IMG/VR virus record: IMGVR_UViG_3300045999_006059
Coordinates: 1 to 40,343 of that record
Origin: a virus
DNA length: 40,343 nt
Strand: one strand, 5' to 3'
Program-made: the position numbers and the translations under genes
The notes under the pieces: model-generated
What the model was told of the DNA's origin: nothing
The model's database searches: none
What the model saw: only the letters and a program-made list of their open reading frames with translations
Shown here: one piece after another, positions 1-40,343 of the stretch
Layout: every line of letters starts with the position of its first letter
How positions within the stretch are numbered: position 1 is the first letter of the stretch

Positions 1-480
1 GAAACCGTCGAGGCTGGCCCTGTAGAGGTTGGCCCTGTAGAGGTTGGCCCCGTAGAGGCTGGCCCCGTTGAGGTTGGCCCCGTCGAGGCTGGCCCCGTCG
101 AGGCTGGCCCCGTCGAGGCTGGCCCTGTAGAGGCTGGCCCCGTCGAGGCTGGCCCTGTAGAGGTTGGCCCTGTAGAGGTTGGCCCCGTTGAGGTTGGCCC
201 CGTTGAGGCTGGCCCCGTCGAGGTTGGCCCCGTTGAGGTTGGCCCCGTTGAGGCTGGCCCCGTAGAGGCTGGCCCCGTTGAGGTTGGCCCCGTCGAGGCT
301 GGCCCCGTCGAGGCTGGCCCCGTTGAGGTTGGCCCCGTTGAGGCTGGCCCCGTCGAGACTGGCCCTGTAGAGGTTGGCCCCGTAGAGGCTGGCCCCGTTG
401 AGGTTGGCCCCGTTGAGGTTGGCCCCGTCGAGGTTGGCCCCGTTGAGGCTGGCCCCGTCGAGGCTGGCCCCGTTGAGGTT
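1..480 (-). repeat. 15-bp tandem array coding pentapeptide repeats (left part)
   Basis: Thirty-one complete 15-bp units plus one divergent terminal unit (bases 1-15), each coding one pentapeptide on the minus strand: (N/S)-L-(N/D/Y)-(G/R)-A. On the plus strand the unit is GGCCC[C/T]GT[T/C/A]GAGG[T/C]T; nearly all variation falls on three bases. Arg units occur only with Tyr. A single silent variant (GAGACT) is seen at 352-360. Bases 5-133 are identical to 40214-40342 at the other end of the window, while bases 2-4 and 134 differ. This looks like a minisatellite inside a gene that an assembler could not traverse. Confidence 0.95.
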
Positions 481-609
481 GGCCCGGTTTGCAATCGCCC
501 ACTTGACCGAAAGCCCGACTTTCACCGATCCTTCTGCATTATCGGCGCAATCAATCTCGGCTGTAAACTGGACAGCACCCGACCAGCGATTGAGGATATC
601 AAACTTCAT
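1..609 (-). CDS. Pentapeptide-repeat protein, N-terminal part (continues at right end)
   Basis: This is the start of a pentapeptide-repeat protein whose 3' end is at the right end of the window, in the same frame (the 40209-bp offset between the ends is divisible by three). The ATG at 609 overlaps the stop of the upstream gene (ATGA). About 42 residues of non-repeat N-terminus (MKFDILNRWSGAVQF, then an Asp/Glu-rich stretch and KVGLSVKWAIANR) precede at least 31 repeats. Such repeats fold as a right-handed quadrilateral beta-helix. Some members mimic DNA (MfpA/Qnr), but most phage copies, including this N/C-terminal architecture, have no known function. It sits in the middle of the leftward accessory operon. 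The last codon visible here (Phe, bases 1-3) breaks the repeat and may be an assembly-end artefact. Confidence 0.9.
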   Translation of the reverse strand, partial: MKFDILNRWSGAVQFTAEIDCADNAEGSVKVGLSVKWAIANRANLNGASLDGASLNGANLDGANLNGANLNGASLYGANLYRASLDGASLNGANLNGASLDGASLDGANLNGASLYGASLNGANLNGANLDGASLNGANLNGANLYRANLYRASLDGASLYRASLDGASLDGASLDGANLNGASLYGANLYRANLYRASLDGF

Positions 610-737
610 TCCCCGCCCTCCATATCGTCAACAAGGCATTGCGCCTCGTCGCGGTCCATGCGGATGCGAAAGGCACGGCAACCGCTGACTATGGTGACAA
701 TGGGGCGGCGTTGGCGGGGGCGGAATTTGATGGTCAT
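606..737 (-). CDS. Small basic hypothetical protein (43 aa)
   Basis: A short ORF beginning MTIKFRPRQRRPIVT. Its ATG overlaps the stop of the upstream 78-aa gene (ATGA), and its own TGA overlaps the ATG of the pentapeptide-repeat gene, so it sits in frame between two coupled genes. The N-terminal third is strongly basic and the C-terminus acidic (DRDEAQ...DDMEGGE). I recognise no family. Support comes from the double overlap rather than from homology. Confidence 0.6.
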   Translation of the reverse strand: MTIKFRPRQRRPIVTIVSGCRAFRIRMDRDEAQCLVDDMEGGE

Positions 738-970
738 GATTGCACCTCGGGCTGAACAATTTCGCTATCTGGGTGGATCGTTAGGTTAACATCAGAAATC
801 GCATGGCAAAGCTGCAACCTCGCCCGCATTTCGTCGATCACCAGTATCGCCCGCTTGTAGGCTTCTGCGATCTGCTCCTGCGTAGTCAGCAGCCCATATT
901 CAAAACTGCGGCGGTCTGCCTGAAATGCGTAAACCCGATCAATCAGGTGTTCTTGCTTTTTCCGTGCCAT
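734..970 (-). CDS. Hypothetical protein, helical (78 aa)
   Basis: The reading frame is open further upstream, but the credible start is the second of two adjacent ATGs (970), about 7 bases after a GGAG ribosome site; an ATG at 973 is also possible. The protein starts MARKKQEHLIDRVYAFQ and is mostly predicted helix (EQIAEAYKRAILVIDEMRA). Its stop overlaps the next start (ATGA). No recognised domain. It is the second gene of the leftward operon. Confidence 0.65.
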   Translation of the reverse strand: MARKKQEHLIDRVYAFQADRRSFEYGLLTTQEQIAEAYKRAILVIDEMRARLQLCHAISDVNLTIHPDSEIVQPEVQS

Positions 971-1010
971 CATCGTTCTCCGTTGTAAGGGCGGGGCTAG
1001 GCCCCGAGGG

Positions 1011-1166
1011 TCAGTACTCAAGCCCGGTTTCGGCAGTGTATTCGGCGCGAAGGGCTGCGAACTTGGCAGGGGTGAACACCACGTCATAGCGGGCAACACG
1101 CGCAGACCGACGAACGGCTACGCACCAGTTGCGGGTTCCAATCTTCGCTTCGATCCAGTTTGCCAT
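1011..1166 (-). CDS. First gene of the leftward operon, hypothetical (51 aa)
   Basis: This is the first ORF after the leftward promoter. It begins MANWIEAKIGTRNWCVAVR and has a clear GGAG site 9 bases before the ATG. The ORF is short but has alphaproteobacterial codon use. I do not recognise the family. Its position next to the operators, opposite the Cro-like gene, makes a regulatory role conceivable, but no helix-turn-helix is visible, so this is inference only. Confidence 0.6.
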   Translation of the reverse strand: MANWIEAKIGTRNWCVAVRRSARVARYDVVFTPAKFAALRAEYTAETGLEY

Positions 1167-1204
1167 CGCGTCGTCTCCTCTGTGGCGTTGTGCCTATGGG
1201 AAGG

Positions 1205-1233
1205 ACTATGCCGGAAAACTTTTCGCATGGCAA
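1205..1233 (-). promoter_or_regulatory. Leftward promoter candidate
   Basis: Read on the minus strand there is a -35 TTGCCA (1233-1228), exactly 17 bases, then a -10 CATAGT (1210-1205). The first leftward gene starts 39 bases beyond the -10. One operator arm (1214-1224) lies in the spacer and the other (1236-1246) directly upstream of the -35, so a bound regulator would block polymerase. Sigma-70 type by sequence only. Confidence 0.55.
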
Positions 1234-1246
1234 CTGAAAAGTTTTC
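1214..1246. promoter_or_regulatory. Paired operator between the divergent operons
   Basis: Two 11-base arms, GAAAACTTTTC (1214-1224) and GAAAAGTTTTC (1236-1246), are exact reverse complements of each other. Each is itself almost palindromic. Their centres are 22 bases apart, about two helical turns, so two dimers could bind on one DNA face. They lie between the first leftward gene and the Cro-like gene, which is the obvious candidate to bind them. Confidence 0.65.
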
Positions 1247-1282
1247 TTGCAACGATCTTTTTTCTATGCCAATGTCTGCGGC

Positions 1283-1474
1283 ATGAACACACCTCACCAA
1301 ATCATCGACGCCCTGACCGCAGAAGCGGTTGCATCGCGTCTCGGCATCACCAAGGAAGCTGTCGGCAAGGCGCTGAAGGCTGGCAAGTTGCCTGCGCCCT
1401 GGTTTGACACGCTTGAACGCATGGCGGGCTGCGAGTTGCCACGCCACGTCTTTACGTTCAAGGGTGAGGCATGA
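1283..1474 (+). CDS. Cro-like helix-turn-helix regulator (63 aa)
   Basis: Small DNA-binding protein. Residues about 12-35 (TAEAVASRLGITKEAVGKAL) form a helix-turn-helix like those of Cro/YdaS-type regulators, followed by a short basic and hydrophobic tail (KLPAPWFDTLERM). It is the first gene of the rightward operon, just downstream of the paired operator, and is the only plausible immunity or early-switch regulator in the window. The ATG at 1283 has no good ribosome site, so leaderless translation or a start further upstream in the same frame (1247) is possible. Its stop overlaps the dpdA start (ATGA), so both are early genes. Confidence 0.75.
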   Translation: MNTPHQIIDALTAEAVASRLGITKEAVGKALKAGKLPAPWFDTLERMAGCELPRHVFTFKGEA

Positions 1475-2217
1475 GGTTCTTTGTTGGACTTCACCAGCCG
1501 TCAGACGCCAAGAACTTCAGCGCGGCGTTTATCTCTGTCAACCGCATCCGCAACCGCAAGTCGGCTTTCATTGTGGGCGATTGGATCATGGACAGCGGCG
1601 CGTTTACCGAGATTGCCACGCATGGCCATTATCGGCACGGCGTCGAGGAATATGCCGAACAAATCCGGCGTTGGAAATCATGCGGAAACATGATTGCGGC
1701 GGTGGCGCAGGATTACATGTGCGAGCCGTGGATGCTGGAAAAGACGGGCCTGACCGTTGCCGATCACCAGCGGCTGACGATTGAACGCTATGACGCTTTG
1801 GTCGCCTGCGACACGGGCGCTTACATCATGCCAGTTTTGCAAGGCTATGCAGCGGCTGACTATGTGGCCCACATCCGCGCATATGGCTCCAGGCTGGCAT
1901 TTGGTGCCTATGTGGGTGTCGGGTCGGTCTGCAAGCGCAACGGCAACCCTGCGGCAATTCTGCGGGTTCTGGACGCCATCAAGACCGAACGCCCCGATCT
2001 GCGGCTGCATGGCTTCGGCCTGAAAACAACCGCCCTGAACTGCGCCCCGATCATCGCACAACTGCACAGCGCCGACAGCATGGCGTGGTCATTTGCAGCT
2101 CGCAAGGCGGGTGGCAATCCGAACGACTGGCGCGAAGCCAAGCGGTTCGAGACGCGCATCGAAAACGGGCGCGGACGCAGGGCTGCAATTCAAACCGAGT
2201 GGGAGTTTGCAGCATGA
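1471..2217 (+). CDS. dpdA: DpdA-like 7-deazaguanine DNA transglycosylase
   Basis: A 248-aa protein resembling the DpdA family, DNA relatives of tRNA-guanine transglycosylase that swap guanine in DNA for a 7-deazaguanine such as preQ0. Visible features: MDSGAFTEI (residues 40-48), matching the TGT base-binding Asp motif (D41); AQDYMCEP (79-86); PVLQGY (121-126); VGVGSVCKRNG (148-158), the glycine-rich base pocket; and SADSMAWSF (200-208), with D202 in the position of the TGT nucleophile. The zinc site of tRNA enzymes is absent, as expected for the short phage form. No preQ0 synthesis genes (folE, queD, queE, queC) are in the window, so host preQ0 is the likely substrate. It is translationally coupled to the Cro-like gene, hence expressed early, and probably protects phage DNA from restriction. 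Confidence 0.85.
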   Translation: MRFFVGLHQPSDAKNFSAAFISVNRIRNRKSAFIVGDWIMDSGAFTEIATHGHYRHGVEEYAEQIRRWKSCGNMIAAVAQDYMCEPWMLEKTGLTVADHQRLTIERYDALVACDTGAYIMPVLQGYAAADYVAHIRAYGSRLAFGAYVGVGSVCKRNGNPAAILRVLDAIKTERPDLRLHGFGLKTTALNCAPIIAQLHSADSMAWSFAARKAGGNPNDWREAKRFETRIENGRGRRAAIQTEWEFAA

Positions 2218-2348
2218 CCCACATGACTTTCCCCGCCGCTGACCTCTCCGTCTTACGGATCGCGGCGCAACTGGCCCCTGTGGCCTACCCGTCAGATCGT
2301 TCCTCACTGCGGTCTGGCGGGTTTTTCATTTCACGGATCATCACATGA
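2214..2348 (+). CDS. Possible small ORF bridging dpdA and the helicase (44 aa)
   Basis: This ORF starts at an ATG overlapping the dpdA stop (ATGA) and ends at a TGA overlapping the helicase ATG, both in the same frame. That double coupling argues for translation. Against it, the second half is laid over a terminator-like hairpin (2288-2326), and the peptide (MTHMTFPAADLSVLRIAAQ...) has no recognisable family. It could be a leader-type ORF whose translation melts the hairpin. Confidence 0.35.
   Translation: MTHMTFPAADLSVLRIAAQLAPVAYPSDRSSLRSGGFFISRIIT
2288..2326 (+). terminator. Intrinsic terminator or attenuator after dpdA
   Basis: A 12-bp stem (2288-2299 with 2310-2321, two G-U pairs) with a 10-base loop is followed directly by TTTTT (2322-2326). 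It lies between dpdA and the helicase gene and inside a small coupled ORF. In an operon that clearly continues, it probably acts as a partial terminator, separating the regulator/dpdA pair from the rest of the early genes. Confidence 0.6.
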
Positions 2349-3727
2349 CATTGCAAGCTTATCGTGAGTTCATTGCGTCTCGTGCTGTCACGTCGCAGGT
2401 TGCCGGGTTCAAGGCCCGTCCGATCAATCCCGCCGCAAAGGCACATCAGGACGCGGTTCTGCGCTTTGCTTTGGAACGGGGCAAGTCGGCAGCGTTCCTT
2501 GATACAGGTCTGGGCAAATCCTTCATTGAGTTGGAGTTTGCCAGACAGTGCGCCGATGAAACCGGAAAGCCGTCCCTGATCCTGACACCGCTTGCCGTCG
2601 CTGGCCAGATGGTGCGCGAGGGGCATAAGTTCGGGATCGACGCCAGACAGATCAGGGAACAGTCGCAGGTCGGTTCTGGCGTCATGGTGGCAAACTATGA
2701 ACGGCTTGCCAAGCTGGACCCGGCGACGTTTGGCGCGGTCATCCTGGATGAAAGCAGCATCCTGAAAAGCTATGCGGGCCGGACCCGTGCCATGATCGAG
2801 GATGCTTTCTACAGCACACCTTACAAGCTGGCAGCAACAGCAACGCCATCCCCGAATGATCACACCGAACTTGGCAACCATGCAGAGTTTCTTGGCGTCA
2901 TGCGGCAACAGGAAATGCTGTCAAAGTGGTTCATCAACGACACCGCGACCGCCTCTCAGGAATGGCGTCTGAAGGGTCATGCAATCACTGACTTCTGGTC
3001 ATGGGTCGCGTCATGGTCGCGCTGCGCAACATTGCCGTCCGATTTGGGCGGCGATGACACCGGATACGTCCTGCCCGAGATTGATCGGCGCGTGCATGAA
3101 GTCGCAGCGGATCGAATGGACAAGATCAGCGAAGGGATGCTGTTTCGCATTCCCGAAATGTCCGCCACTTCTTTCCACGAAGAAAAGCGGCTGACCCTAA
3201 AGCAGCGTTGCGACATGGCCGCAGAACTGGCCACGCATGACAAGCCCGTAACTGTCTGGTGCGAGACAAACGACGAAAGCGCCGCACTGGCAAAGATGAT
3301 CCCGGATGCCGTCGAAGTTCATGGGTCACTTGATCCAGACGAGAAAGAGCGTCGGCTTTTGGGATTTGCGGACGGTGACTATAGGGTGATCGTGACCAAG
3401 CCTAAATTGGCCGGGTTCGGCGTCAACTGGCAACATTGTTCCCATGCCGTCTTTGCGTCAATCAGCTTTTCATATGAGCAGCACTATCAGGCAGTTCGCC
3501 GTTCGCATCGGTTCGGCCAATCAGAAACGGTCAAGAATGACATCGTGATCAGCGACACAGAAGCGTCGATCTGGAATGTCATCAACGTCAAATCCAAGAA
3601 GCACGACGAAATGAAGCGCCGGATGGCCGATGCCATGCGTGACGCGCAATCATCAGCCGGACGCAGGGTTGTGTATGACCGCCCGCTTGATCTGGCATTC
3701 CCCGAATGGATCAGGACAGCGAAATGA
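2345..3727 (+). CDS. SNF2-like DEAD/DEAH-box helicase
   Basis: A 460-aa superfamily 2 ATPase. Walker A is DTGLGKS (residues 53-59), motif II is LDES (134-137, DESS rather than DEAH), motif III is ATATP (164-168), and the SNF2-type motif VI QAVRRSHRFGQ lies at about 382-392 with the arginine finger. It has both RecA-like lobes and little else, so it is a minimal translocase. It is coupled by an ATGA overlap to the downstream DNA methyltransferase, a pairing common in phages. dpdA is immediately upstream; bacterial dpd islands also contain an SNF2-type helicase, but homology to that one is not shown here. Likely role: DNA remodelling or modification, not replication fork unwinding. Confidence 0.85.
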   Translation: MTLQAYREFIASRAVTSQVAGFKARPINPAAKAHQDAVLRFALERGKSAAFLDTGLGKSFIELEFARQCADETGKPSLILTPLAVAGQMVREGHKFGIDARQIREQSQVGSGVMVANYERLAKLDPATFGAVILDESSILKSYAGRTRAMIEDAFYSTPYKLAATATPSPNDHTELGNHAEFLGVMRQQEMLSKWFINDTATASQEWRLKGHAITDFWSWVASWSRCATLPSDLGGDDTGYVLPEIDRRVHEVAADRMDKISEGMLFRIPEMSATSFHEEKRLTLKQRCDMAAELATHDKPVTVWCETNDESAALAKMIPDAVEVHGSLDPDEKERRLLGFADGDYRVIVTKPKLAGFGVNWQHCSHAVFASISFSYEQHYQAVRRSHRFGQSETVKNDIVISDTEASIWNVINVKSKKHDEMKRRMADAMRDAQSSAGRRVVYDRPLDLAFPEWIRTAK

Positions 3728-4713
3728 AGAAACCCGAGTATCAAGGCAACGGATGGGCAATCCACAATTCTGATTGCATCGAAGGTATGCACGCCATGCC
3801 GGAAAGCAGCGTTGACTGTGCTATTTTCTCTCCCCCGTTCGGTGATCTGTTCGTCTATTCAGACAGCGAACGCGACCTTGGAAACGCTGGCACTGGCGCG
3901 GCTTTCATCAATCAATACAAGTTCTTTGCCGATGCCTTGACCCGCGTCATGAAGCCCGGTCGCATGACATGCGTGCATTGCACCGATCTGCCCATGCGGA
4001 AAGGCCGTGATGGCGCTATCGGGCTGAATGACTTTTCCGGTGATTTGATTAAAGCGCATTCGGATGCCGGTATGATCTATCATGGCCGGGTGACGATCTG
4101 GAAAGATCCGGTTGTGGAAATGCAGCGGACCAAAGCCCTTGGCCTGCTATACAAACAAATCCGCAAAGACAGCACGATGAACCGCGTCGGCATGCCTGAC
4201 TATATGCTGTTCTTTCGCGCCCCCGGTGACAATCCTGATCGGGTTGAACACGCCGCGCCGGGGGACAAGGAAGCGATCAAGATTGCGCGAAATTGGTTTC
4301 AGGAAATGCACCGTCACGGGCTGGCGTCTGGCGTTCCGTCCGATCAGGCATTGGCCGAACTGGTCAGACATGCAGAGTTTGACGTTTACGAATGGCAGAA
4401 GCTGGCCAGCCCGGTCTGGATGAATATCCAGCAAGGCAACGTCCTGAACCGCATGAAGGGCGACGGCGACGAGCGGCATGTTTGCCCGTTGCAACTGGAC
4501 ACAATCGAAAACTGCCTGAGGCTGTACAGCAAGCCCGGTGATGTGGTCATGGACCCCTTCAACGGCATTGGATCGACGGGTTATCAGGCCGTCAAAATGT
4601 TCCGGCGCTATCTCGGGTTCGAGTTGAAGCCGGAATACGCAAAGCAGGCAAGCCGCAACCTGAAACAGGCCGAAGCATCGGTCGGCGATCTGTTCGGGAT
4701 TGCGGCGGAATGA
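3724..4713 (+). CDS. Beta-class DNA methyltransferase, probably N4-cytosine
   Basis: A 329-aa amino-methyltransferase. The catalytic motif IV is SPPF (residues 36-39), which favours N4-cytosine over N6-adenine methylation (usually DPPY/NPPY). The S-adenosylmethionine motif DPFNGIGSTG is near the C-terminus (about 277-286), the permuted order of the beta class. I chose the ATG at 3724 because it overlaps the helicase stop (ATGA) and has AGGA about 9 bases upstream; an in-frame ATG at 3706 is less likely. No restriction endonuclease is next to it, so it is an orphan enzyme that would protect phage DNA or alter gene expression. The target sequence is not predictable. Confidence 0.88.
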   Translation: MKKPEYQGNGWAIHNSDCIEGMHAMPESSVDCAIFSPPFGDLFVYSDSERDLGNAGTGAAFINQYKFFADALTRVMKPGRMTCVHCTDLPMRKGRDGAIGLNDFSGDLIKAHSDAGMIYHGRVTIWKDPVVEMQRTKALGLLYKQIRKDSTMNRVGMPDYMLFFRAPGDNPDRVEHAAPGDKEAIKIARNWFQEMHRHGLASGVPSDQALAELVRHAEFDVYEWQKLASPVWMNIQQGNVLNRMKGDGDERHVCPLQLDTIENCLRLYSKPGDVVMDPFNGIGSTGYQAVKMFRRYLGFELKPEYAKQASRNLKQAEASVGDLFGIAAE

Positions 4714-4714
4714 C

Positions 4715-4945
4715 ATGGGGCCATGCCGTCAATGCGGACAGCCCGGATGCTACGGCTTCGAGGTCATGCCACGTCAGACCCCGCCAAGACGTTCCTGGGC
4801 CTGTCCTATCCACCGTGACGATGTGGAGCGAGCATGGGCCGACGCTTGCGCAAAAGCGTCTGGCATTGGCGGCACTGATCGAACGGCGGAACCGGGGCGA
4901 CCGAAGCCACAAACTGCACAGCCGGATTTGTTCGGCACGCCTTGA
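4715..4945 (+). CDS. Small zinc-finger-like protein (76 aa)
   Basis: Begins MGPCRQCGQPGCYGFEVMP and continues WACPIHR, giving Cys-X2-Cys then Cys-X2-His spacing, a probable zinc knuckle. The C-terminus ends in a Pro/Gln-rich tail with QPDLF. Proteins of this layout occur next to SSB in alphaproteobacterial phages. It starts just after the methyltransferase stop. Function unknown; its position suggests a replication or recombination accessory role. The second half overlaps another ORF (4821-4976). Confidence 0.65.
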   Translation: MGPCRQCGQPGCYGFEVMPRQTPPRRSWACPIHRDDVERAWADACAKASGIGGTDRTAEPGRPKPQTAQPDLFGTP

Positions 4946-4976
4946 AATCATCGCAATGGAGATTGCTCTTGCTTAA
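4821..4976 (+). CDS. Overlapping small ORF, basic helical (51 aa)
   Basis: Reads in another frame over the end of the zinc-finger-like gene. The peptide starts MWSEHGPTLAQKRLALAAL and ends RLEIIAMEIALA, giving a plausible amphipathic helix. Its stop overlaps the TTG start of SSB, so its translation could deliver ribosomes to SSB. The frame is open back to 4710, overlapping the methyltransferase stop, so a longer version is possible. Both overlapping frames look coding; only one may be. Confidence 0.4.
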   Translation: MWSEHGPTLAQKRLALAALIERRNRGDRSHKLHSRICSARLEIIAMEIALA

Positions 4977-5394
4977 TCAATGTCAGTTTATCGGAAACCT
5001 TGGGGCCGATCCTGAGATCAGGACCATGCAGAACGGCAACAAAGTCTGCGGACTTCGCCTTGCCGTGTCCGAAACATGGAAGGACAAGAACACGGGCGAG
5101 AAGAAGGAATCGACAGAATGGGTGTCGGTTTCAATCTTCAATGAACATCTTGTCAAGATCGCAGAAAGCTACCTCAAGAAGGGCAGCAAGGTCTTTGTTC
5201 AAGGCAAGCTGAAAACCCGCAAATGGCAGGACCAGTCGGGCGCGGATCGCTACAGCACGGAAGTTGTGTTGCAAGGTTTTGACGGCAAGATTGAACTTCT
5301 TGGCGGGAAGCCTTCGCAGGATGACGGCGGATACAGCGCCCCGTCAAATGACCAGCAATCGCGCCGCGATATCGAAGACGAAATCCCGTTCTGA
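4969..5394 (+). CDS. ssb: Single-stranded DNA-binding protein
   Basis: A 141-aa OB-fold SSB: QFIGNLGADPEIR near the N-terminus, the conserved WKDKNTGEKKE and TEWVSVSIF stretch, then VFVQGKLKTRKWQD. It has a short disordered linker and the acidic tip DIEDEIPF that recruits partner proteins. I chose the TTG at 4969 because a GGAG lies 7 bases before it and because it yields the expected LNQCQFIGN start; the ATG at 4942 would add a foreign leader. It binds ssDNA in replication and recombination with the ERF/YqaJ pair downstream. Confidence 0.93.
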   Translation: MLNQCQFIGNLGADPEIRTMQNGNKVCGLRLAVSETWKDKNTGEKKESTEWVSVSIFNEHLVKIAESYLKKGSKVFVQGKLKTRKWQDQSGADRYSTEVVLQGFDGKIELLGGKPSQDDGGYSAPSNDQQSRRDIEDEIPF

Positions 5395-5395
5395 C

Positions 5396-5695
5396 ATGCG
5401 CCGCGCCGCCAAAGTAGACCGCAATCAATCCGAAATCGTTGAGGCCCTCCGCATGGTAGGCGCAACGGTTCAACCGCTTCACGCGGTCGGAAATGGTTGC
5501 CCGGATTTGGCGGTAGGTTATCGCGGCGTCAATTACATGATCGAAGTTAAGGACGGTGAGAAGTCGCCATCCCGGCGCGTATTGACCCCGGATCAGGTGG
5601 ATTTTCACGCTACCTGGCGCGGCCAAATTGCCATTGCGGAAACGGTCAAAGATGCTTTGCTGATTATCGGCGCTTTGCGGGGGGAAATATCATGA
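5396..5695 (+). CDS. VRR-NUC domain nuclease (99 aa)
   Basis: A compact PD-(D/E)XK nuclease of the VRR-NUC type: E13 region (SEIVEALRMVGA), the core GNGCPDLAVGYRG followed by YMIEVKDG with the catalytic D and E-x-K, then SRRVLTPDQVDFHATW. Phage stand-alone VRR-NUC proteins act on branched DNA such as Holliday junctions. It begins 2 bases after the SSB stop and its own stop overlaps the next ATG. It fits the recombination cluster around it. Confidence 0.87.
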   Translation: MRRAAKVDRNQSEIVEALRMVGATVQPLHAVGNGCPDLAVGYRGVNYMIEVKDGEKSPSRRVLTPDQVDFHATWRGQIAIAETVKDALLIIGALRGEIS

Positions 5696-5886
5696 CCCCC
5701 GGACATTCTTCTTTGCAATCGGCTGCGAATGGGGGTAAAATGAGCGGGCAGGGCGGCGCTACCAACGCTCATCCCTGCCCTAACCATACGGAACCTGAAC
5801 GGAGGTCCGACAGCATGGCTGACAAAGCCAATATAGCGATTCCGCATCTGCATTCAACATCTATAGCGATGTGCGGTGATGCATGA
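5692..5886 (+). CDS. Hypothetical protein (64 aa)
   Basis: Coupled on both sides by ATGA overlaps (to the VRR-NUC nuclease and to the winged-helix gene), which is the main reason to accept it. The sequence is low in hydrophobic core residues (HSSLQSAANGGKMSGQGG...) and unlikely to fold alone. A strong GGAGG lies 9 bases before an internal ATG at 5815, so a 23-aa product is an alternative. No recognised family. Confidence 0.45.
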   Translation: MTPGHSSLQSAANGGKMSGQGGATNAHPCPNHTEPERRSDSMADKANIAIPHLHSTSIAMCGDA

Positions 5887-6644
5887 GCATCCGCGTCATG
5901 GCCAACGTCTGGGATATGGCCAATCTTGGCCCATACGAGAGGCTGGTCATGCTTTGTCTTGCTGACCACGCTGACGACGATGGCAAGTGCTATCCGGCAA
6001 TCAAGCGCATCTGCGAACGCACGGGAATGGGCGAGCGCGGTGTTCAGAACGTGTTGCGCAGGCTTGAAGCTGACGGCCTTCTGACGATCCAAAACGGGGG
6101 CGGTCGGCACGTTCGCAACGGTTACACGCTGACCATAAACCCCGCACCGGGTGCCCCCATACACGACGAGAAACCCCGCACGGAAAACCCCGTATCTGGT
6201 GCCGAAACCCCGCATCCCATTACCGAAACCCCGCATCCCATTACCATAAACCCCGCACCGGATGCACCCGAACCATCAAGAACCATCAAAGAACCGTCAG
6301 TAAGTAAAACGCGCGAGGCGCTGTTGACTGTTCTCAAGCCAGAGACGGCGGACGCATTCATTGCGCATCGAAAGGCCAAGCGGGCCAAGATGACAGACCA
6401 CGCGGCGGAACTCATTGCGAAGTCGCTGCAAGGCCACCCAGACCCAGACGCGGTTGTCAATCACAGCATCATGAACGGCTGGACGGGCGTGTTCCCCGAC
6501 AGCGTTAAACCCGAAACCAATTCTCAGCAAAAGGCAAAACCAAATGGATGGTCAGACACATGGCGAGGCATCCTATCCGACGCGCGAATGGCTGATGGGG
6601 CGGATCGTGACCCTGCTTTCCCATTACTACCGCCCGGACGATGA
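5883..6644 (+). CDS. Winged-helix replication initiator (lambda O-like role)
   Basis: A 253-aa protein with a winged helix-turn-helix in the first 80 residues (LVMLCLADHADDDGKCYP then QNVLRRLEADGLLTI), like phage replication proteins. This is followed by a Pro/Thr-rich linker with the repeat ETPHPIT-ETPHPIT (about residues 105-125), then a helical C-terminal half. The linker codons contain six iteron-like repeats, so the origin probably lies inside this gene, as in lambda O. The downstream 128-aa gene overlaps its 3' end by 101 bases, and the C-terminal residues in the overlap look less constrained. Expected role: bind the iterons and recruit host replicative helicase. Confidence 0.75.
   Translation: MSIRVMANVWDMANLGPYERLVMLCLADHADDDGKCYPAIKRICERTGMGERGVQNVLRRLEADGLLTIQNGGGRHVRNGYTLTINPAPGAPIHDEKPRTENPVSGAETPHPITETPHPITINPAPDAPEPSRTIKEPSVSKTREALLTVLKPETADAFIAHRKAKRAKMTDHAAELIAKSLQGHPDPDAVVNHSIMNGWTGVFPDSVKPETNSQQKAKPNGWSDTWRGILSDARMADGADRDPAFPLLPPGR
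6137..6257 (+). repeat. Iteron array, candidate replication origin
   Basis: Six copies of AAACCCCG[C/T]A start at 6137, 6171, 6185, 6205, 6226 and 6248; the last four are 20, 21 and 22 bases apart, two helical turns. Copies four and five belong to a perfect 21-bp tandem repeat (6204-6224 and 6225-6245). An A-rich stretch with repeated GAACCATCAA follows at 6269-6290, as an unwinding element might. The array lies within the winged-helix initiator gene. It could also simply reflect a repetitive protein linker. Confidence 0.6.
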
Positions 6645-6930
6645 CCCGGAAATTCTGCGAGCACAGGCTGCGGATTGGTACGCGGTCATGAAGGGCTTTC
6701 CGATCTACGCAATCAACGCGGCCTGCATTGAATATCTGGCCAATGAGCCGCGCCGTAAACCAGCGCCCGGTGCCATCGTCGAGCTTTGCCGCAAGATCAT
6801 GCCGAAGCCCCGCATTGGCGAAAAGGATGACAAGCGGATTGCACTGGCAGGGCCCGAGCGGGCGCGGATTACACCGGAAGCTGCAAACGAGATTTTGGCG
6901 CGGGCTGGCTATCCCGTTCGGCGCTTTTGA
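6544..6930 (+). CDS. Replication-associated protein, possible helicase loader (128 aa)
   Basis: Follows the initiator and overlaps it by 101 bases; AAAGG is about 7 bases upstream of the ATG. The core (WLMGRIVTLLSHYYRPDD, then PGAIVELCRKI) is helical and resembles small phage proteins that occupy the helicase-loader or loader-modulator slot after an O-like gene. There is no Walker motif, so it is not an AAA+ DnaC-type loader. The functional call is from position only. Confidence 0.6.
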   Translation: MDGQTHGEASYPTREWLMGRIVTLLSHYYRPDDDPEILRAQAADWYAVMKGFPIYAINAACIEYLANEPRRKPAPGAIVELCRKIMPKPRIGEKDDKRIALAGPERARITPEAANEILARAGYPVRRF

Positions 6931-6987
6931 AAGCGGGCGACGGATGACGCCGCCGCCCATCACCCCAGGTCTTAGGAGGACCGCAAG

Positions 6988-7764
6988 ATGACCGTCACCA
7001 CTTTAGCAACTAACCACATCGCCCCGCAAGACATCGTGCAGCATGACCCGATGGTCAGCATGATTGAGCGGGTCGCGCTCGATCCGACTGCGGACATCGA
7101 CAAGCTGGAACGGATGCTTGCGATGAAAGAGCGGATGGAAACGCAGGCCGCTGTTACGGCATTCAACGAGGCTTTGGCCGCTGCACAGGCGGAAATGCCT
7201 ACGGTCATCGCACGGCACAACAATGACCAGACGCGCAGTAAGTACGCCAAGTTGGCGGACATTTACGATGTCTGCAAGCCCATTGCAGCCAAGTACGGGT
7301 TCAGCTTCAACGTCGTGCCCGTAGCGGGCGGGCGTGAAGGCTTCATGTCGATGAAGTGGACCCTTCGCCGGGGCGCACATAGCGAAAGCGATGTGTCCGA
7401 AATCCCGACAGACGACAAGGGCATGAAGGGCACAGCGAACAAGACCGGGACGCACGCTTTCGGCAGCACAACTCAGTATGCCAGACGCTATCTTTTCTGT
7501 TCGGTTTTCGACATCGCGACCGAAAATGACGACGATGGCAACGCAGCCGGACGGGCCGAAAGCCAAACGGTGTCGGCAGAACAATACGTCATCATCCGCG
7601 ATTTGCTTGAATCGAGCGGAATGGACCCGGTGAAATTCCATGCCGCCTTTGGGCACAAAAACCCGACCGAAGCGGACCTGAAACAGTTTCCGGCCAATCG
7701 CTTTGACGACGCTAAGGCGCGTCTGGAAAAGTTCATTGCCGCAAAGGGGAAAGCCAATGTTTGA
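6988..7764 (+). CDS. erf: ERF-family single-strand annealing recombinase
   Basis: A 258-aa protein of the ERF superfamily (P22 Erf-like). The conserved region runs from about residue 50 to 170: FNEALAAAQAEMPTV, then KYAKLADIYDVCKPIAAKYG and the end motif GSTTQYARRYLFCSVFDI. It anneals complementary ssDNA during phage recombination and genome circularisation. A strong AGGAGG site lies 8-9 bases before the ATG. It overlaps the YqaJ exonuclease gene by 8 bases, forming the usual exonuclease/annealase pair, with SSB upstream. Confidence 0.92.
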   Translation: MTVTTLATNHIAPQDIVQHDPMVSMIERVALDPTADIDKLERMLAMKERMETQAAVTAFNEALAAAQAEMPTVIARHNNDQTRSKYAKLADIYDVCKPIAAKYGFSFNVVPVAGGREGFMSMKWTLRRGAHSESDVSEIPTDDKGMKGTANKTGTHAFGSTTQYARRYLFCSVFDIATENDDDGNAAGRAESQTVSAEQYVIIRDLLESSGMDPVKFHAAFGHKNPTEADLKQFPANRFDDAKARLEKFIAAKGKANV

Positions 7765-8362
7765 CCAAGGATCGCCGGAATGGCTGGCCGAACGGGCGGG
7801 GCGGGTGACTGCCTCTGCCATCGGAAACGTCCTGATGGCCAAAAGCACGGCAGGCTATCAGAACTACCTTGCGCAACTGATCTGCGAACGCCTTACCGGG
7901 CAACCCGTCGAGACGTTCAAGTCGGACGCCATGCAATATGGGGTGGAGACAGAGGCACAGGCCCGCGCCTTCTATGAATTGGAAAGCGGCAACGAAGTGA
8001 CGCAATGCGGCTTCATCCCGCACCCGGCGCTAGTCTGGGCCGGGGCGTCACCTGACGGCCTGATCGGGGATCTTGGCTTGGTCGAGATCAAGTGTCCACA
8101 ACCCGCAAAGCACATCAAGAACCTGATGGGCGGCACAATCGACAAAGCCTACTCCCTGCAAATGCAATGGCAGATGGAGTGCACCGGGCGCGAGTGGTGC
8201 GACTTCGTTTCGTTCAACCCGTCATTCCCTGACCATCTGCAAATATATATCCAGCGGGTCGAACGTGACGCGGAAACCATCGCTGAACTGATGACCGCGA
8301 CAACGTCATTCCTTGCCGATGTGGACGCAAAACTGCGCGTCCTGAATGCGAGGGCATCATGA
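7757..8362 (+). CDS. YqaJ-type lambda exonuclease
   Basis: A 201-aa PD-(D/E)XK exonuclease. Catalytic residues are visible in GASPDG (D100) and LVEIKCP (E110, K112), with the upstream helix MQYGVETEAQARAFYEL carrying E65/E67. It digests double-stranded ends 5' to 3', providing ssDNA for the ERF annealase encoded upstream. The ATG at 7757 overlaps the ERF stop and has GGGGA upstream; the longer frame has no ribosome site. Its stop overlaps the next gene (ATGA). Confidence 0.92.
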   Translation: MFDQGSPEWLAERAGRVTASAIGNVLMAKSTAGYQNYLAQLICERLTGQPVETFKSDAMQYGVETEAQARAFYELESGNEVTQCGFIPHPALVWAGASPDGLIGDLGLVEIKCPQPAKHIKNLMGGTIDKAYSLQMQWQMECTGREWCDFVSFNPSFPDHLQIYIQRVERDAETIAELMTATTSFLADVDAKLRVLNARAS

Positions 8363-8526
8363 AACACATCGTTGATGAATACATGCGCCTTGAACGGGCG
8401 GCAAACCGCAAGCCCCAGGGCGCCAACGTTCGGGCCATCGTTGAAGAATTGGCAATCAAGCACGGGATGACCTATGCCGATGTGCGGGGCGCTATCCTTG
8501 ACGCAACAGTCATGGAGGCGAACTGA
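8359..8526 (+). CDS. Hypothetical protein (55 aa)
   Basis: Starts MKHIVDEYMRLERAANRKP, predicted helical, with a short C-terminal segment VRGAILDATVMEAN. Coupled on both sides (ATGA with the exonuclease, TGATG with NinB), so it is very likely translated. No recognised family. Its place between a lambda-type exonuclease and NinB suggests a recombination accessory factor, by position only. Confidence 0.65.
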   Translation: MKHIVDEYMRLERAANRKPQGANVRAIVEELAIKHGMTYADVRGAILDATVMEAN

Positions 8527-8915
8527 TGGCCCAGACAATCCGCCTAGACGGCAACTATTCCCGGCAACAGGCGCACCGGGTCATTGACGCGGCCCCGGCA
8601 GGGTATGTCGTCACTGTCAAAGAACCGAAGCGCAGCACGGCACAGAATGACCGTTTCTGGGCCATGCTTTCGGACGTGGCAAGATCAAAGCCCGAAGGTA
8701 GGGCGCATACCCCAGAGACATGGAAAGCACTATTCATGCACGCTTGCGGCTATGCCTCACGCTTTGAAATGGGGTTGTCAGGCGAGCCGTTCCCCGTGGG
8801 CTTTCGGTCATCGCAACTGACCGTCCGGCAAATGACCGAACTGATGGACTTTGTGGACGCATGGGGCAGCGAACGCGGCGTCATGTGGACTGAGACGCAA
8901 CAGGTGGCCGCATGA
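8526..8915 (+). CDS. ninB: NinB-like recombination mediator
   Basis: A 129-aa NinB/Orf family protein. Diagnostic stretches are RSTAQNDRFWAMLSDVAR (residues about 37-54), ETWKALFMHACGY, and the C-terminal LTVRQMTELMDFVDAWGSE with GVMW. In lambda, NinB binds ssDNA/SSB and helps load the recombinase in place of RecFOR. Here it forms part of a row with the ERF annealase, YqaJ exonuclease and the Ref-like nuclease, all translationally coupled. Confidence 0.9.
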   Translation: MAQTIRLDGNYSRQQAHRVIDAAPAGYVVTVKEPKRSTAQNDRFWAMLSDVARSKPEGRAHTPETWKALFMHACGYASRFEMGLSGEPFPVGFRSSQLTVRQMTELMDFVDAWGSERGVMWTETQQVAA

Positions 8916-9238
8916 ATCTCACTCAACGCCGCCCCTATGCCAAGCCGGAACCGCAAGCCAAAGACCCGGCACACCTTGCCAAAGTCGCGGCCCTGCCATG
9001 CGTGATCTGCCACGAATGGAACCTAGAGCAGCGTTCCCCTACCGCCGTGCATCACTGTATTCATGGCCGCTACGGCACCCGCAAAGTGCCGGACAGCATG
9101 ACCATCCCGCTATGCGAGGGGCACCATCAGGGCTTGCTGGATACGTCCAAGATCGCCCTGCACCGCGAACCGTCCAAATGGAAGCGGCTGTATGGCGAAG
9201 ATACGAAATGGCTTTCATGGGTGGAGACAAGGATATGA
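8912..9238 (+). CDS. Ref-like HNH nuclease (recombination enhancement)
   Basis: A 108-aa HNH-type protein similar to the phage P1 Ref family. Its cysteine/histidine set is CVICHEW (residues about 30-36), AVHHCIHGRYG, then PLCEGHHQG, followed by the conserved end YGEDTKWLSWVE. P1 Ref cuts DNA at RecA-made displacement loops. The P1 N-terminal DNA-binding tail is short here (RRPYAKPEPQAKD). Overlaps both neighbours by ATGA. Confidence 0.83.
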   Translation: MNLTQRRPYAKPEPQAKDPAHLAKVAALPCVICHEWNLEQRSPTAVHHCIHGRYGTRKVPDSMTIPLCEGHHQGLLDTSKIALHREPSKWKRLYGEDTKWLSWVETRI

Positions 9239-9588
9239 CCCTACATCAACGCGACTGGATCGCCCCCCCGCAATTCGTCTTCAACGGTCTCAACGCCTGC
9301 CAAAACGCGGCCATCGTTCAGGCGACGTCAGACGTCATGCAGATCCCCGCCGATGACATCAAAGGCCCCGGACGGGCGGCACCCGTTGCCCTGGCGCGTG
9401 CCGTTGCCATGTTCGTTGCGCGCGAGCTGACCGACCAGTCATTGCCCCAGATCGGGCGATACTTCGGGCGGGACCACACAACCGTTATCCACGCCATCCG
9501 CCGGATTGAGAGGCTATCAACAGACGATCACCTGAGCGCCGCAATCAACGCGGTCAGGCTCAACGCAAAAATCGCAGGTGTCGCATGA
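9235..9588 (+). CDS. Stand-alone DnaA domain IV-like DNA-binding protein
   Basis: A 117-aa protein whose residues about 45-105 match the C-terminal DNA-binding domain of DnaA: RAVAMFVARELTDQSLPQIG followed by the signature FGRDHTTVIHAIRRIE. There is no AAA+ domain. In DnaA this fold binds the DnaA box with the DHTT motif; the preceding basic loop is weaker here (GPGRAAPVALAR). It could bind host oriC or dnaA promoters, or phage sites, without initiating. Coupled to the Ref-like gene by ATGA. Confidence 0.83.
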   Translation: MTLHQRDWIAPPQFVFNGLNACQNAAIVQATSDVMQIPADDIKGPGRAAPVALARAVAMFVARELTDQSLPQIGRYFGRDHTTVIHAIRRIERLSTDDHLSAAINAVRLNAKIAGVA

Positions 9589-9764
9589 AAACAACCCGAC
9601 CCCGCAAGATACCACGCACCCCGGCATTTGCCGCCCTATGGCGCAAGGGCACGCCATGCGCGGTCATTGCAGAAGCCATCGGCTGCAATCCACATTCCCT
9701 GACCTACGTCGCAAAACAGATGGGGCTGGAGCCACGCAAGCCGGGGCGGAGGGCCGCTCAATGA
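9585..9764 (+). CDS. Small helix-turn-helix protein (59 aa)
   Basis: A basic protein starting MKTTRPRKIPRTPAFAALW. The stretch TPCAVIAEAIGCNPHSLTYV reads as a helix-turn-helix, in the style of short GcrA or resolvase-like DNA-binding domains, followed by basic KPGRRAAQ. ATGA overlaps with both neighbours. Probably DNA-binding; target unknown. Too short for the sequence-track cut-off in its true frame, but the coupling is convincing. Confidence 0.65.
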   Translation: MKTTRPRKIPRTPAFAALWRKGTPCAVIAEAIGCNPHSLTYVAKQMGLEPRKPGRRAAQ

Positions 9765-10147
9765 ACGCCGTTCCCCCCGTCCTAGGCAACAGCAGAGACA
9801 TATCGCCAGCGGCCCGGAAAGCGGCCCTACAGCGGCAACTCATGGTTTTGCAGGGCATGACATACGAAGAAGCCTACGCCCGCCAGACGGCCCATTTAAA
9901 CGGGCAGGGCAAGCTGCCGGAAAGCAAGCAACCGACAACCAGCAAGGAAGCGGCCCTTGCCGAGCGCCTGATGGCCATGATCGAGGCGCACCCCGGATCA
10001 ACGCGCCTGCAACTGGCCGGGCTTCTGGGAATCTCAATCCATCAGTTCGACAGTGCAGTCACGCGCCTGCGTACAGCCGGACGGGCGCACAACGTCATCC
10101 AGCGGCTAGGGCTGGCAAGCAAGTATTATCCGGGGGCGAAAGAATGA
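9761..10147 (+). CDS. Hypothetical protein with C-terminal winged helix (128 aa)
   Basis: The start at 9761 overlaps the previous stop; the longer frame has no start support. The C-terminal half (STRLQLAGLLGISIHQFDSA then VTRLRTAGRAHNVI) looks like a winged helix, as in regulators that test one DNA face. The N-terminal half contains a helix RKAALQRQLMVLQGMTYEEA. It may regulate middle or late genes, but that is position-based inference. Confidence 0.65.
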   Translation: MNAVPPVLGNSRDISPAARKAALQRQLMVLQGMTYEEAYARQTAHLNGQGKLPESKQPTTSKEAALAERLMAMIEAHPGSTRLQLAGLLGISIHQFDSAVTRLRTAGRAHNVIQRLGLASKYYPGAKE

Positions 10148-10353
10148 CCAACGTCATCAAGTTCCCCGGCCAAGAGGAAACCCCGGACGAACTGCTGTCC
10201 AGCCTCACCGGGCGCATGGCGCAACTGGCCGTCGTTGGAATAGACCACAACGGCTATTTCATCGCGGACGGCGCGGGATTCAACAGCTTCACAGAACTGA
10301 TCGGAATGCTTGCTCTCGGGCAGGCATCATTGCTGCAAGACCCGTTCGAATAA
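10144..10353 (+). CDS. Hypothetical protein (69 aa)
   Basis: Begins MTNVIKFPGQEETPDELL, an opening seen in many small proteins of alphaproteobacterial phages. A short beta segment VVGIDHNGYFIADGAG suggests a small alpha/beta fold. Coupled by ATGA to the winged-helix gene. No function known. Confidence 0.7.
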   Translation: MTNVIKFPGQEETPDELLSSLTGRMAQLAVVGIDHNGYFIADGAGFNSFTELIGMLALGQASLLQDPFE

Positions 10354-10372
10354 AATCAACAGAGGGCAGGAT

Positions 10373-10897
10373 ATGAGCAAGCAGGACCGTTTCAAAAGAC
10401 GCAACCGCGAACGCCGCGACAAGCCCCCCGTCGAGGCATCGCCCCGGCCCGAACCGTGCTACATCTCCACAATTGAGACCATAGACAACCGCCCAACGCC
10501 CGAACGCATGGCAAGGGGCATCTGGATCACGCCCGAACGCAACCCAGACGAAAACATTACCATTGACCGCGCCGTTGACATGATCGGCCTGCTCTTCGCC
10601 ACTGGCCAGATCGACTACGCGCAACACGCGGCGGCGCGACAGTTTCAGGAGATATTGGAGTCATGGCTTGCCGAACTGTCGCTTGTCGGATTCCGGTCAT
10701 GCCTTGCAGGCGGTGTCGGCGGGTATGACAACAGCGACGGCGACCCGGCAGCAGCGCGGGCACATGACGCCATGATGCGCCGTCTGGGGTCTGTGCGGTA
10801 TTGGTATCTGCGATCCGAGATTGACAAAGGGCCGGACGGACGGATGCCTGATCTGGCAATACTGCGGCGGGCGCTTGATGCTTACAATGGGTGTTGA
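10373..10897 (+). CDS. Last early-region protein, possible late regulator (174 aa)
   Basis: Starts MSKQDRFKRRNRERRD, a very basic N-terminus, with AGGAT just upstream of the ATG. The middle (QIDYAQHAAARQFQEILESW) and end (LAILRRALDAYNGC) are helical and resemble small alphaproteobacterial phage proteins at this genome position. It is the last gene before a terminator and the virion genes, which is where Q-type late regulators often sit. No specific antitermination motif is visible, so the role is a guess. Confidence 0.6.
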   Translation: MSKQDRFKRRNRERRDKPPVEASPRPEPCYISTIETIDNRPTPERMARGIWITPERNPDENITIDRAVDMIGLLFATGQIDYAQHAAARQFQEILESWLAELSLVGFRSCLAGGVGGYDNSDGDPAAARAHDAMMRRLGSVRYWYLRSEIDKGPDGRMPDLAILRRALDAYNGC

Positions 10898-10938
10898 CAT
10901 GGACCCCGAATCGTGTCATTTCTGATCCCGAATACGTG

Positions 10939-10975
10939 CGCCCGATGGAAACCCCATGCGGGCGTTTTGCTTTTT
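10939..10975 (+). terminator. Intrinsic terminator between early and virion regions
   Basis: Stem CGCCCGATGG (10939-10948) pairs with the CCATGCGGGCG arm ending at 10964, with one bulged G; TTTTGCTTTTT follows. It separates the early genes from the packaging genes. A perfect TTGACA (10894-10899) lies upstream but has no good -10, so I do not call a late promoter; read-through or antitermination would be needed for virion gene expression. Confidence 0.75.
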
Positions 10976-10989
10976 AGGATGATCCCCAC

Positions 10990-11292
10990 ATGTCGCAGGT
11001 AGAAATCAGATTCGAAACGCCTGTTCAAGCGGCGGGCGGGCCGATCCACAACGTAAGCCCTGCATCCGTTGAAATCATCAACAGCAGCGCGTCGTCACAG
11101 ACTAGCACAGCAGCGGCAACGCATTCCGGGCAGACCGTATCCCTCACGGCAAGCGGCGGCGCGATCCGCGTTGCCTTCGGATCGGGCACACTGGACGCTG
11201 CAACAGGCACAACGCTGATCCCGGATGGCGCGACACGTTCTTTCGGTGGTGTCCCGTTTGGTCACAAGGTTGCAGTGATCGACCTGATTTAA
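10990..11292 (+). CDS. Small beta-rich protein, probably virion associated (100 aa)
   Basis: Thr/Ser/Ala-rich beta-type sequence (SQTSTAAATHSGQTV, then SGGAIRVAFGSGTL), with no charge-rich helix. It is the first gene after the terminator and just ahead of the terminase genes. AGGATGA lies upstream of the ATG. The composition fits a small decoration or tail component. No family recognised. Confidence 0.6.
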   Translation: MSQVEIRFETPVQAAGGPIHNVSPASVEIINSSASSQTSTAAATHSGQTVSLTASGGAIRVAFGSGTLDAATGTTLIPDGATRSFGGVPFGHKVAVIDLI

Positions 11293-11329
11293 CAGAGGGC
11301 CTGCACCCCTTAGCGGACAGGTAGAAAAA

Positions 11330-11593
11330 ATGGCAGCAAGAACGGGCACGCCGACCAAGCTACAGCAGGACCAAACGCGGGCTGCTATCCAGACAACTCA
11401 GCTTGTAAAGCGGTTGCAACACTTTGCGTTAGGCGAAAATGAGATTGAGATCGACGCAGGGCGGCTGAAGGCCATTGAAATCCTTCTGAGAAAGTCGCTT
11501 CCGGACCTTGCTGCGGTCACTGTCAGCGGCACCGGCCCGAACGGTGAACTGATCCACAAAGTCATCACGGAAATTGTTAGACCTTCGTCGTAA
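11330..11593 (+). CDS. Terminase small subunit-like protein (87 aa)
   Basis: Short helical protein (QDQTRAAIQTTQLVKRLQHF, then AGRLKAIEILLRKSLPDL) ending in a beta segment (ELIHKVITEIVRP) that matches the C-terminal ends of podovirus small terminases. These recognise the packaging site and stimulate the large subunit. It is shorter than usual and has no obvious N-terminal helix-turn-helix, so it may be truncated. It overlaps the large terminase start by 20 bases. Confidence 0.65.
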   Translation: MAARTGTPTKLQQDQTRAAIQTTQLVKRLQHFALGENEIEIDAGRLKAIEILLRKSLPDLAAVTVSGTGPNGELIHKVITEIVRPSS

Positions 11594-12893
11594 GGTCCCC
11601 GAGGCGTTCGAGCCGCTTCTCGGGCCATCACGATACAAGGGCGCATGGGGCGGTCGCGGCTCTGGCAAGTCGCACTTCTTTGCCGAAAGCGCAATCATCG
11701 ACGCGGTCACGTTCCCCGGCGACTTTGGCGAGGGGCTGCGGTTCGCCTGTGTTCGCGAAGTGCAGAAGTCGCTCAAGGACAGCGCCAAGCTGTTGTTGGA
11801 AGATAAGCTAGCCAAGTTCGGGCTAGGCGAGGCGCAAGGCTTCAAGGTCTTTGAGAAGGTGATCGAAACGCCGCACGATGGCGTCATCACCTTTGACGGG
11901 ATGCAGGACCACACGGCGGACAGCTTCAAGTCCAAGGAAGGTTTTCATCGCGCCTGGACTGAAGAGGCTCAGGCAATGTCGGCAAGGTCGCTGGCAATGC
12001 TTCGTCCTACGATCCGCTGGGAGGGCAAAGGCGGCACGTCCGAACTGTGGTTCAGTTGGAACCCGAACAGACCGACTGACGCGGTTGACGGGTTCTTGCG
12101 GTCATCCGCGGCCCCGCAGGATTGCAAGGTCGTTCGGTGCAACTGGAACAACAACCCGTGGTTCCCGGCTGTTCTTGAGCGCGAGCGGCAGGAAGACCTA
12201 AAGCACCGGCCCGAACAATACGGGCACATCTGGGAGGGCGAATACGCAACCGTTCTTACGGGCGCATATTACGCCAAGCACCTGACCGAAGCGGAACTAG
12301 AGGGCAGGATCGGCAACGTTGCCCGTGACCCTCTGTTGAAGATCTACGCGGCTTGGGACATCGGCGGCACATCGTCAAAGTCGGACGCTTGCGCGATCTG
12401 GATCATTCAGTGGGTCGGCAACGAAATCCGGTTCTTGGACTATTACGAAGCGGTCGGCCAAGAGTTCAGCGCGCATGTGAATTGGCTTCGTGCGAACAAG
12501 TACGCCGATGCTGTCTGCATTCTACCGCATGACGGGCGCAAGGCGGATATGGTCTATGCGGTAACGCCCCGGTCATATCTGCAGGAAGCCGGGTTCAAGG
12601 TCGAGATTGTGCCGAACCAAGGGTCAGGCGCGGCGTTGCTTCGTGTCGAGGCTTTACGGCGCATGTTCCCGCGCATTCGGTTTGACCGGGATAAGACGCA
12701 AGGCGGACGTGATGCGTTGGGCTGGTATCACGCCAAGCTAGACGAGCATCGCGGCATCGACCTTGGCCCTGAGCATGACTTCTCGTCGCACGGATCGGAC
12801 GCGGCGGGCCTTGTGGCGATCTATGACGCATCGCGGGTTGCTGAATCGACTTGGTCCAAGCCCTTGCGGCGGAATATGAAGGGCATCGCATAA
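11574..12893 (+). CDS. terL: Terminase large subunit (packaging ATPase/nuclease)
   Basis: A 439-aa PBSX-type terminase. Walker A is GGRGSGKS (residues 26-33), the Walker B end is AWTEEAQ (E130/E131), and the coupling motif is in SWNPNRP. The RNase H-like nuclease has its first Asp in YAAWDIGG (D262), DGRKAD in the middle and HGSDAAG near the end. It drives ATP-powered packaging and cuts the concatemer. The start is TTG (11574) with GGAAA just upstream and overlap with the small-subunit stop; the next in-frame ATG would delete the ATPase core. Confidence 0.92.
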   Translation: MLDLRRKVPEAFEPLLGPSRYKGAWGGRGSGKSHFFAESAIIDAVTFPGDFGEGLRFACVREVQKSLKDSAKLLLEDKLAKFGLGEAQGFKVFEKVIETPHDGVITFDGMQDHTADSFKSKEGFHRAWTEEAQAMSARSLAMLRPTIRWEGKGGTSELWFSWNPNRPTDAVDGFLRSSAAPQDCKVVRCNWNNNPWFPAVLERERQEDLKHRPEQYGHIWEGEYATVLTGAYYAKHLTEAELEGRIGNVARDPLLKIYAAWDIGGTSSKSDACAIWIIQWVGNEIRFLDYYEAVGQEFSAHVNWLRANKYADAVCILPHDGRKADMVYAVTPRSYLQEAGFKVEIVPNQGSGAALLRVEALRRMFPRIRFDRDKTQGGRDALGWYHAKLDEHRGIDLGPEHDFSSHGSDAAGLVAIYDASRVAESTWSKPLRRNMKGIA

Positions 12894-13513
12894 TGGCTTT
12901 GGCTACCTACGCTGACCTTCAGTCGGCCATCGCCGGATGGCTTCTGCGCTCTGACCTGACCGCACGGATACCAGACTTCATCAGTCTGGCAGAGGCACAG
13001 ATCGCCCGTGATGTGCGGCATTGGCGGATGGAATCGCGGGCGAGTGTATCGCTGCAGTTGCGCTACACGGTTCTGCCGACAGATTGGGTTGACACGATCC
13101 GCGCAACGCTCTCGGTCAGCACGGGCAAAGCGCTCAAGCTGGCGTCAATGACAGAGATGGACGCGCTCAGGGCTGCAAACGGTGACGCAGTTGGACAGCC
13201 TCGCTACTACGCGCATGTCGCGGGTTCGCTTGAGGTCTATCCGACACCTGACACGACATACACGCTTGAAATCTACTACACGCAGAAGGTTCCGGCGCTG
13301 TCGGATAGCAACACGACGAACTGGCTCCTGACAGACAGCCCGGACGTGTATCTTTACGGGTCGCTGATTCAGTCCGCGCCGTTCTTGGTCGAGGATGCGC
13401 GGCTTGCTGTCTGGGCGGGCCTGTATCGGGACGCTGTTGATCGCCTGAACAACGCTTCCAAAGCCGCAAGGTGGTCCGGCTCGGGCATCACGTTTGGAAG
13501 GCCGCGCACATGA
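12893..13513 (+). CDS. Head-tail adaptor (SU10/P22 gp4-type)
   Basis: A 206-aa protein starting MALATYADLQSAIAGWLLR, with FISLAEAQIARDVRHWRME, a conserved opening of podovirus adaptors that dock under the portal. The middle is beta-rich (LEVYPTPDTTYTLEIYY), and the C-terminal helix carries LVEDARLAVWAGLYRDAVD. It is coupled to the terminase by TAATG; the frame is open further upstream but without a ribosome site. Expected role: stabilise packaged DNA and join head to tail. Confidence 0.8.
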   Translation: MALATYADLQSAIAGWLLRSDLTARIPDFISLAEAQIARDVRHWRMESRASVSLQLRYTVLPTDWVDTIRATLSVSTGKALKLASMTEMDALRAANGDAVGQPRYYAHVAGSLEVYPTPDTTYTLEIYYTQKVPALSDSNTTNWLLTDSPDVYLYGSLIQSAPFLVEDARLAVWAGLYRDAVDRLNNASKAARWSGSGITFGRPRT

Positions 13514-13653
13514 CTTGGACCACGATCACGGATGAAACCGAACTCGATCTGGACTTCTGGAACGATGACTTGCCGTGGACGGACCAAGGGCTGTGGACGG
13601 ATCGCTACGCCGAGATTGAGGCCGAAAGCGCCGATTGGGATGAGGTTGCATAA
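13510..13653 (+). CDS. Small acidic Trp-rich protein (47 aa)
   Basis: Begins MTWTTITDETELDLDFW and continues with WNDDLPWTDQGLW; very acidic with many tryptophans. Coupled by ATGA to the adaptor and by TAATG to the fibre gene, so expression is likely. No family recognised. Could be a small tail component or a virion plug, but that is speculation from position. Confidence 0.6.
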   Translation: MTWTTITDETELDLDFWNDDLPWTDQGLWTDRYAEIEAESADWDEVA

Positions 13654-14357
13654 TGGCTGATACAACAACAACTAACTTTGGCATCGTCAAGCCTGAAATC
13701 GGAGCCTCCCAGAATACCTGGGGCACAAAGCGCAACACGCACCTTGACCGCTTGGATATCTTGTTACTCGGCCATTACACGATTGGCGGCACGGCGGACG
13801 TGCGGACGATCACAACGGGACTGTCGCTTGCTGCGATTCCGACCGGGATGGAGATCCGCTTCCTGACCGCCACGACGAACACTGGATCAATGACGCTCAA
13901 CGTCGATAGCATTGGCGCGGTGACGTGCAAGACGTTCTCGGGTGCAAACCTGCCCGCTGGTTACATCCGTGCAAACATCCTGACCGTTGCCCGGTATGAC
14001 GGTACAAACTGGATCATTGACCGTCAGGTAGAGCGTGGATCGAACGCAAACGGCGAGTTTGTCAAGTTTGCGGACGGAACACAGATTTGCACGGCCACGA
14101 TCTCTGAGACATTGGGGGTCGAAACGGCGTCGGGTTCAATCTTCACAAGTCCGTCTGACCTGACATGGACGTTTCCGAATGCCTTTGTCAACGTTGACGC
14201 GGTGACAGGGTCAAGTGTTCGCGGTGACAGGGTGGGCGGGATCAGCATCCGGTCAAGGACGACGACGACTGCCATCTATCGGCATTGGTTTGCCACGTCT
14301 CTTGCCTCTGGCGGCACGTCCCTTGCCATTTTGCAGGCCGTGGGGCGCTGGTATTAA
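13653..14357 (+). CDS. Tail fibre-like protein (234 aa)
   Basis: Starts with TTTTNFGIVKPEIGASQNTW, a tail-fibre attachment motif repeated across alphaproteobacterial phages, then beta-rich repeats (TGLSLAAIPTGMEIRFLTAT) typical of trimeric fibres. The C-terminal end (GTSLAILQAVGRWY) resembles fibre tips. It lies between the adaptor and hub genes, so it is probably a short fibre bound near the tail base. Confidence 0.78.
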   Translation: MADTTTTNFGIVKPEIGASQNTWGTKRNTHLDRLDILLLGHYTIGGTADVRTITTGLSLAAIPTGMEIRFLTATTNTGSMTLNVDSIGAVTCKTFSGANLPAGYIRANILTVARYDGTNWIIDRQVERGSNANGEFVKFADGTQICTATISETLGVETASGSIFTSPSDLTWTFPNAFVNVDAVTGSSVRGDRVGGISIRSRTTTTAIYRHWFATSLASGGTSLAILQAVGRWY

Positions 14358-15833
14358 ATGCCGCTCTTGCCGCTGGCCATCCCGCCCGGCGCATACCGCA
14401 ACGGGACGGAATATCAGGCATCGGGCCGTTGGGGAGATTGCAGCCTTGTGCGGTGGCGCGAAGGCACGATGGGGCCTGTAGGGGGCTGGCAACTGCGCGT
14501 GGACGTGACAACTACGCCACCCAGGGCCGCGCTGGCATGGTCTGACCTGTCGAACGATGCGCGCTTTGCTGTCGGCACGGCAACGGCGCTGTTCTCGGTG
14601 TCGGCAAGCGGTACGGTCACGGACATTACCCCGGCAGGGCTTACGGCAGGCGACGTTGACGCTTCGGTCAATACGGGTTACGGCGGCGGGTTCTACGGTG
14701 CTGACTACTACGGCACGGAACGCCCTGACACCGGGAACTATGGCGAAGCGACAACCTGGGCGCTGGATAACTGGGGCGAAAGGCTCTTGGCCTGTTCCAA
14801 TGCGGACGGCGAAATCTACGAATGGGACTTGAACGTCGCGAATGACGGCGTGGCGGTTTCGAATGCCCCAACGGGCAACTTGTCCATGATGGTGACAGAG
14901 GAACGGTTTGTCTTTGCGCTCGGTGCTGGTGGCAATCCGCGCAAGGTCCAATGGTGCGACCGTGAGAACAACACGGTTTGGACGCCCGCCGCGACGAATG
15001 AAGCGGGCGATCTGGAATTGCAGACGGCTGGTCAGATCATGTGCGGTGTCCGCACAAGGGGCCAAGCATTGATCCTGACGGACATCGACGCGCATGTAGC
15101 GACGTATCAGGGTCCGCCGTTCGTTTATGGCTTCCAGCGTGTCGGCACGTCATGCGGGTCTATTTCACGCAAGGCAGCGGCGGCGGTTGATACGGGCGTG
15201 TTCTGGATGGGGCCGCGTGGGTTCTTTGTGTTTGCAGGCGGTGCGGTGGCGGAATTGCCGTGTGAAGTCGCTGACTATGTGTTCGGCAGCATCAATTCGG
15301 CGCAACAGTCCAAGATTTACGCAGTGGCCAATTCGCAGTTCAACGAGGTGTGGTGGTTCTATCCTGACAGCACTTCGACGGAAAACAGCCGCTATGTGTC
15401 GTACAACTACCGGGAAAACCACTGGGCCACGGGCGTTCTGAGCAGGACGGCGGGCGTTGACCGTGGCGTGTTCCGGCGTCCGATCTGGTTCGATGCGAAC
15501 GGCGATGCTTATGACCATGAGTTCGGTCTGGCGCATGGTTCAGACACGCCCTTTGCGACAACCGGGCCGGTCAGCCTGGGCGCGGGCGATCAGGTTTACA
15601 GCGTGACAAGCATGATCCCCGACGAAGGCACGCGGGGCGATGTCACGGCCACGTTTTACGGCAAGTATTACCCCAACGGGGCGGAAGAGACGTTCGGGCC
15701 TTACACGATGTCAGCACCTACCGACATCTTGATGACCGCAAGACAGATCAGAATGCGGGTTGACGCGGCGGTGAACGCGGATTGGCGCGTGGGTGTCATG
15801 CGTCTTGAAGCACGGGCACGGGGCGGGCGGTGA
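14358..15833 (+). CDS. Tail hub / packaged-DNA stabilisation protein (P22 gp10-like)
   Basis: A 491-aa beta-propeller-like protein. It has repeated WxxNxG and GERLLACS blade segments (ALDNWGERLLACSNADGE), the internal GQALILTDIDAHVATYQG, and C-terminal RQIRMRVDA. This order is characteristic of P22 gp10-like hubs, which seal the portal below the adaptor. It starts right after the fibre stop and overlaps the next gene (GTGA). Confidence 0.8.
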   Translation: MPLLPLAIPPGAYRNGTEYQASGRWGDCSLVRWREGTMGPVGGWQLRVDVTTTPPRAALAWSDLSNDARFAVGTATALFSVSASGTVTDITPAGLTAGDVDASVNTGYGGGFYGADYYGTERPDTGNYGEATTWALDNWGERLLACSNADGEIYEWDLNVANDGVAVSNAPTGNLSMMVTEERFVFALGAGGNPRKVQWCDRENNTVWTPAATNEAGDLELQTAGQIMCGVRTRGQALILTDIDAHVATYQGPPFVYGFQRVGTSCGSISRKAAAAVDTGVFWMGPRGFFVFAGGAVAELPCEVADYVFGSINSAQQSKIYAVANSQFNEVWWFYPDSTSTENSRYVSYNYRENHWATGVLSRTAGVDRGVFRRPIWFDANGDAYDHEFGLAHGSDTPFATTGPVSLGAGDQVYSVTSMIPDEGTRGDVTATFYGKYYPNGAEETFGPYTMSAPTDILMTARQIRMRVDAAVNADWRVGVMRLEARARGGR

Positions 15834-16294
15834 GAACGTTTCCCCCGGTTGCGGGCGACTGGAAAGAATGGGCGCGGTCACTGACACGCTCGCTTCAGTT
15901 CGGCTGGCAGCAGCTTGACCACAAGAACGCGGATTCACGGGCCACGCAGGACGGGATTCTGCTCTGGGATCCATCGGCGGGTGAGGTTGTCGTCTCGGAC
16001 GCAGGCGCATGGGTTGCCGTTGGGGGCGCGGGCGGGGCAACCGATCTGACCTATACGGCGGCAACGCGGCTTCTGGAGTCCAGCACGGGCACTGATGTCA
16101 CGTTGCCTCTCGTGACCACGTCCAACGCGGGGCTTGCCCCGGCTTCTGGTGGTGGAACTGACAATTTCTTGCGGGCGGATGCGACGTTTGCACTGCCGCC
16201 CGGAACGGCCACGACGACCTTGATCGTGGAAAACCGCACAAGCGACCCCGGCAGTCCTGCCGTTGGGCAACTCTGGATCAGGACGGACCTATGA
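15830..16294 (+). CDS. Small tail protein (154 aa)
   Basis: GTG start overlapping the hub stop (GTGA). The N-terminus (MRTFPPVAGDWKEWARSL) is helical; the rest is Gly/Thr-rich beta (GGTDNFLRADATFALPPG) and ends in GQLWIRTDL, as in phage fibre-linked proteins. The position after a gp10-like hub is where a tail needle or plug is encoded in P22-like phages, but no coiled coil is visible. Confidence 0.65.
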   Translation: MRTFPPVAGDWKEWARSLTRSLQFGWQQLDHKNADSRATQDGILLWDPSAGEVVVSDAGAWVAVGGAGGATDLTYTAATRLLESSTGTDVTLPLVTTSNAGLAPASGGGTDNFLRADATFALPPGTATTTLIVENRTSDPGSPAVGQLWIRTDL

Positions 16295-16716
16295 CGATTC
16301 AATCACAAGCGGCGCGGACAAGCGGCACGACGATTGCCAACGCGAACTTCGGCATTTACCCGCCTTCGACGGTTCGGGCGGCGCTGCTTGAGTTCGGCCT
16401 TATTCAAGTCACTGGCACGGCGCAATCTATCGGCCTTGGCCGTCCGGCAACGCTCGGCACGACATCAAGCCCGGTGTTGTTTCAGCAGGATGACCCCGGC
16501 GATCCTGCTTCGGTGGTCAACGGTCACATCACATGGTCCGCACAGCCAACGGCACCGACGATCTTTCATCGCCGTTGGAACAGCGCGGCGACAATCGGCG
16601 TGGGCATCATCTGGACGTTCCCCCGTGGGCTGGTCATCGCGGCGTCTGGCGCAATCGTAAGCTGGAACATCACAGCGGCGGTTGCCATGGACGTGAACGC
16701 GGTTGTCGATGCTTGA
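16291..16716 (+). CDS. Beta-rich virion protein (141 aa)
   Basis: Starts MTIQSQAARTSGTTIANANFG and continues with alternating hydrophobic/Thr beta strands (IGVGIIWTFPRGLVIAASGA). Coupled by ATGA. Probably a small tail or decoration protein. No specific family recognised. Confidence 0.65.
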   Translation: MTIQSQAARTSGTTIANANFGIYPPSTVRAALLEFGLIQVTGTAQSIGLGRPATLGTTSSPVLFQQDDPGDPASVVNGHITWSAQPTAPTIFHRRWNSAATIGVGIIWTFPRGLVIAASGAIVSWNITAAVAMDVNAVVDA

Positions 16717-16963
16717 CGAAGACCGCCTTCTGCGCATGAAGCGGGACGGCGAAAACGCCCCCGCCCACATGTGCAAGGTGCAAATCGTCGTGAACTATGA
16801 CGGCACAATGAGCATGGACGGGCCGTTCGGGGACAAGGAACTGTTCCTGACGATACTCGACCAAGCCCGCGATTGCGTGAAGGCCAATGCAAAGCCAAGG
16901 GGCACGCTTTTGGTTCCCCCGGCATACGGCGAGGCAAAGGCAAGGCCGGAAGGGTATTTCTGA
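16709..16963 (+). CDS. Hypothetical protein (84 aa)
   Basis: Starts MLDEDRLLRMKRDGENAPA. A short beta hairpin (CKVQIVVNYDGTMSMDGPFG) is followed by a helix (LFLTILDQARDCVKAN). The ATG at 16709 overlaps the previous stop by 8 bases. An in-frame TTG at 16703 is possible but adds only two residues. No recognised family. Confidence 0.65.
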   Translation: MLDEDRLLRMKRDGENAPAHMCKVQIVVNYDGTMSMDGPFGDKELFLTILDQARDCVKANAKPRGTLLVPPAYGEAKARPEGYF

Positions 16964-17460
16964 TGAGCGGCCTTGTCGGCAATCCTAACGGCGGCGTCGG
17001 TCTTTCGGCAAAAGATCGGCGGCTTGTCCCGAATTATCAGGCTATCCGCAGGCAACGAGACCGGATTAGCGAGCGGCACAGCGCGACGGGAAACGCGCCT
17101 GTCGGATATACAAGCGACTTCTGGCCAGGTAACGGCGGCTTTGGCGGCGATCAGGCAACGGATGTAGCGGTCAATCGGGCCGTGTGGTCGCGTGGCTTGG
17201 CAAGGCTTGCGCACGGCGTTGCAAGCCGGGTCGGCTTTGTCGGGGTGACGCGGGACCAGTACGGCGCACCTTTGGGCGGCGTGACATGTTCGCTGTTCAA
17301 GACCGACACGCGGGCGTGGATCATGGATATCGTCTCGGATGCGAACGGTAACTTTCTGCTGCAAAGCGTCTACAGCCCCGACACGCACTTTATCGTGTTT
17401 TACAAGGCCGGATCGCCTGAAGTCTTCGGAACCACGCGCCAGGCTTTAGTGGGGGCATGA
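16963..17460 (+). CDS. Virion protein with carboxypeptidase-regulatory-like Ig fold (165 aa)
   Basis: TGATG coupling sets the start. The C-terminal half (YGAPLGGVTCSLFKTDT, then DIVSDANGNFLLQSVYSPD) reads as a transthyretin/carboxypeptidase-regulatory Ig-like domain, which phages use on surface-exposed proteins to bind carbohydrates. The N-terminal half (SGLVGNPNGGVGLSAKDRR) is low-complexity. Probably a tail or capsid surface component. Confidence 0.65.
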   Translation: MSGLVGNPNGGVGLSAKDRRLVPNYQAIRRQRDRISERHSATGNAPVGYTSDFWPGNGGFGGDQATDVAVNRAVWSRGLARLAHGVASRVGFVGVTRDQYGAPLGGVTCSLFKTDTRAWIMDIVSDANGNFLLQSVYSPDTHFIVFYKAGSPEVFGTTRQALVGA

Positions 17461-17461
17461 T

Positions 17462-17821
17462 GTGGCAATCAACGGCTTCCTGCGCTCGGGCGACGGGTAC
17501 TATCTCCGCCCGGAAAAGTATCCGGAACGGATCGACGGGTTTCTTTTAGGTGGTGACGGTTACTATCTTCGCCCGGAACGGCGGGGTTTTGACGTTGCGG
17601 CGGCAGTCATCGCGCAATTCGCGGGGCTGCGGTACTTTCTCGGCTCGGTGCTTGAATTGGCGCTGATCGACCCGGATGATGCGCCTGCAGGGGATCAGTG
17701 GCGGATCGACAAGAACGGCACGATCTACGCGGTTTGGCTGGTTGACACATCAGACACGAACGCTTCGCAGGTCCGCGTCTACACAAATGACGGCGTCAAG
17801 GCCGCGAGGCTCAAGACGTGA
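17462..17821 (+). CDS. Small tail protein with internal duplication (119 aa)
   Basis: GTG start. Two near-identical segments, GFLRSGDGYYLRPE and GFLLGGDGYYLRPE, lie 22 residues apart in the first 40 residues. The rest ends with a beta-rich segment (YAVWLVDTSDTNASQVRVY). The duplicated unit looks like a short beta-arch binding module. No family recognised. Its stop overlaps the next start (GTGA). Confidence 0.65.
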   Translation: MAINGFLRSGDGYYLRPEKYPERIDGFLLGGDGYYLRPERRGFDVAAAVIAQFAGLRYFLGSVLELALIDPDDAPAGDQWRIDKNGTIYAVWLVDTSDTNASQVRVYTNDGVKAARLKT

Positions 17822-18174
17822 ACGAGATTGACCGTTGCCGTCCTTGGATCGAGGCGGCGCTACAGTACAGCGGCGGGACACACACGTTTGACGATGTGGC
17901 AGACATGATCGCCACGGGGCGGCTGCAACTCTGGCCCGCAATGCACGGTTGCCTCGTAACTGAAATCGTCGACTACCCGCAAAAGCGGGTGTTCAACGTG
18001 TTTTTGGCCGGGGGAACGCTGGCGCAACTGTTCGACATGGACCCGGACGTTGTGACCTGGGCGAGGGCAATGGGCTGCACGGCGGCAACGTTGCACGGGC
18101 GGCGCGGATGGACGCGGGCGCTGACTGAATTGGGCTGGCGTGAGACGTTGACGACAATGGAAAAGGACTTATAG
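17818..18174 (+). CDS. GNAT-like virion protein (118 aa)
   Basis: Compact alpha/beta protein: CLVTEIVDYPQKRVFNVFLA, then WARAMGCTAATLHGRRGWTR and ELGWRE, the pattern of the small GNAT-like proteins encoded beside podovirus internal virion proteins (T7 gp13 is of this type). Catalysis is not evident from motifs. GTGA-coupled to the previous gene. Likely an ejected or assembly-accessory protein. Confidence 0.7.
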   Translation: MNEIDRCRPWIEAALQYSGGTHTFDDVADMIATGRLQLWPAMHGCLVTEIVDYPQKRVFNVFLAGGTLAQLFDMDPDVVTWARAMGCTAATLHGRRGWTRALTELGWRETLTTMEKDL

Positions 18175-18175
18175 C

Positions 18176-18472
18176 ATGACTGCTACAGAATTTAACATCT
18201 GGCTTCAGGGTTTCAACGCAGCGGCACACGTCCGTTCACAGGAAGAACTGACGCGACTGATGGTGGGAAAAGCAAAGACCTTGAACGATGATTCAAGGCC
18301 GCCTGATGAGTTCTTTGAATATTTATTGAACCCGATTGGGTTGCATAAGCCGGGCAAAATGGTTCCCGTAAACCTTTTCCCCGAACAAAATCAGAGAAGT
18401 TTCACAAATCAATTGCCCGCGCAAACTGATATCAGCAACGCGCTATCGCCTTGGCATCTGGGGTGGCAATAA
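18176..18472 (+). CDS. Hypothetical protein (98 aa)
   Basis: Begins MTATEFNIWLQGFNAAAHV. Base composition here is visibly more AT-rich than in its neighbours (18240-18330), unlike the surrounding genes, which hints at separate origin. The C-terminus contains NLFPEQNQRSFTNQL. Ends in a TAATG overlap with the next gene. No family recognised; possibly virion associated from its place. Confidence 0.6.
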   Translation: MTATEFNIWLQGFNAAAHVRSQEELTRLMVGKAKTLNDDSRPPDEFFEYLLNPIGLHKPGKMVPVNLFPEQNQRSFTNQLPAQTDISNALSPWHLGWQ

Positions 18473-18876
18473 TGTCCAAAGGTGGATCGCAGACCACGAA
18501 CACGTCAACGCAGCTTCCGGCATGGCTTGAGCAAGCCGCGCAACAAGCTGTCGGGCGGTCTCAAGAGGCGGCGAACATCGGCTATGTGCCTTATTCGGGG
18601 CCATCTGTCGCGGCGTTTACCCCCATGCAGAATGACGCATTCCAAGGCACGAACATGGCGGCGCGGGCTTACGGGATGCCAACGTCGCAGGGTAACGGGA
18701 TGCCCAAAGCGCAGACCTTTGAAGGCGGAATGCGCGGTTATTCGTCCATGCCACTTTATGAGCAGGCATTGCAAAGCCTGCAGCAGTCGAACCCGCAACA
18801 GTTCTCGGCTCTGACGAGCATGTTCGGCGGCAACTACGGCCAGCCATCAGGCTTGCTTTCACCGAAGAGGAAATAA
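18472..18876 (+). CDS. Internal virion protein component (134 aa)
   Basis: The overlap with the previous stop fixes the ATG at 18472. Gln/Asn/Gly/Met-rich (PAWLEQAAQQAVGRSQEAA, then YEQALQSLQQSNPQQF), like the ejection proteins that podoviruses store in the head and inject. It precedes two larger proteins of similar composition, so the three probably form one ejectosome. Confidence 0.65.
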   Translation: MSKGGSQTTNTSTQLPAWLEQAAQQAVGRSQEAANIGYVPYSGPSVAAFTPMQNDAFQGTNMAARAYGMPTSQGNGMPKAQTFEGGMRGYSSMPLYEQALQSLQQSNPQQFSALTSMFGGNYGQPSGLLSPKRK

Positions 18877-18879
18877 GAC

Positions 18880-19635
18880 ATGGCAGGCGGTGGACAGCAG
18901 CAGCCCATGCAGGGCGGCAGGCCGAACGTGTTCCAGCAGGCGAACAACTCGCTGACAGGGGCGGTTCGCGGCACGCGCGAGGCCATGAATTACAACCCCA
19001 TGCAGGTCAACCCCGCCACTCTCAGCGGGCAAAACCTGAACCCGTACATGAACCCGTATCAGCAGTCCGTGACTGACCAGACCATGCGGCAGTTGAACCG
19101 TCAGCAGGCCATGGACATGAACAACCTGGACGCTCAGGCATCTGCGGCAGGCGCGTTCGGCGGCTCCCGGCATGGCGTGGCAATGGGTGAGACAAACCGG
19201 GGTTATGCGGACGTGCAGGCGCAGACCTTGGCGGGCCTGAACAGCGGCAATTTCCAGCAAGCGCAGCAAGGCGCAATGTTCGACGTGAACAACCGCAATC
19301 AGGCTCAGGGCATGAACCAGCAAGCGGGCTTGGCGGGCCAGAACCTGAACATGGCGGCGGCGGGGCAATTGGGCAACCTGTCCAATCTCGGCTTTGGTCA
19401 GGGGATGCAGATCAACAACCAGCAGGCCCAACAGGGCGCGCAGCAGCAGGCATTGCAGCAGATGCTTATGGACCAAGCCCAACAGCAGTTCCGGGGCTTC
19501 ACGGGCGCTCCTGCGCAGTCTGCGGGGCAAATGCTCGGCGGTGTTGGCGGCGTGCCTTACGGGACCACTGGAACGCAGAACACAACCCGGCAACCGGGGC
19601 TGTTTGACTATCTGTCGCTCGGATTGTCGATCTGA
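18880..19635 (+). CDS. Gln/Asn-rich internal virion protein (251 aa)
   Basis: Almost entirely Gln, Asn, Gly, Met and Ala, with runs such as NNQQAQQGAQQQALQQMLM and frequent NxxNxG spacing. No classical domain. Composition and position (between a small Q-rich protein and the transglycosylase-like gene) suggest an ejection protein that unfolds through the narrow tail channel, as in T7 gp14-16 functions, though sequence similarity is not shown. Confidence 0.7.
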   Translation: MAGGGQQQPMQGGRPNVFQQANNSLTGAVRGTREAMNYNPMQVNPATLSGQNLNPYMNPYQQSVTDQTMRQLNRQQAMDMNNLDAQASAAGAFGGSRHGVAMGETNRGYADVQAQTLAGLNSGNFQQAQQGAMFDVNNRNQAQGMNQQAGLAGQNLNMAAAGQLGNLSNLGFGQGMQINNQQAQQGAQQQALQQMLMDQAQQQFRGFTGAPAQSAGQMLGGVGGVPYGTTGTQNTTRQPGLFDYLSLGLSI

Positions 19636-21188
19636 TGGCTTGGCCCACATCGCTCATTCAGACCGAAAGCGGCGGGAATTGGGGCGCGTTGAACAACGTT
19701 CCCGGTGCTGGCGGTATTGTGGGGCATGGCGGGCGGCTGCAGTTTGGCGGGGCAAGGCTTCAAGACGCGGCAAACGCGGGCATCATTCCTGTGATGTCCC
19801 CGCAAGCATTCGCGCAACAACCGCCCGAGGTTCAAACGGCGGTCGAGAATTGGCACTTTGCCGACATTGACCGGCAGACTGAGCGAATGGGGCTGAACCG
19901 TTACATCGGTCAGACAGTCGGCGGCGTTCCGATCACGCAAGACGCCATCAGGGCCATGGCTCATCTGGGCGGCATGGGCGGCGTGCAAGCGTTCTTGCAA
20001 AGCGGCGGACGCGAGAACCGGGCGGATGTAAATGGCACATCGCTTGCCGACTATGCGCGCATTCACGGCGGTTCTGGCGGGCTTTTGTCAGGCGGCGGCG
20101 GTGCGGACACAATGACAGGCGGCGCGGGAGGCGACAGAATGGCAGGCTTGCTTGCACCACAAGAACGGCAACCGTCGATCTGGGACCGCCTTGAAGGCGT
20201 GCCAGTGCTTGGCGGGCTTGCCGATCCTGACCGGCGCGCAAGGCTGGCCGTGGGGCTTGGCGGGATGTCTCTGAACCCGAACGCGATGCTGATGGCAAGC
20301 AACATGCAGGGCATCGACCAACGGGCGCAAGAGCGTGAAACGACACAGCGGATGAACCAGACGATTGCCTACCTGCAAAGCGTGGGCCGGGATGATCTGG
20401 TCGCGCTTGTGCAGGCGGGCATGGACCCCGGATCGGCGCTGCAGGAATCGGCGCGGCAACCGGAAACGGCTGAACCGACTTCATTGATGCAGAACTATGA
20501 CTTTCTCATCGCACAGGGCTACACGCCCGAACAGGCGCTTGCGGCGGTGCAATCCGGTACGATTGTCAATGTCGGCGGAGAAGGTGGCGGCGCAGAGGTC
20601 GGGACAATTCCGCAGGGTTATGCTTACGTGCCAGACCCGAACAGCCCGGCTGGTGGCGTCATGGTTCCGATTCCGGGAGGGCCTGCCGATCCTGCGGCAA
20701 CCGATGCTGTGGCGGCGGGGAACGCGGACATTGCCACGAATACAATCATCACTGCAGCGCAACGGGCACGGGACGCGGCGGCAACCCGTATGATCACCGG
20801 ACCGGCTGCTGGCGTGGCTGGCATGATACGAAACACGGATAACGCCGAAATCTATCGGCAAGTCGAAGTTCTCAAGTCGAATGCCACCATCGGCAACTTG
20901 CAAGCCATGCGCGAGGCATCGCCCACGGGCGGCGCGCTCGGGCAAGTGACCGCGCCGGAATTGACCCTCTTGCAGGCGCTTTCCGGCGCTTTGGACCCTC
21001 AGAGCCCGAATTTCTTGCGTGACTTGGACGATTACGAGCTGACGTTGCTCAAGATCGTTCACGGTCCGGAAAAGGGGCAACTCATCTTTGAACAGACGCG
21101 GCCCGCCGAGACCATCACGACCACGACACTGCCGCCAACAGGGCAAGACATCCAAACCATCCTTGACAAATATCCAGCGGTGCCCTGA
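19635..21188 (+). CDS. Internal virion protein with transglycosylase-like N-terminus (517 aa)
   Basis: The first 20 residues hold LIQTESGGNWGALNN, the catalytic Glu context (ESGG) of lytic transglycosylase-type lysozymes. The N-terminal 150 residues match small cell-wall hydrolases that virions use to open a path during DNA entry. The rest is a long Ala/Gly/Gln-rich ejection-type region (LQALSGALDPQSPNFL). TGATG coupling to the Q-rich gene. Expected in the capsid interior and injected. Confidence 0.72.
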   Translation: MAWPTSLIQTESGGNWGALNNVPGAGGIVGHGGRLQFGGARLQDAANAGIIPVMSPQAFAQQPPEVQTAVENWHFADIDRQTERMGLNRYIGQTVGGVPITQDAIRAMAHLGGMGGVQAFLQSGGRENRADVNGTSLADYARIHGGSGGLLSGGGGADTMTGGAGGDRMAGLLAPQERQPSIWDRLEGVPVLGGLADPDRRARLAVGLGGMSLNPNAMLMASNMQGIDQRAQERETTQRMNQTIAYLQSVGRDDLVALVQAGMDPGSALQESARQPETAEPTSLMQNYDFLIAQGYTPEQALAAVQSGTIVNVGGEGGGAEVGTIPQGYAYVPDPNSPAGGVMVPIPGGPADPAATDAVAAGNADIATNTIITAAQRARDAAATRMITGPAAGVAGMIRNTDNAEIYRQVEVLKSNATIGNLQAMREASPTGGALGQVTAPELTLLQALSGALDPQSPNFLRDLDDYELTLLKIVHGPEKGQLIFEQTRPAETITTTTLPPTGQDIQTILDKYPAVP

Positions 21189-23296
21189 TGGACCTTGAAC
21201 GTTTACAGCAAGCCTTGATCGCAGCCGACGCGGCGGGTGACGTTGCATCTGCAACGGCGCTGGCCAATGCGATCCGTGCGGAAATGGCGCGGGCGTCCGA
21301 AGGGCTTGCGGCCCCTACGGGTGGTGACACACCGGGCGGTGTCAGCGTCGATCAGCAAGCGGCGGCTGAACTCGGGACCAACATCAGTTCCGGCGTCATG
21401 GGCGCACGCAATGGCATGTCTCTCGGGTTCTTGGATAACCTGAAAGGTGCCGTGATCGGCGGGCTTGGCGGGGGCGTTGCGCAGCCTGACGGCGGGATTG
21501 AAATGTTCAACTATGGCGTGCCTATGGGCGAACGCTATGCTGGCATCCGCGACCAAGTCAGGGCTGAAAACGCAACAGCGCAAGCCGAAGCGCCAGGACC
21601 ATATGCGCTTGGCAACATTGCCGGTGCCATTCTGCCGGGGGCCATTGCCGCGCCTGAATTGGCGGGTGCCAGTCTTATGCGTACGGCGGCAACGATGGCT
21701 GGTCTTGGCGCTGCAGAAGGCGCGCTTATGGGCGGCGGCAACTCGGACGCTGAGACATGGGGCCAATTCGCCACGGAAGCGGCCAAGGGCGGGCTTCTGG
21801 GTGCGCTTGTCGGGGGTGGGGCTGTCCCTGTCGTGGCTGGCGTTCGCGGGCTTCTGTCCGACCCCGTTGGCGGCTTGGTGGCGGCGGTTCGTGGTGTTGC
21901 CCGTCCCTCTCGGGCTGGCCGCGTGCTGGCGCGCACGGTTGACCGTTCCGGCATGTCAATGGACGATGTCCAACGGTCACTCTATCAGGCAGAACTTGAC
22001 GGCCAGTCGGTCTTTACCGTTGCAGATGCTCTTGGCAACCCCGGCCAAAGAACGCTTGCGGGCGTAGCAAGAAGCCCCGGCGACCCGGCGCGGGTGATTG
22101 CCGAATACCTTGACACGCGGCAAATGGGCCAAGCTGACCGCGTAGGCGGCTTCCTGTCGGATTCGGTGCAGTCTGAGCAGACAGCGGCAATGCGGGCTGC
22201 AGAGGCGGCACGGGCGCGCGGGATTGACGCTGGCGTGAACTATGACGCGGCACGTGAGGCGGCGGTGCCTGTTGATGTCCGCCCGGCGCTTGAAATCATC
22301 GAAGGGCGGCTTGGACCGTTGCGGGGCGTCGATATCGCGCCATCGTCCATGGACGCGCTTCTGGCCCGCTACAATGCGCGCTTGTCGGTTCCGGCGTCAT
22401 CGTTGCCGCCTGGTACGAATGCAATGGAACTGTCAGATTTTAGCCGGGTGTTTGAGGTCAAGAAAGATCTTGCCGATGACATCGCTGCAGCGGTTCGGGC
22501 AGGCAGGGGGCAAGAGGCCGGCTTGTTGATCAGCTTGCGCGATGCCTTGGACAATGCGCTGGCAGAAGCAAGCTCCGGCTATACGGCGGCGCGCGATGTC
22601 TACCGGGCGCAGTCGCAGGCCATAGACGCCATTACGGCGGGCCGTGAGGCGGCAAGGCCCGCAATCAGGACTGACGACGCCTTGGCAACCTATCGCGGGC
22701 TTCCTGCCCCAGTTCCCGGCGATCTAAACACACTTCCAAGCGTGCCCGGTGGCCAGTCTGTGCCGTTGTTTTCCAACTCTGGCGCGGATGCCCCGGCTGG
22801 TTTCCGCATGGGTTATGTTGACCCGCTTTTGGCGCGAATGGAAAACACGACACCAACGACCAACGCGGCGCGGCCACTGACGACCCCGAAAAATCAGGCC
22901 ATGCTGCAAGAAATGGTCAACGACCCCGAATTGCTGGCACGTCAACTGGCCCGTGAAATGGCCATGTTCGAGACCCGGCAGACGGCTTTGGGCGGGTCGC
23001 AGACGGCGGGCTTGCTGCAAGACATCTCTGACGTTGCGGGTAGTGGCCCGACACTTGCCGAAGGGCTTTTGTCACCCCGCACAACCGTGATGAATATGCT
23101 GGTTCGGGGTTCCCGTGATATGCTGACCGGGACAAACGAAAAAACCCGGCAATTGATCGCTGAGGCGCTTTTGTCGAACGATCCGCAGGCCGCTTTGGCC
23201 CCGCTTCTGCGTCAAGCCATGCTGTCAGGTCGCATCGACCGGGGAACGGAATCGCTGCTGCGTCAAAGCGTCATGCAGCCGGTGTTTGCAAACTAA
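21188..23296 (+). CDS. Large internal virion (ejection) protein (702 aa)
   Basis: Opens MDLERLQQALIAADAAGDVA. It has two Gly/Ala-rich hydrophobic zones (about residues 75-97 and 145-230; GGLLGALVGGGAVPVVAGVRG) that could insert in the host membrane, then a long helical C-terminal half. This is the usual layout of the largest podovirus ejection protein. Follows the transglycosylase-like gene with a TGATG overlap. The 3' end overlaps, by 4 bases, an antisense gene. Confidence 0.75.
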   Translation: MDLERLQQALIAADAAGDVASATALANAIRAEMARASEGLAAPTGGDTPGGVSVDQQAAAELGTNISSGVMGARNGMSLGFLDNLKGAVIGGLGGGVAQPDGGIEMFNYGVPMGERYAGIRDQVRAENATAQAEAPGPYALGNIAGAILPGAIAAPELAGASLMRTAATMAGLGAAEGALMGGGNSDAETWGQFATEAAKGGLLGALVGGGAVPVVAGVRGLLSDPVGGLVAAVRGVARPSRAGRVLARTVDRSGMSMDDVQRSLYQAELDGQSVFTVADALGNPGQRTLAGVARSPGDPARVIAEYLDTRQMGQADRVGGFLSDSVQSEQTAAMRAAEAARARGIDAGVNYDAAREAAVPVDVRPALEIIEGRLGPLRGVDIAPSSMDALLARYNARLSVPASSLPPGTNAMELSDFSRVFEVKKDLADDIAAAVRAGRGQEAGLLISLRDALDNALAEASSGYTAARDVYRAQSQAIDAITAGREAARPAIRTDDALATYRGLPAPVPGDLNTLPSVPGGQSVPLFSNSGADAPAGFRMGYVDPLLARMENTTPTTNAARPLTTPKNQAMLQEMVNDPELLARQLAREMAMFETRQTALGGSQTAGLLQDISDVAGSGPTLAEGLLSPRTTVMNMLVRGSRDMLTGTNEKTRQLIAEALLSNDPQAALAPLLRQAMLSGRIDRGTESLLRQSVMQPVFAN

Positions 23297-23496
23297 GGCG
23301 TCGTCATGTGCAAGGACCATGCCGCGAATAACAGCGGCACGGCCCCACACATCAGAACCAAGAACGGCTGTTTCCAAGAATCGCCCCCGGAGCGTTCAAT
23401 CATCCAAGTGCGATAAATGAAGAACAGAAAAGCGGCGCTGAGCAAGTTGCCGAAAACGACAGACCCGGCAGTCTGAAGCCAATCAAAAAAAGACAT
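23293..23496 (-). CDS. Antisense small membrane protein (67 aa)
   Basis: Starts MSFFDWLQTAGSVVFG, with two transmembrane helices (about 12-29, and 45-64: FLVLMCGAVPLLFAAW) and a short charged loop between them. A perfect GGAGGG lies 6 bases before the ATG, so it is a real gene although it is the only leftward gene inside the rightward virion block. It sits between the ejection proteins and the portal, in a 260-base gap. Moron-like: it may be expressed from its own promoter (none obvious) in the lysogen, for example in superinfection exclusion. Confidence 0.75.
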   Translation of the reverse strand: MSFFDWLQTAGSVVFGNLLSAAFLFFIYRTWMIERSGGDSWKQPFLVLMCGAVPLLFAAWSLHMTTP

Positions 23497-23555
23497 CCAC
23501 GACCCTCCAAGCCCCCAATCTAAGCGGGGCCGATGCCCTATGCAAGGACGCCCCC

Positions 23556-25604
23556 ATGAAGCCGAAAAAGCTATCCGACGAGGAAGTCCAGCGCACTTTG
23601 ACGAATGCTGTCAAGGATGCCGTTGACTTCGTGGAAAGCGAAATTGCGCCCGACCGGATCAAGGCACAACGGTATGTGGACGGATACACTGCCATCGGCC
23701 ACGAAGAAGGCCGCAGCAAGGTCGTGGCGACGAAATGCAGGGACACCATTCGCGCAGTTAAGCCTGCCATCATGCGGCTGTTCCTGCAGTCTCACAAGCC
23801 CGTGGAGTTCATCCCGTCCAGCCCGCAAGCGGTTGCCGGGGCGGAGCAGGCCACCAACTTTGCGCGGTACGTGTTTGACCGGAACGACGGGTTTTCCGTC
23901 CTGCATGACGTGATCCATGACGCGCTTGTCAAGAAAGTGGGGATTGTCAAGCCCTATTACGACGAGACGAAGGAAGCCGAGTTCAACGAATACTCCGGCC
24001 TTCCCCCGGAAGCCTTGCAACTCTTGGCCAGCGACCCGGAACTGACCGTCATCAAGCAAGAGATCGACGAAGAAACCGGGCTTCTGGAGATCAAGGTCAG
24101 CCGGGAACGGACGCACGGTCAGATCAAGTTTGAAAGCATCGCGCCGGAAGACTTCTTTGTTGATCGGTCAGCCAAGTCCATCCGTGATTGCTACATCTGC
24201 GGGCATTCGACCATGGGCCGGGTCGGTGATCTGGTCGCAATGGGCTTTGGCTTCGAAGAGGTCTTTGAACTGGCGGGGGCGTCGGAAACCGACAACGCGG
24301 ACGCTGAACAGCAAGTCCGCAACGGTTGGGACGACGAGGACGAAGAAAACAGCATGGACCCGTCCATGCGTCCGATCCTGATCACCGAAGCCTATATGAA
24401 GATGGACATCGAAGGCGCGGGCGTTGCGAAACAGTACAAGTTCATCTGCGCCGGGAATGACTTCGATATCCTTGACCGGGACACCTGCGAACACCTGCCC
24501 TTCGCGGTGTTTGAGATTGATCCTGAACCGCATACGTTCTTCGGGCGGTCGCTGGTCGAGATCATCCAGGATGACCAAGACGCGGCCACGGCGCTTCTGC
24601 GGGGCCTTCTGGATTCGGTAGCCATTGCCAACAACCCGGCGATGGAAGTCGTTGAGGACATGGTCAACGTCGATGACCTGATGAACAACGAAATCGGGCG
24701 GATCATTCGGGCCAAGCAACCCGGCATGTTGCGCGAAATCACGATGGGCCTTGCCGCGACGGCGGTCCTGCCCGCGATCCAGTTCTACGACGAAACCATC
24801 CGCCAAAAGACAGGCGTGACCGGGGCGGGCATGGGCTTGGACGTTGAAGCCTTGTCAAGCCAAACGGCGGCGGGCGTCAGGCTGGCCGAACAGACCACGG
24901 CGGCGGTGTCGGAACTGATGGCACGTGTTTTGGCCGAAGGCGGCATGAAGCAGTTGTTCGAAATCATCGCGCAACTTGCCCGCCAGCATCCGAACGAAAA
25001 CGAAATGATGCGTATCGACGGGCAGTTTGTCCCGGTTGACCCCCGCTCTTGGGGCACAAAGATGGACCTGATTGCGAACGTTGGTCTGGGTACGGGCCGC
25101 GTTGAAGAACGCATGATGGCACTGAACGGTTTGGCACAGTTCCAGGCGGGCGTATGGCAAGCCTACGGGCCGCAGAACGGCCTTGTCACCCTGACAGGTA
25201 TCCGGAACGCGCAAGCGGACATCGCCAAGCTAGGCGGCATCTACAACGCGGACAGATACCTTAACCAGATGTCGCCGGACATTGAACAGCAGCTTGCACA
25301 ACAGGCAGCAGAGGCAGCGGCACAACAACCGCCCCCGCCTGACAGTACACAGGCATATCTGCAAGCCGAACAGATGAAGGCGCAAGGCCGGATGCAGGAA
25401 GCGCAGATGAAAGCGCAACTGGATCAGCAAAAAGCGCAAGCGGACTTTGCATTCCGGGCGATGGAAAACCAGCAGGCCGACGATCTGGCACGGGACAAGA
25501 TGCTGCAGGATTTGGCGATCAAGGTCGCTGAACTTCTCGGCAAGCATCAGGTCCAGTTGAACGCGGCGGCGGTCCAGCAAGCACAGGCCGCGCCGCGTGT
25601 CTGA
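23556..25604 (+). CDS. Portal protein (SU10/P22 family)
   Basis: A 682-aa portal. Typical signs are the early KCRDTIRAVKPAIMRLFL, SIAPEDFFVDRSAKSIRDC (about residue 190), and FFGRSLVEIIQDDQDAATALLR with later QKTGVTGAGMGLD, and a C-terminal Gln/Ala-rich helical tail (QMKAQGRMQEAQMKAQL). Twelve copies form the vertex ring through which DNA is packed. AAGGA lies 8 bases before the ATG. Confidence 0.88.
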   Translation: MKPKKLSDEEVQRTLTNAVKDAVDFVESEIAPDRIKAQRYVDGYTAIGHEEGRSKVVATKCRDTIRAVKPAIMRLFLQSHKPVEFIPSSPQAVAGAEQATNFARYVFDRNDGFSVLHDVIHDALVKKVGIVKPYYDETKEAEFNEYSGLPPEALQLLASDPELTVIKQEIDEETGLLEIKVSRERTHGQIKFESIAPEDFFVDRSAKSIRDCYICGHSTMGRVGDLVAMGFGFEEVFELAGASETDNADAEQQVRNGWDDEDEENSMDPSMRPILITEAYMKMDIEGAGVAKQYKFICAGNDFDILDRDTCEHLPFAVFEIDPEPHTFFGRSLVEIIQDDQDAATALLRGLLDSVAIANNPAMEVVEDMVNVDDLMNNEIGRIIRAKQPGMLREITMGLAATAVLPAIQFYDETIRQKTGVTGAGMGLDVEALSSQTAAGVRLAEQTTAAVSELMARVLAEGGMKQLFEIIAQLARQHPNENEMMRIDGQFVPVDPRSWGTKMDLIANVGLGTGRVEERMMALNGLAQFQAGVWQAYGPQNGLVTLTGIRNAQADIAKLGGIYNADRYLNQMSPDIEQQLAQQAAEAAAQQPPPPDSTQAYLQAEQMKAQGRMQEAQMKAQLDQQKAQADFAFRAMENQQADDLARDKMLQDLAIKVAELLGKHQVQLNAAAVQQAQAAPRV

Positions 25605-25845
25605 CATCAAACAACGGGCGGCAGAAGCCCGCTCACTCATGGACAACGCCGTGTTTCAGGCGGTCCTTTCCGAAATCCAGAAAGACGCCGTTTCGGCATT
25701 TCTGCGACCGACTGCCACCCCGGCAGACCTTGAAGGCGCACACCTTAAAGTCCGCGCCATCGAGATAATCAAGAACGCCCTGCAGGCACGTTTGAGCGAT
25801 GAGGCGTTCGCAGACAAGAAAGTTCAGCACCGTGGAAACGACTGA
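25597..25845 (+). CDS. Small helical phage protein (82 aa)
   Basis: GTG start overlapping the portal stop. The sequence RAAEARSLMDNAVFQAVLSE followed by AVSAFLRPTATPADLEGAH matches a conserved small protein found between portal and scaffold genes in many phages; its function is unknown. The C-terminal ADKKVQHRGND overlaps the scaffold gene. Confidence 0.75.
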   Translation: MSDIKQRAAEARSLMDNAVFQAVLSEIQKDAVSAFLRPTATPADLEGAHLKVRAIEIIKNALQARLSDEAFADKKVQHRGND

Positions 25846-26737
25846 TCCCTTGGCCATTGCCGCCGAACGGCTGCTGGCCCCTATCGAAGCAGAAGCGGCA
25901 CCTGTTGAAGAACAGACCGAACCTGAAATTGAAGAAACCGCACTTGAGGCCTCTGACGAGGTCGAGAGTGAACAACCGGAAGCGCCCGCAGAACCTGAGA
26001 AACCCAAACTCTACACCGTCAAGGTTGACGGGAAAGAGCTTGAGGTCACGCTTGAGGATTTGACGCGGTCATTCTCTGGACAAGCCTACATTCAAGCAAA
26101 GATGCAGGAAACGGCAGCGGCCAAAAAGCAGGCTGAACAGGCGTTTCAGGCATTGCAGACCGAGCAACGTCGCGTGCTGGAACTGGCGCAAGCTATCCAG
26201 CAGCAAGGCATCGTCCCACCCCCGGCACTTCCCCCGGCTGATTTGGCGAACAAAGATCCTGTCGCCTATATCAGGGCAAAGGCGCAATACGACGCGCAAT
26301 TGCAGCAATACCAAAGCCAGCAACGGGAAATCTATTCCGTTCAAGAACAGACACGCGCCGCCGAACAAGCGGCAATGGCTGCAAATCTTGAAATGCAGGC
26401 GGCGGAACTGGTCCAGCGCATCCCTGAATTTGCCAACCCGGAAACGGCGGCAAAGACAAAGGCAAAGCTGATCAGTGTGGGGAAAGAGTACGGGTTTTCA
26501 GACAGCGAATTGATGGGCGTCACCGATGCCCGCACGGTTCAAGTTCTGAACGATGCCGCAAAATGGCGTGAACTTCAGGCAAGCACGGCGGCGGCGAAGA
26601 AAACGCCCGCAACCACTCGCACTGTCATTCCCGCTGCACGACGCCCCGAACCTGCACAGCTTGCCCGCGCAAAAGTCGTGGAAGCCGCGAAAAAATCCAA
26701 TCGCCTTGAAGATTGGGCGGCGGCGATCCTCAAATGA
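25832..26737 (+). CDS. Scaffolding protein
   Basis: A 301-aa protein with a strongly acidic N-terminus (EAAPVEEQTEPEIEETALE), a small beta motif (LYTVKVDGKELEVTLEDL) and a long Gln/Ala/Glu coiled-coil core ending in a basic C-terminus, the usual pattern of a scaffold that guides capsid assembly. I prefer the GTG at 25832 (AAGAAAG 9 bases upstream), since the alternative ATG at 25799 adds only a basic leader that shadows the previous gene. It lies between portal and capsid genes. Confidence 0.72.
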   Translation: METTDPLAIAAERLLAPIEAEAAPVEEQTEPEIEETALEASDEVESEQPEAPAEPEKPKLYTVKVDGKELEVTLEDLTRSFSGQAYIQAKMQETAAAKKQAEQAFQALQTEQRRVLELAQAIQQQGIVPPPALPPADLANKDPVAYIRAKAQYDAQLQQYQSQQREIYSVQEQTRAAEQAAMAANLEMQAAELVQRIPEFANPETAAKTKAKLISVGKEYGFSDSELMGVTDARTVQVLNDAAKWRELQASTAAAKKTPATTRTVIPAARRPEPAQLARAKVVEAAKKSNRLEDWAAAILK

Positions 26738-26763
26738 ACCCAAGCCACTAAGGAGCAACTCCA

Positions 26764-27714
26764 ATGGCACAACTTGCAAATACGTTTGCCACCAATGACA
26801 TGGTCGGCATTCGCGAAGACCTTTCGGACGTGATCTATGACATCTCGCCCGAAGATACCCCGTTCTACAGCGCCTGCGCCAAAGTCAAGGCCACCCAGAC
26901 GCTGCACGAATGGCAGACCGACGCGCTGCGTTCGTCCGCTGACAATGCCCACATTGAAGGCGACGAAACCGTTGCAGCCGCACGGACGGCAACCGTTCGT
27001 CTCGGCAACCGCACCCAGATCTTCAAGGACGCCGTGATCATTTCCGGCACCGAGAAGGGCGTGGACAAAGCCGGACGTGCTTCGGAAATGGCCTACCAGA
27101 CGATGAAGATCGCCAAAGAGCAGAAACTCGACATCGAGCGGGCGCTTTTTGCGAACCAAGCGGCTGTTGCGGGTTCCGACATTCTGGCCCGTCGCCTTGC
27201 TGGCATCGGCGCTTGGATCAGGACCAACACCAACAACGTTGGCGGCGGCGGTGCGGACCCCACGGGCGACGGCTCCAACGCACGCACGGACGGATCGCAG
27301 ACCGCTTTCGGGCAGACCGACTTCGACCTGACGATGCAAGAAATCTGGCTGGCAGGCGGACGGGCCGACAAGGTCTATCTGTCGTCTTTCCAGATGAACG
27401 TTGCCCTGGGCTTCACCGGGAACAACAACCAGCGTTCGAACCTTGACGCATCGTCGAACAAGGTCGTCAAGACGATGGACTTGTACGTTACCCCGTGGGG
27501 CAAGGTCGAGTTCATCCCGTCCCGTGAAAACCGTTCGCGTGACGTCTGGGTTCTGCAGTCCGACATGTGGGCCGTTGGCGTTCGCCGTCCGACCTTCAAC
27601 GAGGAGTTGGCGAAGAACGGCGACAACGAGCGTCGTCAGGTCATCACCGAACTGACGTTGATTTCCCGCAACGAAAAGGCAAGCGGCGGCGTCGTGGATT
27701 GCTCCACCACCTGA
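26764..27714 (+). CDS. Major capsid protein (SU10 type)
   Basis: A 316-aa HK97-fold capsid protein of the SU10 family: ATNDMVGIREDLSDVIYDI at the N-terminus, TPFYSACAKVKATQTLHEWQ, GNRTQIFKDAVIISGTEKG, and the C-terminal ELTLISRNEKASGG. AAGGAG lies before the ATG. The codons are biased towards a highly expressed set (CTG, GAC, AAG) compared with its neighbours. It forms the capsid lattice on the scaffold encoded upstream. Confidence 0.92.
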   Translation: MAQLANTFATNDMVGIREDLSDVIYDISPEDTPFYSACAKVKATQTLHEWQTDALRSSADNAHIEGDETVAAARTATVRLGNRTQIFKDAVIISGTEKGVDKAGRASEMAYQTMKIAKEQKLDIERALFANQAAVAGSDILARRLAGIGAWIRTNTNNVGGGGADPTGDGSNARTDGSQTAFGQTDFDLTMQEIWLAGGRADKVYLSSFQMNVALGFTGNNNQRSNLDASSNKVVKTMDLYVTPWGKVEFIPSRENRSRDVWVLQSDMWAVGVRRPTFNEELAKNGDNERRQVITELTLISRNEKASGGVVDCSTT

Positions 27715-27720
27715 TCTTGA

Positions 27721-27740
27721 CGGGCGGTTAGCGCCGCCCG
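27721..27740 (+). terminator. Hairpin downstream of the capsid gene
   Basis: A perfect 7-bp stem CGGGCGG (27721-27727) and CCGCCCG (27734-27740), loop TTAGCG, then CTTTCCCC. Only a weak T tract, so it is more likely a partial terminator or an mRNA 3'-end stabiliser that raises capsid transcript levels. Confidence 0.5.
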
Positions 27741-27772
27741 CTTTCCCCCAACTTTGAAAACAGGAGGCAGAA

Positions 27773-28222
27773 ATGCCGTCACCCTATCGTCAGACTTACG
27801 GACGTGTGTCCGTCACCACGGCTACGGTTACCGTTGCCGCCGATGGTTACCTCGGAGTGCCCATCGTTCTTGACCGTGCGGCGGGTATTGCCGTCACGTT
27901 GCCTGCGTCGTCCGGTTCGGGCAACCAGTACGAGTTCATCGTCGCGACCACCTTCACGGGTGAAGCGACGATCAAGGTTGCCAACGGCACGGACGTCATG
28001 CAGGGCACCGCCACGCTGTACGCGGACGGCGGCGATACCGTTCTTGGCTTTGCTACTGCGGCATCGTCCGACACGATCACGCTGACCGCCACCAACACCA
28101 CGGGCGGCATTGCCGGTTGCCGCATTCTGTTGACGGACATCAAGTCCGGTTTCTGGAATGTGCAGATGGTTTCGGACGCCGCTGGCACCGAAGCGACCCC
28201 CTTCAGCGCAACTGTTACCTAA
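27773..28222 (+). CDS. Beta-rich capsid decoration-type protein (149 aa)
   Basis: Follows the capsid gene with a strong AGGAGG site and similar high-expression codon use. Beta-strand alternation is clear (TVTVAADGYLGVPIVLDR, GEATIKVANGTDVMQGTA). A protein in this slot usually binds the capsid surface or forms a head fibre. No catalytic motif. Confidence 0.68.
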   Translation: MPSPYRQTYGRVSVTTATVTVAADGYLGVPIVLDRAAGIAVTLPASSGSGNQYEFIVATTFTGEATIKVANGTDVMQGTATLYADGGDTVLGFATAASSDTITLTATNTTGGIAGCRILLTDIKSGFWNVQMVSDAAGTEATPFSATVT

Positions 28223-28229
28223 TAGAATC

Positions 28230-28253
28230 GGGGCGTCCCTTCGGGGGCGCTCC
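28230..28253 (+). terminator. UUCG-capped hairpin after the decoration gene
   Basis: A 10-bp stem (28230-28239 with 28244-28253, two G-U pairs) closed by a TTCG tetraloop, an unusually stable RNA hairpin. No T tract follows, so classical termination is doubtful; it may protect the 3' end of the capsid/decoration messenger. Confidence 0.55.
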
Positions 28254-28272
28254 ACTCTTGAAGGGATCCCCC

Positions 28273-28593
28273 ATGCCCAAAGTTGAACTGCTCGACCACA
28301 ACATGATGTGGGGCGGGGCAAAGCATTATTGCGGCGCTGTGCTTGACCTGACGCTTGATGAAATCGCGTTTGTCGAAAGCCTTGCTGACCGCCAACGTTT
28401 GAAGGTGCTTGATGACCAAGATAGCGGAACAGATCACGTTCGACGGGACGAAGATGCTGACGAAGGAAACGCACGACTTTGGCCCGGCGCTGGAATCGGC
28501 AAAGGAACGGCGGCTAAACGGCATGCACGGGTTCAGCGAAAACCGCCACGTCGCAAGGGTTCCGATGGCTCTGATAGCGCAATGGGCGCGTGA
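28273..28593 (+). CDS. Hypothetical protein (106 aa), overlapping next gene
   Basis: The first 48 residues (MPKVELLDHNMMWGGAKHY, DLTLDEIAFVESLADR) look like a small phage head-completion-type protein. The remaining codons overlap the next gene for 182 bases in another frame and read as low-quality sequence (NARLWPGAGIGKGTAAKRH). Either both frames are used, or the gene was originally shorter and lost its stop. AAGGGA precedes the ATG. Confidence 0.5.
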   Translation: MPKVELLDHNMMWGGAKHYCGAVLDLTLDEIAFVESLADRQRLKVLDDQDSGTDHVRRDEDADEGNARLWPGAGIGKGTAAKRHARVQRKPPRRKGSDGSDSAMGA

Positions 28594-28699
28594 CGCGGGC
28601 ATCAAGTGGGATGACACGGCGGCAATGCAAGAAATGCTTTCTCGCAAGTTGATGTCCGGCGAGTTCAGCAAGTTTCGCGTTTGGGAAGGGCGGTTTTGA
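28412..28699 (+). CDS. Hypothetical head/neck protein (95 aa)
   Basis: ATG at 28412 with GAAGG about 6 bases upstream. The sequence (FDGTKMLTKETHDFGPALES, MALIAQWARDAGIKWDD) is typical of small structural-cluster proteins in podoviruses, and the TGATG overlap with the fibre gene supports it. Its frame is the better of the two overlapping ones. Function unknown. Confidence 0.72.
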   Translation: MTKIAEQITFDGTKMLTKETHDFGPALESAKERRLNGMHGFSENRHVARVPMALIAQWARDAGIKWDDTAAMQEMLSRKLMSGEFSKFRVWEGRF

Positions 28700-29577
28700 T
28701 GCCTACTTTTGCCAACGGCGAAACGAATACAGCGGTTCGTACAAAGATCAACGACGCAATTGAATACGTTGACGAGTTGATCGACGCGGGCGGGCTGGAA
28801 GCGGTTGAAGACGCTGCAGCGCGTGCCGAGGCGGCGGCTGATCGGATTGACCTTGGCGATTTTGACGCAGATGTCGCGCAAGTAGCGGCAGACGCGGCAC
28901 AAACCGCGCTGGACGTCATCGCTACCGACGAGGCGCGGGATGCGGCTGTCTTGGCGGGTGCGGCGGTCGGCAGTTATCCCAGCACAGTGACGGGGCTGGC
29001 CGGGACGACAAACGGCGAATACTTCTGGGTCGCGGCAAGCGGGTTCCTGACGCTCTACCTCAACAGCGCAGGCACGGCAGTTTCGCAAAGCGTCTCACTC
29101 CTGACGGGTGACAGTTTCGGGGCGCTTTACCTTCCTGCGCACATGTTTTCCCCGATCAGCAATGCCAGCACTGACATTGTGATCAAGCAGGACCGGCGTT
29201 TGCCATATTGGACCCTTCCCAAGGCGTCCGATGTGTTTCTTGGCATCGCGCTTGCGCTTCCAGCGCACTGGAACACAATGACGTGCGAGTTTCAGATCAT
29301 TTCCGTCGCCAGTGCGTCCGGCAACGTAAGCCTTGGCTGTGAAACTGACGATTGGGTCACGGGGGATGACTTGAACGTTTCTCCCACGGGCGGCGCTACC
29401 GTAATTGGCGCGATGGCAACAGGCACCAACTTTGCCACCCTTCTGACGACATCAGCTTTTGCTTGCGACGCTACCAAGATGCGGACCATGCGTATCCGCC
29501 GCAACCGTTCCTCTGGGTCTGATACCTATGCCAGCGATATCGGGCTTATCGGTATCACTCTTCGCCGAGTGTCCTGA
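28699..29577 (+). CDS. Tail fibre / receptor-binding protein (292 aa)
   Basis: The N-terminus MPTFANGETNTAVRTKINDA is a common anchor of podovirus fibres. It is followed by a short coiled coil (AARAEAAADRIDLGDFDAD) and a beta-rich C-terminal domain (TDIVIKQDRRLPYWTLPK). TGATG links it to the previous gene and to the tailspike that follows; the two probably interact. Confidence 0.72.
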   Translation: MPTFANGETNTAVRTKINDAIEYVDELIDAGGLEAVEDAAARAEAAADRIDLGDFDADVAQVAADAAQTALDVIATDEARDAAVLAGAAVGSYPSTVTGLAGTTNGEYFWVAASGFLTLYLNSAGTAVSQSVSLLTGDSFGALYLPAHMFSPISNASTDIVIKQDRRLPYWTLPKASDVFLGIALALPAHWNTMTCEFQIISVASASGNVSLGCETDDWVTGDDLNVSPTGGATVIGAMATGTNFATLLTTSAFACDATKMRTMRIRRNRSSGSDTYASDIGLIGITLRRVS

Positions 29578-30821
29578 TGCTGTATTCAGGCTTAGGGGGC
29601 AAACTGCGGAGACAGGCGCGGGCGACAATCCGCACTGCCCCCGGAATAGTCTACGCCACTTCAACGGCGGCAGGCGGGGGCATCGGGACGCGGGCCAGCC
29701 CCTACACGATCACAGAAGCCCTCGCCGCTGTGGATGGATTTGACGATCAGACTATTCGGATTCAGGCCACATCGGGCAATCCTTTGCGCGCTGAATATGC
29801 CTATGAAAGCGCATTCTCGCTGACCGTTGAGGGCTGGGACGACGAGCCTTGGCATCATTACGGGTCGGACGTGCAGACAAGCGGCTGGTCTGATCTGGGC
29901 GGCGGTATCTACAGCAAGACGTTGAACTACACATCCATTGGCAGACCGCTGGTAACGACGATGACTCAGACCATCGGGGATCGGTCTGACTGGTGGTACA
30001 AGCTGGTGCCAGCCACGGTTGCGACGACGCCCGGAGTGGGTGAGTACGGCTACGCCAGCAACGTGTGTTACGTTCGGCTTCCCGGCGATGCTGACCCAAA
30101 TGGCCACACCATTGAAGTTCCCCGGCGAAACTACTGTTGGCGCGCTATCGGAGCGGGGCGTCTGACCGTGCGCGATTTTGTGCATCGTGCTTCGATTGTC
30201 GGAAACAGCATTGTCGGGCTTTCGACCAACCCAGACGGCACCGGCTACATGACGATGGAGGATGGTCTGTCGGAATACGGCGGGACGTTGGGCGGCTGCG
30301 TCATGGCGGGGGGCAAGTTCGAAAGCCTGATTTGCAGGCGCGTTGAAGCGTATCGGTCGGACAATGACGGGTTTAACATCAAGGCTCCCGTTCCGGGCGG
30401 GGCGGCAAATCTGGCACAGCTTTACGACTGTGACGGTAGCTATAATGGCGATCTGGTCAACGCCAGCGCGCAAGGCGCATCTGCGCATGAATCGAGCGTC
30501 ATGGAACTGCATGGCGGGCGGTATGACTATAACGTTTCGGGCGGGATGGTCAGCATTGACACATCTATCAACCGCCTCATCGGCGACGGCCCAGATGGCG
30601 CGGTCTACATGGAAAACAACATGCGGCTCGGAAACACGGGCGGCACGATCACGGCTCAGGCAGCTTGCGCATGGATGGACACAACTACGGGCAGCGTCAC
30701 CGGACCTGTCTATGTGCGAAACAACCAAGGCGTCGGCGTCCGGGTGGCGACGGTAAGCGCGGTGACGGGCCTGTCAAATATCGTATCGACCGGAAACGGC
30801 GCTGCGGACGTGATTGCATAA
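29577..30821 (+). CDS. Beta-helix tailspike (414 aa)
   Basis: Right-handed beta-helix features: repeated short strands and turns with Gly/Asp/Asn (ESLICRRVEAYRSDNDGFN, LYDCDGSYNGDLVNA) and an N-terminal segment GTRASPYTITEALAAVDG seen in phage pectate-lyase-like spikes. Probably binds and cuts the host surface polysaccharide; the catalytic acids cannot be assigned from sequence alone. Last gene of the virion block. Confidence 0.75.
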   Translation: MLYSGLGGKLRRQARATIRTAPGIVYATSTAAGGGIGTRASPYTITEALAAVDGFDDQTIRIQATSGNPLRAEYAYESAFSLTVEGWDDEPWHHYGSDVQTSGWSDLGGGIYSKTLNYTSIGRPLVTTMTQTIGDRSDWWYKLVPATVATTPGVGEYGYASNVCYVRLPGDADPNGHTIEVPRRNYCWRAIGAGRLTVRDFVHRASIVGNSIVGLSTNPDGTGYMTMEDGLSEYGGTLGGCVMAGGKFESLICRRVEAYRSDNDGFNIKAPVPGGAANLAQLYDCDGSYNGDLVNASAQGASAHESSVMELHGGRYDYNVSGGMVSIDTSINRLIGDGPDGAVYMENNMRLGNTGGTITAQAACAWMDTTTGSVTGPVYVRNNQGVGVRVATVSAVTGLSNIVSTGNGAADVIA

Positions 30822-30890
30822 CCAACGGCCCCCGACGACGCGCCAACGACGCCGAGGGCCTGACCACATCAAACGAAAGGACCGCTTGAC

Positions 30891-30947
30891 ATGGCTGCAA
30901 ATAACAAGGGCGTGCGTTGCCCGGTTTACAAGGTAGGGAAATCATGA
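30891..30947 (+). CDS. Very short ORF before the lysis genes (18 aa)
   Basis: An ATG with AAAGGA upstream opens an 18-codon ORF (MAANNKGVRCPVYKVGKS) whose stop overlaps the next ATG (ATGA). It may be a true micro-protein or a leader that delivers ribosomes to the membrane protein behind it. A second ribosome-site-like GTAGGGAAA lies at its end. Confidence 0.35.
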   Translation: MAANNKGVRCPVYKVGKS

Positions 30948-31219
30948 CCGACGAGCCTTGGCACCTAGACAAGCGCGTGCCCGTTGCGCTGATCGTGACT
31001 GTTCTCAGCCAGTTTGCTTTGACGATCTGGCTGATCGCGGCGATGTCATCGGACATTGAATCGTTGAAAGCGTCGGACACGCGCCAGGACATGCAGATTG
31101 AAGCCATGCGTGACGCGGCGCAACAGATGGCGGTGCAGCTTGGCCGGATCGAGGAAATCAGCCTGAACACGCAGAAGGCCGTTGAAGGCTTGGCGCGTCA
31201 GTTGGAGGCGCGGCCTTGA
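30944..31219 (+). CDS. Small membrane protein with coiled coil (91 aa)
   Basis: Starts MTDEPWHLDKRVPVALIVT, a conserved opening in alphaproteobacterial phages; one transmembrane helix (about 14-35), then a Glu/Gln-rich coiled coil (ESLKASDTRQDMQIEAM). It sits at the head of the lysis region and may take part in membrane disruption (spanin- or holin-like accessory). Coupled to a TTG-start gene downstream. Confidence 0.7.
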   Translation: MTDEPWHLDKRVPVALIVTVLSQFALTIWLIAAMSSDIESLKASDTRQDMQIEAMRDAAQQMAVQLGRIEEISLNTQKAVEGLARQLEARP

Positions 31220-31344
31220 ACATCACTACATGGGCAACGACAGACGCCCTGCACATCTACAATGACGGCAAGCTTGTGGCCGTTGTGCCCGTCCGGCAGT
31301 TTCCCGCGCTGATCGAGGCGCTGGCAAGGATGCTGCCCCGATGA
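31216..31344 (+). CDS. Small hypothetical protein, TTG start (42 aa)
   Basis: TTG at 31216 overlaps the previous stop and has GGAGG 7-8 bases upstream; the stop overlaps the next ATG (ATGA). Peptide MNITTWATTDALHIYNDG... ending in a helix (ALIEALARML). Too short for ATG-only ORF searches. Function unknown. Confidence 0.6.
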   Translation: MNITTWATTDALHIYNDGKLVAVVPVRQFPALIEALARMLPR

Positions 31345-31544
31345 TCAGCAAGGAAGACATCGAAGCCCTGCACGCCGTCAGGGAACGGATCAAGGCAGGT
31401 GTAACGCCTCACCGTGAAGCAACCCGCAAGGAATGGCTTGCCGTTCTGCGATGCGCGGTCTTTTACCAATCCGCTTTTGAGGCTTTGGCGGCGGACGCCA
31501 TTGCGGATCACAAGCGGATCGAAGCAGGAATGAACCCCACATAG
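31341..31544 (+). CDS. Hypothetical protein (67 aa)
   Basis: All-helical small protein (EDIEALHAVRERIKAGVTPH, ALAADAIADHKRIEAG). ATGA-coupled to the 42-aa gene. No recognised domain. Confidence 0.65.
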   Translation: MISKEDIEALHAVRERIKAGVTPHREATRKEWLAVLRCAVFYQSAFEALAADAIADHKRIEAGMNPT

Positions 31545-31555
31545 GAGCCTTGACC

Positions 31556-31831
31556 ATGCGTTACGCTCTAGCCGCCTTGGCGGTCCTTTTCGCATTCCCG
31601 GCCCATGCACAAAGCTGCGGACCCCGTGCCGGACTTGAAGACATCATGCTCTCGCAGCATGGCGAAATGCGGGTGTCTGTCGCGCTGGACGCAGACAGCA
31701 ACCTGATTGAGGTATGGGTCAACCCGGAAACGCGGCACTGGTCCGCCACGATGACCAAGCCGGACGGGACAGCGTGCTTTGTGTCATACGGGTATGATTA
31801 CGAAGCCGTGCCTATCGGGGTGGACGGATAA
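31556..31831 (+). CDS. Secreted small protein with signal peptide (91 aa)
   Basis: Begins MRYALAALAVLFAFPAHAQ then SCG: a basic start, hydrophobic core and AHA cleavage motif, so it is exported to the periplasm. The mature part contains paired Cys and a beta-type core (LIEVWVNPETRHWSATMTK). AGGAGCC lies before the ATG. A periplasmic protein in a lysis region may modulate the envelope; the exact role is unknown. Confidence 0.72.
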   Translation: MRYALAALAVLFAFPAHAQSCGPRAGLEDIMLSQHGEMRVSVALDADSNLIEVWVNPETRHWSATMTKPDGTACFVSYGYDYEAVPIGVDG

Positions 31832-32974
31832 ATGGCTACCCCGCCCCTGTCGCGGGAACTGATGATTGAAACAGTAGAGGCATATCGAAGAAACGGGAAC
31901 AACAAAGAGGCGGCGGCGCGAGAGTTGGGCATCCCGTCCGGAACCTATTGCAACCGCTTTCGCAAGGCACAAGCGGCGGGGTTGCTACTGACCGAAGGCC
32001 AGCGCGAAAGCATCGAAGCGGCCAAGCTGGACCCGATGACCGCGCAAGGCGGCTGGATCATCACGGACAAGGACGGCGAAATCATCCGCCGATCTACGCG
32101 GTGGAAAGCGGACGCCCCGGAGGATGATCCTGAGCGCATTCTAGGGGCCATCCGTGACGGGCTGGCGGACTTACCCCGCGCAATCGACTTACCCCCTGCC
32201 AGCGGCCCTGACGCGCTGTGCGCCGTGTTCCCTGTCGCTGATCTTCACATCGGGATGCTGGCCGATCAAGAGGAGGTCGGGGCCGATTGGGATACGAAGA
32301 TAGCGCGGCGCGTGTTTGAAGAAACCTTTGCGCGCATTGTCAGCATGACGCCCCCGGCAGGAACAGCCATCCTGGCGCAACTCGGGGATCTTACGCATAA
32401 CGACGATCAACGAAACATCACGCCCCAAAGCGGCCACCAGCTTGATGTGGATAGCCGATATTTCCTTATCCTGCGGCGGGCTGTAGCGGCCATGAAAGCG
32501 GCCATAGAAGCCCTGCGGCGGCGGTATCCGATGGTCATCTATCGCGGTTGTCGTGGAAATCACGACATCACTGCGCACTATGCCGTCACGCTTGCGCTGA
32601 TGGAACACTACCGGGACGTTCCTGGCGTCCAGATCATTGACCACGCGGGCGAGTTCTACTTGCACGAGTTCGGCGCAAACATGATCCTGTTGCACCACGG
32701 CGACCGGGCCAAGCCTGACAGGCTGGTTCATTTCGCGGCGGCTGAGTGGCCGGAGGTATGGGGCCGAACCCGCTACCGGATTGCGCTGTCTGGGCATGTT
32801 CACCATGCGCGGGCGGTTGAAGTCGGCGGCATGTCGTTTGAATCGGTCGGAACCATTATCCCGCGTGACGCCTATGCACATTCGCACGCTTATTCAGCGC
32901 GGCGGGCTTTGGTCAGCATCACGCTCGACCGGGACCAAGGCGAAGTCAGCCGTGCGCGGGTGAATATCGCCTAG
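31832..32974 (+). CDS. Metallophosphoesterase with N-terminal helix-turn-helix (380 aa)
   Basis: Calcineurin-like fold: DLHIG (D137, H139), GDLTHND (D186), RGNHD (N243, H244), LLHHGD (about 287-291) and SGHVHH (320-325), a full metal-ligand set. The first 50 residues form a helix-turn-helix (NNKEAAARELGIPSGTYCNR) like small transposase/resolvase DNA-binding heads. It begins immediately after the secreted-protein stop. Such fusions are common in phages and are presumed phosphodiesterases or nucleases acting on DNA; the substrate is unknown. Confidence 0.85.
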   Translation: MATPPLSRELMIETVEAYRRNGNNKEAAARELGIPSGTYCNRFRKAQAAGLLLTEGQRESIEAAKLDPMTAQGGWIITDKDGEIIRRSTRWKADAPEDDPERILGAIRDGLADLPRAIDLPPASGPDALCAVFPVADLHIGMLADQEEVGADWDTKIARRVFEETFARIVSMTPPAGTAILAQLGDLTHNDDQRNITPQSGHQLDVDSRYFLILRRAVAAMKAAIEALRRRYPMVIYRGCRGNHDITAHYAVTLALMEHYRDVPGVQIIDHAGEFYLHEFGANMILLHHGDRAKPDRLVHFAAAEWPEVWGRTRYRIALSGHVHHARAVEVGGMSFESVGTIIPRDAYAHSHAYSARRALVSITLDRDQGEVSRARVNIA

Positions 32975-33096
32975 GCCATTTGGCATCGTTCCCGGCATTT
33001 TGTGCCACTTTCGTTAACACGTAACCGCGTACATGTCAGCGAAACCGGGTTTGACTAACATGAAATCGCAATCTGCGACATCAACAGGACATCGCT
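32975..33096 (+). other. Intergenic region before the amidase gene
   Basis: 122 bases. It contains an 11-base palindrome AAACCGGGTTT (33042-33052), a -35-like TTGACT (33051-33056) with no acceptable -10 at 16-18 bases, a small TCGCA/TGCGA hairpin (33066-33078), and the AGGA site for the amidase. A separate lysis promoter is possible but not demonstrable. Confidence 0.4.
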
Positions 33097-33711
33097 ATGA
33101 CCTATGAAATCCGCGCCAGACAGGCGCGATGTGCCGCGCTTGGCTTTTGGCCGGGGCCTATCGACGGCAAGGATGGCAGGCGCACCCAAGCGGCCTATGC
33201 GGCGGCTGTAGCGTCCCAAAGAATGAAGGGCATGCCCTTTCAGCATCCGTCCGGCTTGACCCGTATTCACCTACACTGGACGGGCGGGGGGCATAGCGCC
33301 AACGCAACTGACCGCAAGTCGTATCATGTCGTGATCGAAGGCAGCGGCAAGGAAATCATCTGCCATCCCGAGACGGAACGGCTGGCGCATACCTGGAACG
33401 CCAACGGCGGCGCGATTGGCATCAGCATGGCGTGCATGGCAGGCGCGGTCGAGCGGCCTTTTTCTTGGGGATCAGCCCCTATGACCACGGCACAACTGCA
33501 CGGGCTGGCAAAAGCGGCGGCGCGGCTGGCGGGGCAATACGATATCCCGATCACGCCTTACTCTGTGCTTACCCATGCCGAAGTGCAGCCCGTTCTTGGG
33601 ATCACCCAACGCAACAAGATTGACATCATGTGCTTGCCGGGAATGAACGAAATGCAAGACCCGATAAAAATCGGGGACAAGATACGGGCAATCATTGTCT
33701 CGTATCTGTGA
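33097..33711 (+). CDS. Endolysin: PG-binding domain + N-acetylmuramoyl-L-alanine amidase
   Basis: A 204-aa endolysin. Residues 5-45 form a short peptidoglycan-binding domain (GFWPGPIDGKDGRRTQAAYA). The amidase domain follows: IHLHWTGG (H60), SYHVVIEGSG, TWNANGGAIGISM, SVLTHAEV (H160) and KIDIMCLPG (D176), a plausible zinc-ligand set for Amidase_2. It cleaves the stem peptide from the glycan. The last 22 residues after CLPGM are not the original end: a second, homologous C-terminus lies downstream of the inserted HNH gene, so this end was replaced on insertion. Confidence 0.9.
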   Translation: MTYEIRARQARCAALGFWPGPIDGKDGRRTQAAYAAAVASQRMKGMPFQHPSGLTRIHLHWTGGGHSANATDRKSYHVVIEGSGKEIICHPETERLAHTWNANGGAIGISMACMAGAVERPFSWGSAPMTTAQLHGLAKAAARLAGQYDIPITPYSVLTHAEVQPVLGITQRNKIDIMCLPGMNEMQDPIKIGDKIRAIIVSYL

Positions 33712-33728
33712 ATCTGTTATGATTCAAC

Positions 33729-33763
33729 GGTGTAGAGGCAGATTGGCGTCCGCCTTCTACACC
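33729..33763 (+). promoter_or_regulatory. Stem-loop in the HNH gene leader
   Basis: A 10-bp stem (33729-33738 with 33754-33763, one G-U pair) with a 15-base loop in the 84-base leader between the amidase stop and the HNH start. Free-standing homing endonuclease genes in phages often carry leader hairpins that limit translation. A palindrome GTTCGAAC also overlaps the ribosome site region just before the ATG. Confidence 0.5.
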
Positions 33764-33795
33764 TAACCATAGGTCCGAACATTGGAGGTTCGAAC

Positions 33796-34314
33796 ATGGC
33801 TCGCAAAGCCTTACCAGCACAAGACGTGCTGTTGCAACTTTTGAATTATGACCCCGAAACCGGGGCGCTGACATGGCGCGAACGTCCTGATCATCCTGCA
33901 TTCACAACGCGATGGGCTGGAAAACCTGCCTTTACCGCTCTTGAGCGTGGATACAAGCAAGGCCGGATTTTCATGGAATTGCACTATGCGCACCGGATCA
34001 TCTGGCGGATGATGACTGGCGAGATTGCTCATGACGTTGACCACATCAACGGCGTTCGGTCTGACAACCGATGGTCAAATCTGCGATCTGTGACGCGGGC
34101 GGAAAATCTTCGCAACAGGCGCTTGGGGCCAGCCAACACGAGCGGAACGCACGGCGTGCAGTTTACTCAATGGGGTGCTTGGCAGGCATACATTGGGCAC
34201 CAAAGCCGATCAATTTGCCTCGGTAGCTTCAAAACCAAAGAAGAAGCAATAGAGGCTCGGAAACGCGCTGAACGCGATCTTGGCTATCACGAGAACCACG
34301 GGCGCACAGCTTAA
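33796..34314 (+). CDS. HNH homing endonuclease with AP2-like DNA-binding domain (172 aa)
   Basis: The nuclease half carries AHRIIW (H66) and the HNH core VDHINGVRSDNRWSNLR (residues 81-97, D82/H83/N85). The C-terminal half (TSGTHGVQF, WQAYIGHQSRSICLGSFKTK, about 115-148) is an AP2-like domain, the standard pairing of phage free-standing homing endonucleases. GGAGG lies 8 bases before the ATG. It splits the amidase/holin lysis pair and is flanked by two versions of the amidase 3' end, so it is a recent mobile insertion. Slightly lower GC than its neighbours. Confidence 0.9.
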   Translation: MARKALPAQDVLLQLLNYDPETGALTWRERPDHPAFTTRWAGKPAFTALERGYKQGRIFMELHYAHRIIWRMMTGEIAHDVDHINGVRSDNRWSNLRSVTRAENLRNRRLGPANTSGTHGVQFTQWGAWQAYIGHQSRSICLGSFKTKEEAIEARKRAERDLGYHENHGRTA

Positions 34315-34398
34315 ATCCCCGGCATGACGCAACCCGGCAACCCCAACGCGGTCGGGGATCGTATTCGTCAAATCATCCTTGGCTATGCAGGCCAGTAA
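34315..34398 (+). pseudogene. Stranded original C-terminus of the endolysin gene
   Basis: Right after the HNH stop and in the same frame, 27 codons plus a stop read IPGMTQPGNPNAVGDRIRQ and IILGYAGQ. Aligned without gaps to the endolysin end from its PGM (residues 181-203), 11 of 23 positions are identical (PGM, P, GD, I-R, II, Y). This is the pre-insertion amidase 3' end, displaced about 650 bases downstream. It has no ribosome site of its own, so it is probably no longer translated. Confidence 0.8.
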
Positions 34399-34414
34399 CC
34401 CGAAAGGCAAACAC

Positions 34415-34660
34415 ATGTCATTCCTTCCCCCCGAAAACACGGCCCCCGATCTGCCGCCCTTGCCGATCTGGCAAGCCCGGTCGTTTTGGCTGACCGTCAC
34501 GGCGTTCTTTGGCTCAATCCTGCCATTGCTTGGCATCAACTGGCCGTGGGTCAATGACCCTGCAACCGTGGATACCATCATGCAAGTCGTGTCCGGTGTT
34601 GCCGCTGTGCTGGCCTTGCGCGAGCGTGCAAACCCGCATCGGCGGTTGACGATGAAATGA
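34415..34660 (+). CDS. Holin-like membrane protein (81 aa)
   Basis: Two hydrophobic segments (about 24-43, FWLTVTAFFGSILPLLGINW; and 52-66, TIMQVVSGVAAVLAL) separated by a short polar turn, with a basic tail (RERANPHRRL). The same layout is found next to amidases in alphaproteobacterial phages. GAAAGG precedes the ATG. It would form membrane lesions that release the endolysin. Class II topology by inspection. Confidence 0.78.
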   Translation: MSFLPPENTAPDLPPLPIWQARSFWLTVTAFFGSILPLLGINWPWVNDPATVDTIMQVVSGVAAVLALRERANPHRRLTMK

Positions 34661-34860
34661 CCCTGTCAGAATTTGCGCATTGGTTTTGCTACGGTCGCGC
34701 AGGCATGAGCCTGTGCGGTCGATCCTATCGGCTTCAACATATCCCTTTCTGGGCCGCATGGCGTCGGGTTTTTGACGCCTTAGCGTGGCCGTTTCAGCGC
34801 AGCCATTGCCGCCAGTCGTACTTCTACCACATTGAAAAACAGGCAGGACCGCCAAGTTAG
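34657..34860 (+). CDS. Last rightward gene, Cys/aromatic-rich small protein (67 aa)
   Basis: Starts MTLSEFAHWFCYGRAGMSL; rich in Trp, Phe, Tyr, Arg and Cys (AWRRVFDALAWPF, CRQSYFYH), probably membrane-peripheral. ATGA-coupled to the holin. Its stop overlaps, by 4 bases, the stop of the last leftward gene, with no terminator between the converging operons. Function unknown; lysis-linked by position. Confidence 0.68.
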   Translation: MTLSEFAHWFCYGRAGMSLCGRSYRLQHIPFWAAWRRVFDALAWPFQRSHCRQSYFYHIEKQAGPPS

Positions 34861-35207
34861 TCAGCGGTCGTGGTGGGGGCATCGGTTGCGGTGAGGGCGG
34901 CGTTTATGGCGCGGGCGCGATCTACATAGCGGGCAAGTTCGGTCAACAATTCGGCCATAGCTTGCGACCCGACCGCGTTCCATGTGGCTGAACCGCCAGA
35001 TAAAGCCGCGACTTTGAAGCGGCCAATGGCTGTGTGCATTACGGCTTGCCAGCCGTCGTCAAGCGGCTTTGTCAGCGCACCCCGCAACCGTTCGTTCTCG
35101 GCCTTAAGTGCGTCGAATAGATCGCCCCGGACGTAGGTAGCAAATGTGTCAACGCCATGCGTGACGATCCTGATCTTCATCCGTTCCGGTGCATCCTGGC
35201 GGGTCAT
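34857..35207 (-). CDS. Last leftward gene, hypothetical (116 aa)
   Basis: The true start is MTRQDAPERMKIRIV at 35207, overlapping the Lar-like stop (ATGA). It has a helical centre (FDALKAENERLRGALTKPL) and an Ala/Thr-rich tail. End of the leftward operon. No recognised family. Confidence 0.65.
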   Translation of the reverse strand: MTRQDAPERMKIRIVTHGVDTFATYVRGDLFDALKAENERLRGALTKPLDDGWQAVMHTAIGRFKVAALSGGSATWNAVGSQAMAELLTELARYVDRARAINAALTATDAPTTTAD

Positions 35208-35398
35208 GGGGCGGCTTCCTGTGGTGCGCGGGTGTTCCATGCCAGCATGACCTTGTCTCTATCGCCACGCTCCACCGCAATAGGCCCGACCACTTCGCAC
35301 CGATGGATAAGACGCCAGGCGCCCAATATTTTTGTGGCGTCTGTAAGACTGTCCACACGGCTCCCGCAAAACGGGCACGGCAAGAGTTTATCGGTCAT
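35204..35398 (-). CDS. Lar-like restriction alleviation protein (64 aa)
   Basis: Short zinc-ribbon protein: LLPCPFCGSRV at the N-terminus and the diagnostic end VMLAWNTRAP, the frame of Lar/RalR proteins that protect DNA from type I restriction. The second zinc knuckle is degraded (HRCEVVGPI keeps one Cys only), so zinc binding may be partial. ATG at 35398 by TGATG coupling. It complements the two DNA-modification genes at the other end of the genome. Confidence 0.78.
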   Translation of the reverse strand: MTDKLLPCPFCGSRVDSLTDATKILGAWRLIHRCEVVGPIAVERGDRDKVMLAWNTRAPQEAAP

Positions 35399-35763
35399 CA
35401 CATCCCCCTCTCTGCGCCGGGTGGCTGTAGTTTTGCCATGATGTCGTCAATGTCCTGTTGCGTGATGTGATCGGGGCGGCGGTATGCTCGTCCGATGGTG
35501 CTGTGAAGATCAGCCCAAGACTTGGCAAGAGCGGTCGATTCCTCGTATTCGGCTTGAGACGTCCAAACGCGGCCCGGCTCCCCTGCATCCGATTCAAGAT
35601 ACATGCCGTCGGCGTCGAACCTTTCTGGCCAACCCCTGCCGTTGAACGTAATCCAGCGCCGCCCGATCTTCTCAATCGTGCCAACGTAGGGCTTGCCCAT
35701 TCGATTAGGCGGCACAACATAGACCGTCATGCCGACCTGCCAGCCGTTCGGGTGTCTGTCCAT
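35398..35763 (-). CDS. Beta-barrel/KOW-like hypothetical protein (121 aa)
   Basis: Starts MDRHPNGWQVGMTVYVVPP, with a small beta-barrel (KPYVGTIEKIGRRWITFNG) and a helical C-terminal half (STALAKSWADLHSTIGRAY). A GGAGGG lies 7 bases before the ATG; the frame continues upstream without a start signal. Coupled to the Lar-like gene. Function unknown, accessory operon. Confidence 0.7.
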   Translation of the reverse strand: MDRHPNGWQVGMTVYVVPPNRMGKPYVGTIEKIGRRWITFNGRGWPERFDADGMYLESDAGEPGRVWTSQAEYEESTALAKSWADLHSTIGRAYRRPDHITQQDIDDIMAKLQPPGAERGM

Positions 35764-35849
35764 CAAGCGACCCTCCAAAAGCGTTTGCCAAATTCCTGCC
35801 ACATGGCGGCGCAAAGTCTTGCTTTGTTCTGCGCGTCGGGCTTGCTCAT
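35763..35849 (-). CDS. Possible micro-ORF downstream of attP (28 aa)
   Basis: Reads MSKPDAQNKARLCAAMWQEF and ends KRFWRVA, with TGATG coupling to the next gene, which argues for translation. The ribosome site is weak and a second ATG lies 3 bases upstream (35852). In a prophage this ORF would lie right next to the att junction. Confidence 0.4.
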   Translation of the reverse strand: MSKPDAQNKARLCAAMWQEFGKRFWRVA

Positions 35850-35884
35850 CATGCGCCGTCTTGCGTTGATTTTGTTAGGTTTTA

Positions 35885-35934
35885 TGGTGCTGCAAGAGAG
35901 GATTGAACTCTCGACCTCTCCCTTACCAAGGGAG
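35885..35934 (-). other. attP: attP core: 3' half of a tRNA-Thr(GGT) gene
   Basis: Read on the minus strand this is the tRNA 3' half: anticodon stem CTCCC/GGGAG (35934-35918) around loop TTGGTAA with anticodon GGT (Thr), variable loop AGGTC, T-arm GAGAG-TTCAATC-CTCTC (35912-35896), acceptor 3' strand TTGCAGC and encoded ACCA (35885-35888). No 5' half (expected GCTGCAA start) is present. Next to a tyrosine integrase, this is the standard tRNA-targeting attP core: integration would restore the host tRNA-Thr. Confidence 0.85.
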
Positions 35935-35967
35935 TCGCAAAACCCCACAACCCCTTGCCATTGCATA

Positions 35968-36942
35968 TCATTTCCCGTTGTCATTGTCCACCTGTGTCAT
36001 CCGCTTGCCAAATGTTTGTGAAGCGCGTTCGGCAGAATCAGCCGGGTGTTCGTATGTATCGGCCACGATCCGGGTCGATTTCCACCCCCCGGCGTCCGCG
36101 ATTGCCTTTGTTGACCATCCCGCGTCGGCCAGCGTCGTTGCGAAGCTATGCCGCCCCGGTTGATGCGTGCCCAAGTATTCCACCCCTGCTTTTTTGGCCG
36201 CACGGCGCAAGGTCGGGTACAGGCTGGACCGCTTCACATATCCAAACAACAGGCCATGCCGGGGCTGTAGATCGGCTATCAGCGCGGCCATTTCATCGCT
36301 TAAGTATGCCGTCGCCGGGTCGCCGTTCTTCGTCTCGGCAATATGCACGCGCCTTCCGTCCAAATCGGCAGGCGTCAAGGCTAAGGCTTCCGACACGCGA
36401 CGGCCTGTCTGGTGCAGGAACAACATCAGCGCGAACAGCGGCGGCGGCAAGTGCGGGCGCATGGCGTCGAGATAGGCGCGATCTACGGCCCGCCTGATAG
36501 GCTTCTTGACCTTGAAGCCATCAACCCTCATCGCGGGACACCATCCCTGTTTGTGGCCAAAATTGACCACAGCGCGGGCGGGCGTGATGGCTTGGCGATT
36601 GACCGTTGCGGGCTTCGCCGCTGGATATGCCTTCAACGCGGCTGACCGGATCATTGCCGGGGTCACGTCCTTGAGGCGGACGGTCGCAAGCTGTTCAGTG
36701 ATCTTGACCAGAAACCGCACATCGCCCCCGTTCTTTGCATATGCCAAGGCGCATTCTTCAAACGTCATCACATCGGCGGGGCCGTACAGGCTTGACCGCC
36801 ACAAGCGCGATTCTAGGTGCGCCCTTGCTTCCTCTGCTTTTCGATGGTCCGTAGTTCCGAGAGCGCGGCGGATGCGTTTACCATCAGGCGCGGTTCCGTG
36901 GGCGTAGGCCCAACCTTCGATCCATTTGATCTTGAGGCGCAT
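35968..36942 (-). CDS. int: Tyrosine integrase
   Basis: A 324-aa site-specific recombinase. Catalytic set: R182 in TGRRVSEAL, K205 in ETKNGD, R264/H265 in THQPGRHSFAT, W287 in AGGWKST and Y297 in ADTYEHP. The N-terminal part is a short arm-binding/SAM-like region. It integrates the phage at tRNA-Thr using the attP core 34 bases past its stop. The start (MRLKIKWIEGW) lies inside the upstream probable excisionase gene (130-base overlap), so the two may be produced in a fixed ratio. Confidence 0.92.
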   Translation of the reverse strand: MRLKIKWIEGWAYAHGTAPDGKRIRRALGTTDHRKAEEARAHLESRLWRSSLYGPADVMTFEECALAYAKNGGDVRFLVKITEQLATVRLKDVTPAMIRSAALKAYPAAKPATVNRQAITPARAVVNFGHKQGWCPAMRVDGFKVKKPIRRAVDRAYLDAMRPHLPPPLFALMLFLHQTGRRVSEALALTPADLDGRRVHIAETKNGDPATAYLSDEMAALIADLQPRHGLLFGYVKRSSLYPTLRRAAKKAGVEYLGTHQPGRHSFATTLADAGWSTKAIADAGGWKSTRIVADTYEHPADSAERASQTFGKRMTQVDNDNGK

Positions 36943-37127
36943 TCGTGCATGTCTCTCCGAAGCGTGGCAATGTGTTCGGGATAGAACACTTTGCGGTTGC
37001 CCCGCTGTTCAAATGTGTCCCGGCCCTTGAGGAACTCTTGCAAGGTACGCAGCGACACGCCCAAAGCAAGCGCGGCTTCCTTGATGTCAAGCGGCTGGAC
37101 AACCCAGGACGGTCGGGCGGCGGGCAT
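36813..37127 (-). CDS. Probable excisionase / MerR-like helix-turn-helix protein (104 aa)
   Basis: The helix-turn-helix LDIKEAALALGVSLRTLQEF with RKVFYPEHIATLRRDMHE is a MerR/AlpA-type winged-helix pattern, used by phage excisionases. It is directly upstream of, and overlaps, the integrase gene, the usual Xis position. The C-terminal 40 residues lie in the overlap and look less constrained. TGATG couples it to the previous gene. The excisionase role is inferred. Confidence 0.7.
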   Translation of the reverse strand: MPAARPSWVVQPLDIKEAALALGVSLRTLQEFLKGRDTFEQRGNRKVFYPEHIATLRRDMHECASRSNGSKVGPTPTEPRLMVNASAALSELRTIEKQRKQGRT

Positions 37128-37453
37128 CAGGGGTGCCTCTCAATCATGTGCTTTCGGGCGCGCTGTTCCCATTCATACAGGTCTTTGGAAAACTGCTCCT
37201 CGGCCCAAAGGGTCGGCGTCAAAGAGCGTGTTTCGATTTGGTCATAGGGTTCGGCATTGGCATTGTGATATTCGACATGACGGTCAAAGACGCCATGCCG
37301 CTGCCATCCTTCCGGGTTCTTACTTACTGCCAGCGTATCGGCGCGGCGCTGGATGCCGTCGAGCGTCCGCCCCCGCACGGTAAGGTCAAGCGCCTCATTG
37401 AGTAGGGCTTGGCAGATAGGGCATGTATCAGGGTGCGGGACGGCGGCGGGCAT
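37127..37453 (-). CDS. Hypothetical protein with Cys pair (108 aa)
   Basis: Start MPAAVPHPDTCPICQALL; one CxxC (CPIC) near the N-terminus and a His-rich region (RHGVFDRHVEYHNANAE) that could complete a metal site. TGATG coupling at both ends. No recognised family; leftward accessory operon. Confidence 0.65.
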   Translation of the reverse strand: MPAAVPHPDTCPICQALLNEALDLTVRGRTLDGIQRRADTLAVSKNPEGWQRHGVFDRHVEYHNANAEPYDQIETRSLTPTLWAEEQFSKDLYEWEQRARKHMIERHP

Positions 37454-37701
37454 CAGGGGGTGTCCTCTGACAACATGGCCTGCCACTCCGCATCGAGTGC
37501 CTTGATCCGATCATATGTCAGTTGGTTCGGGCCATAGGGCCATGCATCTTGTCGCTTTCTTTCGGCCATTTCCAGAGAGAGACGGCCCTTGAATGTGATC
37601 CCGCTGTCATACCAGACCTTGAAGCACTGATGGCATAGCCGATCAGTGACAGGGCTTGTCGGGGTGCAGCAATTGCATTCCATCAAAAAAGGCCCGTGCA
37701 T
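37453..37701 (-). CDS. Small zinc-ribbon-like protein (82 aa)
   Basis: MECNCC and LCHQCFKVWYD provide CxC-C then CxxC, a likely zinc ribbon; the rest is helical (YDRIKALDAEWQAMLSEDT). AGGAGGGG lies just before the ATG, which overlaps the previous stop (TGATG). Function unknown. Confidence 0.68.
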   Translation of the reverse strand: MHGPFLMECNCCTPTSPVTDRLCHQCFKVWYDSGITFKGRLSLEMAERKRQDAWPYGPNQLTYDRIKALDAEWQAMLSEDTP

Positions 37702-38042
37702 CACTGCCCCTCCTTTGCCAGTGCGGCGCGGGCCAATTCTTCCGCTGCATCAAGAGCGGGCCAAGGGTATGCCAGTTGAGCGTTTGCCCTGACACATGCA
37801 GCAAAACCTGTTTCCCCGCAGACAGCATGGACCATTGCGCCCAAAGCCCCCCGCAGCCTTTCCACCTCTGCCCGCAGCGCGGCGGCTTCCGCCTGTGCCT
37901 TTTCGGTGCGGGCTTGCAGGGCCAGATAGTCGCTTTCCTCGACGAATACGACATGGGTCATGGAATACGGCGCAAACGCCCAAACTCCGCCTTCGGAATT
38001 TGTCGCCTCAGTGAATATCCGCATTGGCTTGCCGTCACTCAT
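37701..38042 (-). CDS. Hypothetical protein with coiled coil (113 aa)
   Basis: Starts MSDGKPMRIFTEATNSEGG; a short beta region is followed by a clear coiled coil (ARTEKAQAEAAALRAEVE) and an Ala-rich C-terminus. Overlaps the previous gene by 8 bases. No recognised family. Confidence 0.68.
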   Translation of the reverse strand: MSDGKPMRIFTEATNSEGGVWAFAPYSMTHVVFVEESDYLALQARTEKAQAEAAALRAEVERLRGALGAMVHAVCGETGFAACVRANAQLAYPWPALDAAEELARAALAKEGQ

Positions 38043-38190
38043 CTTGCACCCCCGGCAGCGGTGTCAGTTTGACAAGCCGCACCAATCCCATCTGGCGGCG
38101 CGATATGGCGTCTGCGTCCGCCAGCGCATGAGCGCGTCCGCGTGTATAGTCCGCGTCGTGCGGGTGGAATCCGGTGTTCTTGGCAGTCAT
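38035..38190 (-). CDS. Hypothetical protein (51 aa)
   Basis: Start MTAKNTGFHPHDADYTRGR at 38190 with GGAGGG 6 bases upstream; the longer frame has no ribosome site. ATGA-coupled to the gene before it. Ends KLTPLPGVQDE. No recognised family. Confidence 0.6.
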   Translation of the reverse strand: MTAKNTGFHPHDADYTRGRAHALADADAISRRQMGLVRLVKLTPLPGVQDE

Positions 38191-38453
38191 GTCTTTCCCT
38201 CCGGTAGCGGGGCGAAGGCGGTGGGGGTCACTGGCCTGCATTCGTAGCAGTCCACCCACCCTTCGTCGTCGTGCACAATCTGCATCCATACAATGCCGAC
38301 TTTGCCAAGGCACTCCGTCCCGTGTGGCGGATAAGGCGGCGTCCAGGCGGTCAGGGTGGCGATCTGCGCCTCAAGGGCGGCAATGGTGTCCATCATGTCG
38401 TATCCCGTGCCAAAGTTGCGCGGGCCTAGATGGTAAGTCGGTATCTGGGTCAT
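38187..38453 (-). CDS. Hypothetical protein (88 aa)
   Basis: Starts MTQIPTYHLGPRNFGTGYD; contains a helix (DTIAALEAQIATLTAW), then WMQIVHDDEGWVDCYECRP, with a CxxC-like pair (CYEC) near the end. ATGA overlaps at both ends. Function unknown. Confidence 0.65.
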   Translation of the reverse strand: MTQIPTYHLGPRNFGTGYDMMDTIAALEAQIATLTAWTPPYPPHGTECLGKVGIVWMQIVHDDEGWVDCYECRPVTPTAFAPLPEGKT

Positions 38454-38692
38454 GGCGTGTCACCCCGCGCTGCGATCATGGCCTTCAACCGTTCCGCAGT
38501 TGCATCGCATTGCGCGATATGTGCGTCATAGGCTGAAAGGGCGTTGTATGCGGCAACCCATTCAGGGGTATCTTTGAGCCTCACCCCCCTTTCGTCGCGC
38601 CAAATCCCGTGGGTCATCGCGCCGTCAATTTCCTCGACAATGCGCCTCAACCCGCGCATGGCGTCTGCCATTTCTTCTTCGTGGTCACTCAT
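38450..38692 (-). CDS. Hypothetical helical protein (80 aa)
   Basis: I place the start at 38692 (MSDHEEEMADAMRGLR) because it overlaps the stop of the 40-aa gene (ATGA). The protein is helical (GLRRIVEEIDGAMTHGIW, AHIAQCDATAERLKAMIA). An upstream start at 38758 in the same frame would add 22 residues overlapping that gene, and is less likely. Confidence 0.6.
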   Translation of the reverse strand: MSDHEEEMADAMRGLRRIVEEIDGAMTHGIWRDERGVRLKDTPEWVAAYNALSAYDAHIAQCDATAERLKAMIAARGDTP

Positions 38693-38811
38693 TCCTTGCG
38701 TCCTTTTGGGTTGAACACCGCCACGCTTACCGGGCGGGATATCGTATCGCGCCGCCATGAAACGCGGCCTTGCTTCATCAGATCGGCGGGGGTCAAAATC
38801 GTAATCGTCAT
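38689..38811 (-). CDS. Small protein (40 aa)
   Basis: MTITILTPADLMKQGRVSW then basic RRDTISRPVSVAV and PKGRKE. AAGGA lies 6 bases before the ATG and the stop overlaps the next ATG (ATGA). Short and basic, possibly nucleic-acid binding. No recognised family. Confidence 0.55.
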   Translation of the reverse strand: MTITILTPADLMKQGRVSWRRDTISRPVSVAVFNPKGRKE

Positions 38812-38827
38812 AACAAGTCCTTGGGGG

Positions 38828-39055
38828 TTAGAGGAAAATCCAGTTCAGTGCGGCAATCACGGGAACGCAGATCATCAGCGCGCAAACCGCAAGCCACACG
38901 ATGACGTAAGACGGTTCGTCGTCCGTGCGCAGATCGGCAAAGCGGGCTGGCTGCTCACGCTGGCGGGCCATTGCGTCGCGTCGCTCCTGCCGTTCGATCA
39001 TGTCGCGGATGACGCACATGGGCATTGTTCCACGGTCTAGGGGATCGCGGGTCAT
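38828..39055 (-). CDS. Small protein with C-terminal membrane helix (75 aa)
   Basis: Start MTRDPLDRGTMPMCVIRDM; charged N-terminal two thirds (MIERQERRDAMARQREQPA), then a single transmembrane helix (YVIVWLAVCALMICVPVIAA) at the very C-terminus: a tail-anchored layout. ATGA-coupled. Function unknown; could act on the host membrane. Confidence 0.68.
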   Translation of the reverse strand: MTRDPLDRGTMPMCVIRDMIERQERRDAMARQREQPARFADLRTDDEPSYVIVWLAVCALMICVPVIAALNWIFL

Positions 39056-39291
39056 TTGACCCTCCAAACGCGAACGCCTTTTATCCCGTTTTCTGTGCAT
39101 TCCTTTGTGGTGAATACAACGCCCATCCTTCGGCCAGCCTTATCTGCGCCAATATTCTGCCCCGTCATGTTTGGGGCAAAGAAACTCTGACCAACCTTCA
39201 TGTTGTGCCAAGGATACTTGGCGCGGACCTTCCCCGGCTTTCCTTCTTCCCAATCTGGCAACGGGTATTCGTCTGACAGTTCAAAAATCAT
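39052..39291 (-). CDS. Conserved small phage protein (79 aa)
   Basis: Start MIFELSDEYPLPDWEEGK. Contains KYPWHNMKVGQSFFAP and ends KGVRVWRVK, the pattern of short phage proteins (DUF7303-like) where an N-terminal 'MxVGxSF' beta element is followed by a C-terminal 'VRVWR' strand. ATGA overlaps on both sides. Function unknown. Confidence 0.7.
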   Translation of the reverse strand: MIFELSDEYPLPDWEEGKPGKVRAKYPWHNMKVGQSFFAPNMTGQNIGADKAGRRMGVVFTTKECTENGIKGVRVWRVK

Positions 39292-39578
39292 GCTGCGTCC
39301 CTCCGCGCATCGGCTGCATCGCAAGCCGCTTGTTCAAGGCTTTCGCTGGCGTTCTCGATCAAGTCATCGGCGGACGGCGTGATGTATGGGATCAGCCAAT
39401 CCGGGCAATCCACGGCCTTGCCATCAACCCGCAATTCGGTCAGCGCCAAGTCATAGACATAAGGCGCTTCTGGCGGGTCAATGCGGCTTCCCCGATAGCC
39501 GGGGTCAACTTGGTATGACCAATCGGCCTCAGCGGGCCATTCGGCAAGCTCGTGCGATGATGTGTAATGGTAGGTCAT
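39288..39578 (-). CDS. Hypothetical acidic protein (96 aa)
   Basis: The true start [14 protein letters not shown] is at 39578, overlapping the previous stop (TGATG); the long upstream frame lacks a ribosome site. Acidic (SADDLIENASESLEQAACDA). No recognised family. Confidence 0.63.
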   Translation of the reverse strand: MTYHYTSSHELAEWPAEADWSYQVDPGYRGSRIDPPEAPYVYDLALTELRVDGKAVDCPDWLIPYITPSADDLIENASESLEQAACDAADARRDAA

Positions 39579-39886
39579 CACTGATCCCCCAACAGATGAC
39601 CGCGCCCCGCCTTGCGGATGCATTCGGCCAGATACGGCGCGCTGGACGGGTATCCTTCCCGCTGGCGCTGATCGTGCTGCGCTTCGGCCTCCATGGCCTG
39701 CAATTCTGCCAGCAAATCGGCGCGATATTCCGCGTCCTGCGACATGACCCATGCGGCGATTTCATCGACATGCACCAGGTCACGGTCGCGGATCATCCGG
39801 AAAGCGTGATTGATCTGGGCCAGCGTGGGGTTGTCGGTCCTGATCTGCGCCATGATGGCGCGGGCGTTCGTTTCGGCAGCGGTCAT
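39578..39886 (-). CDS. Hypothetical helical protein (102 aa)
   Basis: Start [19 protein letters not shown] at 39886, overlapping the pentapeptide-repeat gene stop (ATGA). Almost all helix ([38 protein letters not shown]). No recognised family. Confidence 0.65.
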
Positions 39887-40343
39887 TCTGCGGCATCCTT
39901 CACAAAACCTGTCGGCTTGGCCGGGGCCAATTCGATCAATTGGAACAGTGGCGCTTTCCATTTCTGCCACCACGCCAAAGCCTTGACGCCATCCATCTGC
40001 CGGATTTGCGCGTCAGAAAATGCTGCCCATTCCGCATGGGTATGGCGCCGGCATCCGATCTGGATCACATCAGCCGTGTATGTGATCGGATAGGTGTCGA
40101 GTTGCAGACACTTGACATAATCATTGATGCCGCTGGCCCCGTTGAGGTTGGCCCCGTTGAGGTTGGCCCCGTTGAGGTTGGCCCCGTTGAGGTTGGCCCC
40201 GTTGAGGCTGGCCCCGTCGAGGCTGGCCCTGTAGAGGTTGGCCCTGTAGAGGTTGGCCCCGTAGAGGCTGGCCCCGTTGAGGTTGGCCCCGTCGAGGCTG
40301 GCCCCGTCGAGGCTGGCCCCGTCGAGGCTGGCCCTGTAGAGGT
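39883..40343 (-). CDS. Pentapeptide-repeat protein, C-terminal part (starts at left end)
   Basis: About 14 pentapeptide repeats (40343-40135) run into an 83-residue C-terminal domain with [34 protein letters not shown] and PAKPTGF, conserved in a group of phage pentapeptide proteins. The window cuts the array; the N-terminus is at 609 on the left end, in the same frame. Joined with the overlapping 129 bp counted once, the whole protein would have about 37 repeats and about 310 residues. It is the central gene of the leftward operon. Confidence 0.88.
40135..40343 (-). repeat. 15-bp tandem array coding pentapeptide repeats (right part)
   Basis: Fourteen units, the last cut by the window edge. 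The first four are identical (NLNGA). Units from 40210 onward repeat the same order of types as the left array ([25 protein letters not shown], then three SLDGA), identical over bases 40214-40342 to 5-133. The last base (40343, T) differs from base 134 (C). Confidence 0.95.

Follow-up and report, generated by a model that had tools for sequence, protein, structure and literature searches.

A duplicated amidase 3' end around an HNH endonuclease gene in a viral genome, and its counterparts in phage RNA polymerase genes

The interrupted amidase gene and its second tail

In the window (the whole stretch of 40,343 nucleotides of viral DNA that was analysed), an endolysin gene is followed by a short leader, an HNH endonuclease gene and a second stretch resembling the end of the endolysin (Table 1). 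The endolysin, an amidase of 204 residues whose C-terminus is now probably a replacement tail, is 52-67% identical to its relatives across its whole length. The HNH_3 domain (PF13392) of the nuclease scored 62.2 bits against a curated cut-off of 24.8, the protein matched the HNH endonuclease family phrog_99 in PHROG (E=1.9e-58), and the conserved D-H-N residues were retained in the alignment; the nuclease residues look intact. The gene is a separate open reading frame 3' of the amidase stop, outside any intron or intein, and is in this sense free-standing. The amidase, the HNH gene and the second tail all lie on the plus strand and in one frame.

Table 1. Features of the amidase-HNH locus in window coordinates
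Feature	Position	Strand	Basis or remark
Endolysin, N-acetylmuramoyl-L-alanine amidase (Amidase_2); interrupted host gene	33097..33711	+	Pfam Amidase_2 E=2.8e-11; PHROG endolysin E=2.6e-39
Probable imported replacement 3' end of the amidase	33613..33711	+	Left boundary approximate, 33590-33613
Leader separating the replacement tail from the HNH gene	33712..33795	+	Strong hairpin at 33729-33763
HNH_3 endonuclease, 172 aa; presumed free-standing homing endonuclease	33796..34314	+	Pfam HNH_3 E=3.4e-17
Probable stranded native 3' end of the amidase, 27 codons and stop	34315..34398	+	Family-tail HMM; DNA nearness to relatives

The hairpin in the leader has a folding energy of -28.4 kcal/mol (z=-2.36 compared to shuffles), and the sole Rfam match of the leader was weak and below threshold. 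Hairpins control the expression of some T4 nuclease genes, and the one in the leader, being located just 5' of the HNH gene, may control HNH expression.

The second tail follows the HNH stop codon directly, with zero gap, reading stop-IPGMTQPGNPNAVGDRIRQIILGYAGQ-stop, and it has no start of its own that preserves the whole stretch. Aligned without gaps to the amidase end (LPGMNEMQDPIKIGDKIRAIIVSYL), it is identical at 11 of 23 positions. Both this homology and the in-frame position had been pointed out in the first-pass annotation and were confirmed, as was a separate tail behind CLPGM in the amidase, which counts 21 residues instead of the 22 given there. The duplication was assessed with a profile HMM of the amidase C-termini of 31 distinct intact relatives, the window sequence being excluded. 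In a six-frame search of the window the stranded stretch ranked second (E=2.6e-7), after the amidase itself (4e-27) and ahead of the next stretch (1.4). The tail repeat scored 63, compared to 43 for the best of 1279 mismatched pairs of tail and downstream sequence from other HNH loci, and the duplicated tail is not due to chance.

In the intact relatives, which end in LPGMxxPxDPIxVGDRIRxxv, the amidase continues uninterrupted through the insertion point. No relative of the window HNH gene was found in their loci by tblastn, and none of those examined had a duplicated tail without an HNH gene. As had been predicted, the amidase ends of HNH-free relatives resemble the stranded copy more than the fused tail: over 63 aligned nt, all 16 relatives tested (mutually non-independent) were closer in DNA to the stranded copy; for L001, 45/63 nt were identical to the stranded copy and 32/63 to the fused tail. 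The nearest HNH-free relatives of the window phage are approximately 65-67% identical. The evidence that the stranded copy is native and the fused tail imported is therefore strong but short of proof, the closest relative being 67% identical.

The extent of the imported segment can be estimated from the DNA. In blastn alignments, similarity to most relatives ended at 33590-33611, and the codon-aligned identity to L001 was 62-73% up to residue 172 and 42-50% beyond. The G+C content was 60-65% in the amidase body, 46-50% in the replacement tail, 46-47% in the leader, 51-59% in the HNH gene and approximately 58% in the stranded remnant, i.e. lower in the upstream tail, leader and HNH gene than in the flanks. 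Because similarity to the relatives stops and G+C steps in this way, the imported segment probably spans approximately 33600 to 34314, and the replaced tract probably starts before the PGM codons, in the region of 33590-33613. The amidase of the window phage has Ile at a position where Trp is nearly invariant, within or beside the imported tract, a substitution that counts against the replacement-tail reading.

HNH genes are found in phage group I introns, and the HNH gene could in principle reside in a self-splicing intron, with the downstream tail as second exon. This reading was rejected, as no Rfam intron family, and hence no group I intron core, was detected at E up to 1 in positions 32900-34900. 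Moreover, the remnant follows the HNH stop immediately, leaving no room for a 3' intron core, the upstream tail resembles the C-termini of the family and ends in a stop codon of its own, and splicing leaves the recoded tail of Sulfitobacter phage EE36phi1, described below, unexplained. An intron at this locus is hardly credible.

Recurrence among HNH loci and the RNAP1 cases

To screen for recurrence, 161 distinct HNH open reading frames from viral contigs and phage records were taken, and in each case the end of the gene preceding the HNH gene was compared with the sequence directly behind the HNH stop; a match counted only if it terminated at both stop codons. An initial screen, in which the reading-frame tails were defined loosely, had returned high scores at G+C-rich loci; these were shadow frames and disappeared under the stop-codon rule. 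Four of the 161 clearly had the tail repeated behind the HNH stop, with scores of 74, 63, 55 and 53 compared to the control maximum of 43 (n=1279 mismatched), namely EE36phi1, the window, a metagenomic N4-like phage (L151) and Agrobacterium phage OLIVR1, while the other 157 showed no such duplication. In EE36phi1, L151 and OLIVR1, all N4-like phages, the insertion is in RNAP1, which encodes an RNA polymerase subunit, and the HNH gene is of the same family as that of the window. The architecture is accordingly present in four loci and two gene families; the strategy, which the first-pass annotation had considered for phage lysis genes, is not specific to them. The independent origins may number as few as two or three, as two of the three RNAP1 cases have one element in common.

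A scan of 5218 gene tails for any end duplicated across an insert recovered the same four cases, the window weakly (27.4 bits). Its other returns were neighbouring HNH gene pairs with a similar end, and repeats; two candidates (L016 and L017) turned out to be antisense or shadow frames. At two further loci (L087 and L213), similar gene ends recur at several spacings and look like repeated genes. No duplicated tail was found at the second HNH-like gene of EE36phi1 (orf51), nor at any of 13 HNH loci among 293 genomes from the Paracoccus order.

The direction of exchange is clearest in EE36phi1, for which the close sisters V12 and DSS3phi2 lack the HNH gene. A breakpoint scan against V12 placed the breakpoint 121 nt before the RNAP1 stop (lnLR 22.7), with 91% identity over the 480 nt preceding the last 120 nt and 68% in the last 120 nt, in which 23 of 40 codons differed synonymously. 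The stranded remnant, on the other hand, was identical to the native V12 end at 52/54 positions and to its own upstream tail at 42/54. Since the HNH-free sisters are 91% identical in the gene body, the direction can, on this sequence evidence, be regarded as settled: the downstream copy is native, while the upstream copy was imported and is recoded. A comparable breakpoint was located at 118 nt in L151 relative to L159 (lnLR 22.2), with identity of 90% before and 64% after it. Between EE36phi1 and L151 the recoded tails were 87% identical, the gene bodies 76% and the HNH proteins 74%. The presence of a shared recoded tail on two different RNAP1 backbones indicates that a unit consisting of a recoded gene end of approximately 120 nt and the HNH gene entered two RNAP1 lineages, moving as one. 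In OLIVR1 the duplication covers a shorter end (11 residues), and no HNH-free relative is close enough for the native copy to be assigned. The initial proposal that the HNH gene arrived with a substitute 3' end and left the old end stranded is thereby supported, with the DNA of the relatives favouring it 16/16 in the window and the RNAP1 analogue being decisive.

Alternatively, the amidase 3' end could have been tandemly duplicated, or a second amidase gene could have been present, with the HNH gene entering between the copies or replacing most of the second gene, and no replacement tail travelling with it. The window tails, at 11/23 identical residues, are diverged enough to allow time for such a history, and a search for a donor of the window tail found none. 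Against it, the upstream tail, leader and HNH gene share a G+C content below that of the flanks, the tail moved together with the HNH gene onto different bodies in EE36phi1 and L151, and a duplicated tail lacking the HNH gene was absent from the intact relatives examined, making this history quite improbable.

Two further observations were made around the RNAP1 genes. EE36phi1 (L138) rejoins V12 and DSS3phi2 (L146 and L147) only approximately 750 nt beyond the stranded end, and several small genes of these two sisters are absent beside the insertion. In addition, the last 120 nt of RNAP1 in the HNH-free L146, L148, L149 and L159 are 84-89% alike, compared to 77-78% in the preceding body, which points either to a constraint acting on the DNA itself or to repeated conversion at what is presumed to be the target.

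Junctions and a possible route of insertion

In all four loci the HNH coding sequence adjoins the remnant, with the HNH stop codon at the joint. In EE36phi1 the HNH TGA is found within sequence shared with native RNAP1, out of the RNAP1 frame (GGTCGCTGACTACAAC compared to native GGCACTGACTACAAC). Such a common right edge argues against the random joints of ordinary mosaic recombination, by which a foreign amidase end and a neighbouring HNH gene would have been joined with the HNH gene as a passenger or a passive boundary mark. Exchange boundaries in phages do often bear nuclease genes (PMC10448857), and lysins have been exchanged at this very place: L098, rejected as an empty site, has an unrelated lysin in this position (L098 1-963) beside a neighbour gene 94% identical to that of the window (34418-34660), from which it follows that lysin genes are swapped here. 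The left breakpoints in the two RNAP1 recipients (121 and 118 nt) are nevertheless, like the right edge, too regular for random joints, and mosaic recombination as the source of the arrangement is very improbable. L099 and L100 were likewise rejected as empty sites, their upstream genes being related but not accompanied by this amidase.

Very probably, then, the insert is a homing endonuclease of the free-standing HNH type that moves together with a recoded 3' end of its target gene, and the most likely process is intronless homing with built-in target repair. In an allele that lacks the HNH gene, the enzyme would make a cut or nick close to the 3' end of the target, possibly at the PGM codons in the window, and repair would copy the donor, the gene body serving as the left arm and the stranded end, together with the gene that follows, as the right. 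The last 100-120 nt of the recipient reading frame would be swapped for the recoded version of the donor, leaving the HNH gene behind the recoded end, either directly or, as in the window, behind a short leader. The host protein would retain a C-terminus through the recoded end, the hybrid amidase presumably remaining functional, and the new allele should escape further cutting, since recoding has altered the upstream copy and only a truncated copy is left downstream.

A homing endonuclease faces the problem of targeting a conserved sequence while sparing the invaded gene, to which introns and inteins provide an answer by splicing. Phages appear to answer by bringing along a rewritten end of the gene, and this may in addition conceal the site from the enzyme. 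We favour, with some reservation, the view that these loci represent a phage class of homing endonuclease, a self-immunising gene-end cassette of synonymously recoded 3' end and HNH gene which allows a selfish gene to reside in an essential coding sequence with the help of neither intron nor intein, and which arose independently of the fungal mitochondrial version. As EE36phi1 and V12 are isolated phages that have the same gene in its filled and its empty state, respectively, cutting, protection and transfer are directly testable. Diverged C-termini and orphan gene tails beside phage HNH genes may mark past invasions of this kind.

Comparison with known mobile endonuclease genes

PMC2988022 describes the mob and seg genes of T4-like phages, which encode free-standing homing endonucleases of the HNH and GIY-YIG families and spread by intronless homing. 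The present genes resemble these in being phage nuclease genes outside introns and inteins, with repair and co-conversion of flanks as the expected mode of spread (PMC2988022). The mob and seg genes are mostly intergenic, with cut sites hundreds or thousands of bp away, whereas the HNH genes studied here lie within the end of a reading frame and are accompanied by a substitute end. The same source also covers genes split after nuclease insertion, mobE in nrdA of Aeh1 and mobA in T4 gene 60, which likewise place a homing endonuclease inside an important phage gene. There, both gene parts are still made and reassemble (PMC2988022); in the loci studied here, a full substitute end completes the upstream part, and the downstream part has been left stranded.

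The available parts of PMC2988022, PMC10448857 and PMC12724721 do not report any phage gene with a replacement tail, and no phage precedent was found in the open-access literature, although one may exist elsewhere. The genome paper of EE36phi1 lists the HNH gene behind RNAP1 (ORF 8) as an additional endonuclease, and the available part of its text makes no mention of the duplicated end (PMC2784036).

The closest parallel is found in fungal mitochondria, where mobile endonuclease reading frames with a C-terminal duplication occur in atp6 of Allomyces and in atp6, atp9, cox2 and nad3 of Glomus (PMC3630166); partial duplications have also been described (PMC6279837). The likeness to the fungal genes (PMC3630166) extends to an endonuclease near the 3' end, a foreign C-terminus fused to the gene, a native C-terminus stranded downstream, a stranded end closer in DNA to the empty-allele relative, and differences that are mostly synonymous. 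This C-terminal duplication is supported by distant relatives in the window and by close empty alleles in EE36phi1. The fungal endonucleases belong to the LAGLIDADG or GIY-YIG families, reside in mitochondria and are sometimes in frame with the host gene, and hybrid transcripts have been shown (PMC3630166). In contrast, the phage nucleases are of the HNH_3 type, are found in tailed phages as separate genes behind a stop codon, and are described here from sequence. Since the nuclease is HNH_3, the phage system works like the fungal type but is not a member of it by descent. The element can be described as the phage HNH version of a kind of mobile element that is already known.
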